This document shows positions 1 to 64,000 of a stretch of DNA of 64,000 nt, one piece after another. The stretch spans positions 372,001 to 436,000 of the forward strand of contig NZ_NCSY01000002.1 in the NCBI RefSeq assembly GCF_002156875.1. Reading direction: 5' to 3'. The stretch comes from Bacillus sp. EAC (GTDB lineage Bacteria > Bacillota > Bacilli > Bacillales > Bacillaceae_G). The position numbers and the translations under genes were made by a program. The notes beneath the pieces were generated by a model that worked only from the letters and a program-made list of their open reading frames with translations, had not been told where the DNA came from and made no database searches. Each line of letters begins with the position of its first letter. Position 1 is the stretch's first letter.

Positions 1-281
1 AATGATATTTCAATGTCATATTCCTCACTAATCAATTTTTTATAGATTATGCGGGGACTAATAAATCGTAAAACCCTATAAATTCCTTTATATTGTTTTG
101 CAAATAAAAAAACATGTTTTACCGTCTTAGGTAACTCATGTTTAAGCTCTCCACCGTCAAATAAAGTCATAACGGTTATATTGTATTTTTTGGAATCAAG
201 ACTATTTAATATGTCGAGTAATAGTACTTCAACTCCACCCATTACCATCCGATCAAGTACAAATAATACCTTTTTTTTCAT
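1..281 (-). CDS. Glycosyltransferase, GT4-like, N-terminal part (runs off window start)
   Basis: Only the first 93 codons are in the window. They begin at an ATG at 281 that overlaps the stop of the upstream GT2 gene (TAATG). The protein starts MKKKVLFVLDRMVMGGVE, which is the usual first strand and glycine-rich loop of GT-B glycosyltransferases (GT4 type, 'GG-E' donor-side loop). The close coupling makes it the last visible gene of the exopolysaccharide operon. The acceptor and sugar cannot be told from this fragment, and the catalytic C-terminal half lies outside the window. Confidence 0.7.
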   Translation of the reverse strand, partial: MKKKVLFVLDRMVMGGVEVLLLDILNSLDSKKYNITVMTLFDGGELKHELPKTVKHVFLFAKQYKGIYRVLRFISPRIIYKKLISEEYDIEIS

Positions 282-1282
282 TACTTTAATCCTACCCTTC
301 TTTCTATTAAGTTTTTAATAGGATAAAAACTCATGGTCAGTTGAACTAACCAATACCCAGGTAGAGATAACATAATTATAAATTTACTCAGCAATGAAAT
401 TCTTTGATTCAGTAGATTATGATTTGACTTCTTTAGAATACTTTTAGCAAGGGCTTTTGCTGTTTCTTTATGAAGTGTTGTTTTATTAATTGCATTTCCA
501 GCGCTAATGTCAAATAACATCCTACATTTTACATTTAAAAGCCTTGCTTCTAAAGCTTCATTGTACATTGTTATTTGCCTTTCTCCAAGAAATCCTTTAA
601 TCTCTTCTAATGCATCAATTTGATCAAACTGTTTTTCACTAAATCCTTTTCTTAAAATACTTCCATCACGCTGAATGTAATAGTATAAAGGTTCATCAAG
701 ATAGACAACTCTATTGGCCTTAAAAAATAATTTATAAGTAGTAAATACATCTTCATACATTTTACCAATAGGGTATCTAATGTCTTCAAATAACTCTGTT
801 TTATAGAGTTTATTCCATGCATAGTCATGTAATTTTTTACTTGAGATCAGTTCCTCTAATGCCCCTTGAGTTGAATAATGAATTATTTCCTTAGAGTTTG
901 ATAAAACTTCCCTATTAGAATATTTTCTAATATATCCACAAACTGCTATATCACATTGGTTATCATTGCTGATTTCATATAATTTTTCATACATTTCCTC
1001 TTTTATATAATCATCACCATCAACAAATCCAATGTAATCGCCGGTTACTATTTCTAATCCTGCATTCCTTGCAGAACTTAGTCCACCGTTTGGTTTATCA
1101 ATCACAACAATTCGATTATTATTTTTCGAGAAATTTTTGATTAAGTTAAGAGTATTATCAGTAGACCCATCATTGACAACTATTATTTCTAAATCTTTAT
1201 ACGTCTGTGAAATAATAGATTCCAAACATTTTTCTATATATTTTTCAACATTATATGCTGCTATTATTACACTTATTTTCAT
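281..1282 (-). CDS. Family 2 glycosyltransferase
   Basis: A 333-residue GT-A enzyme expected to add one sugar to the lipid-linked exopolysaccharide repeat unit at the inner face of the membrane. The N-terminus has the GT2 signature: a first strand with VIIAAYNVEKY, then VNDGSTDNT for nucleotide binding, and the acidic metal site as FVDGDDYI near residue 90. A hydrophobic stretch near the C-terminus (about 300-320) may hold it at the membrane. Its ATG overlaps the TGA of the preceding GT2 gene (ATGA), with GAGGG upstream, so the two are translationally coupled. The family assignment is firm; the sugar transferred is unknown. Confidence 0.88.
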   Translation of the reverse strand: MKISVIIAAYNVEKYIEKCLESIISQTYKDLEIIVVNDGSTDNTLNLIKNFSKNNNRIVVIDKPNGGLSSARNAGLEIVTGDYIGFVDGDDYIKEEMYEKLYEISNDNQCDIAVCGYIRKYSNREVLSNSKEIIHYSTQGALEELISSKKLHDYAWNKLYKTELFEDIRYPIGKMYEDVFTTYKLFFKANRVVYLDEPLYYYIQRDGSILRKGFSEKQFDQIDALEEIKGFLGERQITMYNEALEARLLNVKCRMLFDISAGNAINKTTLHKETAKALAKSILKKSNHNLLNQRISLLSKFIIMLSLPGYWLVQLTMSFYPIKNLIERRVGLK

Positions 1283-2292
1283 CTAAACCCTCTTTTCAAG
1301 CTTAATATTCTTGCAAATAATAATATTATTACACTATTTTTTGTCCTCATTATTGCTTTCAAAATATAGGTCATTGGATCAGAAGCACTGCATTTCTTTA
1401 ATTTTTTATCTTCCTTTATCAAAACGTTTTTAATGAATAATATTTTTTCTTTATTTGATAACTTACAAGTTTTTTTATATAAATCAATAAAACTTGCCAT
1501 AAAATCTCTTACAAACAATCGATCTAGCATAGATTGGTTTTCAGATAGTACTCCCCAATAATCTAGCGTTTCCTTTATTTGATTCAACAGGGAGATACGT
1601 ATTTCTAATCTATTAGGTCTAAACCTGGATACGAGACCTTCTCCTTTTTTTACCGTGTAATTTACTAAAGCTTGATTACACACCTTAACAAAACTTATTG
1701 ACTTAACAACTAATAAATTAAAGCTTAAATCCTCACCTATATCTATCTCTGTTGGAAATTTTATTTTGTTATTCTTTATATAACTTGTTAAGTAAACTTT
1801 ATTCCAAGGAGCATTAATCATTTCATTACCGATAAGAGATACTGCAGTATTTCTAAATTCATATTCATTACTAAAATTTGCACTCTCATTAAGAGGAATT
1901 CTACTAGCTTTAAAAACTCCATCACGAACTATGTTATAGCCAAATATAAGTAACTGCGTATCCTTTTCAATTTCAGAAGTTATTACGTTAAAGAAATTAA
2001 CACTATAATAATCATCTGCATCAAGGAAGGTAATATATTTTCCTTTTGCTTGTTCAATACCTAAGTTTCTAGCGCAGCTCACTCCAGAATTCTCAATATT
2101 ATAAAGTTTTATCCTTTGATCATCTAAGGATATTTTGTTGCATATTTCAAAGCTTTGATCAGTTGAACCGTCATTAACAATAATAATTTCAAAATTTTTT
2201 ATGTTTTGAGATGTAATACTTTTGATTGCTCGGCTAATTGTGTGTTCAGCATTATATACTGGTATTACAATTGAAAGAAATGGAGTTTGCAT
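1279..2292 (-). CDS. Family 2 glycosyltransferase
   Basis: A second GT2 enzyme (337 residues). It has SIVIPVYNAEHT at the N-terminus, VNDGSTDQS near residue 40 and FLDADDYY near residue 92 as the metal and donor site. A good ribosome site (AAAGGAG, 8 bases before ATG) fixes the start. It follows the polymerase-like gene by about 50 bases and overlaps the next GT2 gene by four bases, so it is in the same transcript. It resembles its neighbour in fold but not closely in sequence beyond the family motifs, which suggests a different sugar or linkage. The substrate is not predictable from sequence alone. Confidence 0.88.
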   Translation of the reverse strand: MQTPFLSIVIPVYNAEHTISRAIKSITSQNIKNFEIIIVNDGSTDQSFEICNKISLDDQRIKLYNIENSGVSCARNLGIEQAKGKYITFLDADDYYSVNFFNVITSEIEKDTQLLIFGYNIVRDGVFKASRIPLNESANFSNEYEFRNTAVSLIGNEMINAPWNKVYLTSYIKNNKIKFPTEIDIGEDLSFNLLVVKSISFVKVCNQALVNYTVKKGEGLVSRFRPNRLEIRISLLNQIKETLDYWGVLSENQSMLDRLFVRDFMASFIDLYKKTCKLSNKEKILFIKNVLIKEDKKLKKCSASDPMTYILKAIMRTKNSVIILLFARILSLKRGFR

Positions 2293-2339
2293 TCAGTTTT
2301 CTCCTTTATAAGGGTATTACTATCGATATTAACCTTGAA

Positions 2340-3569
2340 TTAACCACTTTTATCTTCTTCACTCTTCAGGCTCAGATAATAGAATAAGATATAGTAAAAC
2401 CACAGAACCGTTCTTCGTAAATCATTTATTCCAAATCCGTATACTACTAAAGCAATTACAGCGCATAAAATATAAACATTTATAGAAGTAGCTTTCGTTA
2501 ATTTTGAGATTAAAAGTATATATGCAATACCTCCCAAAATTCCTCCTTGAGTTAGTATTTGAAGAAACGTATTATGAGCTTCATAGCCAAAAAATACTTT
2601 AGTTCCACTAAAAGAACCCGGACCTAACCCAACAATTGGTGAATGTTCCCAAGCTTTTATAGCATTACTCCAAATTACAAGCCTATTTTCGCCGTTTGAA
2701 TCACCCTTAAAAAAATCATTTACTAAAACCAATAAACTCTCATAATTGAAAATAAGGATTAAAACAATCAGACAAAAGAAAAATAAGATTATACTTTTAG
2801 GTCTATTTAATTTTTTTAATACTTCCAAAACCTTTAATATACAAAATATAAAAGTTGAAAGTGCCCACGCCGAAACTAACGTAGATGAGGTTGTAGCTAA
2901 CCCGATCGTTATGCATAACAAAATACCAAAGAGTGATAAAACTTTAATCATTATTCCTTTTTCTTTCGCTACTATATATAGCCCAATAAATGGTAAAGGT
3001 GCAACAAAGTAGGCAAACTGATGATAATCATTAGCAAATGGAGAAAATATATCCGCTCCTCCATAGGTTAAAGAAAAGCCGGAAAAACTTCTCAGTCCAA
3101 CTAAATAAAGGAAGTACAGAAACCCTATGCTAATTAATCCTCCAAAATAAATAAAACGGATTAACCTATATAAATAAGAAAAGCTGCTTCTTTTAAAAGC
3201 TAGTTCAAATGTAAAACATAAAAACAAGATTACGGTATAAGCCATAAGATCAAAATGGATCAATTGGGGCTTAATCTCTAAAAATGTATTAACTGTATAA
3301 CCAATCATAATTATACTTATATAGTAGAGCCAAAATATTGTGAACATATGCTTTTTAAATGATAATAGAACAGTTTCTTGACCGTTTATTTGAGTAACAC
3401 AAAAAAACAGTAAGATAACTTCACCTATTCCAAACATACCAAATCTCAGTGATGTAAAACCAAAGAACAATAACATTCCCAAGATTAATATATTTTGAAA
3501 ATTAATTGTGATATCCTTCTGTTGTATTAATTTATTATCCATATATAGGTCATATTTTAATTTATACAT
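2340..3569 (-). CDS. Wzy/O-antigen-ligase-like membrane protein (exopolysaccharide polymerase candidate)
   Basis: A 409-residue polytopic membrane protein with about 10-12 hydrophobic segments. The large extracytoplasmic loop in the second half has the O-antigen ligase/polymerase family pattern: RLVIWSNAIKAWEHSP followed by GLGPGSF and then AHNTFLQ-LTQGG. Within an exopolysaccharide operon the expected role is joining repeat units on the outer side of the membrane. The ATG at 3569 overlaps the end of the upstream GT4 gene by eight bases and has only a weak ribosome site. A second ATG nine codons in is possible but no better. Polymerase against ligase cannot be decided here; no separate Wzx flippase is visible in the window and it may lie further downstream. 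Confidence 0.8.
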   Translation of the reverse strand: MYKLKYDLYMDNKLIQQKDITINFQNILILGMLLFFGFTSLRFGMFGIGEVILLFFCVTQINGQETVLLSFKKHMFTIFWLYYISIIMIGYTVNTFLEIKPQLIHFDLMAYTVILFLCFTFELAFKRSSFSYLYRLIRFIYFGGLISIGFLYFLYLVGLRSFSGFSLTYGGADIFSPFANDYHQFAYFVAPLPFIGLYIVAKEKGIMIKVLSLFGILLCITIGLATTSSTLVSAWALSTFIFCILKVLEVLKKLNRPKSIILFFFCLIVLILIFNYESLLVLVNDFFKGDSNGENRLVIWSNAIKAWEHSPIVGLGPGSFSGTKVFFGYEAHNTFLQILTQGGILGGIAYILLISKLTKATSINVYILCAVIALVVYGFGINDLRRTVLWFYYILFYYLSLKSEEDKSG

Positions 3570-4668
3570 AAACTTCTACTAGTCTTTCTATTACATTATC
3601 TACATCATAATCTTTACTGATTTTATAGGCATTAACTCCCATAGACTCTAATAACTCTCTGTTATTAAAAAGGATTTCTATTTTTTTAGCAGTTTCAATT
3701 GAATCATTAACATTTACTAAATACCCATTAACATTATCTTTTATTAGATCCTTTATACCTCGTATATCCGTACCTATAACTGGCTTCTCACAAGCCATTA
3801 ATTCCATTATATTTCTTGGTAGTCCTTCTCTAAATGACAATAATATACCAACGTCACAAGCTATAATAAGTTCATTAATGTCACTTCTATTTCCCAAGAA
3901 CTGTATGTTTCCACTTAACTCTCTATCTAAAATATCTTTCTTTAGTTCCTCAAGTAATGGCCCATCACCAGCACAAATCACCTTAACATTTATTCCTCTC
4001 TTTTTAAGAATATCGAGAGCATTAATCATTTGCTTATGATTTTTATTTTGATTAACTTCAGCAATCATCAGAATAACAAAATCATCAATTGCCAAATTCA
4101 ACTTTTTTCTTGTCGCACTTTTATCAAATAAACTAAGATTATATGAGTTTAAATTTACACCCACACCATTGACCTTATGTGTTTTCTTAACTTTAAACTT
4201 TCTAGCTCTTTCATAATCCTCAGAGTTCATTGTTATAATTGTATCAGTAAAAATAGCCATTATCCTTTCAATAGGATAATAGATACTCCAGTTTACAATC
4301 GGTGCTCCCTTATAAAAGTGAAATCCATGTACAGTATAGATCGTTTTTAGTTTAGGAAATTTAACTTTTAAAAGTCTGCCGTACAAGGAAGCTATAGGTG
4401 TATGAACATGAACAATATCATAATGATTTTCAGACTGTATTTTTATAAGATCTTGAAAAGCTTTAATATTCTTAGGATGTAGCGGGTTCCTAGTAAACGG
4501 AATGTCAAAAATTTTTACACCTTTATCTAAAAGTGTTCTATCGACACTTATATCAACTGAACAAGCGCAGTCAACGATGTTTCCCTCTTCAATAAGCTTT
4601 TCTATATGTGGAACTAAAAAGGCATTTATTGTTCTGCTTAAGGTCGTTATATATAGTATTTTTTTCAT
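3562..4668 (-). CDS. Family 4 glycosyltransferase, EpsD-like
   Basis: A 368-residue GT-B enzyme. The N-terminal half starts KKILYITTLSRTINAF and the C-terminal half holds the GT4 donor site with an E-x7-E motif in FREGLPRNIMELMACEKPV (about residue 285-300). I recall a very similar N-terminus in B. subtilis EpsD, and the position after EpsC and GtaB agrees. The ATG at 4668 is preferred over an in-frame TTG at 4680 because GGTG lies at proper spacing before it, although the site is weak. It overlaps the next gene, showing operon membership. The likely role is transfer of an early sugar onto the undecaprenyl-linked unit; the sugar is not known. Confidence 0.85.
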   Translation of the reverse strand: MKKILYITTLSRTINAFLVPHIEKLIEEGNIVDCACSVDISVDRTLLDKGVKIFDIPFTRNPLHPKNIKAFQDLIKIQSENHYDIVHVHTPIASLYGRLLKVKFPKLKTIYTVHGFHFYKGAPIVNWSIYYPIERIMAIFTDTIITMNSEDYERARKFKVKKTHKVNGVGVNLNSYNLSLFDKSATRKKLNLAIDDFVILMIAEVNQNKNHKQMINALDILKKRGINVKVICAGDGPLLEELKKDILDRELSGNIQFLGNRSDINELIIACDVGILLSFREGLPRNIMELMACEKPVIGTDIRGIKDLIKDNVNGYLVNVNDSIETAKKIEILFNNRELLESMGVNAYKISKDYDVDNVIERLVEVYV

Positions 4669-4692
4669 AATATTCACCAACTTTGCTAAATA

Positions 4693-5577
4693 TTAGTTTG
4701 TGTATACTTTGTTTTTTTCTACCAAGTCAGATAAATATTTCAATAATTCATCCTTTAGTTCATCACGTTGTAGTGCAAACTCTGTCATTGTTTTGATAAA
4801 TCCTATTTTTTCTCCTACATCATAACGAACACCTTCAAAATCATATGCATAAACGTCTTCGTACTGATTTAGGCCTTTAATAGCATCTGTAAGCTGAATT
4901 TCTCCTCCTGCTCCAGGCTCCTGGCTATTTAGTATTTCAAAAATTCTTGGATTAAGAATATAACGCCCCATAATGGCAAGATTTGATGGCGCATCTTCTT
5001 TATTTGGTTTTTCTACTAAATTACTAATCTTATATAAATCATTACTAATTAAAACTCCATCCACTATTCCGTATCTCGAGACATCTTCATTAGGTACCGT
5101 TTTGACCCCTATAATAGATGCTTGATGTGCATCGTATTTTTCGATCATTTGCTTTAAACAAGGTTTTTCAGCTTGAACTATATCGTCACCTAATAAAACC
5201 GCAAATGGCTCATTACCAATAAACTTGCGAGCGCACCATATTGCATGGCCCAATCCTTTAGGTTCTTTCTGTCGGATATAATGAATATCCACCATTTGAG
5301 ATGACTTTTGAACCTCGGTTAATAAGTCAAATTTTCCCTTGTCAAACAGATTCTGCTCTAACTCAAATGAATGGTCAAAATGATCTTCAATAGCCCTTTT
5401 TCCCTTTCCAGTCACAATTATAATATCCTCTATCCCTGATTCAATTGCTTCTTCAATAATGTATTGAATTGTAGGTTTGTCCACAATTGGTAACATTTCC
5501 TTTGGCATAGCCTTTGTTGCCGGAAGAAATCTTGTTCCTAATCCAGCTGCTGGTATAATGGCTTTTTTTACTTTCAT
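4693..5577 (-). CDS. gtaB: UTP-glucose-1-phosphate uridylyltransferase
   Basis: A 294-residue GalU/GtaB enzyme that makes UDP-glucose from UTP and glucose-1-phosphate in the cytoplasm. The N-terminus has the nucleotidyltransferase signature [19 protein letters not shown]. Further on are [20 protein letters not shown] and LLGDDIV, and a late [10 protein letters not shown] supplies the conserved lysine region. The ATG is preceded by AAGGGGCG. It lies 20 bases after the EpsC-type gene and supplies the sugar donor to this operon. A close paralogue sits at 42135-43031 beside UDP-glucose dehydrogenase, so this copy is probably dedicated to exopolysaccharide. The symbol is by homology; which copy is the housekeeping one is not clear. 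Confidence 0.92.
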
Positions 5578-5597
5578 GAATAATACGCCCCTTTGTA

Positions 5598-7424
5598 TTA
5601 ACTAGAAATTGAGATTAGCTTTCGAGACTGCACTCGATTATTTGCAATATCTAGTAACTTATTCTTAAGAACTTCTTTATCTTCTTTGGCATACGTTAAA
5701 ATTAATTCATTGATTTCTTCAATTAATAGGTTTGCTGTTTTACCAATATAAATTTTTGGATAAACTTGCTTGTCATATATTTCTTCCTCATTTAAAAGTT
5801 CTTCAAAAAGCTTTTCTCCAGGTCGAATTCCAGTAAATTCAATTCCAACTTCTTCAACTGAATTGCCAGAAAGCTTTATTAAATTTTTGGCAAGATCTAC
5901 AATTTTGACAGGCTCACCCATGTCTAAAATAAAGATTTCTCCACCTTTGGCTAGTGCACCAGCCTGGATAACTAATTTTGATGCCTCTGGAATTGTCATA
6001 AAGTATCTGACCATATCGGGATGTGTTACAGTAACTGGACCACCTTTTTCAATTTGTTTTATAAAAAGTGGAATCACGCTACCACGGCTTCCTAATACGT
6101 TTCCAAAGCGAACAGCAACAAACTTTGTCTTGCTGTTTTTATTCATATTTTGGATCATCATTTCCGCAAGCCTTTTTGTTGCTCCCATAACACTTGTTGG
6201 ATTAACTGCTTTATCAGTCGAGATCATCACAAATGTTTCGACACCAGATAATTCAGCTGCAGTTGCAACATTTACGGTTCCAATTAGGTTATTTTTAACA
6301 GCTTCTTCTGGATTTCGTTCCATTAATGGTACGTGTTTATGAGCAGCTGTATGATAGATTACATTTGGATGATATTTCTCCATAACCGATTTCATTTTTA
6401 TCTCATCTTGTAAGTCAGCAATTTCTGTAACAAATTTAATCGCACTATTTCCAAAGTGTTCTTTTAATTCCATTTCAATCGTATAAATGCTATTTTCACC
6501 ATGACCCAATAACACTAAAGTTTTTGGATTAAATTTTGAAACTTGGCGACATATCTCCGATCCAATTGATCCACCTGCACCAGTAACTAAAACAACTTTG
6601 TTTGTAATTGAATCTGAAATCTTTTCAATATCCAATTCGATAGCTTCACGACCTAATAAATCATCAACTTGCACCTCTCGGAATTGATTTACAGAAACCT
6701 TTCCCGTGACAAGGTCCTCTAACATTGGAAGAATCTTTGTTTGAGCCTTTGTTTTCGTACACTCTTGAAAAATCATATTTAATCCCTTTTTGCGAAGAGA
6801 TGGTATTGCAATAATGATGTTCTCAATATGATATTTTTTTACAGCAGCTTCTATTCGATCAACTCCACCTACAACCGGAATTCCCAGAATATGAAGATTT
6901 TGTTTTTTTACATTGTCGTCAATAAATGCGACAGGGAGTAACTCTGAATCAATATTATTTAATAATTGTCTGGCAACCATTGTTCCAGCAGCACCTGCAC
7001 CAATAATAAGTGTTCGCTTTTTATTCACAACGTTATTATGAGATGCGTCCCTATATACCCTCCAGCATAGACGTGCTCCACCGATTAACAAAATATGTAT
7101 AAACCACGTTACTGTAAGAATACGGATATACGTTTCAGAAATAAAAAGTTCCTGTACAACAGCAGTACACAATATTGAATAAGTAATAGACTTTAAAATA
7201 ATAATTAACTCTCCGATACTTGCGTACTCCCATGCCTTCTTATATAACTTAAATAAAAAAGAAAATAAATGATGGCTTAATAATAATGCGATCGAGCTAA
7301 TGACTATCGGAGCAGTAAAAATATCGATAGTTGCATTTACTAGAAATCGACTAAAGAAAATGGAGGTTAATACAATAAAAGAATCAATAAAAATAATAAA
7401 AGAAACTCTCTGCTTGAATGTCAT
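5598..7424 (-). CDS. epsC: Membrane UDP-sugar 4,6-dehydratase, EpsC/CapD/PglF type
   Basis: A 608-residue protein of the full-length FlaA1-like family. Four membrane segments fill residues 1-120. A first Rossmann domain follows ([14 protein letters not shown], about 140-153), then a short-chain dehydrogenase domain ([15 protein letters not shown], about 280). The active site reads [17 protein letters not shown], with M-x3-K where most SDRs have Y-x3-K; this is the known pattern of membrane 4,6-dehydratases acting on UDP-GlcNAc. It probably makes the first committed amino/deoxy sugar of the polymer. The ribosome site CAGGAG lies just before ATG. It is the first coding gene after the EAR-like RNA, exactly as in the B. 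subtilis eps operon. Confidence 0.88.
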
Positions 7425-7649
7425 AAAACTCCTGCCTTTCCACTGGTCTCAACTTTGGTAACTAATTTGACTAGCTTTTCAATTTAAGTTTTCCTTAAGG
7501 ACTATTTAGACTAATAAAGCTCACCACTTTTTATAGATTTCAGAAATCTGTAAACTTCAAATATTAATTACTTAAGATCATTAAGATTTAAAGTCCTTAA
7601 CTATCCTGTCTTATAAAAAACAATATAGTTAAAGAATTTAAATATAAAA
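7425..7649 (-). other. Untranslated spacer between EAR-like RNA and epsC
   Basis: No coding region is seen. In minus-strand reading, AAGGACT near 7596 can pair with AGTCCTT near 7496, and TTAAGGAAAACTTAA near 7490 is a small hairpin without a T-tract. These could extend the RNA structure of the leader, but the pairing is weak and AT-rich. Confidence 0.3.
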
Positions 7650-7766
7650 TAGGCATCTAACCTGCCCTCACACCACACTATCGACGACTTGCGTCTAAGG
7701 TTTTTCAACCCACAGCATGACCGAGTGCCTTCATTGATAACGGTAAGAAGGCATCACCTGCGACTT
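7650..7766 (-). ncRNA. EAR element (eps-associated RNA), candidate
   Basis: This stretch of about 115 bases between epsB and epsC is far more GC-rich than its surroundings and highly foldable in minus-strand reading. GCCTTC and GAAGGC close one stem around 7727-7754. GGGTT-GAAA-AACCT (around 7698-7711) and GAC-GCAA-GTC (around 7685-7696) are short stems with GNRA tetraloops, and GGCA...TGCC closes a 3' hairpin (7652-7668). There is no open reading frame. The known EAR element sits at exactly this place in Bacillus eps operons and promotes processive antitermination so that RNA polymerase reads the long operon. Position and structure agree; I could not align it to the family model, so the assignment is by context and fold. 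Confidence 0.72.
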
Positions 7767-7778
7767 ATTAATGAAATG

Positions 7779-7820
7779 AATAACCTTATTGTTCTTAATC
7801 AAGAACGATAAGGTTATATT
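7779..7820 (-). terminator. Hairpin between epsB and the EAR-like RNA
   Basis: In minus-strand reading a 15-bp stem AACCTTATCGTTCTT / AAGAACAATAAGGTT with a four-base loop and one wobble pair. The following bases (ATTCATTTCATT) are not a clean T-tract, so termination is probably partial. It lies before the EAR-like RNA in the transcript, so it would limit expression of everything after the kinase gene. Confidence 0.55.
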
Positions 7821-7848
7821 AAACCTTTTATTTTTTCATGAAGCATTT

Positions 7849-8508
7849 CTACTTTCTATCGTTTAAAATTACACCCATTAATTTAGTACTATCAGATAAT
7901 ATTTTTTGTGCATGGATTACATCATTACTTTTTGTTTTTCCCCATTGAATGACTAATATTACTCCATCACAATGATTAGCTATGATTTTTGTATCTGTAA
8001 ACTCTAAAGCTGGAGGAGAATCAATCAAAACCAAGTCATATTTTTCTGTCGCGGTCTCAATTAATGTCTTCATCAAATGTGATCCCAACAGGTCAGCCGG
8101 ATTAAACGGGTCAGGACCACTTGTTAATAAATCTAACCCTATTATTTCTGATTCGATTATAGATTCCTCTAGTATTGTTCTACCTAACAGCACGCTACTC
8201 AAGCCAACATAATTACTTTTTTTAAATGAAAAATGAAGTGTTGAGTTTCTTAGATTCGCATCGATTAGAAGTACTTTTTTCCCTAATTGCGCTAATGAAA
8301 TTGCAAAGTTTGCAGCCGTAGTCGATTTCCCTTCTCCATAATTTGGAGAAGTTACTATTAATGCTTTGCTTTCTTGATCCTTTATTGACGAGAGAAAATT
8401 TGTACGAATTGAACGATATTCTTCTGAAATTTTACAACCTTTATTATTTGCAGTTACTAAATTTACTTTATTAGTTGAGTGAGATGATTTTCTGTTCATT
8501 ATTCGCAT
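7849..8508 (-). CDS. epsB: Bacterial tyrosine kinase of exopolysaccharide synthesis, EpsB/CpsD type
   Basis: A 219-residue cytoplasmic P-loop kinase that pairs with the membrane modulator encoded just upstream to control polymer synthesis. Walker A is SPNYGEGKSTTAANF (about residue 50-64), Walker A' is LLIDANLR (about 79-86) and Walker B is LVLIDSPP (about 159-166). The start ATG at 8508 has a strong AAGGAGG six bases upstream and overlaps the modulator gene by 38 bases. The protein ends LNDRK and lacks the C-terminal tyrosine cluster that BY-kinases usually autophosphorylate. No such tail is seen in the bases after the stop in any simple shift. Catalytic fold is clear; regulation by the usual tail is not. 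Confidence 0.88.
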   Translation of the reverse strand: MRIMNRKSSHSTNKVNLVTANNKGCKISEEYRSIRTNFLSSIKDQESKALIVTSPNYGEGKSTTAANFAISLAQLGKKVLLIDANLRNSTLHFSFKKSNYVGLSSVLLGRTILEESIIESEIIGLDLLTSGPDPFNPADLLGSHLMKTLIETATEKYDLVLIDSPPALEFTDTKIIANHCDGVILVIQWGKTKSNDVIHAQKILSDSTKLMGVILNDRK

Positions 8509-9193
8509 AAGTATCCTCCTTAGCCTGAATTCTTAACATTTCACTCTTTTTAAGTACTGTATTTTTTTTATTCATTTTTGAAATGACACCAAAAACCGGA
8601 GTTCCTAATAAAACCTCAACATCATTTTCGGATCTTACAGTGTCATCAAGAAAGTTTAATAGAAAAACGAAACCCACACCTGCAATTACACCTGCTAATA
8701 ATCCAAGAAGTATTTTCTTCGTATAATCTGCGTTTATAGGACTATTATTAATCTGCGCATCTGATAATAGTCTTGTATCTTTAAATCCTAAAATTTTTGG
8801 TATTTGATTTACAAAGACGTTAGCTGTGGTATCTGCAATTTCCGCTGCTAACTTAGGGTCCGAATAAACAACCGATATTCTTACAATTGATGAACCTCCT
8901 ATACTTTCAGGATAAATTTGTTTACTTAAGTCTTCTGAAGATATATTTAGATTCAAATCATTAACAACATTTTGTAGTAATGAAGGTTCTTTAATCATGA
9001 CCAAAAGTGTATTCATCATTTCAGGTGAGGTTGCATTAACTATCAGTTTAGAAGATGTTTCATATAGCTTTTTTGTTAAAAATACGCTATAAACTCCACC
9101 AAGTGTTGAAAAGAAGATAGAAAAGGCAAAAATTATCCAAATCCGTTTCTTCATAAGTACCATAATTTTTTTTATACTTAATTCGTTCTCCAC
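8471..9193 (-). CDS. epsA: Chain-length determinant / tyrosine kinase modulator, EpsA/CapA type
   Basis: A 240-residue Wzz-type membrane protein. One transmembrane segment lies near residues 19-40 (WIIFAFSIFFSTLGGVYSVF), an extracytoplasmic domain follows, and a second segment near 165-185 (KKILLGLLAGVIAGVGFVFL) precedes a short cytoplasmic tail that would activate the kinase EpsB. The proline usually seen before the second segment is present in the NNSPINADYTKK stretch. GTG at 9193 with GGTGG upstream is the better start; a GTG at 9205 is possible. It is the first gene of the exopolysaccharide operon and lies about 90 bases after a good sigma-A promoter. Confidence 0.85.
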   Translation of the reverse strand: MENELSIKKIMVLMKKRIWIIFAFSIFFSTLGGVYSVFLTKKLYETSSKLIVNATSPEMMNTLLVMIKEPSLLQNVVNDLNLNISSEDLSKQIYPESIGGSSIVRISVVYSDPKLAAEIADTTANVFVNQIPKILGFKDTRLLSDAQINNSPINADYTKKILLGLLAGVIAGVGFVFLLNFLDDTVRSENDVEVLLGTPVFGVISKMNKKNTVLKKSEMLRIQAKEDTYANNEQKIISLN

Positions 9194-9292
9194 ATTTCCC
9201 ACCACTTTTTTTTTATTTTGTTCTTTTTAACGAACGTACGATTAAAAAAAATTTGCTTTGCTTAAAAAAGAATAAAGACTGGGTATGTCTAC

Positions 9293-9321
9293 ATAATAAT
9301 TCTTTATAACGAACAAGTCAA
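9293..9321 (-). promoter_or_regulatory. Sigma-A promoter of the exopolysaccharide operon
   Basis: In minus-strand reading, -35 TTGACT (9316-9321), a 17-base spacer and -10 TATTAT (9293-9298). This is a near-consensus vegetative promoter placed about 90 bases before epsA. A GTTCTTT heptamer on the plus strand at 9220-9226, inside the leader, matches the SinR operator core as I recall it; that link is inference. Confidence 0.72.
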
Positions 9322-9586
9322 CTGTGATTTACTATTTTTTCTGATAATTCAGAACGTTTCCGGAGTCTTAAATAGAATAATTTTTTTTGCTTATTTTGTG
9401 AACAATTCTATATATATTAAATTGTATTTTAACAAATTCCTTTTTTATTTCTAAAACTATTTATTTAGTAATTCCAATCTAATTTACCATTCAATTTAAC
9501 AATGTAAAATTTATCCTATTATGAAAGAGGTATTTTGTTCTTAATAAAGAATAAATTATATTATCAATTGAATACTAGGAGAGAAT
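9322..9586. other. Divergent intergenic region, epsA / acyltransferase
   Basis: An AT-rich spacer with no coding potential seen. It carries the upstream part of the eps promoter region and presumably the promoter of the plus-strand acyltransferase. TTTAAC, 16 bases and TATTAT (about 9496-9523) is a weak candidate for the latter. GTTCTTAATAAAGAAT at 9538-9553 is a small dyad next to the acyltransferase start. Confidence 0.4.
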
Positions 9587-10768
9587 ATGATGAAAAATCG
9601 AATCGAACAATTAGACTCTTTTCGTGGTTTAGGGGCCCTGAGTGTATTAATAAGTCATGCAATTCCATTATTAGCGATACCTATTGCCGCTGACAAACTG
9701 TTAAAAGCAACCGGAGTACTGAATGGACATGGTTTTCTAATGTTATTTTTCGTATTAAGTGGCTTTGTTTTATCCCTTCCATTTTTAAAGAAAGATCAAA
9801 TTAATTACACTTCATACATAATCCGAAGATTATGTAGAATCTATGTTCCTTACATAATTGCCATAACATTTGCCATTATTTTATCTCAAATATTCCTATC
9901 TTATAAAATAGGTAGTGTAAGTGGCTATATTGATAGCCAATGGAAAACAATTCTGAGTGGCAAACTGCTATTGGAACATATCTATTTTATTGGAAATATT
10001 CACGCCGATTCATTTAATGGTGTAATTTGGACATTAATACACGAACTAAGGATCGCACTCATTTTTCCTTTTGTAGTTCTAATTATAAAACGTTTAGACT
10101 GGAAAATAAGTGTGCTAATTTGTATTGCTTTAACTAGCGTAAAAGCACTAGATATTGTATTCCATTTAGAAAAATCAAACGGATTTCATATTTCTTATAT
10201 TGATACTTTATCTTACCTTTCACTATTTATTATGGGCGTACTTTTGGCAAAGCATAGAACTGAAGCCATTGGTTTTTTTCAAAATCTAAAGCGAATAAAT
10301 AAAATAATATTTTTGCTAATATCCATCTTACTTTTTAACTTCTCTGGTTTAGCAATTTTTGATCTTTATGAATTAACGAGAATTAGTGCATTTACAAAAT
10401 TCGGATTAATTATGCAGGAATATGGAATGGGCTTAGGTGCTATTGGCTTCTTTATTATAGCGATTGGATCGTCAAAAGCTGAGAATGTATTAATGTTTAA
10501 ACCTATCAACTTCGTTGGAAAAATTTCATTCAGCCTATACTTATATCACCCATTAGTTCTTTTAAGCTGTATTCATCTTTTTTATTATACTCTGCCATTC
10601 TGGAGCATTTTCTTAATTACTATCGTACTTTCGATATTGGTAGCATATATTACTTGGAAGTTTATTGAGGTCCCAAGTATGCGATTAGGAAAAACAATTG
10701 CGAATCGAGTTAGTACGATTCAAGGTAGTAAGATAAAGCCTCAGCAAATGATGACAAAAAATCAATAA
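9587..10768 (+). CDS. Membrane acyltransferase, acyltransferase-3 family (OafA/YrhL-like)
   Basis: A 393-residue integral membrane O-acyltransferase with about ten transmembrane segments. The family signature is at the N-terminus: RIEQLDSFRGLGALSVLISH, with the conserved R/E-x10-H arrangement that ends in an essential histidine. The protein lacks the C-terminal SGNH domain found in longer relatives. TAGGAG lies at good spacing before ATG 9587. It is divergent from the exopolysaccharide operon, so acetylation or succinylation of that polymer is a reasonable role, but acylation of another wall polymer is equally possible. It is followed by a strong terminator. Confidence 0.82.
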   Translation: MMKNRIEQLDSFRGLGALSVLISHAIPLLAIPIAADKLLKATGVLNGHGFLMLFFVLSGFVLSLPFLKKDQINYTSYIIRRLCRIYVPYIIAITFAIILSQIFLSYKIGSVSGYIDSQWKTILSGKLLLEHIYFIGNIHADSFNGVIWTLIHELRIALIFPFVVLIIKRLDWKISVLICIALTSVKALDIVFHLEKSNGFHISYIDTLSYLSLFIMGVLLAKHRTEAIGFFQNLKRINKIIFLLISILLFNFSGLAIFDLYELTRISAFTKFGLIMQEYGMGLGAIGFFIIAIGSSKAENVLMFKPINFVGKISFSLYLYHPLVLLSCIHLFYYTLPFWSIFLITIVLSILVAYITWKFIEVPSMRLGKTIANRVSTIQGSKIKPQQMMTKNQ

Positions 10769-10805
10769 ACTAATTCAGGTCTTATATTGAGACATGTTCA
10801 AGCAT

Positions 10806-10842
10806 AAAAAAAATCACTTCATTTAAATGAAGTGGTTTTTTT
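10806..10842. terminator. Bidirectional intrinsic terminator
   Basis: CACTTCATTTAAATGAAGTG is a perfect palindrome with an A-run before and a T-run after, so it can stop transcription from both sides. It closes the acyltransferase gene and also lies downstream of the sipW-like gene. Confidence 0.85.
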
Positions 10843-10893
10843 ATACTTTTATACTAATTAACTCTCAATATGTTTATATCTTATTAAAAAAAT

Positions 10894-10956
10894 TTAAACT
10901 TCTTGAAAATGCCCATCACTTGCTGTCCAATTTGAATTGTTATTTTCTTTACTCAT
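10894..10956 (-). CDS. Possible 20-residue peptide after the signal peptidase gene
   Basis: An ATG follows the stop codon of the signal peptidase gene directly (TAAATG) and opens a 20-codon frame reading MSKENNNSNWTASDGHFQEV. The composition looks protein-like rather than random AT-rich translation, but there is no ribosome site other than the coupled stop and no family that I recognise. It may be a leaderless coupled peptide or chance. Confidence 0.25.
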   Translation of the reverse strand: MSKENNNSNWTASDGHFQEV

Positions 10957-11469
10957 TTAATTTTTTCTAAACAATCTAATCCCATATGTTATAAGAATTA
11001 TCCCTAAAATAATGAGTAAAACATAAATACTAAAACTACTATGAATTTCTTTGAAAAAATAACCTACAAACGGAATCGTTACTCCACTATATATGGATAC
11101 AATACTGTTTTTATCAATTATCCAAGGATCCTGTACTTTGTTTGCATCACCTTTAGTACGATAGTATACTTGTCCATCATTTTTAACAATTTCATTTATT
11201 CTATGTGTTACAAGAATTTGGTTATTATACGGCATTCTGAAAGTAATAATATCACCAGTTGTAAGTTTTGCCTGATCTGTTCGTTTTTTTACAAGTATTA
11301 TAGATCCAGTTTTGAGTGTAGGTTCCATTGAGCCTGATTGTACATAATATACTTGATGTTTAAATAGAGTCGGAAGCTGTCCTTTAATCTTTGTTTCTAC
11401 TACGACATATGACATTACAAGTAAAATAACAACCAATAGGATATTAATTATCTTACCTAATACTTTCAT
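10957..11469 (-). CDS. sipW: Signal peptidase I, SipW (ER) type
   Basis: A 170-residue membrane signal peptidase with an N-terminal anchor (about 6-25) and a C-terminal segment (about 147-165). The nucleophile is the serine in SGSMEPTL (about residue 47). The general base position reads LVTHRINEI, a histidine where ordinary bacterial SipS-type enzymes have lysine; this marks the S26B, ER-like subfamily to which SipW belongs. GDIITF and TKGDAN are further family blocks. SipW enzymes process TasA-type biofilm fibre proteins; no clear tasA is in the window, and the 190-residue exported protein encoded next upstream is the likeliest local substrate. Confidence 0.85.
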   Translation of the reverse strand: MKVLGKIINILLVVILLVMSYVVVETKIKGQLPTLFKHQVYYVQSGSMEPTLKTGSIILVKKRTDQAKLTTGDIITFRMPYNNQILVTHRINEIVKNDGQVYYRTKGDANKVQDPWIIDKNSIVSIYSGVTIPFVGYFFKEIHSSFSIYVLLIILGIILITYGIRLFRKN

Positions 11470-11611
11470 CTATCCTCTACCTTCTAGTAGCGCCACCGCA
11501 CTTTATTGCAGCAACCATACTTAATCTAATTCCTGTTCTATTATCGTATGCAGGTTATTCTATCATGTTCATCTTTTTGCAAAAATTAGACGATATAGAA
11601 TCTAGCATTTT

Positions 11612-11648
11612 CAAAACAAAAAAGAGTCTAGCACAACTGCTAAACTCC
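11612..11648 (-). terminator. Intrinsic terminator after the SipW-associated exported protein
   Basis: In minus-strand reading GAGTTTAGCA-GTTG-TGCTAGACTC followed by TTTTTTG. A clear stem with a T-tract, just after the stop at 11657. Confidence 0.85.
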
Positions 11649-11656
11649 TACATAAA

Positions 11657-12229
11657 TTAATCTACAGTATAGGTTAAATCCATTAATATTCTGGATTCTT
11701 TATTGTCACTATTAAATGGAGGTAAACCTTTTTCGTATACTCCTTTAATAACAAATTTGCGCTCTTGGTTTTTTATTAAACTTCCTAATGGAAACTCATT
11801 CATTGTAAATTCATATAGTGAAATTTTATCATCACGGTTTTGATCGAAGCCTAGGTATTTCATATATTTTGGTGTATATAGCTGGTCTCCAAATTGAATG
11901 CTTTGAATGTAAATATATTGGGCTTCATTTTGATTGTTTTTTTGTAAGAGAAGACCTTCCAATGTAATGTGACTAATATCATGTTTTCCAGTGTTTTTTA
12001 AGATGTGCTGTATTTCATACTTCGTACCGTTTTTTTCTTTTTCTTTTAAATAAATTAAGTCTGTTGTTTTGGTTATTTCCTTATTTGATAAATCTAGCTG
12101 TATGGTTGTGTAAGGGCTCGTACTAACTGTTGAGGAAAACTTATAGTAAGCTAATGAACTAACTAATAAGACTAGTAGTCCTGTCGTAATTAAAAAGAAT
12201 CCTAGTTGGCTTTGTTTTTTTGGTCCCAT
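11657..12229 (-). CDS. Exported protein, candidate SipW substrate, with an EF-hand loop
   Basis: A 190-residue protein with a positively charged start and a long hydrophobic segment (about residues 10-30, GFFLITTGLLVLLVSSLAYYKF), followed directly by a polar, Thr/Ser-rich extracellular domain predicted to be beta-rich. Signal segments of TasA/camelysin (CalY) proteins look like this, but I cannot place it in that family with confidence. Near residue 127-138 it has a textbook EF-hand loop, DQNRDDKISLYE, with acidic or amide ligands at 1, 3, 5 and 12. It is encoded upstream of the SipW-type peptidase on the same strand but has its own terminator. The likely site of action is the cell surface or matrix; the function is unknown. 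Confidence 0.6.
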   Translation of the reverse strand: MGPKKQSQLGFFLITTGLLVLLVSSLAYYKFSSTVSTSPYTTIQLDLSNKEITKTTDLIYLKEKEKNGTKYEIQHILKNTGKHDISHITLEGLLLQKNNQNEAQYIYIQSIQFGDQLYTPKYMKYLGFDQNRDDKISLYEFTMNEFPLGSLIKNQERKFVIKGVYEKGLPPFNSDNKESRILMDLTYTVD

Positions 12230-12333
12230 CTATTCACACCCTACCGCTAATATATTCTTTCTACTATTAATGTATTAGCAATACTCGAGAATATGACTAG
12301 GATAAAATAGAAAATAGTAACTTGGTAGTATAA

Positions 12334-12370
12334 TTAAAAAAAGCTAAAGGAATTCGTTTCCTTTAGCTTC
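12334..12370 (-). terminator. Intrinsic terminator after the Ig-fold exported protein
   Basis: In minus-strand reading AGCTAAAGGAA, a short loop, TTCCTTTAGCT and TTTTTTT. Strong hairpin with T-tract just after the stop at 12387. Confidence 0.88.
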
Positions 12371-12386
12371 TCCATGTCTTTATTTA

Positions 12387-13472
12387 TTATTTTAAAAGGT
12401 ATTTATACTCTGCACCTTGTACAGGTGTATCATTTGCATTATGGTCTACTAACTCTGCTTTAATTTCATAGTTTCCAGCAGATGGAAGTGTAATTGTAAA
12501 CGGTACTTTATAGCCCTCTGGCATTTTTAATAAAGTTAGTGATAAATCACTTACTTCTTCCTTCTCTGGAACATACGCTACACCTTGAGCGTTTGTCGTT
12601 GAATTTATTCCACCTAAGTAAACAAATGTTAAGTTTTTAACAGGTACACCATCTTTTGTAATAAGTACTTTGAATCGAAGCTGTGATCCAGCTGGTCTTG
12701 TAAATGTTTCAGGCAGTTTTGCATTTACAAAGAAATTTTGTTCTGCAGTAAATGCGAAGTTTTCTCCACCTAAGTTAACTACAATGAAACCAGTTGTAGT
12801 TGCAACCGATTTAATAGATTTAACCGATTTACCTGAAGACTTTACTTCACCAACAAATGATACTGCTGGTTTTGCACTAAGATCATTTGTGTCTTTTTCT
12901 TCAAGTGTAAGCGTTGTCACTACACCCCTAGTTGAAGCATTTGTTACCGTATATCCTGCTACCGCGAAATCAGCTTTATCAACTTCAGTAACTGCTCTTG
13001 AAAAAGTAACAGCAATTGAGTCTAATTTCCCATTTTTATCTGTATCAAGAGTTTGAACCTTTGTGAATGCTACTGATTTTACAGCGATTGTAAAGGCAAC
13101 ATTTGTTTTATATTTACTCATGACTTTGCCTTTATTATCTTTAACATTTGAAACTGTTAATCCCGCTTTAAATGAAGCAGTCTTAATATCAGCACCTTTA
13201 ACTGTTAAAATCGCTTTATTTCCTGATAAAGTAACCTTCGTTACCGTTACGCCAGAACCTTTAGCGAATACATAGTTGCTAGCTTTTGAAGCAGATGTCT
13301 TATTAACAGCCTTATTAAACTCTACTAATACCGTTTTTGTGTTTACAACGGTTACTTTTTTAACTGATAGTTTAACTGTTGCTGCACTGATTACAGCTGG
13401 TGATACAGCAGTCGCTACTAACGCTGCTGACAATGATGTCATTAGTACATTACGTTTTGATAATTTTTTCAT
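12387..13472 (-). CDS. Secreted Ig-fold surface protein with a calcium-binding-like loop
   Basis: A 361-residue exported protein. The signal peptide (KKLSKRNVLMTSLSAALVATA, then a cut near ISA-ATV) is followed by SbsA/S-layer-type Ig-like modules: KVTVVNTKTVLVEFNKAVNKT is the familiar start of such a domain and a second begins near AVKSVAFTKV. DTDKNGKLDSIAVTF, near residue 140, looks like the D-x-D-x-[ND]-G Ca-binding loop seen in such domains. The C-terminal 120 residues form another beta-rich module. The ATG at 13472, with TAGGAG 11 bases upstream, is preferred over the GTG at 13484, which overlaps the ribosome site. No SLH or LPxTG anchor is seen. Role: probably cell-surface structure or adhesion. 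Confidence 0.65.
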   Translation of the reverse strand: MKKLSKRNVLMTSLSAALVATAVSPAVISAATVKLSVKKVTVVNTKTVLVEFNKAVNKTSASKASNYVFAKGSGVTVTKVTLSGNKAILTVKGADIKTASFKAGLTVSNVKDNKGKVMSKYKTNVAFTIAVKSVAFTKVQTLDTDKNGKLDSIAVTFSRAVTEVDKADFAVAGYTVTNASTRGVVTTLTLEEKDTNDLSAKPAVSFVGEVKSSGKSVKSIKSVATTTGFIVVNLGGENFAFTAEQNFFVNAKLPETFTRPAGSQLRFKVLITKDGVPVKNLTFVYLGGINSTTNAQGVAYVPEKEEVSDLSLTLLKMPEGYKVPFTITLPSAGNYEIKAELVDHNANDTPVQGAEYKYLLK

Positions 13473-13497
13473 GATACTAATCACTCCTATTTTATAG

Positions 13498-13751
13498 TTG
13501 TTTGCTAGATTATTCCAACTAAGTAGATTGTATAGTATAAGGAAATATCAGTCTAGTAGTTTTTTAACTATTTAGAATATTCATGATTCTAGAATAGTTT
13601 TAGTGGTTATCTCCTTTCATAAATCTCCACAAACGTAATAGGAAAACCCTTAAGTTTTAAAGGTCATTCATTTTTTATCGCGGGACTATTATAATAATTA
13701 ATTTAAAAATGAATAACGATTTTTTAAGCAATTTGTTTTGGTCTTTCTACG
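13498..13751 (-). other. Leader and promoter region of the Ig-fold protein
   Basis: No gene is seen. A TATAAT-type hexamer in minus-strand reading near 13690-13697 would give a leader of roughly 200 bases. No convincing -35 could be assigned. Confidence 0.3.
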
Positions 13752-13785
13752 AAAAAATACCCCTAAGTATATACTTAGGGGTACT
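13752..13785 (-). terminator. Intrinsic terminator after the 2083-residue protein
   Basis: TACCCCTAAGTATATACTTAGGGGTA is a perfect dyad followed in minus-strand reading by TTTTTTC. It lies immediately after the stop at 13791. Confidence 0.9.
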
Positions 13786-13790
13786 TTCTT

Positions 13791-16700
13791 TTATTTTTCA
13801 ACAATTACTTTTGTAGGAGTACTTTCATTTCCTTCATCATCAATTGCTATGACATATAATACTGTTCCTATATTCTGTCTTGCAATATCTAATGTAAACT
13901 TACCTTTAGAATCCGCAGTATCTGAACCGATGATTGTATTGCCACTTTTTACAATGACAAATGAATTCGCTTCTGCTGTTCCCATTATTTTTTTATCATT
14001 GTCTTTAATCTTGCCCTTTACAACCGGCGAGTCAGGAGGAGTTGTGTCTTTTACAGTCACACTTGTCACAGAACTTTTGTTTCCTGCATTATCCACCGCA
14101 ACAATTGAAAGAACCGTTCCTATTTTTTGTTTTGTACTTAATAAAATTGAGAAATTACCGTCTTGGTTTACTGTGCCTTTACCAAGTATCGTACTTCCTG
14201 CAGAAACCGTTATTGTAGCTCCAACTTCTGCTTTACCAATTACAGTTCCATAATCTTTAATTTCAGTTACAACAGGTGCTGCTGGTGCAGTTGCATCAAC
14301 AACAGTAATTTGAGTTTGAGCACTTCTGTTGCCCGCTTGGTCAATTGATTGTACAGAAACGATTGTACCCGCTTTTTGCTTAGAGTTTAACGTAATATTG
14401 AATCTACCTTCTTGGTTAGCTACTCCTTGACCAAGTAGAACATTTTCAGCAGTCACAATAATAACCGATCCAGCTTCTGCTGTTCCAGTAACATTTGTAT
14501 CATAATCTTTTACTTCGTTTATAACAGGTGCTACTGGTGCAGTAGCGTCAATTACAATTACTTCTGTTATTTCACTAGCATTACCACTCTCATCAACTAC
14601 ATTTACTGTAACTATTGTACCAGCTGCTAGTTTTGAAATGTTGATTTCATATTTACCAGTTTGATCAGCTGTCGCTTGACCAATTATTTTCCCATCAACT
14701 TTTGCAATCACTTTTGCTCCAGCTTCTGCTGTACCACTAATTGTTTCATCTTTATCAGTTAAAGAACTGACAATAGGCGCATCCGGACTAGATGTATCCG
14801 ATCCTACTAATTCCTTTGTATCACGAACTCGTATTCGGTTACCTTCAGTAAATTTGCCTGATAATCCTACTGCTTCAAGTGTGTCTCCAACCTTGAGAAC
14901 TGGGACTGGTCCACTTTGGTTAACGATATAACCATCCGTAAATACTAGTGTTTTTCCTGAACCATCATCAATTACATATGAATTTTCATCATATTTTGAA
15001 ACGACTTTACCTTTTACTTTTACTAGAAGCCCTTGGTTTTCATCCGCTGTCGCTTTACCAGTCTCTACTTCTTTTGGGGTAATCGGTGTTGTTTCTCCAA
15101 TTTTGATTACGTCTTTATCAAAACTATCAAATTCGAACTCTTTATTATTCTCGAATGTTTTTACATGTCCATATACACGAACTTTATCGCCTAATTTTAA
15201 AGAGCCTTCAGGAGCTTCTTTAAATGCCATAATTCCGCCTGTTGCATCTTGAATATAAAACGCATCGAAGAATACACCTGCTGCTGTCGTTACTGTTCCT
15301 TCAATGACAGCTTCTTTATCATCTTCTAAATTACGTACATCAGCTATATTCGAAACCTTTGTTTCTCGATGAGCTAGCCAATTTACTGCATTAAGTGAAA
15401 ACTCATTATTCCCTTTCGGTTCAAATGATTCATCCATTTGTTTGTCATTAAAGATGTTCATTCCTGATACAATAATACGTCCTTTATCACCGATTTCCTC
15501 TGATGCAATTAATGGAATAGCTGATCCACCAGTTTCATCTGATACTGAATCATACGTATATCCACCTTTTATATTTCCTTCATATGTGGTTTCATTTCCT
15601 TTGCCTAGGATAACAACCTTTCCACTTTGTACAAGAGGCTGATTATTTTCTCCTACAAGACTTACACCACTGTAATAATCAATGAATGGTACTCTGTCAG
15701 TAATATAATTTGAAACTAATCCTGGATGAATTCTTACCGCATATGGTGATAATTTTGGATCACCCCAGAAGTTTCCTGTTTTACTGTCATCAAATACCCC
15801 ATCATTATTAATTCGAATTGCTGTACCAATGTCACCTAATAACGGATTACTGATTGTTGGATCTGAACTATTATTACTCTTACTTGTTAGTAATAACGAT
15901 CCACCGTTCTTCACAAATTTTGCTACCGCTGCTCTTTCATCTGCAGATAATGCCGTTTTAGGTGCTGTGATCATTAACACTTGAACATCGCTTAGCACTG
16001 CATCTGTAATAACTTGTTTATTTTCTACTACTTTATATCCTTCTTTTTGAAGCTGAAGTGTGTAAGATTTTAAGTTATCTTTGTAAGTACCACCATCACC
16101 ACTAGTATTTTCATTCCCGTGATAAGCATCGATTAATACTTTGATACCTAATGGTTCTTTTATTGTTACTGGTAAGGAATACTTAACATCTCCAATATCT
16201 AGTCCATCATTGGATGTGACAACAGCAATAATCTGATGGTCTCCTTTAATTGGACTATTCCATGTTGCAGATGCGGAAGCTGAGTTCTTTGATAGGATTG
16301 ATGAAATATTATTTGTTCCAATAAAATGTGTTTGGTCAACGCTATCATAATAGAAATCTACTTTTAAGTTATTGATTGTTTGAGTTCCATTATTTGCAAC
16401 TGTTGCTTTTAATGTTGCTGGATTATCACCTACGATCACATCTCCAACTACATCGATTCCATTTACTTTTACGTCAACTGATTCTTCTTTTGACCAGATT
16501 GGAGAAGAATAAATTTTTTCGCCATCCATTTGAGTTACTTTAACAACAAACCACTGTTGTCCACTATTAACCGTATATGAAGGTTTCCAAGTAAAATCTT
16601 TTGTCATTGGTTCGTACGAATCAACTACTTTTCCACCATTTGATATTAATTCTACTTTTGCAATTCGATCATCTGATTTATAGCTAGCTGGTAAGTAACT

Positions 16701-19700
16701 ATAGTCACTATCATTATGATTTTCAGCTACTAAATCACTTCCTGAGATATCAAAATTAAGTGTTTTGCTATCAACAGTTGATCCCATATAATATCCATTT
16801 GCTAGTACATCTAATGTAAAGTTTGGATCTTCTTCCATATAAACGCGCATATTTTTCATCGAATGCATTAATGAATCTTGAGAAAGATCATCCGCTACGA
16901 TTACAGTACGTGCATTTGTTTGTCCCCATGTACCTTCATGATTGTCTTCACCATATGTCGGAGCAACATGCCAACCTAAATCTAGTGCTGAATAAAACTT
17001 TTTATCAGCATTTGCATATCCATAGTGACCAGAACCGTTACCTACCTCTAACATCGTAAACAATTTATCTAAGTTTTTATCATATGGCTTGAAGTTATTA
17101 AACGCATTTGCTGACATATCTGGATGGTTAAATTGACCAACGATATCATCATACGTTAAAACCCAAGCGTAATATTTGTTTAAATCTTGATATTGCTTCC
17201 CATTAATATTTCGATCAATGAAGTTTTCTGTTCCAAATATATTTGAATGTCCCCAAGTTGTTGAAGTCATTTCAAATGCAGGAAATACAACATAGTCTCC
17301 ATTTTTTGTATATTGCTTTGCTAAGTCCTTCGTTAATTGCCATTGATCTCCACCAGTACGCTCAGGCATACCTTTATGATCAACTGTATCTTGTCCTAAC
17401 TTTGTAGGGTCAATATCATGTGAGTGATCAGAGAATGCAAACCAATCATAATTATGTGATTTACCAGCTTTTAAAGCTTCTTCCGGAGTACCAGAAGCAT
17501 CGTGTGAAATATTCGTATGGTTATGAGTTGTACCACGGTAGTGATTTCCACCTTTAAAACGAGGTACTACTTCAAAAGTCCATTGTTTTTCACTACTATT
17601 CCCCTTCATGTCCACTGCTTTTACTTTTACAGTATGAAGTCCAAGGTCGATATCCCCAGCCGAAGTGTATTTAACTTGGCTTTTACTGATGACAGCTTCA
17701 GAAGCATTGATTTCTTTATTATCAAACCATAATTGAACAGAGTTTACATTTACTCCGCTAGGATCATTCATTAAAACAGAAATTTCTGGATGAGAACTTT
17801 CAACTTTTGTTTTATCTTGAGGTGTTTCACCGCTGAAAATCGGTCCCTCTTGATCTTCAATTAAAGTTACAGAATAAGGAGTTGTACTTGTACCAGAGCT
17901 TTGTACTTTTGCACCTGCTTTTGCTTCAATATAATACTCAAATCCATTTGCAGGTACTTTACTTGCATCAAGTATTGTTGTATAACGTCCTTCACTACCT
18001 TTAGCCATTGGTATTTCTGTATAATCTGTTGTGCCTTTTGCTCTATAAAAAACTTTTACAGATTCTGCTCCATCTGCAATTGCTTCAAATTCAATATTTG
18101 TATCCTTATATTCCTGTGAAAGAGGAACATGGGTAATGCTTAAAATTGGTGCAATATCTTTCACATTACGAGGATAAACTTGATATCCGCTTGTTGCTGA
18201 AGCATTTGTTGTATATTGACCTAATACCCCAGTAACTGTATAACTCTTTCCAACTACTAGATCTGTATCTGGTATAATTCCTGTTTTATCCATGATTCTT
18301 AGTGTCGTTGCTTTATTATTTTCATCAACAAAAGTCACATTGTAATTCGGAGGTGTACTTGCAGTTGCTGAAACTTTTCCAGTTACTGTAACAAGACTAC
18401 CTTCAAGAGGCTCTGCAACAGTGAACGTTGTTAAATCAAGAATCGTTAAATCTTTTGCAACTGGTACTACGTTTCCTTCACTGATTTTTACAATCGATGT
18501 CGGTTCGAATTCAGTTAATCCATTGTAATAAATTACTTTACCAGTAACGCGTAGCTTGTCTCCTTTAACGACTGTGAAACCTGAATCAAATGAAGTATGG
18601 AATACATTGATTCCTCCAGTTTCGTCTTGAAGATAGAAGTTTTGTTTTTGTGTTCCTAAAACTCCATTATCTACCGTTGCTACCCCTTCAACTGTAAAAA
18701 ACTTGTTAAGGTTTACAGGTTGACCTTTTGCATCAGAAGCACGAACTTCATTTAGTTTAGTGATTGCTTCTGTTGAAGTTTTCGTAACTGATACTGGAAC
18801 ACTTTCAAGTTTTATTCCTTTGTTGGTGATTGATTGTTGTGTAACGTAAACTGTTGTAGGCGCATTGTTAAAAGTTGTAGAAAATGCACCTGTAGCGCTT
18901 ACTTTAACTTCCTGAGTTAATAATCTTTCAGTTTTTGTCGCAGTAGAATTAGGATATACATTGATGATTGAGCCGGATACTCCAGCACCTGCATTCCCAA
19001 TTAACGTACCTACATTATTACTGTCAATCATATAACTTAATTTCGTATCATTAAGAGAAGCGCTTTCAATTGCAGCTTGGATTTCAACTGCGTCACTTTC
19101 TTCTCTACCAATTTCTGTGGCAGTTACATATACAGAAGCAAGCGTTTGCCCTGCGCTGAAGCTTAGATCAAAGCTACCATTTGAAGATGCATTGCCTGTC
19201 ATTAACTTAGTACCTTTAGATGAACTGTCATATACATTTATAATTGCATTACTTGATACAGTTCCAGTGTTACCTGTTAAATTACCCGTAGAATCTTTTA
19301 ATGTAAACTGAATATTGTTTCCAACAGGTTGTAAACTTTTGTTCGAAACCATTGGAATTTCTGTTGGGCTAGCACTGTTTTTTGGAACAGGCAGTGCTGC
19401 AACAAAGTCATTTAAATTGTCATTCGTATCCCATGCATTTCCTTTGCCAGCAGCAGGTGCCACATTTGCATAAGGTCTACGTTGTGCACTTAACGTACTA
19501 GTAAGTGATGGACTCGTTGGGCCCGTCCCTTCAAACGCATTTGTACCACTTCCATAACCTACAAAATCAACAATACTACCACTACTTGGGTTTGTACCTG
19601 TAAGTAAAGTAGAAGTATTTACTAATGCTATTTTTGCCGCACCAGCAGCCATCGTTATAGCTCCTGTTTTATCTGGAGTTGGTAATGGTTTATCTGTTAC

Positions 19701-20042
19701 TGAAGTACCAGCTGCCTCTTGAATTAAATAAAAACCGTGAGCTTTTATAGCTCCGTTTAATGGTGTTGAAGTCCAACCACTTCCTGTCGAGCTAGCGTAC
19801 TGAACTGACCAGCCATCTAAGACAACATCGCTATCAGTTGGGTTATAAAGCTCAATAAAATCATTTGTAAATGTAGCACCAGAGTTACCTCCGCCGCCAT
19901 AAACCTGACTAATCACTACATGATCAGCAATTGCTGCTTGAGCTCTATTGGTTAAACCACTAGGCAAAAACGTTCCCACTAATAAAAGGGACGTCATAAA
20001 TATGCTTGTCCAACGCCTATACTTCCTCTTTTGCAACTTCAT
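13791..20042 (-). CDS. Very large secreted multidomain protein: LTD, OB folds, PHP hydrolase, Ig repeats
   Basis: A 2083-residue exported protein. Visible order: signal peptide (about 1-37, ending in TNRAQAA); lamin-tail domain (about 38-200, VVISQVYGGGGNSG, FIELYNPTDSDV); Ig-like stretches; a YhcR-type OB fold (about 430-640, FYLQDETGGINVF); a CehA/McbA-type PHP hydrolase (about 830-1150) with HNH in RGTTHNHTNISHD, FSDHSHD and EDNHEG as metal ligands; a CARDB-like module (about 1200-1290); a GATase-like fold (about 1300-1500, NGGSLLL); a second OB pair (about 1560-1740); four Ig repeats of about 85 residues (1750-2083) each with GTAEAG or a variant. No anchor motif is seen. Such proteins are thought to degrade extracellular phosphate or nucleic acid substrates; the substrate here is unknown. 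Confidence 0.78.
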   Translation of the reverse strand: MKLQKRKYRRWTSIFMTSLLLVGTFLPSGLTNRAQAAIADHVVISQVYGGGGNSGATFTNDFIELYNPTDSDVVLDGWSVQYASSTGSGWTSTPLNGAIKAHGFYLIQEAAGTSVTDKPLPTPDKTGAITMAAGAAKIALVNTSTLLTGTNPSSGSIVDFVGYGSGTNAFEGTGPTSPSLTSTLSAQRRPYANVAPAAGKGNAWDTNDNLNDFVAALPVPKNSASPTEIPMVSNKSLQPVGNNIQFTLKDSTGNLTGNTGTVSSNAIINVYDSSSKGTKLMTGNASSNGSFDLSFSAGQTLASVYVTATEIGREESDAVEIQAAIESASLNDTKLSYMIDSNNVGTLIGNAGAGVSGSIINVYPNSTATKTERLLTQEVKVSATGAFSTTFNNAPTTVYVTQQSITNKGIKLESVPVSVTKTSTEAITKLNEVRASDAKGQPVNLNKFFTVEGVATVDNGVLGTQKQNFYLQDETGGINVFHTSFDSGFTVVKGDKLRVTGKVIYYNGLTEFEPTSIVKISEGNVVPVAKDLTILDLTTFTVAEPLEGSLVTVTGKVSATASTPPNYNVTFVDENNKATTLRIMDKTGIIPDTDLVVGKSYTVTGVLGQYTTNASATSGYQVYPRNVKDIAPILSITHVPLSQEYKDTNIEFEAIADGAESVKVFYRAKGTTDYTEIPMAKGSEGRYTTILDASKVPANGFEYYIEAKAGAKVQSSGTSTTPYSVTLIEDQEGPIFSGETPQDKTKVESSHPEISVLMNDPSGVNVNSVQLWFDNKEINASEAVISKSQVKYTSAGDIDLGLHTVKVKAVDMKGNSSEKQWTFEVVPRFKGGNHYRGTTHNHTNISHDASGTPEEALKAGKSHNYDWFAFSDHSHDIDPTKLGQDTVDHKGMPERTGGDQWQLTKDLAKQYTKNGDYVVFPAFEMTSTTWGHSNIFGTENFIDRNINGKQYQDLNKYYAWVLTYDDIVGQFNHPDMSANAFNNFKPYDKNLDKLFTMLEVGNGSGHYGYANADKKFYSALDLGWHVAPTYGEDNHEGTWGQTNARTVIVADDLSQDSLMHSMKNMRVYMEEDPNFTLDVLANGYYMGSTVDSKTLNFDISGSDLVAENHNDSDYSYLPASYKSDDRIAKVELISNGGKVVDSYEPMTKDFTWKPSYTVNSGQQWFVVKVTQMDGEKIYSSPIWSKEESVDVKVNGIDVVGDVIVGDNPATLKATVANNGTQTINNLKVDFYYDSVDQTHFIGTNNISSILSKNSASASATWNSPIKGDHQIIAVVTSNDGLDIGDVKYSLPVTIKEPLGIKVLIDAYHGNENTSGDGGTYKDNLKSYTLQLQKEGYKVVENKQVITDAVLSDVQVLMITAPKTALSADERAAVAKFVKNGGSLLLTSKSNNSSDPTISNPLLGDIGTAIRINNDGVFDDSKTGNFWGDPKLSPYAVRIHPGLVSNYITDRVPFIDYYSGVSLVGENNQPLVQSGKVVILGKGNETTYEGNIKGGYTYDSVSDETGGSAIPLIASEEIGDKGRIIVSGMNIFNDKQMDESFEPKGNNEFSLNAVNWLAHRETKVSNIADVRNLEDDKEAVIEGTVTTAAGVFFDAFYIQDATGGIMAFKEAPEGSLKLGDKVRVYGHVKTFENNKEFEFDSFDKDVIKIGETTPITPKEVETGKATADENQGLLVKVKGKVVSKYDENSYVIDDGSGKTLVFTDGYIVNQSGPVPVLKVGDTLEAVGLSGKFTEGNRIRVRDTKELVGSDTSSPDAPIVSSLTDKDETISGTAEAGAKVIAKVDGKIIGQATADQTGKYEINISKLAAGTIVTVNVVDESGNASEITEVIVIDATAPVAPVINEVKDYDTNVTGTAEAGSVIIVTAENVLLGQGVANQEGRFNITLNSKQKAGTIVSVQSIDQAGNRSAQTQITVVDATAPAAPVVTEIKDYGTVIGKAEVGATITVSAGSTILGKGTVNQDGNFSILLSTKQKIGTVLSIVAVDNAGNKSSVTSVTVKDTTPPDSPVVKGKIKDNDKKIMGTAEANSFVIVKSGNTIIGSDTADSKGKFTLDIARQNIGTVLYVIAIDDEGNESTPTKVIVEK
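14040..14780 (-). repeat. Four Ig-like coding repeats at the C-terminus of the 2083-residue protein
   Basis: Tandem coding units of roughly 250 bases encode repeated modules with SGTAEAG / TGTAEAG / GKAEVG / MGTAEAN, a G-x-A(D/N)-x-x-G-x-F turn and a closing IDATAPVAPV or VDATAPAAPV linker. They extend from about 13791 to 14790. Linkers are nearly identical between units, indicating duplication within the gene. Confidence 0.75.
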
Positions 20043-20329
20043 TTCATCAACATCCTTTAAATAAATTTAGAGAAAAATTAATTACTAAAAAACAGGAGCC
20101 CTTACCTCTCACTTTCTATTCAATTATCGTGCCTCTATAATTATATGAAACTTTCAAATTTAAAGAAATAGCAATATCTTTAAATTAATTTACATTTTCT
20201 GTAAATATACGTAAGCCACTATACAAATTTAATATATATATGTTTAGATAATAGATGGCTTTAGTTTTTCTAGCTTTAATTTAGTAGATATCGAAAAAGA
20301 TACTTATATAAAATCAGGGGGAAATACAT

Positions 20330-21538
20330 GTGCTTGATTACACTTTCCGATTTAAATCTATTCTTTCTTCAATAAAAACAAAAAAATTTTTCTTTAGTCT
20401 TCTATCGTTCGGTTTGATTTTATTATTAACTCTTCCATCAGTTGCATCCGCACATAACTATAGTGCTAGTTTTACAACTTTGAAAATAGAGAAAGACCAA
20501 ACAGAACTAAAATTTTCAATCGATACGACCTCACTTATTGAACTACTAAGTGGTCTAGATACTAATAAAGACTTTGAACTTAATAAATCAGAAATTAAGA
20601 AAGCACACCACCATATAGAGGAGCTCATTACTGAGACATTGTCACTAGATAAAAACAATCATGAGCAAACTCCGAGAGTCAAAAAAATGAAGCTTGTCAA
20701 AAAAGAGAGTAAAAGTTTCCTAGAGTGTACAATCATTTACCCTGCATTTTCACCTGGAGATACGATCAGCCTAAGTGATGGCTTTTATGCTGGTGATTCA
20801 GGAACAACTAATTATGTAAATTTAATGAGTGCAACATACGGAGCTGAAACTAGCCAAGCTGCACTTCAAGGAGATAGCCGGACATGGACCATGTTACTTA
20901 CAGAAGTTCAACAGGATCAGCAATCGGCGAGTGAGAATCAAGCAGTTCAAGATCATAAACAATCGGACTTACCTAAAGAAAGCTCAACAAATACATCATC
21001 ATGGTTTTCATTTTTTAAATTAGGAATTTTTCATATCTTAACTGGCTACGATCATTTATTATTTTTATTTGCATTAATCATTAGTAGACAAAAAATTAAA
21101 CAGTATATTGGTACGGTTACTGCCTTTACAATTGCTCATAGTATTACAATTTCTCTATCAGTTTTAGGTGTTGTTAGTTTACCTTCTAAAATAGTGGAAT
21201 CAATTATTGCTTTAAGTATTTGTTATGTTGCTGTCGAAAATATATTTAAAGACAAAGTTAAAAATAGATGGATAATTACATTTTTATTTGGATTAATTCA
21301 TGGAATGGGATTTGCTAGTATATTAAAGGAAATGGAGATACCAAAGTCGAATCTGGCAATTGCATTGTTAAATTTCAATCTTGGTATTGAATTTATTCAG
21401 TTACTAATTTTACTGTTACTTATTCCGATTTTGTTAAAATTACAGAAATTATCAACGTATCGGAATTACGTAAAGTATGGTTCCATTGCCATATTTGTAC
21501 TAGGATTAATCTGGTTAATCCAACGTTTATTCGCTTAA
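20330..21538 (+). CDS. HupE/UreJ-family membrane protein with an extracellular N-terminal domain
   Basis: A 402-residue protein. A signal segment (about 20-42, ending ASAHNYS) leads into an extracellular domain of about 190 residues, followed by a six- or seven-segment HupE/UreJ_2 membrane domain that begins FKLGIFHILTGYDHLLFLF with the family's histidines and GYDHLLF block; later HGMGFA is also conserved. Relatives are linked to nickel or cobalt uptake, but many copies in Bacilli have no metal enzyme nearby, as here. Residues about 77-88 form an EF-hand loop, DTNKDFELNKSE. The start is GTG at 20330 with GGGGG upstream; the ATG two bases earlier is out of frame. A terminator follows. Confidence 0.78.
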   Translation: MLDYTFRFKSILSSIKTKKFFFSLLSFGLILLLTLPSVASAHNYSASFTTLKIEKDQTELKFSIDTTSLIELLSGLDTNKDFELNKSEIKKAHHHIEELITETLSLDKNNHEQTPRVKKMKLVKKESKSFLECTIIYPAFSPGDTISLSDGFYAGDSGTTNYVNLMSATYGAETSQAALQGDSRTWTMLLTEVQQDQQSASENQAVQDHKQSDLPKESSTNTSSWFSFFKLGIFHILTGYDHLLFLFALIISRQKIKQYIGTVTAFTIAHSITISLSVLGVVSLPSKIVESIIALSICYVAVENIFKDKVKNRWIITFLFGLIHGMGFASILKEMEIPKSNLAIALLNFNLGIEFIQLLILLLLIPILLKLQKLSTYRNYVKYGSIAIFVLGLIWLIQRLFA

Positions 21539-21546
21539 ATAATAAC

Positions 21547-21590
21547 GGGGCTATCGAAAATCAATTGAGTGATTTTTTGATAGCCCCTAT
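21547..21590 (+). terminator. Hairpin after the HupE-like gene
   Basis: GGGGCTATC...GATAGCCCC with an inner GAAAATC/GATTTTTT pairing closes a long stem. The following T-tract is short (TATTTAG), so it is a moderate terminator. Confidence 0.65.
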
Positions 21591-21645
21591 TTAGATTATT
21601 TCTTTTGCTGTTTTGTAAACTTTGTTGCCGCCTAACAATGGATTT

Positions 21646-21674
21646 GTTGATTTCCGATCCAGGATACTCGCTTT
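21646..21674 (-). repeat. Fragment of the dispersed intergenic repeat (copy 4)
   Basis: GTTGATTTCC-GATCCAGGATACTCGCTTT is the reverse complement of the 3' end of the repeat at 25648-25837 with few differences. Only this end is present, so it is a decayed or truncated copy. Confidence 0.6.
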
Positions 21675-21679
21675 ATTAT

Positions 21680-22630
21680 TCATCCCCAAAATCCAACTTC
21701 AAATTCTGTTAAATCATGATATGGATACAGGGGCTTAAGTTGTTTAGCTTTTGCCCATAAATCCTTTGTTTTCTCTAATGCTTGTAGTGATGATTTGTAG
21801 TTTTCATCGACTGTAATGTAGTTTACATTCCCAAGATGTTTTAGTGAATAACCTGTAATTTCTTCGAAGAAAGTCTTACTTGCGTAGTCTAGTGGGTCAC
21901 CTTTCACTATATAATTTGTGAATAAAGGCTTGTAAGATTGTTGAATTTTTTCAGTTTTTGCATGAAGCGTTTTTGACCCGTTTTCTAAAAGTATTCCTAA
22001 CGAATTAAACGTAACCCCTTGAACAAATTGGTGATCTTTCATTTTCTCGTCTTTATTTAGTTGATAGCCAACATATTGCGCTAAATACCCACCAAATGAA
22101 TGACCTGTTACGTATACACTTGATCCAGCGTTTTCTTTTCGATTCAGGATCGATTTAACCCACTTATATGCTCCCTGTGCTTGTGTATCTACCACAACCG
22201 GCGATCCATTTTCAGGAGATTCAAAACCAAGTAACCTCTGATAAATATCTTGTAAATTAATTTTCCTTAGTCCGCTAAAGGCAAATAATAAACTATTATC
22301 TTTGTTACTTTTCAATGCAATTGCAGAAAAGCCAATTTCTCCAGATGTTAACGAAACAAGCTGATAATCACTTAGTTTTTCATGCATTTCTGTATATAGT
22401 GGTTCAGCAACACCTTGGTGTTCTGTTAAACTTTTTCCGATTTCCTGTTTTCGAAATGGTTCATACGATAGTTCTGCAGCAGCTAACAGTACTCCATCCG
22501 GCAACTTTTCCAGCTCTCTTTGTTCACTATTTCCAACTGTTGTATCTAGCTCTCTATGCTCACCAGTTCCGGCTGTCGAAGTAAAAAAAGTAAGTACTGC
22601 TACACAAAAAAATACTACACGATAATTCAT
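21680..22630 (-). CDS. Secreted lipase-like alpha/beta hydrolase
   Basis: A 316-residue protein with an N-terminal signal segment (NYRVVFFCVAVLTFFTS) and a class-3-lipase/Mbeg1-like fold. The nucleophile elbow is VYVTGHSFGGYLAQY (Ser near residue 160). ALKSNKDNSLLFAFSGLRK is the typical strand and oxyanion region before it, and a KGDPLDYA stretch supplies the likely acid. The start at ATG 22630 is set by AAAGGAGG six bases upstream; earlier in-frame ATGs lie in the leader. After the signal segment there is an odd polar stretch with two similar EHRELD/EQRELE runs. Expected to hydrolyse lipids or other esters outside the cell; the substrate is unknown. Confidence 0.7.
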   Translation of the reverse strand: MNYRVVFFCVAVLTFFTSTAGTGEHRELDTTVGNSEQRELEKLPDGVLLAAAELSYEPFRKQEIGKSLTEHQGVAEPLYTEMHEKLSDYQLVSLTSGEIGFSAIALKSNKDNSLLFAFSGLRKINLQDIYQRLLGFESPENGSPVVVDTQAQGAYKWVKSILNRKENAGSSVYVTGHSFGGYLAQYVGYQLNKDEKMKDHQFVQGVTFNSLGILLENGSKTLHAKTEKIQQSYKPLFTNYIVKGDPLDYASKTFFEEITGYSLKHLGNVNYITVDENYKSSLQALEKTKDLWAKAKQLKPLYPYHDLTEFEVGFWG

Positions 22631-22769
22631 AAGCATCCTCCTTTCGACATTCTCTCCTTCCATTTTATGTCCCTATATATATGACATGTTCATCTTTTTC
22701 CCAAAAAAGGCTAAAAATATACATCGAAATTATTGACAGTATTATTTTTAAGATGATATTATAGAAATT

Positions 22770-22797
22770 TTGATATTTGAATAAATAATGTTATACT
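22770..22797 (+). promoter_or_regulatory. Promoter of the CarD-family gene
   Basis: TTGATA (22770-22775), 16 bases, TATACT (22792-22797), with TGT directly before the -10 making it an extended -10 promoter. It lies about 30 bases before the TTG start. Confidence 0.65.
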
Positions 22798-22827
22798 TAG
22801 ATTAAAGAATTTTCGGAGGTGGGTACA

Positions 22828-23307
22828 TTGTTCAAAATTGGCGATCAAATAATATATCCGATGCAAGGTGCTGCGGTAATTGATTCCATAGAAGAAAAGG
22901 TTATACAGGGTGTAACTCAGCAATACTATATTATCAATATGCCAGCTAGTAATATGAAATTGATGATCCCTCAAGGGAATGTCTCAAACACGAAAATTCG
23001 ATTAGTTGAAGATCATGAACACCTAGAAAGTGTTCTAGATGATTTTTCTAATGGTCTTCCAGATGGTACGTTATCATGGAAACAAAAATATGATGTAAAT
23101 ATGAAAAAACTGAAGTCAGGTGAATTACTCGCTGGTGCTCAAGTAGTGCGAGATTTAACTCTTCAAAGCAAAGAAAAACCTTTAAATCCAAGTGAAAAAG
23201 AAATGTTAGATACTGCAAAACGAATGTTTGTAGGAGAGCTTAGTCTAATTAAAGGAATTTCACAACTTGAAGCAATCGAATTAATTGACTCTGCATTGAT
23301 AAAATAA
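22828..23307 (+). CDS. CarD/CdnL-family transcription regulator, YdeB-like
   Basis: A 159-residue protein. The N-terminal Tudor-like RNA-polymerase interaction domain reads FKIGDQIIYPMQGAAVIDSI and continues with YYIINMP and MKLMIPQ; the C-terminal half is all helical, ending in IKGISQLEAIELIDSALIK, the DNA-contact domain of the family. These proteins bind the beta subunit and stabilise open complexes at promoters. TTG at 22828 is the preferred start because GGAGGT lies seven bases upstream and because I recall B. subtilis YdeB also starting at the MF-IGD block; the GTG at 22819 overlaps the ribosome site. Single-gene unit with own promoter and terminator. Confidence 0.88.
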   Translation: MFKIGDQIIYPMQGAAVIDSIEEKVIQGVTQQYYIINMPASNMKLMIPQGNVSNTKIRLVEDHEHLESVLDDFSNGLPDGTLSWKQKYDVNMKKLKSGELLAGAQVVRDLTLQSKEKPLNPSEKEMLDTAKRMFVGELSLIKGISQLEAIELIDSALIK

Positions 23308-23312
23308 ATAGT

Positions 23313-23341
23313 AAAAGAGCTGACATCAGCTCTTTTTTTTG
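23313..23341 (+). terminator. Intrinsic terminator after the CarD-family gene
   Basis: AAGAGCTGA-CA-TCAGCTCTT followed by TTTTTT; a compact, strong rho-independent terminator. Confidence 0.9.
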
Positions 23342-23411
23342 TGTTAAAAAATGATTCTGAAAATAGGTGGATAAGATTGCTGTGGTTACTATTTCACCAC
23401 TTTAGACAAAC

Positions 23412-23445
23412 AAAAAAGACTGTTAGCAAAATGCTAACAGTCTTG
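23412..23445 (-). terminator. Intrinsic terminator after the cold-shock gene
   Basis: In minus-strand reading AAGACTGTTAGCA-TTT-TGCTAACAGTCTT then TTTTG, directly after the cold-shock stop. Confidence 0.9.
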
Positions 23446-23462
23446 TTCACTTAAGCGTGAAA

Positions 23463-23663
23463 TTATAATTTAACTACGTTTTCAGCTTGAGCGCCACGGT
23501 TACCTTGAGTGATCTCAAAGCTTACTTTTTGGCCTTCTTCAAGAGATTTGAAACCGTCGCCTTGGATTGCTGAGAAATGTACGAATACATCGTCTCCACC
23601 TTCAACAGCGATGAATCCGAAACCTTTTTCTGCGTTAAACCATTTTACTGTACCTGTGTTCAT
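23463..23663 (-). CDS. csp: Cold-shock protein, CspA/CspB family
   Basis: A 66-residue single OB-fold protein that binds single-stranded RNA and DNA and acts as an RNA chaperone. It shows the standard [17 protein letters not shown] start with RNP1 (KGFGFI) and RNP2 (VFVHF), and ends [17 protein letters not shown]. The ATG at 23663 has GGAGG eight bases upstream; the GTG-type extension of five codons upstream is not used by the family. The leader is short (about 60 bases) if the promoter at 23731-23739 is right. It is monocistronic. Confidence 0.95.
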
Positions 23664-23730
23664 AATACGAACCTCCATATAATCCTGTTTTTTTTACACT
23701 TAATGAGTACTGTTAAGAAAAAATACACAC

Positions 23731-23739
23731 ATTATAACA
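23731..23739 (-). promoter_or_regulatory. Extended -10 promoter of the cold-shock gene
   Basis: In minus-strand reading TGTTATAAT, an extended -10 with a consensus TATAAT. No good -35 is present at 16-18 bases, which is typical for TGn promoters. Confidence 0.5.
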
Positions 23740-23892
23740 GGATGAAAATTCGTCCCTTTTAACACATGAGTTGAATTAACCAATTCTTATTAAGTATATG
23801 GATATTGTAACACAGATTTTTACGAAAAACAAATTGTGCACTATTAATAAAATAAATTGATTAATTCTTTTAATAAAAAACCCTTATTTTCT

Positions 23893-25512
23893 CTACTGAA
23901 TTGCCATTATTAATCCAATATTTACGTTTTTTTTCATAATACTATTAAAATAACTATTCGGGACAGGTCGGTTACCTACATAAGGAGAAATTTCAATTGT
24001 ATATCCTGGTCGTTTTTTAGCTGCCACATACCAATCCTTATAACCGCCTCCCCCGCCTTTCGCAGGCGCAACTAGACTATATCCTGTTTGCTTAGATAAT
24101 TTTGTAGCAATTTTTTTATCTCGAGTCATTTGACTACCTTTTTGATTATAGTGCCAAAAAATAATATTTCCAGACGAATGATACGCTACTGTATTTTTAA
24201 ACGAATGTTTATTTGTAAAATCATATAAAGCTTTTACTTCTGGCTCACTTAAAGGCTTTTTCCCTTTATGATTATCAGGTCCTGGCTTCACTTTATTATT
24301 TTTTAAACTTGACCATCCAGTTGGATACTGTCGATTTAAATCCACACCACGTATATTTGCTTTCCAAGCAGTAAAATTCTTACTACCTCTATTCAGTTTG
24401 ATCACTTGGTTTGGATATTTTGCGCTTTTTGCACCTTCTTGAACTAGCATAACACCATCTGGGTTAACCATTGGTACAAAATAAATCGATGTCTTTGTTA
24501 AAATCTTTTTCACATCGTATCCATTTATCTTCGTATTTTTCTCATATGCATTTGCATACTGATCAAGCATTTCCATCAATACATTTGTTGTCATATGCTC
24601 TCTAGCGTGATGTGAAGCATTTAAACTGATTTCTTCTTTTCCGACTCCGAGCTTGATTGCATAAATATTTCTACCGTCTACTGACTTCCCTATTGTTTCT
24701 ATTTTTGTAAACATAGGATACCATGCATTTAATTCTTGTAAATCTGCTGTTAGTTCTTCATAAGAGTAATTTCCAGATGGATCAACGTAATTATCTGTCT
24801 TTAGCCAAACGTCAGACTTTGAAATGAGTCCTGTAGCTCCACCGATACTTACGACAAGGTCGTTTCCATATTCTGTTTTAATATCAAACTTTTGTCGTGA
24901 AGAAATCTCTGTAATTACTACTGTTTTATCATTTGGATTCATGATTTTAGTGAGTCGTTTAGTCATTCCGAATTTTATTTTTGTAGGTTTACTTGGGATA
25001 TTTGTAACCGGGATGCTTTCGTCTGGTAATGGAATCGTATTATTTTTATCAATATAAGCTGTCTGATTAAAGAACTGTATAGTTACATAATTGTCTTTCT
25101 CACCTGTTTTCTCATATAAAGTATTTGTTTTCACGATTCCTTTATTTACTAGATTTCCGTTTTCATTTACATAAATGATTGTATCCTTTATTACTTTAAA
25201 TACTTTAGTTGTCGGATAGATTTCCCATAATGTTGCATCTCGGACTTTATCTCTTTGCACTATTCCTTTATTTCCGTTATAGATGGCATTAAATGTACTT
25301 ACCTCTTCATTCTCAATCTTCAACAGTTGATTTACAGGAATTTTAATAATGGTCTCTTCACCAGATTCAGAATTTTTCATTGTAAAATCTGTTTCCTCGA
25401 GTGTAACTACCCATTTTTCATGGGTAATTTGATTCGTGCTCTCCGCAAAAATAGTTTTGAATGGTCCAATTGTAAGTACAAAAACGATAAAACTGATTAA
25501 AATCTTCTTCAA
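23893..25512 (-). CDS. Secreted zinc carboxypeptidase, M14 family
   Basis: A 539-residue exported metallopeptidase. After a signal peptide (KKILISFIVFVLTIGPFKTIFA) come about 220 residues of beta-rich, SH3-like sequence, then the M14 catalytic domain. Zinc ligands are the H and E of ASHHAREHMTTNV (near residue 300) and the H of VAYHSSGNIIFWH (near 445); GVDLNRQYP supplies the substrate-binding NR pair, and the general base is the E in YTIEISPYVG near the C-terminus. It should trim C-terminal residues of peptides outside the cell; peptidoglycan-peptide specificity is possible. The start is TTG 25512 with GAGAGGTG upstream. Complete active site. Confidence 0.88.
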   Translation of the reverse strand: MKKILISFIVFVLTIGPFKTIFAESTNQITHEKWVVTLEETDFTMKNSESGEETIIKIPVNQLLKIENEEVSTFNAIYNGNKGIVQRDKVRDATLWEIYPTTKVFKVIKDTIIYVNENGNLVNKGIVKTNTLYEKTGEKDNYVTIQFFNQTAYIDKNNTIPLPDESIPVTNIPSKPTKIKFGMTKRLTKIMNPNDKTVVITEISSRQKFDIKTEYGNDLVVSIGGATGLISKSDVWLKTDNYVDPSGNYSYEELTADLQELNAWYPMFTKIETIGKSVDGRNIYAIKLGVGKEEISLNASHHAREHMTTNVLMEMLDQYANAYEKNTKINGYDVKKILTKTSIYFVPMVNPDGVMLVQEGAKSAKYPNQVIKLNRGSKNFTAWKANIRGVDLNRQYPTGWSSLKNNKVKPGPDNHKGKKPLSEPEVKALYDFTNKHSFKNTVAYHSSGNIIFWHYNQKGSQMTRDKKIATKLSKQTGYSLVAPAKGGGGGYKDWYVAAKKRPGYTIEISPYVGNRPVPNSYFNSIMKKNVNIGLIMAIQ

Positions 25513-25647
25513 ATGAATTCACCTCTCTGGCTAGTTAAGTTCTGGTTGTAATTGAATTAGTAAATAGATCATTTATAAAAATGAGTGGTACTTTTCTAAA
25601 AGATTCTTTTTTTTACAAGGTTTATTAAAAGCATAAATTTGAAAAGA
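25513..25647 (-). other. Upstream region of the carboxypeptidase gene
   Basis: AT-rich, no gene seen. It presumably carries the promoter of the carboxypeptidase gene; no clear pair of hexamers could be assigned. Confidence 0.3.
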
Positions 25648-25837
25648 AGTTGATTGGATTGGATATGCGAGACTCCTGTGTGAATAGCGGGACAGGCGAG
25701 ACTCACGCAAGGCGTCAAAAAGGAAGGCATGCTAATACCACGACGTCCTGTCGCAACGCATGCATGACCCACATCGTGTGGGCCCAGGCTCACCGCACGC
25801 CCCACAGAAAGCGAGCATCCTGGAGTGGAAATCAACT
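25648..25837 (+). repeat. Dispersed intergenic repeat, full-length copy 1
   Basis: About 190 bases, much richer in GC than its flanks, with inverted ends AGTTGATT / AATCAACT so that the whole unit can fold as a long hairpin. Landmarks: GACTCCTGTG-GAATAGCGGGACAG near the left end, a central CATGACCCACATCGTGTGG, then CTCACCGCACGCCCC and GAAAGCGAGCATCCTGGAG near the right end. The reverse-complement copy at 49411-49602 shares all of these. The outer parts match a repeat that I recall as widespread between genes in Bacillaceae. Open frames across it are by-products. Confidence 0.8.
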
Positions 25838-25879
25838 AAGATTCTTCTTAAACGGCAACAAATTCTACAAAAACAGCCA

Positions 25880-25906
25880 AATGAAAAGCCCCCAAAATGG
25901 GAGCTA
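25880..25906 (-). terminator. Terminator after the NlpC/P60 gene
   Basis: In minus-strand reading AGCTCCC-ATTT-TGGGGGCT followed by TTTCATTT; short but GC-rich stem after the stop at 25929. Confidence 0.7.
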
Positions 25907-25928
25907 TTAATTATCTTCTATTATTCTA

Positions 25929-26381
25929 TTATTTTAGTACTCTTTTAGCTCCAGTAAACTTAGATCCCCAATATCCACCACTTAACGTATCAATTTTAAC
26001 ACCTTGGCTACTTGAAGCACTGATGAATTTATTGCTTCCTACGTAAATTCCAGCATGAGAGATACCTGATTTATATGTCCCGCTAAAGAATACTAGGTCG
26101 CCTGGTTCTAAATTACTTTTTGATACTGATTTACCAACATCATATTGATCTGAAGAAGAACGTGGTAAGCTAATACCAGCTTGTTTATATACGTAACGAA
26201 CGAACCCTGAGCAGTCAAAACCACTTGGAGTTGTTCCTCCAAAAACATAGTCGACACCTATATGTTGTTTTGCTTCACTTACAATATCATTACCATCCAT
26301 AGTTGCAGCTGATGTTTTACTTAGAGGTTGTCCAACTAGGAATAGGAAAATTATAGAAAGTAGTAAAAAACCTTTTTTCAT
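25929..26381 (-). CDS. Secreted NlpC/P60 peptidoglycan endopeptidase
   Basis: A 150-residue protein consisting of a signal peptide (KKGFLLLSIIFLFLVG, then SAA) and one NlpC/P60 domain with no cell-wall-binding repeats. The catalytic cysteine is in GFDCSGFVRYVYKQAG, the histidine in ISHAGIYVG, and the third polar residue position falls in FISASSSQG. It should cut the D-Glu to diaminopimelate bond of wall peptides. ATG at 26381 with AGGAG eight bases upstream is preferred to the GTG at 26390, which overlaps that site. A WalR-like operator and an extended -10 lie upstream, as expected for a wall hydrolase tied to growth. Confidence 0.9.
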   Translation of the reverse strand: MKKGFLLLSIIFLFLVGQPLSKTSAATMDGNDIVSEAKQHIGVDYVFGGTTPSGFDCSGFVRYVYKQAGISLPRSSSDQYDVGKSVSKSNLEPGDLVFFSGTYKSGISHAGIYVGSNKFISASSSQGVKIDTLSGGYWGSKFTGAKRVLK

Positions 26382-26440
26382 TATTTTCACTCCTAGAAAT
26401 ATATGTTTCTACGTTTTTTATCAATTTATCTGATAATTCG

Positions 26441-26484
26441 ATAATATCATGTTTTTTTCTCTCTAATGTTACAGAAAGATTACA
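26441..26484 (-). promoter_or_regulatory. WalR (YycF) box and promoter of the NlpC/P60 gene
   Basis: In minus-strand reading TGTAAT-CTTTC-TGTAAC (26468-26484) matches the WalR direct-repeat consensus TGTWAH-N5-TGTWAH exactly. About 20 bases further on is TGATATTAT (26441-26449), an extended -10 element. The operator covers the -35 region, the place from which WalR activates wall-hydrolase genes. Confidence 0.65.
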
Positions 26485-26522
26485 AGTTCTTTACCGTTTA
26501 TTTAAATCCTTTCATATAATTA

Positions 26523-26571
26523 CAAAAAACGCAGCATCAATAGTCATATTTCTATTGAAAACTACGTTTAT
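26523..26571 (-). terminator. Terminator-like hairpin upstream of the NlpC promoter
   Basis: In minus-strand reading AAACGTAGTTTTCAATAG, loop, CTATTGATGCTGCGTTT and TTTTG. It lies upstream of the NlpC promoter and downstream of no obvious minus-strand gene; it may shield the promoter from antisense readthrough or mark the end of an unrecognised small transcript. Confidence 0.4.
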
Positions 26572-26711
26572 AGGTCATTTATTACCGTCCATATTTCGAC
26601 CTTTTTCTTTGAATCTTTATCAACTTTCACTTTTTCCCGTTTCAACTATGTGTAACTGTTGCGTTTAGGGTATAATTACCATTAAGAACGTTACGAGTTA
26701 GGAGGCAGAGA

Positions 26712-28343
26712 ATGCTTCAGCGTGATTTAAGTAAGGATATTATTAATGAACTTTCATACTCACTATTTTCAAAGCTTTCTCCGCAAAATACGAGGGATTC
26801 AGAGCTTGTCGAAACTGGATTACAACTTTATCGACAAGGTCAAGTTTACAATGTCTCCGTTCGAGAGGGTCGACTTGTAGGTGTAGTAGAAGAATCTGAG
26901 CAAATTCATTTGCCAATCTTACATATAGATAATCATGATCAAAATGGTTGCGATTGTTATGAAGTCCCTCCTTGTCAGCATCAAATCGCACTTTTATTTT
27001 ATGCTGCTGCATCATTTGCTTTAGTTGGGGACATTATGCGCAAATTCAAACAAGCTTCCTTGAAAAGCATCCCTACGATCATGACGGGTCGTCAATTACT
27101 TGACCAAATGACAATGCTAGAGCAGGACAAACCAAAAGATACAGTTCAACTATTTGAAAAAAAATATAAAGAGTATATTGAACAGCAAAAAACATCATTT
27201 TATCAAGATGTTTATTTTGTTTACCCACTGTATGAACGGTTCTACCATGGTCTATTAAATCAACAGCCTCGACAAGAAAAAGAAAAGCTGCAATATCAAC
27301 TTTTAGCAGCCATCTTTACAATGAACAAAATGGTCGGACAAATTGAAATTCAAAGTACGATCTATGACAATGCTCATTTACCAAGAGAAATGACGATGCT
27401 TGAAAATCAAATTGAAGCAGTAAGCAGGCAATTACATAACCTTACTGGCGGGGCTGTTTCCATGCAATATGAAGAAGTCCTGCGCGAGTTAGTAAAATCA
27501 TTGCTATTAGAACGTAAATTATGTCTTATACCACGATATAATTCATTTCGACATGTATATAAAGGATTACTAAATAATTCAAGAATATTAAATCAAGATT
27601 TAGAGATCTATTCGAAGCTTGAAGAAGATTATTATGCCGATTTAGGGAAAGCACATTTACACTTTTTATTAAAAGATGATGAATCGGTGATTACCTTATT
27701 GAAAAAACATAGTGATAATGAACGAACGCTATATTCTTATACATACTGGATCGAAAATTTAAGAAAGAATAATGAGACGCAACGTCTATCAGAATATTTA
27801 CCTTTATATTACGAAATGGTTTTACACTTTTTACAACATGGGGATGATGAATATGCGAAGAGTACATTTGCAAAACACTTCTTGTCTCATTATGAATACA
27901 ATAGCTTTTATACAAAACAAACTGCTGGATTGGAAGTTGTCTATCAGGCACTTCTACCTTATAGCGAAATGCAATATACGGATTATTTAATGCATCATCA
28001 AGAATACAAACGTTGGTCAGAATTACAAATGTATTTATATTCGTTTCTACCTGAGCAAATTGATAAACATGATCTACAGGAAGTACATAAACATGATCCA
28101 GAATCAGTATTACCTCTATACCACCATATGGTGATCTATTATATCGAACTAAAAGGTCGATCCAACTATAAGTTAGCTGTTCGATATTTAAAGAAGTTAA
28201 AAACAAATTATAAAAAATTAAAACGTAATGAAGAGTGGAATGATTACATTCAATATATCGAATCTCAATTTATTCGCTTGCGTGCACTTCAAGAGGAATT
28301 AAGGAAAGGAAAATTAGTCAATGAAGCGACTAGCAAATCTTAG
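26712..28343 (+). CDS. ywqB: SWIM zinc-finger protein, YwqB-like
   Basis: A 543-residue cytoplasmic protein. The SWIM finger is near residues 74-95: C-D-C followed by PPCQHQIALLFYAA, giving the C-x-C-x(n)-C-x-H pattern. The rest is helical with little similarity to anything I recognise. The gene overlaps the SNF2 helicase gene by 23 bases, and I recall the same pairing (ywqB-ywqA) in B. subtilis, so the two products probably act together on DNA. AGGAGG lies well placed before ATG. A TATAAT at 26671-26676 is a possible -10. The biochemical role is unknown; SWIM fingers are often found with helicases and transposases and may bind DNA or protein. Confidence 0.82.
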   Translation: MLQRDLSKDIINELSYSLFSKLSPQNTRDSELVETGLQLYRQGQVYNVSVREGRLVGVVEESEQIHLPILHIDNHDQNGCDCYEVPPCQHQIALLFYAAASFALVGDIMRKFKQASLKSIPTIMTGRQLLDQMTMLEQDKPKDTVQLFEKKYKEYIEQQKTSFYQDVYFVYPLYERFYHGLLNQQPRQEKEKLQYQLLAAIFTMNKMVGQIEIQSTIYDNAHLPREMTMLENQIEAVSRQLHNLTGGAVSMQYEEVLRELVKSLLLERKLCLIPRYNSFRHVYKGLLNNSRILNQDLEIYSKLEEDYYADLGKAHLHFLLKDDESVITLLKKHSDNERTLYSYTYWIENLRKNNETQRLSEYLPLYYEMVLHFLQHGDDEYAKSTFAKHFLSHYEYNSFYTKQTAGLEVVYQALLPYSEMQYTDYLMHHQEYKRWSELQMYLYSFLPEQIDKHDLQEVHKHDPESVLPLYHHMVIYYIELKGRSNYKLAVRYLKKLKTNYKKLKRNEEWNDYIQYIESQFIRLRALQEELRKGKLVNEATSKS

Positions 28344-31077
28344 TATTGCTGTAAAATGGGTACCGAATAAAGGATTACTCATTTATGGGATGCAAAGTCA
28401 CGGTGGAATTCTACCGGTAAGCGTTTGGAAGCATCTAGTGTTTCAATGGCACGGACCTTCATATTATGGGTCATTATTACAATCAACTCGTATACAACAA
28501 ATTGAAGGTATCCTTTTAACTCCTATTGAGGCATTATCTTTTTTTAAAGAACATAGCGAAAATTCTCTAGTCGAGATCACTTATCTAGATGAAGCAGCAG
28601 ATTATCATCAGACAATCTCTAAACTCTATCCGTCATTTCAAGAAGGTCAAGTCTCTCCCAGCTTTGCACATTATCAAGCAGGTGAAGAAATATGGTGTAT
28701 TGATGGGGCAGAACCATTAGAACCCACGTTGCAAGAACTAGTTTCGGCTGCAATTAAACAGCAGTTTGAAATTGGCAAGGTTCAATCAAAGCGTTGGGAT
28801 ATTTCAAGAAGCCTATATCATAATCCAACTTATTTAAAGCAGCAGTTATCCCATAGTATTGACGAAGACGACTGGCATGTAAAAATCGGTCTTCGCGATG
28901 ATGATGTACCATTTTCAATTCGATTAGTACTTGAAGAGCCGATGAGCGAACATGATGATTGGCATCTTCGTACATACTTGATCGATGAGCGCAAATCCAT
29001 TAAGCCTTATGAATATTCAGGTCATGGTTCGTTACAAAGTAAACACTCTTCTTATGCTGAATACTTGGATCGAACGTTTCAAGGAGTTGGCTTACTTGTA
29101 CCATCTTTAATTGAAAATGATAAACCAAAGGAGATTTTATCTGAACAAGAGGCTTGGACGTTTTTAACAGAGGACAGCGAAAAAATTCTTTCAGCAAATA
29201 TTCAAGTCCTTTTACCAAGCTGGTGGCAGGCTTTAAAACAAAATAAAATCTCCTTAAAGGCTAGTGTCAAAGGTAAACCCGCTGGTAATTCATTTTTTAA
29301 TATGGAAACATTAGTTGATTTCAATTGGAGAATCTCAACAAATGGCATGGAGCTCTCTGAACAACAATTCCAACAATTCGTCGAAAATCAAAGACGTTTA
29401 ATTCAATTTAACGGTCAATGGATTGCACTTGATCCAGCATTTATCGCACGAATGAAAAAAATGATGGCAAAAGCCGAAAAACAAGGTCTTCGTTTTCATG
29501 AAGTTCTCCAACATGAATTACTTCAAGGTTCTGAAAAAATCGAGGACGAAAATTCTCCTTTTGCAGAAGTTGAAATTGAAGTAGATGAGGTTTTCCGTGA
29601 AATAACAAAACGATTAACGTCTATCTCTGAAGTACCTGAGTTAATTGTACCTCAAGGTTTGCAAGCAGACTTACGAGCTTATCAACAAAAAGGCTTTGAA
29701 TGGCTAGTTCATCTCAAGAATATGGGTTTTGGCGCATTACTTGCAGATGATATGGGGCTGGGAAAAACAATTCAATCGATCGCCTATTTAGCTTATCGAA
29801 AAGAGCACGAAGAAAAACGTGGTGCTTCCTTAATCGTTTGTCCAACATCTGTAATTAATAACTGGAAACGAGAAATCGAAACGTTCTATCCAAATTTATC
29901 AATCCACGTTCATTATGGTGGTAATAGATTGAAAGGTTCTGATTTAATTTCAATCGCTAGAGATGTTGACGTTGTGATCACCTCTTATGCTTTAAGCGTG
30001 CTAGATTATGACGATCTTAAACAATATGTTTGGAAAAGTGTTATTTTAGACGAGGCACAAAATATTAAAAATGCAGCTACCAAACAATCAAGAGCTGTTC
30101 GTGGCTTAAAAGCAGAGCACCGTATTGCCTTAACTGGTACACCTATGGAAAATCGCTTAACTGAGCTTTGGACAATTTTTGATTTTATAAATCGTGGATA
30201 TCTTGGAACACTTAATCGTTTTGTTGGTCATTACGTAAATCCAATAGAGAAAGATCGAAGTGAGGAAAAAATTAATGCCGTTCATCGATTAATCTCTCCC
30301 TTCTTACTAAGACGAACGAAGCAAGATGAAGATGTCGCATTAAATCTTCCACCGAAACAAGAGCAAAAAATGCTTTGTCCACTATCCGTAGAACAGGCTG
30401 CTTTATATGAACAAGTAGTTCAAGATAGCCTGAAACAGATTGATTCATTGACTGGCATCGAACGACGTGGAAGAATCCTATGGATGTTAAATAAGCTTAA
30501 ACAAATATGCGATCATCCTTCTTTATTCTTAAAAGAAACACAGCTTGTCGATTTCGAAGATCGATCAAGTAAGGTTGAAAGACTATTTGAATTAATTGAT
30601 CCAATTCTAGAACAAAAAGAAAGTTGTTTAATTTTTACTCAATATGTGCGAATGGGAGATATGTTAAAAGAAGCCATTCAAACTAAATTTGGTGAAGAAG
30701 TATTATTCTTAAACGGTAGCGTTCCAAAAACAAGCCGTGATAGTATGATTTCACGATTCCAAGACGGTGAAGTAAAAATATTTATTCTATCACTTAAAGC
30801 TGGTGGAACAGGATTAAATTTAACCGCAGCAAATCATGTTATGCACTTTGACCGTTGGTGGAATCCGGCTGTAGAAAACCAAGCAACAGATAGAGCTTAC
30901 CGTATCGGGCAAACCAAGTTTGTACAAGTCCATAAATTCGTAACGATCGGTACACTTGAAGAAAAAATAGACGAAATGCTACAGCGTAAACAATCACTTA
31001 ACGATACAATCATTACAAGTGAGCAGTGGATTACCGAACTATCAATGGAAGAACTTGCAGATTTACTTGGTGTTTAG
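28321..31077 (+). CDS. ywqA: SNF2/Rad54-family helicase, YwqA-like
   Basis: A 918-residue DNA translocase. The N-terminal half (1-430) includes the SNF2-associated bacterial domain; the ATPase core begins near LRAYQQKGFEWLVHL. Motif I is ADDMGLGKTIQ (about residue 475), motif II DEAQNIK (about 577), motif III LTGTPMENRL, and the C-terminal lobe has LIFTQYVRMGDML, LSLKAGGTGLNLT and ATDRAYRIGQ. All helicase motifs are intact. It is translated with the SWIM protein (23-base overlap). SNF2 enzymes move along duplex DNA and remodel protein-DNA complexes; a role in repair or transcription recovery is plausible but not shown by the sequence. Confidence 0.9.
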   Translation: MKRLANLSIAVKWVPNKGLLIYGMQSHGGILPVSVWKHLVFQWHGPSYYGSLLQSTRIQQIEGILLTPIEALSFFKEHSENSLVEITYLDEAADYHQTISKLYPSFQEGQVSPSFAHYQAGEEIWCIDGAEPLEPTLQELVSAAIKQQFEIGKVQSKRWDISRSLYHNPTYLKQQLSHSIDEDDWHVKIGLRDDDVPFSIRLVLEEPMSEHDDWHLRTYLIDERKSIKPYEYSGHGSLQSKHSSYAEYLDRTFQGVGLLVPSLIENDKPKEILSEQEAWTFLTEDSEKILSANIQVLLPSWWQALKQNKISLKASVKGKPAGNSFFNMETLVDFNWRISTNGMELSEQQFQQFVENQRRLIQFNGQWIALDPAFIARMKKMMAKAEKQGLRFHEVLQHELLQGSEKIEDENSPFAEVEIEVDEVFREITKRLTSISEVPELIVPQGLQADLRAYQQKGFEWLVHLKNMGFGALLADDMGLGKTIQSIAYLAYRKEHEEKRGASLIVCPTSVINNWKREIETFYPNLSIHVHYGGNRLKGSDLISIARDVDVVITSYALSVLDYDDLKQYVWKSVILDEAQNIKNAATKQSRAVRGLKAEHRIALTGTPMENRLTELWTIFDFINRGYLGTLNRFVGHYVNPIEKDRSEEKINAVHRLISPFLLRRTKQDEDVALNLPPKQEQKMLCPLSVEQAALYEQVVQDSLKQIDSLTGIERRGRILWMLNKLKQICDHPSLFLKETQLVDFEDRSSKVERLFELIDPILEQKESCLIFTQYVRMGDMLKEAIQTKFGEEVLFLNGSVPKTSRDSMISRFQDGEVKIFILSLKAGGTGLNLTAANHVMHFDRWWNPAVENQATDRAYRIGQTKFVQVHKFVTIGTLEEKIDEMLQRKQSLNDTIITSEQWITELSMEELADLLGV

Positions 31078-31089
31078 TCGGACTATAAA

Positions 31090-31124
31090 GACGGGATTAT
31101 TGAATAGAATAATCCCGTTTTTTA
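31090..31124 (+). terminator. Intrinsic terminator after ywqA
   Basis: ACGGGATTATT-GAATAG-AATAATCCCGT followed by TTTTT. Confidence 0.9.
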
Positions 31125-31169
31125 ATGTGGATTTAAATTTTTGAAAACTATAATAACCGGAGGTATCTC

Positions 31170-31709
31170 ATGAGTTCAAGCCGTGAAGTAAATGTAGTTG
31201 TTACTAACTATGATGAAAATTGGGTGAAGCTTTTTACTATTGAAGCAAAGAAAATTCGTGAGGTTTTAGGAAATGAAATAATAGATATCCATCATATTGG
31301 CAGTACATCCGTACCTAATTTGAAAGCGAAGCCAATCATTGATCTAATGCCAATCGTTAAAAATATTAATCAAGTGGATCATTTCAATTCAAAGATGGCT
31401 GAGATTGGATATGAAGGCTTAGGAGAGTTTGGCCTTGAAGGTCGTAGGTATTTCCGAAAAGGTGGCGTAAATCGTACGCATCACGTTCATATCTATCAAT
31501 ATGACAATGAAGAACAGATTAACCGTCATTTAGCATTTCGTAACTACTTAAGATCACATAGCGATGTTGCTTTTGCGTATGGTGAACTAAAGGAGAGACT
31601 TGCAAGAGAATTTCCGAAAGATATAGAAGGTTATATGGATGGTAAGGACTCGTTTGTAAAAAATGTAGAACACAAAGCAATCGAATGGAAAAAATTAAGA
31701 GGCGAGTAA
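31170..31709 (+). CDS. GrpB-family (UPF0157) nucleotidyltransferase-like protein
   Basis: A 179-residue protein of the GrpB family, which has the nucleotidyltransferase fold. It shows the family's HHIGSTSVPNLKAKPIIDLM block near residues 40-60, where G-S-T-S and the acidic D-L-M provide the nucleotide/metal site, and a later RTHHVHIYQ followed by LAFRNYLRSH. The ATG has GGAGG at seven bases. It is a single-gene unit between two terminators. Biochemical function of the family is not established beyond the fold. Confidence 0.85.
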   Translation: MSSSREVNVVVTNYDENWVKLFTIEAKKIREVLGNEIIDIHHIGSTSVPNLKAKPIIDLMPIVKNINQVDHFNSKMAEIGYEGLGEFGLEGRRYFRKGGVNRTHHVHIYQYDNEEQINRHLAFRNYLRSHSDVAFAYGELKERLAREFPKDIEGYMDGKDSFVKNVEHKAIEWKKLRGE

Positions 31710-31737
31710 GAATCGAAACTCCCACTATTTAGGCAAA

Positions 31738-31772
31738 ACAAAAAGCAGACCTCTATACAGGTCTGCTTTTAA
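31738..31772. terminator. Bidirectional terminator
   Basis: AAAAGCAGACC-TCTATACA-GGTCTGCTTTT, with A-run before and T-run after, lies between two convergent genes and can serve both. Confidence 0.88.
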
Positions 31773-32162
31773 TTATACCGTTTGCATAAGTTGTAATCGT
31801 TCAATGTGGTATTTTGCTTCTAGTTTACAAGAATAAGATGGGTCCTCCACATTTAACTGTTTTACTAGTTGCTCAATTTGTTGAATTTGATCTTCTGTTG
31901 GATCATCATTCAGCATTTTCGTAATATCTTCGTTCATTTTTATTGCTAATTCTTGATGAAACTGTTCGCTATTCAAAATAGACTCTTCAACAGTTGATTG
32001 CCACGAAGCGTTTAGCTCATTGTAGCTTTTCCACTCAGCTAAGAAACCATCCCAGCTGTACGCCTCTAAATCCCACTCTAAGTTTCTCATATATAATTCA
32101 AAAGCAGTTTTGATAGAGTTGGTAATACTAATTTTCGTACCACGTGGTAAATTCTTGAGCAT
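31773..32162 (-). CDS. Conserved-looking hypothetical protein
   Basis: A 129-residue soluble, acidic, mainly helical protein with no signal or membrane segment and no motif that I recognise. It is rich in Trp in the first third (LEWDLEAYSWDGFLAEWK) and has a C-terminal helix with a lone cysteine. The ATG at 32162 is preferred because GGGGGT lies nine bases upstream, while the ATG at 32171 directly abuts that site. It stands alone between the GrpB gene and fabZ, on the fabZ strand, with a terminator between. Codon use and the good ribosome site support a real gene; the function is unknown. Confidence 0.65.
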   Translation of the reverse strand: MLKNLPRGTKISITNSIKTAFELYMRNLEWDLEAYSWDGFLAEWKSYNELNASWQSTVEESILNSEQFHQELAIKMNEDITKMLNDDPTEDQIQQIEQLVKQLNVEDPSYSCKLEAKYHIERLQLMQTV

Positions 32163-32295
32163 GATGTACATACCCCCGTTTTTAAATTTTTGTAATTACT
32201 CTTAGATGTCAGATTTCGATAACATTGTTATAATACCATAAAAAAACCATTTACGACAAAATAATTTAAATTATTCTACAATTTGCGCCTGAACG

Positions 32296-32337
32296 CAAAA
32301 AAAAATTCCTATTTTGTAAAAAACAGGAATTTTTGTT
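32296..32337 (-). terminator. Hairpin between fabZ and the hypothetical gene
   Basis: In minus-strand reading AAATTCCTGTTTT, loop, AAAATAGGAATTT and TTTTTTG; AT-rich but with a good T-tract after fabZ. Confidence 0.75.
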
Positions 32338-32348
32338 ACTACCGTAAC

Positions 32349-32771
32349 TTATTTTAGTGCAAACGTTAGTTCAGCTTCACAAGCAATTTGTCCATCAACA
32401 GTTGCTACAGCTTTACCTTTACCGATAGGACCACGCATTTTCACAAGCTCAACTTCAAGTCTGAGTGTGTCGCCAGGAACTACTTGTTTCTTAAATCGAC
32501 AGTTATCAATTCCAGCAAAAAGTGCTAATTTCCCTTTGTTTTGCTCTAAGCTTAGAGCTGCAACTCCACCAACTTGTGCAAGAGCCTCTACAATTAATAC
32601 CCCTGGCATAACTGGATAATCAGGGAAGTGCCCGTTAAAAAATTCTTCGTTTGCTGTTACATTTTTTAACCCTATTGCACGTTTACCTTCTTCTAACTCA
32701 ATGATTCGATCAACTAATAAAAACGGGTAACGATGAGGAAGGATTTCTTTAATCGCTTTAATATCTAACAT
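32349..32771 (-). CDS. fabZ: 3-hydroxyacyl-ACP dehydratase
   Basis: A 140-residue hot-dog-fold enzyme that dehydrates 3-hydroxyacyl-ACP in each cycle of fatty acid synthesis. The N-terminus is the family signature [16 protein letters not shown], which carries the catalytic histidine; the catalytic glutamate is in [26 protein letters not shown] is also fully conserved. The ATG at 32771 has AGGAGG upstream; the in-frame ATG 20 codons earlier lacks support and would make an unusual extension. It follows flhP on the same strand, as ywpB does in B. subtilis. Confidence 0.95.
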
Positions 32772-32884
32772 TTTATGTATTCCTCCTAAATCAATTCGAT
32801 TTTTTCGTAAGTTAGTATAAAAAAGAAGCAAGTCTTAGGACCAGCTTCTATCGTCATAAATATTATACTATCTCATTTCATTCG

Positions 32885-33706
32885 TTAACGCAATCCATTA
32901 ATCAAACCGCTCATTTCGTCGGCCATTGTGATTGCACGAGAACTAAACTGATAAGCTTTCTGAGTGATCGTTAAGTCTGTCATTGATGTTGCTAGGTCCA
33001 CATTTGATTGTTCTAAAGCTCCACCCATTGTACTTACTTGATTTGCATTTAAGGGACGCACAGTTTGTCCAACAGTGGCTGCTTTAGAGATACGGAATAG
33101 ATTGCTACCAGCACTCTCAAAGTTCTGTGGTTTAAGAACATTTACAACTGCAAGCTGATAATTTGTTCTTGTTCCATTTTGGTTTGTTATTGTTAGGCCA
33201 CCTGTTTCATTAAATGAAAAATCTTTAGCGTTCCCATCTACAATAATTGGTCCATTTGTTCCTAATACTGGATTACCTTCGCTAGTTGAAAGCTGTAGCT
33301 TTGATCCGTCACCGTTGATCGGTAATAATTGGAATGAGCCATCTCTTGTATATCTTGTTTCTGTTCGACCATTTTCAGTCACATTTACTTGGAAAAACTG
33401 ACTTTTCTCCATTAATGCAACGTCAAGCTTTCTTTCTGTTCGTTGGATTGCTCCAGCATCTAGCTGAAGTGTCGTATGCGCTAATTTTGCACCTACCCCA
33501 TATCGTACGCCATAAGGTGTTTTGCGACCTACCTCTTGATCTGTACGCGTTTGGTTATCAAATTGTTGAAAAAGTAATTCACCAAAATTTGTATCACGTC
33601 TTTTATAACCTACTGTATTTACATTCGCAATATTATTACTGATAACATCTAATTGATTTTGTAATTGCCCCATTGTATTTGAAGCGATTGATAACATACG
33701 ATTCAT
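32885..33706 (-). CDS. flhP: Flagellar hook-basal body rod protein, FlhP
   Basis: A 273-residue FlgF/FlgG-type rod protein exported through the flagellar apparatus. The N-terminus has the rod signature LQNQLDVISNNIANVNTVGYKRR, the middle has TRDGSFQL, and the C-terminus ends with the helical NVDLATSMTDLTITQKAYQ block that packs in the rod. GAGGAGG precedes ATG. Paired with flhO 40 bases upstream. In B. subtilis the two are required for completing the basal body and lie after mbl. Confidence 0.9.
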   Translation of the reverse strand: MNRMLSIASNTMGQLQNQLDVISNNIANVNTVGYKRRDTNFGELLFQQFDNQTRTDQEVGRKTPYGVRYGVGAKLAHTTLQLDAGAIQRTERKLDVALMEKSQFFQVNVTENGRTETRYTRDGSFQLLPINGDGSKLQLSTSEGNPVLGTNGPIIVDGNAKDFSFNETGGLTITNQNGTRTNYQLAVVNVLKPQNFESAGSNLFRISKAATVGQTVRPLNANQVSTMGGALEQSNVDLATSMTDLTITQKAYQFSSRAITMADEMSGLINGLR

Positions 33707-33748
33707 CTGTTTCCCTCCTCATCGAATCTATTTCTTGTACTCGTTTAA

Positions 33749-34582
33749 TTATCTTAACCTACCGATTTCATTTGCGGCTTTATCCATGCTACGGTCGTAC
33801 GCCTGTAGAACTTTCTGATTTGCTTCGAATGTACGATAAGCAGACATTAATTCTGTATATGTTTGAGTAACGTCAACATTCGAACGCTCAATAAAGCCTT
33901 GATTAACAGAAAATGCTACACGATTATTATTAGCAGCTGTAGGTAATGCTCGGCCGTTTACCGTTTTGAATAGTCCCTCTCCTTCTTTAACTAAAGAGTT
34001 TGGATTATCAGAGAATGCTACCTTTAACTTGCCTTTTGCTCGTCCATTTTCAGTAATTGTCCCGTCCTCAAGCATTTTAAAATCCGAAGATTGAAGTTGG
34101 ATACGTTGATTATTTTCACCTAATACGTAAAATCCGTTATTTGTAGTTAAATAACCTTGTTGGTCTAATGTGAAATTCCCATTTCTTGTATATCGAACTG
34201 AGCCATCTGGATTTTGAAGTTCAAAAAACAGAGCTCCCTTTGTTTTAGCTGTTGTATTATATGGAATGACTTGCTCTTGAATAGCAATGTCAGTCGTCTT
34301 ATTTGTTTGTTGTAGATCACCTTGTGTAAACTTTGGCATTGTTTCTTGCATATAAACACCCGTGTTCATTCCACCTAAAAATGCGCCATTTTGAGAAATA
34401 TTTTTTGCCGGAATATTTTCAGTTCCCATTCGTTGCATTAATAATTCTGGAAATGAACGTAAAGAAGCTTGTTCTCCTTTATATCCTGGTGTATTTGCAT
34501 TCGCTAAATTATTCGTTAAATATTCTGTTACTCTTTGTTGTGCAATCATACCAGACGCTGCTGCATAAAAACCCCTTAGCAT
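33749..34582 (-). CDS. flhO: Flagellar hook-basal body rod protein, FlhO
   Basis: A 277-residue FlgF/FlgG-type rod protein. The N-terminus reads FYAAASGMIAQQRVTEYLTNN then NANTPGYKG; RYTRNGNFTLDQQGYL is in the centre and NVDVTQTYTELMSAYRTFEA at the C-terminal helix. GAGGAG at seven bases supports the ATG. It is transcribed with flhP. In B. subtilis it directly follows mbl; here about 8.7 kb of other genes lie between them. No clear sigma-D promoter was found upstream. Confidence 0.9.
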   Translation of the reverse strand: MLRGFYAAASGMIAQQRVTEYLTNNLANANTPGYKGEQASLRSFPELLMQRMGTENIPAKNISQNGAFLGGMNTGVYMQETMPKFTQGDLQQTNKTTDIAIQEQVIPYNTTAKTKGALFFELQNPDGSVRYTRNGNFTLDQQGYLTTNNGFYVLGENNQRIQLQSSDFKMLEDGTITENGRAKGKLKVAFSDNPNSLVKEGEGLFKTVNGRALPTAANNNRVAFSVNQGFIERSNVDVTQTYTELMSAYRTFEANQKVLQAYDRSMDKAANEIGRLR

Positions 34583-34880
34583 TTTGCTACTCCTCTCAAT
34601 CGATTAAGGTCTATTTTTATAGCGACTCTAAACGATTTTCCATCAATAATGTTTTTATTTAATAGCATATAAATGTATTTTTTCGCACTTATTTATCTAA
34701 TTGAATTGTTTTATATGGTAGTTTTACGATTCATAATGTACGCAAAATTTGATAAATTTCATCAAATCTATTATATACTTTCTACAATTTATTTGTATGG
34801 TACAAATAGCTTATGTCGAAAAATGTTTTCTCTTGTAAAATAGTAGCTTTGAATCATATAAAGAGAGTTATATTCTAAAC
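34583..34880. other. Intergenic region flhO / MFS exporter
   Basis: No gene seen. It is very AT-rich and presumably carries the flhO promoter. I could not identify convincing sigma-A or sigma-D hexamers. Confidence 0.3.
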
Positions 34881-34924
34881 AAAGAAAAACAGACAAAAAG
34901 GTAGCTAACCTCTTTATCTGTCTC
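34881..34924 (-). terminator. Terminator after the MFS exporter
   Basis: In minus-strand reading ACAGATAAAGAGGT-TAGC-TACCTTTTTGTCTGT then TTTTC; long stem with wobble pairs. Confidence 0.8.
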
Positions 34925-34943
34925 ACAAAATGACACTTATCTA

Positions 34944-36215
34944 TTACTGTGATACTGACTTTTCAACTTCGATAGTCGCAGTAGAAGATGCAGTAAAAAA
35001 CTTCGGTAAAATGATTAAAAAATAGATTCCAACAATCGCAAGACTTGCTCCTACTATCGCATGAAGCCATTCAATTTTTAGAATGGTAGGATAGAAAACT
35101 GTGATTAATCCTAATGTAATGCTTTGAGAAAGTAGGATTATTGGTTGAATCCAGCCTTGTACCCTTCCCATCATTCGTTTCTCAACTATTTTTGGGAACC
35201 AACCGCCAATCCCTATATTCACAATCGGAAGTGTAAAACCTATGATCCATTGCCAAATGATATAGGCAGTTGCATTTGAAGAAAAACCACCGACAATCAC
35301 ACATAGTCCTGAAATGATAAGACCTATAACAATCATATAAGGCAATTGAATTTTCTTAGCTAACATCGAACCAAAAATACTTCCAGCTAACACGCCCGTA
35401 CCAAATGCTACCCCTACATAGATTAATAATTCCTCATACGAATCTGGCGCTAGTTTATATTTTAAAATGAAGGATGGCATTACGGAAAAGCCACCATTAA
35501 TTACGCCAAATAAGAAAAATCCAGATAATAGTGATCTAAGTAATGAATGATTTACTATGTATACAATTCCTTCTTTAAAATCTTTTATGACCATTTTTAC
35601 ATTTAAATCCTTAATCGAGTGGTGACCATTTGGATTTGTGATCTCTTTTCCTACTTTAGCTAGTTGAATCAAAATCCCTGACAGTATAAAAGATGCAGTA
35701 TCAATTAGAATAGCCGCTTCTACTCCGAGTTTCCAAAATACAACTGTTCCAATCGCTCCACCGAATAACATAAATAAACTACTAACAAGCTGATTTAACC
35801 CCGCAGATGTTGCATACTGATCTTCCGTTAAGATTCCTTGTAATAAAGAAGACTGTGCAGGTTGAAAAAATTTTGACACACCACTTCTTATAAAGAGAAC
35901 TCCAAACGAAATAACAATCCAATCTTGCATAATAGTAAATAATAAAACCATCGATAAAAATGCGCTTATAAAATCACAGTACATTGCTATTTTCTTACGG
36001 TCCAATCGGTCTGCGACCACTCCGACTAAAAAGAAAACAAAAATCATCGGCAATGTATACATAAGTTCAGTAATTGTTGCGTAATACGGTTGAGTTGAGA
36101 ATTTTCTTAATAGATATAGCATAAATGCCGTCATACCAACAACTGAACCAAGTTGAGAAGTAAAATTGGCTAAAAATAACCATGCGAAATTTCGGTTTTT
36201 AAAAATTTGAAACAA
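34944..36215 (-). CDS. MFS exporter (MFS_3 / macrolide-efflux-like)
   Basis: A 423-residue permease with 12 predicted membrane segments, starting FQIFKNRNFAWLFLANFTSQ, the usual opening of this exporter branch. The loop between segments 2 and 3 has the MFS motif A variant GVVADRLDRKKIAMY. The C-terminal tail is short and polar. The start is TTG with AAGGGGGG upstream. Members export drugs or siderophores by proton antiport; no substrate can be assigned. It stands alone, divergent from a small membrane protein gene. Confidence 0.82.
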   Translation of the reverse strand: MFQIFKNRNFAWLFLANFTSQLGSVVGMTAFMLYLLRKFSTQPYYATITELMYTLPMIFVFFLVGVVADRLDRKKIAMYCDFISAFLSMVLLFTIMQDWIVISFGVLFIRSGVSKFFQPAQSSLLQGILTEDQYATSAGLNQLVSSLFMLFGGAIGTVVFWKLGVEAAILIDTASFILSGILIQLAKVGKEITNPNGHHSIKDLNVKMVIKDFKEGIVYIVNHSLLRSLLSGFFLFGVINGGFSVMPSFILKYKLAPDSYEELLIYVGVAFGTGVLAGSIFGSMLAKKIQLPYMIVIGLIISGLCVIVGGFSSNATAYIIWQWIIGFTLPIVNIGIGGWFPKIVEKRMMGRVQGWIQPIILLSQSITLGLITVFYPTILKIEWLHAIVGASLAIVGIYFLIILPKFFTASSTATIEVEKSVSQ

Positions 36216-36372
36216 TTTAAGCCCCCCTTATTGATTCCCCCATTCATTATACTCCAAATTTTCAGAATAAAACTCACAATTCTCGTCGAATATTCATTAA
36301 TTTTCCGCATAATTACTTCCATAAAAAACCAAAATAATACGAAATCCATTAAATTAAGAATAGGTGAGGACC

Positions 36373-36639
36373 ATGAGGGTATTTTTAGTATTTCTACTAT
36401 TATTTGTATTAACGGTGGGATTGATCATAGGTATTGACTATTTAGAAGGTGCAAGTTCGCAAGAAATCATCGGTAACTTTCTCGGCAGTAAAACTGAATT
36501 AGTTGGTGAAGATTATGTGTTAATCTTCCTTTTCACCGTACCATTTGGAGTAGCAAAATTCGTTTTAAACTATTTAGAAAACATAAAGAAGAAAAGAAAC
36601 CAACAACAAGATCAAGGTCAAAATATAGCGGAGCAATAA
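36373..36639 (+). CDS. Small membrane protein of unknown function
   Basis: An 88-residue protein with a hydrophobic N-terminal segment (VFLVFLLLFVLTVGLIIGI), a polar stretch of about 25 residues (about 24-48), a second hydrophobic segment (VLIFLFTVPFGVAKFVL) and a charged, Gln-rich tail (KKKRNQQQDQGQN). ATG 36373 follows AGGTGAGG. I do not recognise the family. A shared bidirectional terminator separates it from the germination operon. Confidence 0.6.
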   Translation: MRVFLVFLLLFVLTVGLIIGIDYLEGASSQEIIGNFLGSKTELVGEDYVLIFLFTVPFGVAKFVLNYLENIKKKRNQQQDQGQNIAEQ

Positions 36640-36649
36640 TCTTTTAAAT

Positions 36650-36687
36650 GAAAAAAGCAGCTTAGATTGTCTAAGCCGCTTTTTCTT
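36650..36687. terminator. Bidirectional terminator
   Basis: AAAGCAGCTTAGA...TCTAAGCCGCTTTTT dyad between convergent genes; T-tracts on both sides. Confidence 0.85.
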
Positions 36688-37783
36688 TTCCACTCACTTT
36701 TTTCTGAATGATCGCAATAATTAACAGTGCTATCGGGATAATCATTTGTAGTGGAATGTGCAAATAAAATGGCACAAAATCTAACCCTTCTTTATAATGC
36801 TCTAAATAGTTAGGAGCCATCCACACAGAAATAAGTACAATAATAACTCCTATTGGATAGGTTAGTGTATCACTTTTCTTTATACCAAATAAATCACCCG
36901 CTCCATGTACTGCACAAAAGAAAAAGACAGAAATTTTAATAAATCCACCTAATACCATTACGATTACAATAAGCGAATCAAGTCGTTGAATAAAATTGGC
37001 AATATTAATATAACTAACTGCTGTTAAAATGGGGTAACTTGCTCTCTCTAATACATCTACCCCTAATATTGATATGTTGACGACTGTTAGTGTTGTTAGT
37101 GTTAACCCTGCAAATATCATAGCTGGAAGTCCCACTTTCATGGCATATTCCTTCTTTTTTAAATGAGGCATTAACATTGCTAATGTGATAATCTCTCCAA
37201 AAGGAAATGTAACCGTTAAAGGAAATGCCGCTTTAAATACAGGCAACCATCCACTTTCTAAAGTGGGCCTTAAATTGTCTATTTTAATGAGCTTCGCTAT
37301 AACTTCAAATCCAATAACAGTAATAATGATAAACATAATCATATAAAATGAGAATTCATTTACCCTTGCAAATACTTCGAATCCTTTGTATATCGCATAC
37401 ATCACTAAAAATATCATTAAAATTCCAATTGAAATGAGCGAAGTTGAATTATAAAGTGAAATCACTAATAATTCCTCGAAGTCGCGTAAGACACGTCCGC
37501 CGATATAAATAAAGTAGAGTATGTATACAACTGCCATTATTTTCCCAACATATTTCCCTAGAATTTTTTGAACATACTTCGTTAATGGTAAATCAGGAAA
37601 CATTTCAAATAATTTTATGTATACATAGAATAATAAGCATCCACATACTATTGCGACTAATAGACTTAACCATGCATCTTGACGAGAGGCTGTAGCAAGT
37701 GCAATTAATGATGAGCTCCCAATTTCAAATAAATAGATGATACAAAAAAATTGAAAGCCACTTATAGTTAATTTTCGATTCAT
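36671..37783 (-). CDS. gerB: Spore germination permease, GerAB/GerKB family
   Basis: A 370-residue APC-fold integral membrane protein with ten predicted segments, beginning LTISGFQFFCIIYLFEIGSS, typical of endospore germination permeases. It is the B subunit of a GerA-type receptor in the spore inner membrane and binds the small-molecule germinant. Third in the operon after the A and C subunits, 16 bases after the C gene. It ends with a basic tail (KKVSGKEK) that overlaps the shared terminator. The germinant is unknown. Transcription is expected in the forespore under sigma-G, but I could not point to a clear promoter. Confidence 0.88.
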   Translation of the reverse strand: MNRKLTISGFQFFCIIYLFEIGSSSLIALATASRQDAWLSLLVAIVCGCLLFYVYIKLFEMFPDLPLTKYVQKILGKYVGKIMAVVYILYFIYIGGRVLRDFEELLVISLYNSTSLISIGILMIFLVMYAIYKGFEVFARVNEFSFYMIMFIIITVIGFEVIAKLIKIDNLRPTLESGWLPVFKAAFPLTVTFPFGEIITLAMLMPHLKKKEYAMKVGLPAMIFAGLTLTTLTVVNISILGVDVLERASYPILTAVSYINIANFIQRLDSLIVIVMVLGGFIKISVFFFCAVHGAGDLFGIKKSDTLTYPIGVIIVLISVWMAPNYLEHYKEGLDFVPFYLHIPLQMIIPIALLIIAIIQKKVSGKEKAA

Positions 37784-37799
37784 ATTATTACCTTCTCTT

Positions 37800-38987
37800 C
37801 TAATATGGATAGGCTTTCTTTCTCATACCTACATTACTAATTTGAATATCCACGTCTACTTTAACTTTAGCTTTTCTAAATACTTCTCCCCAATTTTTTT
37901 GATATTTTTTAAATGCTTTCGGATCTGATAGATGTAATTTCTCTCCAAATCCAAAGCTATCCCCAGCTACTTTTTGAACTTCGGCTATTCCTTGTTCCAT
38001 AAATTGTTTTACTACTTTCTCACTTCCTTTTTCATATTTATTTAATGTTTTTGCTTTATCAAAATTGTCGTTACAAAGCACTTCATCAATATGTCCAATT
38101 GATTTTATTTTAATATGAATCATCGGTATGCCTTTTTTCATTTTTACTTCTGTTTTCGTTTTGACACGAGTTAACTCCATCGAATCATACGTTCCTTTTT
38201 TACATTGTACTTGAACATTTGTTTCCTTTATTAAATTATCAATGAATTGCACTGACCTCGACGGTGGTCCATCTAACCATCCGACTAGCTTTCCTTTATC
38301 AAAAAGACCAAGTCCGTTTATTACGTTATACGTTGATTTTACTTCATCAAAATTAGCAAGGGATTCTGATGTCGCTGATTCTCTCGCAAGAGTAACTCCA
38401 TTTATTACTGGTTCTCTTCCTTTACTAGAAAGTGCAGCAATTACTTCACGCATTTGCGTTTCATGATTCTCTCCTAAAAGATTTGAAGTGTTTTGAATTT
38501 TACCAACGATCGATTTTGCTGGAAGTTTATCAAGTGGTGGTAAGTTATTCATTACACGATAGACACTATCTTCCCTTGCGATAATAACTGGAATATTTAC
38601 ACGTATTTTTGAATCACGTTCAAATACATCAAAAATATAGTTTAATGATTTTTCTTTTGCTAATTTTTCTCCAATTACAACTAATGCCACATGAGAGTAA
38701 ATATTTGGTCGTGAAATTCTTTTAGTAACAAGTCTAGCTGCCTCTGATATTGTTCTCCCTTTTTCAACCAGTGCAATAATAGGGATTCCTTGTGCACCTC
38801 CCATTTGTGTTGCTATTGCACTTGGATTGATCAGTTGAACGATCATCTCATACTTTTTTTCCTTTGGTAAGTAATCGATCCCCATCGCAACGACTATAGA
38901 CAATCCATTTAACTCTCTATAATTCGAACAGCCACTTACTAATAAGCACATGATAAACATAGAAACAATAAGTTTTCTTTTCATCAT
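37800..38987 (-). CDS. gerC: Spore germination lipoprotein, Ger(x)C family
   Basis: A 395-residue lipoprotein, the C subunit of a GerA-type receptor. The signal and lipobox are KRKLIVSMFIMCLLVSGCSN, with the lipidated cysteine near residue 20. The family blocks VAMGIDYLPKEKKYEM, GRTISEAARLVTKRISR and HVALVVIGEKLA follow, and the C-terminal third has the conserved FGFGEKLH stretch. The ATG follows the A-subunit stop codon directly (TAAATG), so translation is coupled. The gene order A-C-B is common. No damage is seen. Confidence 0.9.
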   Translation of the reverse strand: MMKRKLIVSMFIMCLLVSGCSNYRELNGLSIVVAMGIDYLPKEKKYEMIVQLINPSAIATQMGGAQGIPIIALVEKGRTISEAARLVTKRISRPNIYSHVALVVIGEKLAKEKSLNYIFDVFERDSKIRVNIPVIIAREDSVYRVMNNLPPLDKLPAKSIVGKIQNTSNLLGENHETQMREVIAALSSKGREPVINGVTLARESATSESLANFDEVKSTYNVINGLGLFDKGKLVGWLDGPPSRSVQFIDNLIKETNVQVQCKKGTYDSMELTRVKTKTEVKMKKGIPMIHIKIKSIGHIDEVLCNDNFDKAKTLNKYEKGSEKVVKQFMEQGIAEVQKVAGDSFGFGEKLHLSDPKAFKKYQKNWGEVFRKAKVKVDVDIQISNVGMRKKAYPY

Positions 38988-40511
38988 TTATTCACCACTG
39001 CTCTGTTCTTCGACAGTTTTCGTATTGCCTTGAGTAGGAACAACTAGAATAGCGTCTTTTTGACTTTTTATGCGAAATGGTGCGAATGGTGCAAAGTATG
39101 GTTCACCGAAAGAACGAAGACTACACATATGGATTAAAATAATCATCCCACCAATCAATATGCCAAATAAACCAATATATGCTCCAGCTAATAATAGAAT
39201 AAATCGTAATATCCTAGCTGCAATGGACATGTTGTAATATGGAATTGTGAAACTAGCGATCGCTGTAATCGATACGATAATTACCATCGATGCAGACACA
39301 AAACCCGCCTGTACGGCTGCTTGCCCAAGTATCAAAGCTCCAACAATTGAAAGTGCTTGCCCGACTGCTCTTGGCATTCGAATACCAGCTTCTCGTAATA
39401 CTTCAAAGACGAGTTCCATACCCATTGCTTCGACGATTGCCGGCAACGGAACACCTTCACGTTGTGCAGCTAGACTTACTAATAGTACAGTTGGAATAAC
39501 CGCTTGATGAAATGAAGTAATTGCAATAAATATAGCCGGGGCAAATAAAGCAACCCAAAAAGACAAATAACGTAGCATTCTTAAAAAGGTTCCAATGTAC
39601 GAATTCTGATAATAGTCCTCTGGAGACTGAAAAAACTGAGTAAATGTAGCCGGTAAAATTAAAACGAAGGGAGTTCCTGCCGTAAATATAGCAACTCTTC
39701 CCTCTAGTAAATTTCCAACAACTGCATCTGGCCGTTCTGTATGTACTATCGTTGGGAAAATAGTTTTTTGATCATTTTGGATATAATTTTCGATATAGCT
39801 TGATTCTAAAATTCCATCTACATTAATTGCATCTAATCGGTGCTTTACTTCTTGTAATAAATTCTCATCTACAACACCTTTAATATACATAATTTCAATA
39901 TCAGTTCTTGTTATTTCTCCAATTTTCATGGATTCGATACGTAATGCAGGGTGCTGAATTCGATTTCGAATGAGAGAGGTATTTGTACGCAAACTCTCTG
40001 TGAAGCTATCTTTTGGTCCCCTGATCACTGTCTGAGTCGAAGGTTCCGAGATACTTCTAGACTGGACCATTTTTGTACAAGCTACTAAAAAGTTCGTATC
40101 TTGATCTAGAAGAATTACCGTATCACCTAGGAGTAATCCCGATAAAAGATTGGTATAGCTTGATTGAGATTTTAAACTAGAAACAGAGATAATACCTTTT
40201 AATCCATTTTCTAAATCTGTTAAAGATAAGGTAGTATCCTTTTCAAAATTAATCCCAACAATCTTTTCAATAATCCCTTCATTTACCAATTTTTCATCTG
40301 AAATGCCATCAATATGGATAACTGCAAAAGAATGCTGTAGCCCTTCACCTAGTGCTTCATGCCGGATGATTAGATCAGAGCTATCTCCAAAATCATCTTT
40401 AATTCGTTTTATATTTTCTAATATATCCTTACTTAAAGAACGAGAAATATCATTTTGAAAAGGAATTTTCCTATTTGTTACAGCACTATTCGTTTCTTTA
40501 TAATTAAACAC
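38988..40511 (-). CDS. gerA: Spore germination receptor subunit A, GerAA family
   Basis: A 507-residue protein. Residues 1-280 form the soluble N-terminal region (KDFG-type blocks; REALGEG-like RHEALGEGLQHSFAVIHIDG; VIRGPKDSFTESLRTNTSLIR), followed by about five membrane segments, and a short tail. The proline-rich loop FLILP-type segment appears as FVLILPATFTQFFQSPEDYY. It forms the A subunit of the germinant receptor with the B and C proteins encoded after it. Start is GTG; GGTGGTAGGAA lies just upstream with tight spacing. Whole operon intact, so a working receptor is expected. Confidence 0.9.
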   Translation of the reverse strand: MFNYKETNSAVTNRKIPFQNDISRSLSKDILENIKRIKDDFGDSSDLIIRHEALGEGLQHSFAVIHIDGISDEKLVNEGIIEKIVGINFEKDTTLSLTDLENGLKGIISVSSLKSQSSYTNLLSGLLLGDTVILLDQDTNFLVACTKMVQSRSISEPSTQTVIRGPKDSFTESLRTNTSLIRNRIQHPALRIESMKIGEITRTDIEIMYIKGVVDENLLQEVKHRLDAINVDGILESSYIENYIQNDQKTIFPTIVHTERPDAVVGNLLEGRVAIFTAGTPFVLILPATFTQFFQSPEDYYQNSYIGTFLRMLRYLSFWVALFAPAIFIAITSFHQAVIPTVLLVSLAAQREGVPLPAIVEAMGMELVFEVLREAGIRMPRAVGQALSIVGALILGQAAVQAGFVSASMVIIVSITAIASFTIPYYNMSIAARILRFILLLAGAYIGLFGILIGGMIILIHMCSLRSFGEPYFAPFAPFRIKSQKDAILVVPTQGNTKTVEEQSSGE

Positions 40512-40618
40512 TTCCTACCACCGCCCGATTTTCATGGCTTACTATTATTATACTTTTACCAAATTCTCTCATTTAATGTATTGTTTTCTTAAAAAGGTGC
40601 GATAAATGCGGATAACAA

Positions 40619-40667
40619 TACAAAAAAACTCTGTAACAGTTGTTAAGCTGCAACAGAGTTTTTTATT
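40619..40667 (-). terminator. Terminator after the UDP-glucose dehydrogenase gene
   Basis: In minus-strand reading AACTCTGT, an 18-base inner part with weaker pairing, ACAGAGTT and TTTTT. It ends the gtaB-ugd unit ahead of the germination operon. Confidence 0.75.
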
Positions 40668-40682
40668 GGTTTAGTTCTTTTC

Positions 40683-40745
40683 AAAAAGGCTTATCGCCCG
40701 CCCTACGGAAAGCGAGCATCCTGTAGCGGAACCCACTAAGCCTTT
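40683..40745 (+). repeat. Dispersed intergenic repeat, short copy 3
   Basis: GCCCGCCCTACGGAAAGCGAGC followed by ATCCTGTAGCGGAA matches the right-hand end of the repeat at 25648-25837. It is bounded by a 9-bp inverted repeat AAAGGCTTA (40685-40693) / TAAGCCTTT (40737-40745), so this fragment itself folds as a hairpin. The left two thirds of the unit are missing. Confidence 0.7.
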
Positions 40746-40785
40746 ATTAATTAGAAACAATGTTTCCGAATATAGCTTTTTATTT

Positions 40786-42120
40786 TTAATGTGATAATTG
40801 TAAAATAGGATTAATTGTTTTCCTACCGATGGAGTAGTAATGAATAGAGGTCTGACAGATTCGGTCTAGACTATAACAATTTCGTCCATCAAATACGATT
40901 GGCCTTTTCATATATTGTTCATATATAGCAACATTAGCATGAACAATTTCATCCCATTCGGTCAGTATTAATGCAGCATCCTTCTCATTTATCGCATCTT
41001 TTAAATTAGTTGTGTAATTGATTAAATTACCAAACTCATTAAATAACTCAGGTAAGGCAATTGGGTCATATGCTGTTATGTTTACGCCTTCCTTTAATAA
41101 TTGCTGAATCAAAAGTATAGAAGGCGCATGGCGCAGATCGTTTGTATTCGGTTTAAAACTTGCTCCTAAAATCGCTATCTTTTTATCTTTCAGTTGTCCT
41201 ATATTATTTGTGACTAAATCAAATAGTTTCATCTGTTGTTTCTCGTTTATCTCTATTACTGATTTTAGTAACTTTAGTTCAAGTCCCCGCAATTCTGATT
41301 CTTTTACTAAGGCAGTTGTATCTTTTGGAAAACAAGATCCTCCGAACCCAATACCAGCTTTTAGAAATTGAGAACCAATCCGATGGTCAAGTCCCATTCC
41401 TAAAGCTACTTGCTCAATATCAGCATCAACCTTTTCACAGATCATCGATATCTCATTTATAAAGCTAATTTTGGTTGCTAGGAAAGCGTTAGAAGCATAT
41501 TTGACCATTTCTGCACTACGCACATTTGTTATAAAGATTGGGATATTAAATGGTTTGTATAAGTCTTGAAGTAATAGTGTTGCGTTTAGACTATCTGACC
41601 CGATTACGATTCGATCGCCATTAAAAATATCATATAATGCGGAGCCTTCTCTTAAAAATTCCGGATTCGAAACAACTTCAATACAAATATGTGGCTTTGC
41701 GTATTCTACCATCATTTGTTTAATCATTTCATTTGTTCCAACCGGAACGGTACTTTTAATAACGACGACAATATCACTTTCAATACAAATAGCTATATCC
41801 CTTGCAACTTCCTTTAAATAAATTAAATTTGCTGTTCCATCCTGCATCTCAGGCGTACCAACTGCAATAAAAATTAAATCAGCGTTTCGATATGCTTCTT
41901 CATAATCTGTTGTAAAATCAATTCGCCCTAAATTAATATTTTCTAAGAGAGATTCTTGTAATCCTGGTTCGTATATTGGACTGATACCTTTTTGAAGTAA
42001 ACTTATTTTTTCTTTATCAATATCAACACACGTAACTTTATGACCGATTGTTGCAAATGAAATGCCTGTAGAAAGACCAACAAACCCAGTACCAGCAACA
42101 ACAATTCGCTTCATATCCAT
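40786..42120 (-). CDS. ugd: UDP-glucose 6-dehydrogenase
   Basis: A 444-residue NAD-dependent enzyme that oxidises UDP-glucose to UDP-glucuronate. The N-terminal Rossmann start is RIVVAGTGFVGLSTGISF; VGTPEMQDGTANL and VIKSTVPVGT follow, and the catalytic cysteine lies in GFGGSCFPKDTTAL (near residue 260). The C-terminal domain begins with ILGASFKPNTNDLRHAPS. All key residues are present. It is the second gene after a gtaB paralogue (14-base gap), so the pair turns glucose-1-phosphate into UDP-glucuronate, a donor for teichuronic acid or acidic capsule. Confidence 0.93.
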   Translation of the reverse strand: MDMKRIVVAGTGFVGLSTGISFATIGHKVTCVDIDKEKISLLQKGISPIYEPGLQESLLENINLGRIDFTTDYEEAYRNADLIFIAVGTPEMQDGTANLIYLKEVARDIAICIESDIVVVIKSTVPVGTNEMIKQMMVEYAKPHICIEVVSNPEFLREGSALYDIFNGDRIVIGSDSLNATLLLQDLYKPFNIPIFITNVRSAEMVKYASNAFLATKISFINEISMICEKVDADIEQVALGMGLDHRIGSQFLKAGIGFGGSCFPKDTTALVKESELRGLELKLLKSVIEINEKQQMKLFDLVTNNIGQLKDKKIAILGASFKPNTNDLRHAPSILLIQQLLKEGVNITAYDPIALPELFNEFGNLINYTTNLKDAINEKDAALILTEWDEIVHANVAIYEQYMKRPIVFDGRNCYSLDRICQTSIHYYSIGRKTINPILQLSH

Positions 42121-42134
42121 CCCATCCTAAACAA

Positions 42135-43031
42135 TTAATCCGCTCGGAGATTATTCTCATGTTTCTCATATTGAATAATCTCTTCAAGATATTGCATTAA
42201 ATTAAATCGAATATCCTCTTTTTCAATAGCAAACTTGATTGATGCCTTTAACCATCCCAATGGATCGCCAACATCATATCGATTCCCTTCAAACTTATAA
42301 GCATATAAATTTCTCTTATTATTTAATTCTGCCAATGCATCAGTAAGCTGTAATTCACCGTTTATACCGAATGGTGTCACTTCAAGCAAATCAAATATAT
42401 CTGGTGTTAATATATACCTGCCCATAATCGCTAAATTAGATATTACTGAGCCCTTTGGTGGTTTCTCAATTAATTTTTTAATTTCACTCAAATCATCTAA
42501 TTCGTTTACACATTCTATTATTCCATACCTACTTACATCTTCATTTGGAACATGCATTACACCGATGACAGGTGATAAAACCTTTTCATATTGCTGAATT
42601 AGTTGATAAGTACACGGAACATTTCCAGTTGTCACATCATCCCCAAGTAAAACTGCAAATGGTTCATCTCCAATAAACTTTTTAGCACAAAGTATGGCAT
42701 GACCTAAGCCTTTTGGTTCTTTTTGTCGTAAATAATGTAAATCGGCAATCGAAGAAGTTTGGACAACTTGTTCAAGTAAATCGTATTTTTTATTCTCAAG
42801 TAGACGATGCTCAAGTTCATATGCATAATCAAAATGATCCTCAATTGCGCGTTTGCCTTTTCCAGTAATGATTAAAATCTCTTCAATCCCTGAATTGACT
42901 GCTTCTTCAACTATGTACTGAATTGTTGGTTTGTTGACAATTGGTAACATTTCCTTTGGCATTGCCTTTGTTGCAGGTAAAAAGCGTGTACCTAGTCCAG
43001 CAGCTGGTATAATGGCCTTTCTTACCTTCAT
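42135..43031 (-). CDS. gtaB: UTP-glucose-1-phosphate uridylyltransferase (second copy)
   Basis: A 298-residue GalU/GtaB enzyme with the same motifs as the copy at 4693-5577: [42 protein letters not shown] and LLGDDVT. The two proteins agree over most of the N-terminal half and diverge in the C-terminal half. It feeds the UDP-glucose dehydrogenase encoded after it. It is the first gene of this unit, with GAGCGATC-type weak ribosome site around 43038. Either copy could support glucosylation of teichoic acids and phage receptor synthesis. Confidence 0.92.
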   Translation of the reverse strand: MKVRKAIIPAAGLGTRFLPATKAMPKEMLPIVNKPTIQYIVEEAVNSGIEEILIITGKGKRAIEDHFDYAYELEHRLLENKKYDLLEQVVQTSSIADLHYLRQKEPKGLGHAILCAKKFIGDEPFAVLLGDDVTTGNVPCTYQLIQQYEKVLSPVIGVMHVPNEDVSRYGIIECVNELDDLSEIKKLIEKPPKGSVISNLAIMGRYILTPDIFDLLEVTPFGINGELQLTDALAELNNKRNLYAYKFEGNRYDVGDPLGWLKASIKFAIEKEDIRFNLMQYLEEIIQYEKHENNLRAD

Positions 43032-43294
43032 CAGCAGATCGCTCCTCTTTAAAAAATAGATTTACTCCTCTTTCGTGAACTAATATTTCGTAAGTACTTT
43101 AACATATGAACATGCTTTCTTCATCATCCCTCATTTACAATTCATTTAGGGAAACTTTACAAATGTAATTCTCAAAAGAATGACTTATGTTCTCCTTCTC
43201 TATCGTTTCATTGACTACCTTCAAGTTCATTTTAATTTTACAAAACCCAAACATGTTCAATACAAATCCCTCGTCTTTATTAAAAAAAATTTAC

Positions 43295-43331
43295 AAAAAA
43301 AAATCTCAAGCAATCGCTTGAGATTTTTTTA
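43295..43331 (-). terminator. Terminator after mbl
   Basis: In minus-strand reading AAATCTCAAGC-GATT-GCTTGAGATTT then TTTTTT; overlaps the last codons of the mbl gene. Confidence 0.9.
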
Positions 43332-44330
43332 TTTTAAATATCGGCTTGGAATTTTATCAATATTTTCTAACATGATACCAGTACCAATTGCTACACATTG
43401 CATTGGATCTTCTGCAATGAATACAGGAACTTTAAGTTCTTCAGCTAGTAAAGTGTCAATTCCGTGTAAAAGTGCTCCGCCACCTGTTAAGATAACTCCA
43501 CGATCAATAATATCAGCTGATAATTCAGGTGGAGTACGTTCTAATACAGTTTTTGCAGCTTGTACAATTAAGTAAACTGGTTCACTTAATGCTCTTTGAA
43601 TTTCATCAGAATATACAGTTATCGTACGAGGTAATCCCGTTACCATGTCACGACCGCGAATATCGATAGATTCATTTCTAGCTCCTGGGAATACAGTACC
43701 TACTTCAATTTTAATTTGCTCCGCTGTACGCTCACCAATTAATAATTTGTACTCACGTTTGATATAGTTTAAGATCTCCATATCAAACTTGTCCCCTGCC
43801 ATTTTAATTGATGAGGCGGTGACGATATCACCCATAGATAATACAGCAATATCAGTTGTTCCACCGCCAATATCAATTACCATGTTACCACTTGGTTGGA
43901 AAATATCCATTCCAGCTCCAATTGCAGCAACCTTTGGTTCTTCTTCTAAATAAACTTGCTTACCACCGCTTTTTTCAGCAGCTTCACGAATTGCTTTTTG
44001 TTCAACAGACGTAATGTTTGTTGGACAACAGATTAGTATACGCGGCTTTGACATAAAACCTTTAACATCTAATTTATTAATAAAATAACGCAGCATTGCT
44101 TCAGTAATATCAAAATCTGCAATAACCCCGTCTTTTAATGGGCGAATTGCTACGATATTACCAGGTGTACGACCTACCATTCGACTTGCTTCTTCACCTA
44201 CAGCTAATACTTTACCGCTATTACGTTCAATTGCTACTACAGAAGGTTCGTTTAAAACGATTCCCTTACCTTTTACATGTATTAAGACATTGGCAGTACC
44301 AAGATCTATTCCGATATCCTTAGAAAACAT
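43329..44330 (-). CDS. mbl: MreB-like cell-shape actin homologue, Mbl
   Basis: A 333-residue actin-fold protein, the same length as B. subtilis Mbl. Phosphate loops are DIGIDLGTANVLIHVKGKG and IDIGGGTTDIAVLS; TGGGALLHGIDTL is the adenosine motif. It forms short membrane-bound filaments that guide lateral wall synthesis. The ATG at 44330 (FSKDIGIDLG) is chosen because AAGGAGG lies 11 bases upstream and the family starts here; the longer frame from 44363 covers that site. It follows spoIIID, the order known from Bacillus. Confidence 0.93.
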   Translation of the reverse strand: MFSKDIGIDLGTANVLIHVKGKGIVLNEPSVVAIERNSGKVLAVGEEASRMVGRTPGNIVAIRPLKDGVIADFDITEAMLRYFINKLDVKGFMSKPRILICCPTNITSVEQKAIREAAEKSGGKQVYLEEEPKVAAIGAGMDIFQPSGNMVIDIGGGTTDIAVLSMGDIVTASSIKMAGDKFDMEILNYIKREYKLLIGERTAEQIKIEVGTVFPGARNESIDIRGRDMVTGLPRTITVYSDEIQRALSEPVYLIVQAAKTVLERTPPELSADIIDRGVILTGGGALLHGIDTLLAEELKVPVFIAEDPMQCVAIGTGIMLENIDKIPSRYLK

Positions 44331-44486
44331 TTCTTTTGGCTCCTCCTTATTCACTATACTCATGAGCAGTTCCGAATACGTGTTATACCAAAATATAATT
44401 TTACCATAAATGACTGCTTTTAGTAATTAAATTATTGTGAACAGGAGGTTAAATATTTCTAATTTTGTTTTCAAGGCTCAGAATCC

Positions 44487-44756
44487 CTATTTTATTACCT
44501 TTTCAATGTCTTCTTTTTGATACTTTTGTTTTGTTGCTTCTCCACCGCGTAAGTGACGAATTGACTTGTGATAATCCAAAATTTCCTTTACTTCATTTGC
44601 TAAATCCGGATTAATTTCCGGTAGTCGTTCTGTTAAATCCTTGTGTACAGTACTTTTTGACACTCCAAATTCTTTCGCAATTACTCGAACTGTTTTCTTC
44701 GTCTCCACGATATATTTCCCAATCTTGATCGTTCTCTCTTTGATGTAATCGTGCAC
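44487..44756 (-). CDS. spoIIID: Mother-cell sporulation regulator SpoIIID
   Basis: An 89-residue helix-turn-helix regulator that acts in the mother cell together with sigma-E. The sequence HDYIKERTIKIGKYIVETKK and the HTH VRVIAKEFGVSKSTVHKDL are nearly identical to what I recall of B. subtilis SpoIIID; the last 12 residues differ. The real start is GTG 44756 with GAGGAGG six bases upstream. The frame stays open for 43 further codons upstream but these have no counterpart in the family. A sigma-E-like promoter lies at 44925-44953. Confidence 0.93.
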   Translation of the reverse strand: MHDYIKERTIKIGKYIVETKKTVRVIAKEFGVSKSTVHKDLTERLPEINPDLANEVKEILDYHKSIRHLRGGEATKQKYQKEDIEKVIK

Positions 44757-44924
44757 ACTACTCTCCTCCTCGAATTGGATGTGAGAAGCGTGAAATGAGA
44801 CTCGTTTTGACTGACTTAGCTGCTCTTTTTCCTGCTCTGACTGACCTGCTGAGGTACATTTATTTTGACTAGGTAGAAAATCCACGATCCCTCACCTCAA
44901 ACACCTCTTTGATGGGTTTATAAC

Positions 44925-44953
44925 ATTGTATTAGCAAAACCTAATAACTATGC
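44925..44953 (-). promoter_or_regulatory. Sigma-E-type promoter of spoIIID
   Basis: In minus-strand reading -35 GCATAGT (44947-44953), 14 bases, -10 AATACAAT (44925-44932), close to the sigma-E consensus KMATATT / CATACAMT. It would give a leader of about 160 bases before the GTG. Confidence 0.5.
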
Positions 44954-44961
44954 ACAATATT

Positions 44962-45022
44962 CAGAAAAAAACAAGTGCCCAACACATACGGCATATGAAT
45001 CACCGTGTATTGGGCACTTTGT
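44962..45022 (-). terminator. Terminator after spoIIQ
   Basis: In minus-strand reading AAGTGCCCAATACACGGTGA / TATGCCGTATGTGTTGGGCACTT-type long stem followed by GTTTTTTTC. Confidence 0.88.
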
Positions 45023-45035
45023 GAATTACTATTTA

Positions 45036-45845
45036 TTATTCTTGAGTTTTATTCATATCTGATTCTTGACCATTTGAATCTGTATTACTACCATTAGATT
45101 CGCTGTCAGATAAGTTACCAGATGTGTTCATTGTATTTGAATCTTTTGTTTCGCTTTTGTTATTTTCAGCATTGATAATTGCTGATACATCTTGTCCTTG
45201 GTATTTCTCAGGATTTACTGCTACACCATCTTTACGTAATTCGAAATGTACATGTACTCCATTTTCTTTACCGATTAATGCAGTTCCAGCAACACCTAAT
45301 GCTTGTCCTTGCGTAACTTTTGATCCAACTTCAACACTTACAGATTTTAAGCTTTGGTAATATGAAACTAACCCATTTCCATTATCGACTTCAATAATGT
45401 ATCCTAATTGAGCATCTTTTTGAGCTTTCGTAACAGTACCACTTAGTGCTGCTGTAACTCCAAACTCTTTACCATTCTTATCAACTAGATCCATACCAGT
45501 ATTAATTGAGTAAGTTGTATCGTCCATTTGAATTAAAGATTGTTGTTGCTCTTCTTTAGACGCTGAATCATCATAGAAATGACTCTTAACTTGAACTGTT
45601 GTGTCCTTAGCTACTGGATAAGTTAATTTTTCCTCAGTTTTTGAAACTGGTACAGCATCTGGCTCTTGATTTCGATCAACTACTGTTCCTGTTTGATTAG
45701 TTGTAGGAGCATTACTATATTGATACCATAACGCACCTGTTAAAATTACTGCTGCACTTACTAAATAAATTGCTGGTACTACCCAACGCTTTCTTAACAT
45801 CTTAACGACTTTTTGAGAAGTTTTTTTGTTTTGTTCCTCTCTCAT
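45036..45845 (-). CDS. spoIIQ: Forespore protein SpoIIQ (degenerate LytM/M23 domain)
   Basis: A 269-residue single-pass membrane protein made in the forespore, where it docks with SpoIIIAH across the septum. A basic start (REEQNKKTSQKV) leads to one membrane segment (WVVPAIYLVSAAVILTGALW) and an M23-like domain. The first zinc-ligand motif reads YSINTGMDL, with Asn in place of His, while HVHFEL is kept; loss of the first His is known for SpoIIQ and removes peptidase activity. A Ser/Asn-rich tail of about 45 residues follows. ATG 45845 with AGAGGTGAT upstream is used; the TTG at 45872 is not. Confidence 0.92.
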   Translation of the reverse strand: MREEQNKKTSQKVVKMLRKRWVVPAIYLVSAAVILTGALWYQYSNAPTTNQTGTVVDRNQEPDAVPVSKTEEKLTYPVAKDTTVQVKSHFYDDSASKEEQQQSLIQMDDTTYSINTGMDLVDKNGKEFGVTAALSGTVTKAQKDAQLGYIIEVDNGNGLVSYYQSLKSVSVEVGSKVTQGQALGVAGTALIGKENGVHVHFELRKDGVAVNPEKYQGQDVSAIINAENNKSETKDSNTMNTSGNLSDSESNGSNTDSNGQESDMNKTQE

Positions 45846-45950
45846 CCTTATCACCTCTGCAATCATTTTCAACAGATTCGTGAAATTATATACGCAATTT
45901 AGAAAATTTTAGTTCGACAAAATTCTTATTTTTCCACACAATTTATCAAC

Positions 45951-46037
45951 TAATCCACAATTCATTAGCTAAATACTAACAATTGTTACCAACTTATACA
46001 CAGTTTCATACAACTTATACACAATATTTGTGGATAA
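45951..46037. other. DnaA-box cluster upstream of spoIIQ
   Basis: Three sites match TTATNCACA exactly: TTATACACA at 45994-46002 and 46015-46023 on the plus strand and TGTGGATAA (a TTATCCACA box on the minus strand) at 46029-46037. TAATCCACA at 45951-45959 differs at one position. All lie in AT-rich DNA between spoIIQ and the T-box leader, with spacings of two helical turns or less between the three exact sites. Confidence 0.65.
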
Positions 46038-46208
46038 GTGCCATATCTAACTACTTTTATGTAAATATAAAAATGCTAATATATTTTTCTTGCATTTTTT
46101 ATTCATACAAAATATAATCATTTCTACAAGCTTGTTAGATAAAAAAAACAATTAAGGCCAAAAAAATATTAACTTTAAAATTTAATTTCTGTTTAAATAA
46201 ATTTCTTT

Positions 46209-46520
46209 GCGATGATGAAGAAGAGTAGATTATATGAAAGTTTCAGAGAGCTGACGGTTGGTGCGAGTCAGTACGGACATATTTTTGAATGGGCTTCTGA
46301 GCAACTAGACCGAACCATTACAGGTGCAGTAGGCTCTGGCGGATGTCTCACCGATAAAAGAGACAGGTATTCAAACTTTTGTTTCGATACTGCTTTTTGT
46401 CACAAAGTAGTTCAATTCATTTGTTTTGATACTGTAAAGTGAGTCTAAATCGGTTTTAGACTAATTAAGGTGGCACCACGGGAGTCCTCGTCCTTTTTAT
46501 AAGGCGGGGATTCTTTTTTT
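46209..46520 (+). promoter_or_regulatory. T-box riboswitch, tryptophan (UGG) specifier
   Basis: A complete T-box leader. Stem I has AGTAGA near its base, CAGAGAGC on the 5' side, GGTTGGTGCGAG and the closing GGGCTTCTGAGC on the 3' side; directly before the latter is GAA-TGG, so the specifier codon is UGG (46290-46292), read by tRNA-Trp. The T-box core AGGTGGCACCACGGG lies at 46468-46482; its UGGC bulge pairs with GCCA, fitting the G discriminator of tRNA-Trp. The terminator GAGTCCTCGTCC / GGCGGGGATTC with a T-run ends at about 46520. Uncharged tRNA-Trp should let transcription through to the OppA-like gene. Confidence 0.92.
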
Positions 46521-46544
46521 GTGCCCAAAAAGGAGATATTACAC

Positions 46545-48167
46545 ATGTTATTTAATAAAAAGAGTTTTTTATCAATCATATTATTACTTTCACTTTCTTT
46601 AACTGCTTGTAGTAAACAAGCTACTCAAGGTCAAAATGTATCCGGAAGTCACACGTTACAATTAATGGATACTTCCGATATAGTAAGTCTTGATAGTTCA
46701 CTTGCTTTAGATGGTCCTTCTTTAAATGCATTAAATAGTGTAATGGAAGGTCTTTATATGCCAAATGAAAAAGGTGAATACGTACCTGCAGCAGCACTTT
46801 CTCATAAAGTCAGCAAGGATGGTAAAGTCTATACATTCACCTTAAGAGACGCTAACTACTCAAACGGGGATAAAGTTACAGCAAAAGATTTTGTTTTTGC
46901 TATGAGAAGAGCAATTGATCCAAAAACAAAAGCACAATTTGCATATGATTTATATGATATTAAAAATGCAAAGGCAATTAACGAAGGAAAGTTATCTGTG
47001 GATAAGCTTGGGGTAACTGCATTAGATGATAAAACATTAGAAATAAAATTAGAACGTGCTATTCCTTACTTTATTCAATTAACAAGTTTACCAATGTATT
47101 TCCCATTAAACGAAAAGTTTGTAAAGGAACAAGGAAATAAATATGGTTTAGAGGCAGACACGACTTTATACAACGGCCCATATGTTGTAAGTAAATGGGA
47201 ACATGAAACTGGATTTACAATGAAAAAGAATCCTCAGTATTACGATAAAAACAATGTTGATATAAATGAGATTGATGTAAAGCTCATGAAAGAAACGTCT
47301 ACAGCAGTCAACCTTTATGAAACTGGACAACTTGATCAAGCTATTATTGATTCAAGTGTCATTGATCGCTACAAGGACAATAAAGAACTACACAAACTAG
47401 CTATGCCAATTGTTTCATATATTAGCTTTAATCAAAAAAATTCATTTTTAGCTAATGAAAAAGCTCGTAAAGCAATTGCAAATGGATTCAATAAAGAAGA
47501 TATTAGTAAAGTTATCTTAAATGATGGATCGATTCCTACTGATCGAATTATCCCTAAAGGACTTGTAAAAGATTCAAAGGGTACTGATTTTGTTGAATCA
47601 ACAACTCACTCATCGACAATTAAATTAGACGCTGCAAAGACACTATTTAAAGAAGCTTTATCTGAGACTGGAAAATCTTCAGTTACAATTTCATTATTAG
47701 TAAGCGATAGTAATACTTCACGTAAAATCGGTGAGTACATCAAATCTCAATTAGAAACAAACTTAAAAGGATTAACTGTCGACATCACTGTTCAGCCTGC
47801 TCAGCAAAAGTTCGAATTAAGAACGCAAGGTGATTACGATCTATCTCTTGATACTTGGGGAGCTGACTATCCTGACCCTACAACCTATTTAGAGTTATTT
47901 ACATCTACATCAGCATTAAATGTGTTAAGTTTTAAAAATAAGCAATATGATGACTTCTTACACAATGCAAATACTGTAAGCATTCAAAATGAAAAAGAAC
48001 GAAATCAAATGCTGCACAATGCTGAAGATCTTTTATTAAATGATTCAATTATCGCCCCTGTTTATCAGGCAGGATACGTATATTTACAAAAGTCTAATGT
48101 AAGTGGCATTGAAGTCCGACCTTTTGTTGGCTATTTTTACTACAAATATGCTGGAAAACAAAACTAA
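46545..48167 (+). CDS. oppA: Oligopeptide-binding lipoprotein, OppA family
   Basis: A 540-residue extracytoplasmic solute-binding lipoprotein of family 5. The lipobox is LSLTACSKQ with the lipidated Cys near residue 22. Family features include GLYMPNEKGEYVPAAA, YTFTLRDANYSNGDKVTAKDF (shown here in part), YNGPYVVSKW and LDTWGADYPDPTTYLELF. It captures peptides for an ABC importer; no permease or ATPase genes lie nearby, so it must share an importer encoded elsewhere. ATG 46545 has AAGGAGA eight bases upstream; the GTG at 46521 is within the terminator loop. It is controlled by the Trp T-box directly upstream, so it is predicted to scavenge Trp-containing peptides in Trp starvation. Confidence 0.9.
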   Translation: MLFNKKSFLSIILLLSLSLTACSKQATQGQNVSGSHTLQLMDTSDIVSLDSSLALDGPSLNALNSVMEGLYMPNEKGEYVPAAALSHKVSKDGKVYTFTLRDANYSNGDKVTAKDFVFAMRRAIDPKTKAQFAYDLYDIKNAKAINEGKLSVDKLGVTALDDKTLEIKLERAIPYFIQLTSLPMYFPLNEKFVKEQGNKYGLEADTTLYNGPYVVSKWEHETGFTMKKNPQYYDKNNVDINEIDVKLMKETSTAVNLYETGQLDQAIIDSSVIDRYKDNKELHKLAMPIVSYISFNQKNSFLANEKARKAIANGFNKEDISKVILNDGSIPTDRIIPKGLVKDSKGTDFVESTTHSSTIKLDAAKTLFKEALSETGKSSVTISLLVSDSNTSRKIGEYIKSQLETNLKGLTVDITVQPAQQKFELRTQGDYDLSLDTWGADYPDPTTYLELFTSTSALNVLSFKNKQYDDFLHNANTVSIQNEKERNQMLHNAEDLLLNDSIIAPVYQAGYVYLQKSNVSGIEVRPFVGYFYYKYAGKQN

Positions 48168-48195
48168 AAGCAGATATCGGATAACATTAATCAAG

Positions 48196-48232
48196 TAAAA
48201 AAAACAGACCCATTCCAGGTCTGTTTTTTTAA
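48196..48232. terminator. Bidirectional terminator
   Basis: AACAGACC-CATTCCA-GGTCTGTT with A- and T-runs on the two sides, between the convergent oppA and spoIID genes. Confidence 0.9.
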
Positions 48233-49245
48233 TTATTTTTCACTAGTCCTTGAATGTCTTTTTTACTTAACTTTGTGATCTCTATCCCGTTGTAGTAGTA
48301 CTTTACGATATCATCGAATAGCTTTCCTTGTTTTGCAAGTGCATTAGCTCCATATTGACTCATTCCTACACCGTGACCGTTTCCAATTGTAGTAATAATA
48401 ATTTCATCTGCATTTCTTTCCCACGTAAAATCTGTTGATCTCAACTCTAATTTTTCTCTAATTTCTCTACCTGTAATAATTTTTCCTCCGAAGTCTACTT
48501 GATCCACCCGATTACTTTCTGTTCTAGAAATTACCTTTCCTACTCCAGTTTTCGAATTAATTTTCACACCTAGTCTCTCTTCAAAGTCTTTAATTGTAAA
48601 AGATTTTTTTGCTATATAATTTGGGGCAACAGAATCCCATGGACTAGCGACACTTTTTAAATAAGGCAGGTCATTTTTCCAATAGTCTTCAGAGTTCTCT
48701 GTATAACCATTACTTGATGAGAAGAAAGATGCCGTTATAGGTTGTCCATTGTATGTTAAAATTTGACCAGTTGTAGCTTTCACGGCTTCTTCAATCTTTT
48801 TTATTTTTTGATTGTATTTTGCACCATATCTTTTCTTTAAATCGTCCCGATCCTGAAAAACTTGGAACTGAACTGTATCATTTACCATCGCACCATCATC
48901 CAATAGAGATCCCTCTTTTAAGCGTTTGACAATAAATGTTCTTGCACTTAGGCTTTGTGCCTTTAAAGCTTCTGGTTCGAATGATGCAGGCATCTCAGAG
49001 GCGACAACTCCCAAAACATATTCTTCAATTGGTAGTTTTTCGATTTTTTCTGTTTTTGTACGAAAAACTGAGATTTGTACTGCATCATTATTTGATGCTT
49101 CAACTTGGTTCGCTTTATTCTGTAATTGGTCAACTAATCTACCGTCCGTTTGGCTATGAAACGGAAGAACAAGTAATGTTGGTAAAATAATTACGACTGA
49201 GCATGTAGTGAGTCCTGCAGTAATCAATGTTTTAATTGATTTCAT
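48229..49245 (-). CDS. spoIID: Stage II sporulation protein D (lytic transglycosylase)
   Basis: A 338-residue membrane-anchored enzyme that cuts glycan strands denuded by SpoIIP during forespore engulfment. One N-terminal segment (IKTLITAGLTTCSVVIILPT) is followed by the SpoIID domain: PIEEYVLGVVASEMPASFEPEALKA holds the catalytic Glu in ASEMP, then AQSLSARTF, and VGMSQYGANALAKQG near the C-terminus. ATG 49245 has GGAGG at seven bases; 31 further in-frame codons upstream lack support. Its position after murA is as known in Bacillus. Confidence 0.93.
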   Translation of the reverse strand: MKSIKTLITAGLTTCSVVIILPTLLVLPFHSQTDGRLVDQLQNKANQVEASNNDAVQISVFRTKTEKIEKLPIEEYVLGVVASEMPASFEPEALKAQSLSARTFIVKRLKEGSLLDDGAMVNDTVQFQVFQDRDDLKKRYGAKYNQKIKKIEEAVKATTGQILTYNGQPITASFFSSSNGYTENSEDYWKNDLPYLKSVASPWDSVAPNYIAKKSFTIKDFEERLGVKINSKTGVGKVISRTESNRVDQVDFGGKIITGREIREKLELRSTDFTWERNADEIIITTIGNGHGVGMSQYGANALAKQGKLFDDIVKYYYNGIEITKLSKKDIQGLVKNN

Positions 49246-49410
49246 CGTTTTCCTCCTATCCATATCCATAAACATTAAAATTCGGCAATATTCTACTAAT
49301 TGCCGTTCTAATGCTAATTTATGAATATGGACAAGCAATTAGAACATATTTCAATTTATCTTTAGTCTGTTTTCAGAAACTTTGTTGCTATTTAAGGATG
49401 TAGTTATGTA

Positions 49411-49602
49411 AGATTTCCATTCTAGGATGCTCGCTTTCTAGTGGGGCGTACGTTGAACCTCCTCCTGGGCCACACGATGTGGGTCATGCATTCGTTACGG
49501 CAGTAAGTCGTGTGGTATTAGAATGTATACCTTTTTTGAACACTGAGGGGTCTCATCTTCCCGCTATTCCCACAGGAGCCTTCCACCTTTCGCACCAATC
49601 AT
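49411..49602 (-). repeat. Dispersed intergenic repeat, full-length copy 2
   Basis: The reverse complement of this region matches 25648-25837 along its whole length: GGCTCCTGTGGGAATAGCGG near one end, CATGACCCACATCGTGTGG in the centre, ACGTACGCCCC and GAAAGCGAGCATCCTAG near the other. The ends GATTGG / GGAAATC correspond to the inverted ends of copy 1. Several differences show that it is old. It lies in the gap between spoIID and murA. Confidence 0.8.
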
Positions 49603-49761
49603 TTTCCTTACTACAGTTTTCTGTAAGGAAACCTATATAAAAAAAACTAAAATCATAAAGAATAATCATTGATATAAATTAAAAGTATTATTTTTTGTTA
49701 TTTTTAGAATATTTATTATGTTTTATGCCTATAACTGTATAGTAGAAAGTGCTTCAATTAA
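49603..49761. other. Intergenic AT-rich region
   Basis: No gene, promoter or structured element recognised between the repeat and the murA terminator. A spoIID promoter should lie nearer 49300. Confidence 0.3.
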
Positions 49762-49815
49762 ATGCAAAAATGCCCGACTCATTGTGGGGTAACACAAAGA
49801 ATCAGGCATTTGATG
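49762..49815 (-). terminator. Terminator after murA
   Basis: In minus-strand reading AAATGCCTGATTC, loop with a GTTACCCCAC part, GAGTCGGGCATTT and TTGCATTT. Moderate T-tract. Confidence 0.75.
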
Positions 49816-49826
49816 GTTTTTTAAGT

Positions 49827-51131
49827 TTACGCTTGTAAGTCTTTAAGTGTTTCTTCTTGAATTGCTGTGCTTGGTTCGTTTACACGTTCAATGTCAGCTC
49901 CAAGTGCAGCAAGTTTTTCATGGAAGTTTACATATCCACGATCTAAATGTTTTAATTCAGTCACGCGGGTATAGCCATCAACAACAAGACCAGCAAGAAT
50001 TAATGATGCAGCAGCACGTAAATCCGTAGCAGCTACTTCTGCTCCTTGAAGATTGTTAGGACCTTGAATAATTGTTGAACGACCTTCAATTTTAATATTA
50101 GCGTTCATGCGGCGGAATTCTTCAACGTGCATGAAACGATTTTCAAATACTGTTTCAGTAATCATGCCTGTTCCATTAGCTTTTAACAGAAGTGCCATCA
50201 TTTGTGATTGCATGTCTGTTGGGAAGCCTGGATGAGGCATAGTTTTGATGTCTACAGGTTTTAAATTGTCCGTTCCAATTACGCGAAGACCTTCTTCCTC
50301 CTCGATAACTGTAACGCCCATTTCTCGCATTTTAGCGACAACCGAACTTAAATGTTCAGGAACCGCATTTTCAATTAAAACATTTCCATTTGTGATCGCT
50401 GCAGCAACCATAAATGTTCCTGCTTCAACACGGTCTGGAATAATATGATGAGTTGTACCAAATAATGTTGGTACACCTTCAATTCGAATAGTACCAGTAC
50501 CAGCACCACGAACTTTTCCACCCATTGAATTAATAAAGTTTGCTAAGTCAACGATTTCTGGTTCTTTAGCAGCATTTTCAAGTACTGTAGTTCCTTCAGC
50601 AAGAGCTGCAGCAGACATAATGTTTTCTGTTGCACCAACGCTTGGGAAATCTAAATAGATTTTTGCTCCTTTTAAACGGCCATTTGATTTTGCCTCAACA
50701 AAACCATTTCCAACCGTAATTTGAGCTCCCATTGCTTCAAATCCTTTTAAGTGCTGTTCAATTGGTCTAGATCCAATTGCACATCCACCTGGTAATGCTA
50801 CACGAGCATGACCGTTTCTCGCCAACAGAGGTCCCATTACAAGAATAGATGCTCGCATTTTACGAACATACTCAAATGGTGCTTCAACATGTAAGTCTTT
50901 AGAAGCATCAACTGTTACTGTATTATTTTTAAACTCAACCTCTGTATTTAAATTACGAAGAACTTCGTTAATCGTGTAAACATCAGATAGAGTTGGTACG
51001 TCGTGAATTATATTTTTTCCTTCACTAGCTAGTAGCGCTGCAGCAAGAACTGGTAAGACAGCATTTTTAGCACCTTCTACACGTACTGTGCCTTGAAGCT
51101 GTTTCCCGCCACGGACAATGATTTTATCCAA
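49827..51131 (-). CDS. murA: UDP-N-acetylglucosamine 1-carboxyvinyltransferase
   Basis: A 434-residue enzyme catalysing the first committed step of peptidoglycan synthesis, transfer of enolpyruvate from PEP to UDP-GlcNAc. It begins [25 protein letters not shown], with the active-site cysteine in [18 protein letters not shown] (near residue 117), the fosfomycin target; [14 protein letters not shown] and ENRFMHVEE are also conserved. Start is TTG with GGAGGGG upstream. It follows ywmB by 32 bases in the order ywzB-ywmB-murA(A)-spoIID. Confidence 0.95.
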
Positions 51132-51163
51132 GCTTTTCCCCTCCGTGTCCTAAAATAGATCTA

Positions 51164-51883
51164 TCAATATTCTACTGTTATAATCGGTGTTCCAATAATA
51201 ATTGTTTTCGATTCATCAACCTTGTTTTCACGTATTGCAATTTGTAAATTAATTTTTTTGCCATTTGCAACTAGAGCGTCATTCCACTGTTCAGTATATG
51301 CTGAGACAGAGACGAATGCCCCTTCTTTTATTTCTTCAATTTTTTTAGCTTTAAATGTCTCCAAAAAATCATTTTTTATACCCTGCAAAACACCTTCAAG
51401 TTTACCACCCATTGTCCCTTTAATACAAGTAAAAAAAGTAGGTTCTTTACTAAAAATATTTTCCAATGAATTCTTTAAGATCATTTTTGTTTCATTTTCT
51501 GTTTGCTGGTCCCATTTCGTCCCGTTTAGTTCATAAATTACATAGCTACTATTGTCACTAGTAGATGTTACAACTACTCTTTCCGTGACAAAAGTATGTT
51601 GTTTCAGACCAATTATTTTTGATTGTTCTTTGTTTACAGTCCATTTGAAATCTTTCAAATTATTCTTATATTTTCCAACAACTTTAGCCACCGAAGTATC
51701 TATTTTAGCCTCTCTAGCGTATAAATTCCAACTTGTAATTGAAATGTCTTTTTTATTTAATACATTTGCAAAACGGTTTAATTGACCAACTCCCGAATCC
51801 GCCAATCCAACCTTATTCGAGTAAAAAAACAAAGCAGATGCAAAACAAATTGTAATTAGAAATAAATAGACTATTTTTTTCAT
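51164..51883 (-). CDS. ywmB: YwmB-like exported protein
   Basis: A 239-residue protein with an N-terminal signal segment (KKIVYLFLITICFASALFFYS) and a body of the YwmB/DUF1779 family, known to fold like TATA-box binding protein; its role is not established. The context ywzB-ywmB-murA is conserved in Bacillus. The ATG at 51883 is preceded by AGGAGAGGGG, which is part of a leader hairpin (51891-51928). A promoter between ywzB and ywmB starts transcription just at that hairpin. Probably co-transcribed with murA. Confidence 0.82.
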   Translation of the reverse strand: MKKIVYLFLITICFASALFFYSNKVGLADSGVGQLNRFANVLNKKDISITSWNLYAREAKIDTSVAKVVGKYKNNLKDFKWTVNKEQSKIIGLKQHTFVTERVVVTSTSDNSSYVIYELNGTKWDQQTENETKMILKNSLENIFSKEPTFFTCIKGTMGGKLEGVLQGIKNDFLETFKAKKIEEIKEGAFVSVSAYTEQWNDALVANGKKINLQIAIRENKVDESKTIIIGTPIITVEY

Positions 51884-51884
51884 A

Positions 51885-51928
51885 AAAAATCCCCTCTCCT
51901 ACTTCCATTTTTCACAGGTAGCGAGGGG
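51885..51928 (-). promoter_or_regulatory. Leader hairpin overlapping the ywmB ribosome site
   Basis: In minus-strand reading CCCCTC-G-CTAC, a 15-base loop, GTAG-GA-GAGGGG followed by ATTTTTT and the ATG. The stem contains the AGGAG ribosome site. It could terminate, hide the ribosome site, or protect the 5' end of the ywmB-murA transcript. Confidence 0.5.
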
Positions 51929-51935
51929 TTTATAC

Positions 51936-51963
51936 TGTATAATCGTAACACACTTTTTGACAA
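51936..51963 (-). promoter_or_regulatory. Promoter of ywmB-murA
   Basis: In minus-strand reading TTGTCA (51958-51963), 16 bases, TATACA (51936-51941). The predicted transcript start is at the first bases of the leader hairpin. Confidence 0.55.
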
Positions 51964-51964
51964 A

Positions 51965-52201
51965 TTATTTAAAAAGATAAGTAATGTTTTTCGCATATTG
52001 TAAATAATCTAAGAAAAAACTGCTTACAGCAGAAGAAATCGTAATGGTTAACAACACCATAAAAAGTCTAATTTGGGCAATATGACCTTTTTTCATAATA
52101 CTTTCCCATTTAATTGCTGTTAATGCCCACCAAGTTAAAATAATGAAAAGTAAATGAACAATTATTGCTAATACTGACTCTGTCCCGACCAATGTTGCCA
52201 T
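51965..52201 (-). CDS. ywzB: YwzB-like small membrane protein (DUF1146)
   Basis: A 78-residue protein with two membrane segments (LAIIVHLLFIILTWWALTAI and IRLFMVLLTITISSAVSSFF) separated by KWESIMKKGHIAQ. Length, the central W-x-x-x-K pattern and position before ywmB and murA match the DUF1146/YwzB family, whose role is unknown. ATG 52201 with AAGGGGG seven bases upstream is preferred to the adjoining GTG. It follows the nuo operon terminator. Confidence 0.82.
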   Translation of the reverse strand: MATLVGTESVLAIIVHLLFIILTWWALTAIKWESIMKKGHIAQIRLFMVLLTITISSAVSSFFLDYLQYAKNITYLFK

Positions 52202-52227
52202 CACTTTTCCCCCTTCTCAAATAATCT

Positions 52228-52264
52228 AAAAGAAAAGGTGTAGGAATGCTCCTACACCTTTTCC
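52228..52264 (-). terminator. Terminator of the nuo operon
   Basis: In minus-strand reading AAAAGGTGTAGGA-GCAT-TCCTACACCTTTT then CTTTTAG: a perfect 13-bp stem directly after nuoN. Confidence 0.9.
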
Positions 52265-52277
52265 AATACTATTTATT

Positions 52278-53774
52278 TTACGCCATAAAGAAGTCTTTCA
52301 CAATGTCTAACTTATGAAATAGATCATAAGCTAAAGATGGTTTTACACCTAATAAAATTGTCATTACTGCACAAACTAAAATCACTATAACATGAGTTTT
52401 CGGAAGAGTGATTTTACGCTCCTCACCACTTCTAAAGAAAATATTTTGTAGGATGCCAAAGTAATAAAAATACGATATAACAGTTGTTAATAATAAGATA
52501 CCACCTAGTACATAAAATCCTTTTACAGGTACAAATGCGCCTAAAAAGATATTTAATTTCCCAATGAAACCGGCAGTAAGTGGTATACCTGCAAGTGATA
52601 AGACAAAAATTGTCATTGCAACTGCTAAATATGGGTTACTTTTCACAAGGCCAGCAAATGATGATAATGAATCAGTCCCTCTTTGCTGTTGAACATTATA
52701 GACAATTGTTAAAATACCGATTGTCATAAATGTGTAGGATAGTAAGTAAAACCAAATACTTTCAAACATAAATGGCGAAATACTTAGGAACGCTACAAGA
52801 ATATAACCACCATGTGCGATACCTGAATATGCCAACATACGTTTTAAGTTATTTTGTTTTAAAGCAATTGTATTCCCTACAATCATTGATAATGCGGCCA
52901 ATACGCCAACAACAGGCTGCATTACTTCAAATACAGATTTTTGTTGTTCCATCAATAGTGCTCCTGCAAACACTGATAAGAATATGCGAAGAACGATGAT
53001 AAATCCACCAGTTTTTGAAACCGTAGCTAAGAATGCTGTAACCGGCGTAGGTGCTCCTTCATAAACATCTGGTGCCCACATATGGAACGGTACTGAAGCA
53101 AGTTTAAATGAAAGTCCTACGAAGACTAATACAAACGATAGGATCAGTAGAAATTCATTACTACTCGCCACGCCTTGAGATAGCGCTAAATTCATTTCTG
53201 TGATATTTGTTGTACCCGTTAAGCCAAAAGTGTAGCTTAGACCAAATAATGTAATAGCGGTAGAAATACCACCATTTATTACATATTTAAGCGCCGCTTC
53301 TGAAGAACCCTCTCTTCTCTTTTGTATTCCAACTAAAATGTAAGAAGAAATAGAAAGTAGCTCTAAACCAACAAATAGCGTAATTAAATCACTGCTTGAT
53401 GCCATGTACATCGTACCAATTAAAGCAGTAATAAATAGCGTATAGTATTCCGAACGATCAGAGATTGATTTATCTCCAATTGCAAGTAATAAGATTAAGA
53501 TCGCTCCAATTAGTAAAATGGATTTAAATACTAATGAAAACGAATCAAGTTTAAATGTGCCAAATAATAAATTGACAGGCTCATGTGAGAATAAAGTAAT
53601 AAGCCAAATAAATGAAGCTACAACACTAATTAATCCAACCCAACCGATTACTTTACGGTCGATTTTTTTAGGTAAAACGAGTTCAAGGGTTAATAGAAGA
53701 AGTGCAGCAACGACTAGAACTATTTCAGGACCCATTGTTCCCCATTGAAATTCAGATAATGCTTTCCATGTCAT
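52278..53774 (-). CDS. nuoN: NADH-quinone oxidoreductase subunit N
   Basis: A 498-residue antiporter-like subunit of complex I with about 14 membrane helices. The family lysines and broken-helix regions are present: FVGLELLSISSYILVGIQKR early and FKLASVPFHMWAPDVYEGAPTPVTAF in the middle, then NLKRMLAYSGIAHGGYILV. It pumps protons in the distal membrane arm. It is the last gene of the operon, followed by a strong terminator. GAGGTG before ATG lies across the nuoM stop. Confidence 0.93.
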   Translation of the reverse strand: MTWKALSEFQWGTMGPEIVLVVAALLLLTLELVLPKKIDRKVIGWVGLISVVASFIWLITLFSHEPVNLLFGTFKLDSFSLVFKSILLIGAILILLLAIGDKSISDRSEYYTLFITALIGTMYMASSSDLITLFVGLELLSISSYILVGIQKRREGSSEAALKYVINGGISTAITLFGLSYTFGLTGTTNITEMNLALSQGVASSNEFLLILSFVLVFVGLSFKLASVPFHMWAPDVYEGAPTPVTAFLATVSKTGGFIIVLRIFLSVFAGALLMEQQKSVFEVMQPVVGVLAALSMIVGNTIALKQNNLKRMLAYSGIAHGGYILVAFLSISPFMFESIWFYLLSYTFMTIGILTIVYNVQQQRGTDSLSSFAGLVKSNPYLAVAMTIFVLSLAGIPLTAGFIGKLNIFLGAFVPVKGFYVLGGILLLTTVISYFYYFGILQNIFFRSGEERKITLPKTHVIVILVCAVMTILLGVKPSLAYDLFHKLDIVKDFFMA

Positions 53775-53777
53775 CTT

Positions 53778-55286
53778 CTATACACCTCGAATCCCTTGAA
53801 TGATAAAGTCCACCGATGATAAAATCATATCATTTACGAATGCTGGATAAACTCCAAGTAGTACAATTGCGACTACTAAAAGAATTGAAGCCACTGCTTC
53901 GCTCTTTGATAAATCAGTGAATGAAGAAACAAATTCACTAGTTTTTCCAAAGCTAAGTGATAAGATTGCTTTTAAAATATAGGCTGCAGTTAAAATAATT
54001 CCTAACGTACCTACTGTTGCAATAATTTTATGACTTTGGAAAAGGCCAACAAATGATAACCATTCTCCAACGAAACCAGATAAACCTGGTAAACCTAGAG
54101 AAGCCATACCACCAAACAATAGTAATCCTGCTATTCTAGGTGTCGATTTTGCTAAACCACTAATGCGATCAAAACTTGTTGAATCACCACGGTTTTCTAA
54201 CATGCCTACAAGTAAGAAAAGTAATGCTGCAATTAAACCATGTGATACAGATTGCAAAATTGCCCCTTGAATTCCAGCAGTATTCATTGCTGCTAGTCCA
54301 ATGATTACAATCCCCATATGTGAGAAACTAGAATATGCCAATACAGATCGTAGTTCTTTTTGGATTAATGCGATATACGCGCCATAAAGTAAATTTACTA
54401 CTCCTATAATCGCAAGTGCTACAGACATTTTTTCGAATTGATCCGGGAATATTCCTAGAGCAAAACGAATTAAACCATAAGTTCCGATTTTTAATAGGAT
54501 ACCAGCGTGAATGATTACAACTGCAGGATTTGCTTGTGTATGAACATTCACCATCCAACGATGAAATGGAAATAACGGTAATTTAATTGCAAATGCAATT
54601 AATAGACAGATTAATAACGTCATTTTTAGATTCTCTGAAATAGGACTAATTGTATCGTATCCCATTGGAATGATATTCGCCAAAGCAGAGTAATTTGTAG
54701 TACCAGTACGAGCAAACAGTACAGCAATTACAAATAATAAAAATGCTGATCCTAATCCGTTGTAAATCAGGAATTGATAACCCGCTCTTTCACTATCAAA
54801 ACGTCCCCATTTTCCAATTAAGAAGAACATTGGTACAAGCGTTAATTCAAAGAATAAGAAGAATAATACTAAGTTTTGAGAAGCAAATACACCATACATA
54901 CCTATTTGTAGGATAAATAATAGTTGGTAGAAGCCTCTTGAACCTTTATTAATTGAAAATGCTGCTATGACTGCTATTAATGAGATAATACCTGTTAGTA
55001 ACAGCATTACTAAAGCTAATCCATCAACACCTAGCTCAAACTTCACTTCAAATAATCTAGTTGAATTAGCAAAGAATTTACCAAATGAGAACCAGTTATA
55101 AGCGATATTCCAATCTTGTAAATTATGATTTTGACCTGCAATATAAGCAAGTCCTGTTAGAACGAATGATAATACTGATGTTACTAATGCCCAAAGTTTA
55201 TATGATGTCTTCGGAGCAAATGATACAAGTAACAGTCCTAAAAGAGGTGAAAAAACAACCCATAATAGAAATTGAGAATTCATCAT
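53778..55286 (-). CDS. nuoM: NADH-quinone oxidoreductase subunit M
   Basis: A 502-residue antiporter-like complex I subunit. Key stretches are FFELTLVPMFFLIGKWG (conserved Glu), KLPLFPFHRWMVNVHTQA, KELRSVLAYSSFSHMG and GLPGLSGFVGEW. Its ATG overlaps the nuoL stop by four bases (ATGA), which fits tight stoichiometric translation. Full-length. Confidence 0.93.
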   Translation of the reverse strand: MMNSQFLLWVVFSPLLGLLLVSFAPKTSYKLWALVTSVLSFVLTGLAYIAGQNHNLQDWNIAYNWFSFGKFFANSTRLFEVKFELGVDGLALVMLLLTGIISLIAVIAAFSINKGSRGFYQLLFILQIGMYGVFASQNLVLFFLFFELTLVPMFFLIGKWGRFDSERAGYQFLIYNGLGSAFLLFVIAVLFARTGTTNYSALANIIPMGYDTISPISENLKMTLLICLLIAFAIKLPLFPFHRWMVNVHTQANPAVVIIHAGILLKIGTYGLIRFALGIFPDQFEKMSVALAIIGVVNLLYGAYIALIQKELRSVLAYSSFSHMGIVIIGLAAMNTAGIQGAILQSVSHGLIAALLFLLVGMLENRGDSTSFDRISGLAKSTPRIAGLLLFGGMASLGLPGLSGFVGEWLSFVGLFQSHKIIATVGTLGIILTAAYILKAILSLSFGKTSEFVSSFTDLSKSEAVASILLVVAIVLLGVYPAFVNDMILSSVDFIIQGIRGV

Positions 55287-57142
55287 AAGTTGTACCCTCC
55301 TTTCACAACTAATACTAATAAAATTAACGCTAGGCCTAATAAAGTAATAAAGCCGTATGTTTGAACTTGACCACTTTGAAGTCTTGAACCTATACCACCA
55401 ATACTACTCACAATTCCTTTAACTAGAAGCGCTATACCTTCGATAATAAATCGTTCAATTGCGTACATCACATGACCAATCGCAAACATTCCTTTTACAA
55501 TCGTTAAGTCATATAACTCGTCCACGAAATATTTATTAAGAAGGATTTCATAAAATAATCCGTTATCTTCTTGTTCCGTACTCTTCACTTTTCGTCCATA
55601 CATATTATAAGCAAGTGTAATTCCGGCAAGTGATACTAAAGTTGCGACAATCATAATCCAAACTGGTTCATGACTATGCTCAGTAATTGTAAATGGGACA
55701 CCATCCAATAAAAATTCATTTAAGTGGCGACCAAAGAATGGTGTATTAATATACCCTGCAAATATTGCAAGAATACCTAATAATGCCATAGGGATAACCA
55801 TTGATTTTGGTGACTCGTGAGCACCTTTTGTTTTTTCTTCGCCTGTGAAAACTAGGAAAAATAAACGGAACATATAAAACGATGTAAAAAATGCTGCTGT
55901 TAACGCAATAAAGAATAAAACATAATGTCCATTTGACCAAGCTGCAGCTAAAATTTCATCTTTACTAAAGAATCCTGATAATAAAGGAACACCCGTAATC
56001 GCTAGTGTACCGATTAAGAATAGGGTAGACGTCCATTTCATTTTATGACGTAACCCACCCATCTTAAAGATGTCTTGTGTATGAACTGCATGAATGACAC
56101 TACCCGCTGCTAAGAATAATAAGGCTTTAAAGAAAGCATGAGTTGTTAAATGGAAAATACTAGCCGTATATCCGCCTACACCTAACGCAAGCATCATATA
56201 ACCTAACTGGCTAACTGTAGAATAAGCTAATACACGCTTAATATCTCTTTGTACTAATCCAATACTTGCTGCAAAAATCGCAGTAAATCCACCAACAACT
56301 GCAACAACAGTTAATGCAGTTCCACTAGCAATAAAGATTGGATAAGTTGTTGCAACTAAGTAAACCCCAGCTGCTACCATTGTAGCTGCGTGGATCAAAG
56401 CTGAAACTGGCGTAGGACCTTCCATTGCGTCTGGAAGCCAAGTATGCAGTGGGAACTGACCTGATTTACCCATTGCCCCAATAAAAATTAGAATACCAAT
56501 AAGAGTTAACATGCCAGTACTTACTTGTCCACCTTGGATCACATTGAATATTTGATCGAAATCAAAACTCTTTGTTTTCCAAAATAAAAGTACCATTCCA
56601 ATGAATAAACCAACGTCCCCAATTCTTGTCATAATGAACGCTTTTTTTGCTGCTGCTTTCGCTTCTTCTTTATAGAAATAGAAACCAACTAGTAAAAATG
56701 AACCTAAACCAACTAATTCCCAGAATATATAAAGTTGTAGAATGCTAGGTGATATGACTAACGCAAGCATCGCAAATGTAAATAAACCAAGGTAAGCGAA
56801 GAACACCGTAATACGGTCATCCTCTTTCATATATGCCGTAGAATAAATATGTACCAATGTACTAACAAATGTAACGATGACTAACATCAACGCGTTTAGT
56901 GCATTTACTACATATCCTACATGAACATCAACATTTCCTATCGTTAACCAAGTATAAATTTGTTGCACTGTTTCCCCTTGTAGACGGTCAAATAAGACGA
57001 ACAAGGAGATGATGAATGAGATTCCTGTTAAAGCCGCTCCTAAAATCCCACTACTTTTCTTACCTTTTGTACCTGCTAATATTAATATTAGAAAGGAAAT
57101 TAGCGGAAGTACCGGAACAAGCCAAGCATACTGCATCATCAA
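55283..57142 (-). CDS. nuoL: NADH-quinone oxidoreductase subunit L
   Basis: A 619-residue antiporter-like subunit at the far end of the membrane arm, with the long lateral helix in the C-terminal part. Recognisable blocks are FWELVGLGSFLLVGFYFYK, GKSGQFPLHTWLPDAMEGPTPVSA (in two parts), KRVLAYSTVSQLGYMMLALG and a late C-terminal stretch from about residue 520. All proton-path residues appear in their usual blocks. Follows nuoK by 14 bases. Confidence 0.93.
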   Translation of the reverse strand: MMMQYAWLVPVLPLISFLILILAGTKGKKSSGILGAALTGISFIISLFVLFDRLQGETVQQIYTWLTIGNVDVHVGYVVNALNALMLVIVTFVSTLVHIYSTAYMKEDDRITVFFAYLGLFTFAMLALVISPSILQLYIFWELVGLGSFLLVGFYFYKEEAKAAAKKAFIMTRIGDVGLFIGMVLLFWKTKSFDFDQIFNVIQGGQVSTGMLTLIGILIFIGAMGKSGQFPLHTWLPDAMEGPTPVSALIHAATMVAAGVYLVATTYPIFIASGTALTVVAVVGGFTAIFAASIGLVQRDIKRVLAYSTVSQLGYMMLALGVGGYTASIFHLTTHAFFKALLFLAAGSVIHAVHTQDIFKMGGLRHKMKWTSTLFLIGTLAITGVPLLSGFFSKDEILAAAWSNGHYVLFFIALTAAFFTSFYMFRLFFLVFTGEEKTKGAHESPKSMVIPMALLGILAIFAGYINTPFFGRHLNEFLLDGVPFTITEHSHEPVWIMIVATLVSLAGITLAYNMYGRKVKSTEQEDNGLFYEILLNKYFVDELYDLTIVKGMFAIGHVMYAIERFIIEGIALLVKGIVSSIGGIGSRLQSGQVQTYGFITLLGLALILLVLVVKGGYNL

Positions 57143-57156
57143 ATTCCACCTCCTAG

Positions 57157-57471
57157 TTATCTTTTCAATGAATCTGCTTCATCGATATTGACTGTCTGAC
57201 GATGACGATACCATGCAATTAAGATTGCAACGCCTACAGCCGCCTCTGCAGCTGCTACTGATATTGTAAATAATGAAAATATTTGTCCTGTTAATGATGG
57301 AGTAACACCTAATTTACTAAATGCTACTAGATTTATATTTGCTGCATTTAACATTAACTCAATACAAATCAATACGATGACTGTATTACGTTTCGTTAAT
57401 GCTCCATATAGACCGATACAGAATAAGATAAGCGCTAAAAGAAGATAAGCATTTATTGGAACTGAATTCAT
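57157..57471 (-). CDS. nuoK: NADH-quinone oxidoreductase subunit K
   Basis: A 104-residue subunit with three membrane helices. It contains the two conserved membrane glutamates: [21 protein letters not shown] (first) and [16 protein letters not shown] (second). These belong to the proton channel nearest the quinone site. Overlaps nuoJ by four bases. Confidence 0.94.
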
Positions 57472-57986
57472 TCCTTCGTACCCTCCTCTTTTGAATCATC
57501 AGACTTTGCTAAAATAATTGCTCCGACTAATGCAATTAATAATAAAACAGACATTACTTCAAAAGGCACTACATAATTAGAGAATATTTGTAATCCAATA
57601 TTCTTTGTATTATTCGTAGCTAAATCCACCTCAGTAGATTCGATCGATAGTCCATTAACTCCTAGAAACGTAACAATCCCAAATGCAACAACACCGATTA
57701 ATGCACCGATATTGCGCCAGTTTCTTTTTGGTTTTTCACTCTCGATATCATGTTTCGTTAACATGATTCCAAAAATCATTAAGATTGTAACCGCTCCAGA
57801 ATAGATCAGAATTTGTACAACAGCAACAAATTCTGCTGATAATAGTACATAAATACCAGCAATACTAATGAACGTTAATACAAGCGAAAGCATCATATGC
57901 ATAACTTTCGATGAATTTAACATCATGACTCCACCTAAAATTGCTGAAAGTGAAAGAAGAAAGAAAGCAACTACAAAACCATTCAT
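57468..57986 (-). CDS. nuoJ: NADH-quinone oxidoreductase subunit J
   Basis: A 172-residue membrane subunit with five helices. The third-helix block [26 protein letters not shown] (given here across its core) is the hallmark of NuoJ. The C-terminal tail is short and charged. Its stop overlaps the nuoK ATG and its ATG overlaps the nuoI stop, both by four bases. Confidence 0.92.
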
Positions 57987-58402
57987 GCTTTATTCTCCTT
58001 TCGAATGTTTTGATCATTTTCATCAAGCCATTGTAAATCTTTAAACAATTCATCACGTGAATATTCAGCTAGTTCAAAGTTATTTGTCATAATAATTGCT
58101 TCAGTAGGACAAACCTCTGTACATAAATCACATAGAATACAAATCTCAAAATTGATATCATATGTGTCAATAATTTTTCCTTTTTTCGTTGGATCCGGAT
58201 GTTTTTTTCCTGTTAAAGTAATGCAGTCTGTAGGACAAATTGCTGAGCATTGATTACAAACGATACATTTCTCAGGATAAAACTTTTGAATGCCACGAAA
58301 ACGATCTGGTAACGGAATCGGTTGATTCGGATAATCATACGTTACTTTTTCGCGTGTTAAATTTTGAAGCGTATATTTTAATCCTTTTACTAACCCAATC
58401 AT
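57983..58402 (-). CDS. nuoI: NADH-quinone oxidoreductase subunit I (2x[4Fe-4S])
   Basis: A 139-residue peripheral subunit with two ferredoxin-type clusters: CIVCNQCSAICPTDCITL and CILCDLCTEVCPTEAI, both complete C-x2-C-x2-C-x3-CP sets. It carries electrons towards NuoB. In complexes without NuoEFG it is a likely docking site for a ferredoxin-like donor, as in the chloroplast and cyanobacterial complex. The N-terminus has KGLKYTLQNLTREKVTYDYP. Confidence 0.94.
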   Translation of the reverse strand: MIGLVKGLKYTLQNLTREKVTYDYPNQPIPLPDRFRGIQKFYPEKCIVCNQCSAICPTDCITLTGKKHPDPTKKGKIIDTYDINFEICILCDLCTEVCPTEAIIMTNNFELAEYSRDELFKDLQWLDENDQNIRKENKA

Positions 58403-58433
58403 GACTCACACCCCTTTAGATTGGTCTTCTAGT

Positions 58434-59435
58434 TTAGTAGAATAAGCTTTTTACTAAAGCTGTTATCATAATATTTGCTAAAGAAACTGGTAATAGTACT
58501 TTCCATCCAAACTCCATTAATTGGTCTGCACGTAAACGTGGGAACGTCACACGAAACCAAATTAATAGATATAACACTGCACTAAATTTTAATGAGAACC
58601 AAACAGCACCTGGAATAAAATCTAAGAACACGATTGGCTTCCAGCCGCCTAAAAATAGAATCGTAATTAATGAACACATTGCAAAGAAGTAAACATACTC
58701 CGAAAGCATGAAGAATGCCCAACGGAAACCTGAAAACTCCGTATGATAACCTGCTACTAATTCTGATTCTGCTTCTGGTAAGTCAAATGGTGTACGATTT
58801 AATTCTGCAACTGCTGCTATTAAGAAAATAATAAAAGCAATCGGTTGAGTCACAATAAACCATACATTTTCTTGTGCATTGACAATATCATTTAAATTTA
58901 AGCTTCCTGTTAATAAAATAACGCCAAGAACACTCATTACTAATGGAATTTCATAAGAAATCATTTGGGCAGCTGCACGCATACCACCAATAAGTGAATA
59001 TTTATTATTTGATGCCCAACCCGCTGTCACGACTCCAACTGTTGTTAAGCCTGATACAGCAATGTAGTAAAGTAAACCAACACCAATATCAGCAAATTGT
59101 AAGTGCTCTGTAAATGGAAGTGTTGCTAAAACCATAAATGCAGGTGCAAATGCAATAACTGGAGCCAGAATAAATAGTGGCTTATCCGCTGCTTTAGGAA
59201 TTGTATCTTCTTTTAATAAAAGTTTTAATACATCGGCTACAGTTTGTAGTAATCCGTAGCGTCCCCCTACTTGGTTAGGACCAATACGTCCTTGCATAAA
59301 ACCCATTACTTTACGTTCGGAAAGAATCCCAAAAGTAACAAATCCCAGAACAACAAAAAGAAAAATAACGCCTAATCCTAAATAAATCAGAAAATTAATC
59401 CAAGTCGGTGTGCTTTGTAGTAGATTTTCAATCAT
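58434..59435 (-). CDS. nuoH: NADH-quinone oxidoreductase subunit H
   Basis: A 333-residue membrane subunit with eight helices that helps to form the quinone chamber. Conserved parts are GERK-like [45 protein letters not shown] and [19 protein letters not shown]. Its ATG overlaps the nuoD stop (TAATG) with GAGGTAGACGG before it. Confidence 0.94.
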
Positions 59436-60535
59436 TAACCGTCTACCTCCCCAAGTACGATATCAATACCACCTAATATCGTAATTAAGTTTGCAATGTT
59501 TTCACCTTGTAATAACTTCGGAAGTATTTGTAAGTTATAAAAAGATGGACGTCTAAACTTCAAACGATAAGGTTCTTTCTTGCCATCACTTGCAATATAG
59601 CAACCGATTTCTCCACGAGGAGACTCAATTCTTACATAGCCTTCTCCTTTAGGAGCTTTAATGATCTTAGGAACTTTTGCCAAGATATCACCTTCTGCAG
59701 GGAATTGTTCGACAGCTTGTTCTAAAATCTTTAACGATTCTTCTATTTCTAGCATTCTACACATATAGCGATCCCATGCATCGCCAACAGTTCCTACTGG
59801 TACACTAAATTCAAAACGATCGTAAATTGAATAAGGTGCATCTTTACGTAAGTCATAGTTAACACCTGTACAACGAAGGTTAGCACCACTTAACGAATAA
59901 TTGATTGCTTCTTCTGCCGTATATGCTCCTACTCCTTTTACACGGTTAATAAAGATTTCATTTCCAGAAACTAGTTCATGGTATCCTTTTAACTGCTCTC
60001 TCATATAAGGAATAAACTCTTCTACTTTTTCAATCCATCCATCTGGCGCATCCCACTTAACTCCACCAACACGCATATAGTTAAATGTTAGACGTGCACC
60101 ACAAAGTTCATTTAAGAGATTTATGATCATTTCACGCTCACGGAATGCATAAAGGAATGGACTTACTGCTCCAATATCTAGTAAGTTTGTTCCCCACCAA
60201 ACTAAATGACTAGCAATACGACCTAATTCCATTGCGATAACACGTAAATACTCAGCGCGATCTGGAACTTTAATATCCATCATCGTTTCTACTGCATGAC
60301 AGATTACATAGTTATTTGTCATTGCTGATAAATAATCCATACGGTCTGTGTATGGAATAATTTGAGTATATTGTAGGTTTTCTGCGATTTTTTCTGTTCC
60401 TCGGTGTAGATAACCGATGACTGGTGTAGCTTCTTTAATGATTTCTCCATCAATCTTTAACACAAGACGAAACACACCGTGTGTACTAGGATGCTGCGGT
60501 CCGACATTTAATAGCATTTCTTCCGTACGAATCAT
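59435..60535 (-). CDS. nuoD: NADH-quinone oxidoreductase subunit D
   Basis: A 366-residue soluble subunit (49-kDa type) derived from the hydrogenase large subunit; it forms the quinone-binding site with NuoB. The N-terminus has [22 protein letters not shown] with the two histidines of the quinone loop; RGTEKIAE and [11 protein letters not shown] follow; the C-terminal end is LGEVDG. NuoC and NuoD are separate here, not fused. Encoded eight bases after nuoC. Confidence 0.95.
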
Positions 60536-60543
60536 GGCTTATC

Positions 60544-61905
60544 CTACACCCCCTCGTCAAATTGTACATAGTCTTTTCGTAGTGGATAACCCACCCAAGT
60601 TTCTGGTAATAGTATACGTTCTAATTTCGGATGCCCTATAAACTGAATTCCAAGTAAATCGTATGTCTCACGTTCAGGCCAGTTTGCACCTTCCCAAATT
60701 GTCGCAATACTATCTACCACAGGGTTGTCTCGATCAGCTTTTACCTTTAACGCGATTCCATGCTTACGTTTATATGAATAGATGTAAGAATAAACTTCCA
60801 TATAATCAACAAAATCAGTACCATGTAATCCCGATAAGTATGTAAATTCAAGCTGTTCATTGTTTTTTAAGAACTCTGCTACTTTAAAATAAGCATCTCT
60901 TTTAATTGTAAATGTCGGATCATGCTTAGAAAGGGTATTGATTGTTGCTTCCTCAATAACCTCTGATCCAAATTCTTTTTCAATTATTGCTTTCACTTCA
61001 TCTAATAAAGGTTGGTTATGAGATGGTTGTGCTTCCTCTGCTGAAACTACTGCATCGCCATCTGTTTTCCCTTTAGCTTTTGCTGCAGCAGCCGCTTTTG
61101 CTTTTGCAATCGCTATAGCCTTCGCTTTTGCTTTTGCCGCTTCATCATCTGAACCATCTGTTGAAGATTCCTCTCCACCTTCTGATGCTTTTTGTTTTGC
61201 CAATGCTGCTGCCTTCGCCTTTGCCGCTGCTACTGCTTTTGCTTTCGCTGCTGCAATTGCTTTTGCCTTTTCATCATCCGCACCTGCTTCAGAAGATACT
61301 TCTCCACCTTCTGATGCTTTTTGTTTTGCCAACGCTGCTGCCTTCGCTTTTGCCGCTGCTACTGCTTTTGCTTTCGCTGCTGCTAGTGCCTTTGCTTTAT
61401 CATCATCTGAAGCATCTTCTGAAGTTTCAGCTTCGCCTTCTAATGCTTTTTGTTTTGCCAACGCTGCTGCCTTTGCTTTTGCCGCCGCTACTGCTTTTGC
61501 TTTCGCTGCTGCTAACGCTTTGGCTTTGTCATCATCTGAAGCATTAACTGTAGCTTCCACTTCACTTGATGCTTGGACCTCATCATTACTAGTTTCATTT
61601 GATTCAGCTGTTTCTGAAGCTTTTTGCTTAGCAATTGCTGCTGCCTTCGCTTTTGCTGCCGCCACTGCTTTTGCCTTTGCAAGTGCAAGTGCTTTCGCTT
61701 TTTCATCTTCTGAATCTTCTTGCTTTGCTTCAACTATCGGTTCAACAACTGATTCTTCGGTTTGAACCGGTTCTTCGTTCGTCGCTTCTTTACTTCCTGA
61801 AGCTTCTTTTTCTGCATTTAATTGTTCCATTTTACGACGAGCAGCCTCTTTCGCACGTTCTGCTGCTTCTTTTTTTAATTGTTCTTTTGATTTTTCTTCG
61901 CTCAT
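60544..61905 (-). CDS. nuoC: NADH-quinone oxidoreductase subunit C with a long Ala/Lys repeat extension
   Basis: A 453-residue protein. Only the last 160 residues or so (from about 295) are NuoC (30-kDa subunit): [31 protein letters not shown] and GYPLRKDY are the family blocks. The first 65 residues are charged ([19 protein letters not shown]), and residues 66-290 are about five repeats of 43 residues built from [20 protein letters not shown] and LAKQKASEG with an acidic DDDK-type linker. This is expected to form long charged helices in the cytoplasm. Extended NuoC proteins are known in cereus-type Bacilli as far as I recall. The core looks functional. Confidence 0.92.
61036..61710 (-). repeat. 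129-bp coding tandem repeats inside nuoC
   Basis: About five units of roughly 129 bases encode [20 protein letters not shown] followed by [14 protein letters not shown]-type sequence and an acidic linker. The three central units are nearly identical in DNA; the outer two are diverged. Reverse frames over this stretch give long Leu-rich or Ala-rich open frames that are by-products. Confidence 0.88.
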
Positions 61906-62420
61906 TTATTCGTCACCTGCTTCCCAGTTTTAGCTTCGTAACGAATTTTCTCTTTTAATTTATTAATTCCATAAATGAGAGCAGCTGGATTTGGAGGACA
62001 ACCCGGTATATAAACATCTACTGGGATGATTTGGTCAACACCTTTTACGACTGCATATGAGTTAACATAAGGTCCACCGGCCGTTGCACATGAACCCATA
62101 GCAATTACCCATTTAGGTTCAGGCATTTGATCATAAAGTCTTTTTACGATTGGCGCCATTTTTTTCGTTACTGTTCCAGAAACAATCATACAATCCGATT
62201 GACGTGGAGAAGTACGGAAAAACGAACCAAATCGGTCTAAGTCATAATGAGATGAGCCAACGCCCATCATTTCAATTGCACAACAAGCCAACCCGAATGT
62301 TAATGGCCATAACGAGTTACTTCTTGCCCAAGCTTTCACTTCTTCAAGTGTTGTGAAAAAAATATTTTTTTGGAGCTCTTCCATTTCTGCTACGGAGATC
62401 CCATCTAGCTTCATAACCAT
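61902..62420 (-). CDS. nuoB: NADH-quinone oxidoreductase subunit B
   Basis: A 172-residue Fe-S subunit holding cluster N2. Ligands are in [13 protein letters not shown] (the unusual CC pair), [10 protein letters not shown] and VPGCPPNP-type [15 protein letters not shown] 62420 is preceded by AAGGTG; another ATG at 62414 overlaps the nuoA TGA (ATGA), and the two cannot be separated here. The TTG at 62441 lies deep in nuoA and is less likely. The N-terminal part adds a helix ([14 protein letters not shown]). Confidence 0.93.
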
Positions 62421-62779
62421 TTCAACACCTTCTTCTTCCAAGCATAAATAAGTCCAAGTAGGAGCATTAGAATAAAGATTATCATTTCAACAAAGGCAAA
62501 AAACCCGAGTTGATCAAATGCAACCGCCCAAGGATATAAGAAAACAGTTTCAACATCAAAAATTACGAATAATAGCGCAAAAATGTAATAACCAGCATGA
62601 AAGCGAACTTTTGCATCATGAAATGGTTCTATACCACTTTCATAAGTTGTTTTTTTCGCCTCAGTTGGTGCATGTGGTCTTAAAATCTTCCCAATAATTG
62701 AAAGTGCAACAACTGGAAGTGCAATTCCTATAATTAGAAACACAGCAACGATCACATAGTTATTTAAATAAGCATTCAC
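62411..62779 (-). CDS. nuoA: NADH-quinone oxidoreductase subunit A
   Basis: A 122-residue membrane subunit with three helices, the first gene of the operon. It has [19 protein letters not shown], the conserved loop that interacts with the quinone site, and the [20 protein letters not shown] helix with conserved acidic residues. Start is GTG with GGGGAGG about ten bases upstream. A promoter lies about 100 bases further up. Confidence 0.93.
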
Positions 62780-62882
62780 GAAACTTGTCCCTCCCCTAAC
62801 TACAGAGCCCTACATTATATGTTTATTATAAATATAATGTATTTTTCATTAATTTTTATTTTTCAGTTTTGTAATCGTATCC

Positions 62883-62912
62883 ATTATAACAAATGTGGCA
62901 AAAACGTGTCGA
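62883..62912 (-). promoter_or_regulatory. Promoter of the nuo operon
   Basis: In minus-strand reading TCGACA (62907-62912), 18 bases, TATAAT (62883-62888). Five of six matches at -35 and a perfect -10; leader of about 95 bases to the GTG of nuoA. Confidence 0.6.
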
Positions 62913-63062
62913 TATTTATTGCTATTAATCCTAAAATTGAATAGTATCTTTCGAAAATATTTTCTACAGTATTTTAAATAGACATTTTTTATTTTTCACT
63001 TATAAAATCCTACCTCTTATATAATCTTATGTAATTATTAATATTTTATATCAGAATAGAAG

Positions 63063-63093
63063 TTATCCACAAATCCACAGAAAGTTATTCACA
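63063..63093 (+). other. Pair of DnaA boxes
   Basis: TTATCCACA (63063-63071, perfect) and TTATTCACA (63085-63093, fits TTATNCACA) on the same strand, 13 bases apart, with near-matches AATCCACA and TTTCCACAA beside them, in AT-rich DNA between the nuo operon and the exporter terminator. Confidence 0.55.
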
Positions 63094-63125
63094 TTTCCAC
63101 AATATTGCAAAAAGGTTTAATTGTC

Positions 63126-63161
63126 GAAAAAAAAAACCAGCTCTATCATGAGCTGGCTATT
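63126..63161 (-). terminator. Terminator after the DHA2 exporter
   Basis: In minus-strand reading AGCCAGCTCATGATAGAGCTGGTT followed by TTTTTTTT; strong, directly after the stop. Confidence 0.9.
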
Positions 63162-64000
63162 TTATGATGCAATCGTTTCTGATGACTGTTTCTGATGATT
63201 TTTAGCTTGTGGTTTCGCAAACTTTTTACTTTTCGTACTTCCCATAAAGAATGAAAGTACTAATGCTAAACAAGATAATACTGTCGCAAAGATGAATGCG
63301 TCATTTATTCCGTTAATAGCGGCCAATTTAGAAGCTTGACTGTATAGCATTGTAATTGCCAAAGAACCGCCTTGGCTCGGAGCTAATCCACTTGAACTAG
63401 CTATTTGCGTTCCTGCATGCTGTACCCAATCAGTTATGAATGGGTTAGTTCTTGTTATTTCATTCGAATAATCAGCTAAGTGATTAGTCGTTTGAGTTGT
63501 CATTATTGTAACTAAGATCGCTGTTCCAACTGACCCAGCAACTTGTCTTAATGTATTCTGAGTTGCGGTACCATGTGAAATTAATTTAACAGGTAATTTG
63601 TTTAAGCCAGCAGTCATAATTGGCATCATAATAAAGGACATACCAAATGAACGAACAGTATAGTAAAACATAATCTTTAAATACGGTGTATCAATCGATA
63701 GTTTTGTAAACTCGTAGGTTGTATATGTCATGATTAATAGACCAAAAATTGCTAAAGGTCGTATACCATATTTATCAAATAATTTACCAGTAACTGGTCC
63801 AAGTGCCCCCATAATTAGAGAGCCTGGAAGTAATAATAATCCCGCTTCAATTGGTGTAAATCCGCGGATATTTTGTAAATATAGAGGTAATAGAATCATA
63901 CCTCCAAATAATGCAGTAGTTACGATTAAGTTAATTAATAAAGTATAAGAAAAGCTAAAGTTCTTAAATACTCTTAAATTTATCAGTGGTTGTTTCGCAG
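63162..64000 (-). CDS. MFS exporter, DHA2 (EmrB-like) family, C-terminal part
   Basis: About 279 codons of a drug:proton antiporter; the gene enters from beyond the window end. The frame is open to the edge (…FKNFSFSYTLLINLIVTTAL) and an internal ATG at 63899 should not be taken as the start. GFTPIEAGLLLLPGSLIMG and GPVTGKLFDKYGIRP are motifs of the 14-helix DHA2 branch at segments 9-10; TLRQVAGSVGTAI is also typical. The tail is basic and Lys/Gln-rich. Expected to export drugs or other hydrophobic compounds; substrate unknown. Confidence 0.85.
   Translation of the reverse strand, partial: AKQPLINLRVFKNFSFSYTLLINLIVTTALFGGMILLPLYLQNIRGFTPIEAGLLLLPGSLIMGALGPVTGKLFDKYGIRPLAIFGLLIMTYTTYEFTKLSIDTPYLKIMFYYTVRSFGMSFIMMPIMTAGLNKLPVKLISHGTATQNTLRQVAGSVGTAILVTIMTTQTTNHLADYSNEITRTNPFITDWVQHAGTQIASSSGLAPSQGGSLAITMLYSQASKLAAINGINDAFIFATVLSCLALVLSFFMGSTKSKKFAKPQAKNHQKQSSETIAS

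Follow-up and report, generated by a model that had tools for sequence, protein, structure and literature searches.

In this study, we found that a short intergenic element in the window, a 64,000-nucleotide stretch of contig NZ_NCSY01000002.1 from Bacillus sp. EAC, is a standard EAR (epsC) RNA that very probably works as a processive antiterminator in an eps operon of about 20 kb, and that its 5' domain is very likely homologous to a leader domain carried by phages. The window EAR is one more instance of a known regulator and is ordinary in itself. If the link to phages is true, a phage family sharing this 5' domain connects EAR to mobile elements and suggests its origin, and the shared domain points to the part of EAR that contacts RNA polymerase. 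The EAR or epsC RNA was reportedly the subject of a 2010 paper by Irnov and Winkler.

The covariance model RF01735 matched positions 7650-7759 of the minus strand over its full length (model 1-117) with 110.1 bits (E-value 3e-18), the gathering score being 42, and this was the sole match in the genome at E-values up to 1. The element lies in the epsB-epsC gap of a biofilm/capsule polysaccharide operon, with a kinase-like gene upstream and an epsC-like gene downstream (Table 1). In covariance model, structure, pseudoknot and position between the kinase gene and epsC, no difference from the EAR/epsC RNA was found. R1, a model built from EARs and four phage sequences, gave 115.4 bits on the element, whose sequence is part of the R1 alignment. 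An earlier note, made from the sequence alone, had placed an EAR-like RNA between epsB and epsC, and this identity is borne out by the RF01735 score, the covariation and the fitting position; the check that it had suggested, a search with the Rfam epsC/EAR model, was passed clearly. Its compact, structured, non-coding element does exist on the minus strand, but the end that it gave, 7766, is 7 nt too far upstream.

Table 1. Features of the window and of the plasmid locus L127, with strand and supporting evidence or remark
Feature	Position	Strand	Evidence or remark
EAR (epsC) RNA element	7650..7759	-	RF01735 covariance model
5' pseudoknot, AGGU (7756-7759) with ACCG in the P1 loop (7741-7744)	7741..7759	-	
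P1 hairpin, 7747-7753 with 7726-7732, UAUCAA in loop	7726..7753	-	covariance model, covariation
P2 long helix, 7714-7725 with 7667-7679, encloses P3 and P4	7667..7725	-	95.3% of cells paired
P3 hairpin, GAAA loop	7698..7711	-	covariance model
P4 hairpin, GACG-CAAGU-CGUC	7683..7695	-	covariation
P5 3' hairpin	7650..7664	-	covariance model, covariation
17-bp hairpin, 94% complementary, 4-nt loop	7780..7817	-	not listed as terminator-like
Wzz chain-length determinant (EpsA position)	8471..9205	-	PF02706
Capsule tyrosine-kinase-like ATPase (EpsB position)	7849..8508	-	PF13614
EpsC-like nucleotide-sugar dehydratase	5598..7424	-	PF02719
GalU-like nucleotidyltransferase	4693..5577	-	PF00483
Terminator-like hairpin inside glycosyltransferase gene	4253..4286	-	EAR+3364 (3.36 kb)
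Glycosyltransferase group 1	3562..4680	-	PF00534
Wzy-type polymerase/ligase	2340..3569	-	PF04932
Two family-2 glycosyltransferases	281..2292	-	PF00535
Plasmid EAR	L127:1501-1647 = CP053689.1:88128-88274	-	

Single-sequence folding of the element gave a minimum free energy of -33.8 (z -0.82), and 45 of 200 shuffles were at least as stable. Since this fold does not stand out, fold energy was dropped as evidence, and the case for the window EAR is made by the covariance model and by covariation. In A1, an alignment of 32 sequences (28 EARs and four phage relatives), the covariation score was 0.350 against a shuffled mean of 0.163, and structures slid along the alignment reached 0.134 at most. A lack of covariation among homologues had been named as grounds for rejecting the element; none of 500 shuffles reached the observed score. 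With the pseudoknot included, 91.8% of cells were paired in A1 compared with 81.7% in shuffles, P1 being one column out of register in the four phage rows and counted there as unpaired. Helices P1-P5 and the 5' pseudoknot are backed by covariation. P4 (columns 83-86/92-95) was paired in 100% of cells with double changes in three of four pairs, and the pseudoknot (columns 2-5/17-20) in 96.9% with double changes in two of four; the outer pair of P5 was unpaired in 14 of the 32 rows, and P3 varied in length and sequence among relatives. Three of the four pseudoknot pairs form in the window copy, the outermost being an A-G mismatch. According to the accessible part of PMC2864571, a pseudoknot in the epsC motif had been predicted earlier by W. 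Winkler. Of two GNRA-capped hairpins described in the earlier note, P3 indeed carries a GAAA loop, but the family structure resolves the second, which could pass for GAC-GCAA-GUC, into GACG-CAAGU-CGUC. The 17-bp hairpin of Table 1 (7780-7817, minus strand) lies some 20 nt ahead of the EAR, and a portion of its 3' strand is able to pair with the P3 region as well.

EAR is described as a processive antiterminator of exopolysaccharide operons in the accessible parts of PMC7858274 and PMC8955417, and the former states that the Bacillus subtilis EAR antiterminates several intrinsic terminators in the distal eps operon as well as heterologous ones. By analogy with this family, the window EAR would be transcribed within the eps operon and fold into the 5' pseudoknot and P1-P5; the folded RNA would presumably remain with the transcribing RNA polymerase, and the polymerase would then ignore intrinsic terminators farther along the operon of about 20 kb. 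That the RNA in the epsB-epsC gap merely stabilises or processes the mRNA would be in line with the general knowledge that structured intergenic RNAs often process or protect mRNA, and with the 17-bp hairpin just upstream, but the effect of the B. subtilis EAR on heterologous terminators (PMC7858274, in its accessible part) and a pseudoknot with conserved loop bases, which exceed a plain stability hairpin, make such a role very improbable.

The operon itself offers possible targets for the proposed antitermination. An operon of at least 7 kb beyond the element had been claimed, which understates its extent: same-strand ORFs run beyond 19 kb downstream of the EAR in the contig, the identities of genes to the left of the window being assigned by eye. 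The gene at 4693..5577 is presumably galU. Besides the hairpin inside the glycosyltransferase gene, an intergenic hairpin at EAR+15102 (15.1 kb downstream) is a second candidate terminator. Over the 19 kb past the EAR, terminator-like hairpins numbered nine on the sense and 13 on the antisense strand (shuffle mean 5.4), and strong ones (at least 13 pairs) two on each (shuffle mean 0.2, maximum 2), which is no sense-strand excess for this operon. These counts weaken the case for the two candidates, 3.4 and 15.1 kb downstream, as possible read-through targets.

Ordinary EARs are widespread. In an order-wide survey, RF01735 scored above its cutoff in 254 of 397 genomes, and in the window's genus it did so in 13 of 13. 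By their names, the closest epsC relatives indicate a Gottfriedia-type genome. In 76 of 80 named relatives of epsC, from Bacillus-like and Paenibacillus-like genera among others, R1 located an EAR upstream of the gene, a result that, given the sequences from which R1 was built, is not independent of the survey of 397 genomes; the misses were L053, L066, L073 and L079, with L053 cut by the contig end. Polysaccharide genes were found within 1.5 kb of the EAR in 50 of 53 loci checked, and none at L015, L029 and L127. Of the 13 genomes in the genus, nine (at L128-L135 and L137) have a further EAR copy that is 213-223 nt long, bears an insert of some 107 nt in P3 and adjoins galU-type genes of another capsule region; the genome of the window lacks this insert-bearing copy.

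L127 lies on a 250-kb plasmid that was deposited under the name Arthrobacter citreus NEB 577, and it carries a full EAR (RF01735 106.6 bits, above the cutoff) whose P3 has a 36-nt insert; G337, a genome with the same plasmid, is placed in the window's Bacillaceae genus. There, a response regulator is followed by the EAR, some small ORFs and a run of conjugation genes that includes a T4SS coupling protein (PF02534), an annotated VirB4 and a lysozyme/NlpC peptidase (PF13702, PF00877). The accessible part of PMC8955417 describes conAn of plasmid pLS20, composed of the ConAn1 protein and the conAn2 RNA, as an antitermination system at the head of the conjugation operon. Both conAn and the L127 EAR head a conjugation operon of Gram-positive bacteria, where antitermination by the latter is proposed, but conAn has a protein part whereas L127 has a full EAR; the two are likened by description. 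These gene contexts also bear on the proposal of a metabolite riboswitch in the epsC leader that senses an exopolysaccharide intermediate. The epsC motif was among the riboswitch candidates of Weinberg 2010, yet the accessible part of that paper cites a personal communication on antitermination activity, so that the motif may bind no metabolite (PMC2864571). Moreover, the conjugation genes, and the phage late genes that follow a related form, have no obvious sugar metabolite in common, and we regard a riboswitch as extremely improbable.

Relatives of EAR were also found in phages. The two weak RF01735 matches in the genus (32.9 and 29.4 bits) both precede phage genes, a small terminase (PF10668) and an HNH endonuclease, and three loci came from a pattern search in viral contigs. 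L139 has, in this order, an ArpU-family regulator (TIGR01637), EAR, HNH endonuclease, and small and large terminase, and RF01735 scored 79.5 bits there, over the cutoff of 42. Scores at L136 (32.9 bits), L141 (29.8), L172 (29.4) and L138 (29.4) were below the cutoff, and L171, L173 and L176, also among the eight phage loci tested, were unlisted at E-values up to 1. RF01735 matched none of 19 ArpU loci at its cutoff, nor did any Rfam family on the leaders of those 19 loci or on L149, the sole leader carrier recognised among 11 terminase loci. Because most of those tested fail the cutoff, the phage leaders are not filed under RF01735; they have the 5' domain in common with EAR and may work in a similar way.

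In further phage contigs the module consists of a hairpin, GGGAGA, P1 with a UAUCAA loop, and then ACUCG, and in the phage leaders the 5' pseudoknot strand, P1, the UAUCAA loop and ACUCG follow one another as they do in EAR, some long-type phages having an altered ACUCG. Upstream of the module, repeats of roughly 10 bases in tandem and a TAAGAT-like box were seen by eye, so the phage RNA may start there, from a putative promoter. In A6, which comprises 11 phage modules, the GGGAG strand has a second potential partner in a strand immediately upstream, and for this reason the phage leader may be a switch. Whereas EAR sits in polysaccharide operons, its phage relatives stand by ArpU and before late genes; only L139 passes the Rfam cutoff among those tested, and some have further EAR parts besides the common 5' domain. 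These retain CUUAG, a P4-like hairpin and other 3' parts, and their hosts belong to three families (that of the window, that of G390/G290/G310 and that of G394). The element of L139 (11649-11761, minus strand) is a mosaic that looks like the product of recombination at ACTCG: over the first 60 nt it agrees at 57 positions with L176, a phage RNA, and over the last 79 nt it agrees at 75 with L123 and L125, which are eps EARs of hosts.

Several candidates were set aside. When R1 was run on 14 loci of L139 terminase relatives, L142 proved to be L139's own phage again, and the match at L149 (12 bits, E 0.5) was, on reading, a second leader type. The pattern candidates L157, L158, L160, L161, L164, L167 and L168 (viral) and L174 and L175 (genomes) lay inside long ORFs or had no ArpU. 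In blastn against INPHARED, neither the phage leaders L136, L149 and L139 nor the window EAR had a match.

The size of the phage family was assessed with R2, a model made from 11 phage modules only, on 80 viral loci picked by their ArpU protein (the best 80 of 146 relatives). A plus-strand match downstream of ArpU at E-values up to 0.1 was found in 58 of the 80, four of which are R2 training sequences (L177 = L139, L178 = L136, L184 = L163, L200 = L156). The best off-target control score, 18.8 bits, was exceeded by 56 of the survey matches, and the best minus-strand match in the survey was 17.8 bits. Weaker matches (E 0.12-0.61) were obtained for L190, L191, L193, L195 and L199, in which the core was located by eye in L190 and by the parser in the other four, and for the L179 contig the core is present in the piece L141. 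Sixteen of the 80 contigs had no leader; among these, L245 holds only 3 nt after ArpU and others also end early. The 72 cores parsed from the ArpU and other searches reduce through kinship to 40 distinct ones, in four of which (L230, L222, L212, L231) parsing misplaced the 5' strand.

The order-wide R2 search gave 26 matches in 21 of 397 genomes, a figure that is not a count of phage carriers because the strict filters lose weak matches; ArpU lay within 1.5 kb of 14 matches and not of the other 12. L278 and L279 were chance-like matches, and L276 is an ordinary eps EAR. In phi105, which was reached through tblastn with ArpU only (four records matched), the core GGGUGACGCGCCUAACCCUUAUCAAUGGCGU lies downstream of ArpU and R2 scored 24.9 bits (E 2.5e-5), the leader occupying about 1280-1480 of L257, with GGGU and ACCC strands; in rho14 and vB_BteM-A9Y the core was found by pattern. 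The parts of these three records that were examined have no RNA annotation at the core, and small hypothetical ORFs overlie it in phi105 and rho14.

Whether the domain is truly shared with EAR was judged chiefly by where matches fall, since single scores are low. On 53 EAR loci (225.6 kb) unseen by the model, 52 of the 55 R2 matches at E-values up to 10 fell on an EAR 5' end, and 52 of the 53 loci were matched, L015 being missed; at the window locus R2 matched 7721-7782 with 21.9 bits (E 0.0037). On 80 epsC loci (1.70 Mb), 39 of 51 such matches did so, the nine best included (top score 29.6 bits, E 0.00025), and 37 of the 76 EARs there were unmatched. Many EARs in these placement tests are near-identical to one another. 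Conversely, R3, a model from 25 EAR 5' ends only, placed 31 of 33 matches at E-values up to 10 on the phage core in 83 phage loci, with a best score of 19.2 bits (E 0.033), and matched once (10.7 bits) in 203 kb of control DNA.

The phage similarity might instead be convergence, or a DNA operator for ArpU, with no shared RNA. Off-target R2 scores reached 18.8 bits in control DNA and 22.4 bits inside epsC genes; in the genome of the window, a match of 24.2 bits was antisense to a gene and the window EAR was unlisted in that search; in a mixed control, R2 matched the EAR in just three of six EAR loci; and the single E-values of R3 are weak. Within the phage set the paired positions barely vary, which makes covariation uninformative, and pseudoknot pairing lay within shuffles (0.950 against a mean of 0.930 and a maximum of 0.956). 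Against this stand the placement in both directions, the mosaic in L139 with its high RF01735 score, and the fourth pseudoknot pair, which is A-U in 36 of the 40 distinct phage cores as parsed and U-A in phi105 and in 32 of 36 EAR cores, a swap as expected of kept pairing. We therefore consider an origin without shared RNA unlikely, and our confidence that the EAR 5' domain and the phage leader domain are homologous, already good, rose a little further with the R2 test on the 80 epsC loci and the R3 control. The 5' domain (GGN pseudoknot strand, P1, UAUCAA loop, ACUCG) is likeliest to be the polymerase-contacting part of EAR, because it is common to the phage leaders and a full EAR also precedes the plasmid conjugation operon.

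From this homology, and by analogy with EAR, antitermination by the phage leaders appears somewhat more probable than its opposite. In Bacillaceae phages including phi105, an ArpU-driven late transcript would fold an EAR 5' domain within its first bases, and this leader would grip RNA polymerase and carry it past terminators into the genes for terminase and structural proteins, much as put acts in phage HK022. The put RNA has a two-hairpin fold. Like the proposed phage leaders, it is an antiterminator without a dedicated protein and has a similar leader position, but its host belongs to a different phylum, and the likeness is one of description. A 2022 paper, in its accessible part, names put and EAR as two purely RNA-based processive antiterminators, EAR being found in exopolysaccharide operons (PMC8955417). 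ArpU (TIGR01637) differs from the leaders in being a protein, named a transcriptional regulator, whose gene lies upstream of them. The element might have been exchanged among phages, conjugative plasmids and hosts, as the L139 mosaic suggests, and we lean slightly toward the idea that mobile elements possess a wide family of antitermination leaders, in which phage RNAs carry polymerase through terminators, and that EAR is its domesticated branch. Literature searches turned up no paper linking ArpU to antitermination, or to late genes and terminase. Phage or plasmid EARs are unmentioned in the accessible parts of PMC10653937, PMC7858274, PMC12691694, PMC2864571 and PMC8955417; the founding paper and most of the subscription literature were outside this scope. 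With phi105 and B. subtilis, both RNAs are open to study in one host.

Terminator-like hairpins were also counted past the phage cores. Under relaxed criteria, 120-520 nt past the core, they occurred in 19 of 44 loci on the sense and five of 44 on the antisense strand, compared with 11.7% of shuffles; a few of the sense matches lie inside the leader, and one contig counts twice, as L184 and L163, with no hairpin in either. Under strict criteria (120-620 nt), the numbers were nine of 42 (L189 at a wrong site) and three of 42, with 1.4% of shuffles. Kinship among the phage loci inflates the sense-strand count. These sense terminators fit leaders that let polymerase through terminators.

Some minor observations were made in the phage contigs and in the window. 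By eye, a strong terminator-like hairpin with a T run lies right upstream of the phage core in L219 (about 3500-3575), L235 and L240, between the ArpU-side repeats and GGGAGA. L143, a phage without an EAR-type core, has a GC-rich and perhaps structured stretch at about 4000-4180, between a regulator-like ORF and late genes, in which no Rfam family matched at its cutoff. A c-di-GMP-I riboswitch (75.5 bits) is present at 801-884 on the minus strand of L233, a viral contig with an ArpU leader. In the window, a cspA thermoregulator match (RF01766, 82.6 bits, just over the cutoff of 78) at 23413-23714 on the minus strand is perhaps a cold-shock gene matched mainly through its coding sequence. The window also holds two Bacillaceae-1 RNAs (RF01690; 25716-25782 on the plus strand and 49469-49537 on the minus strand) and a T-box leader at 46203-46498 on the plus strand (RF00230, 125.3 bits).
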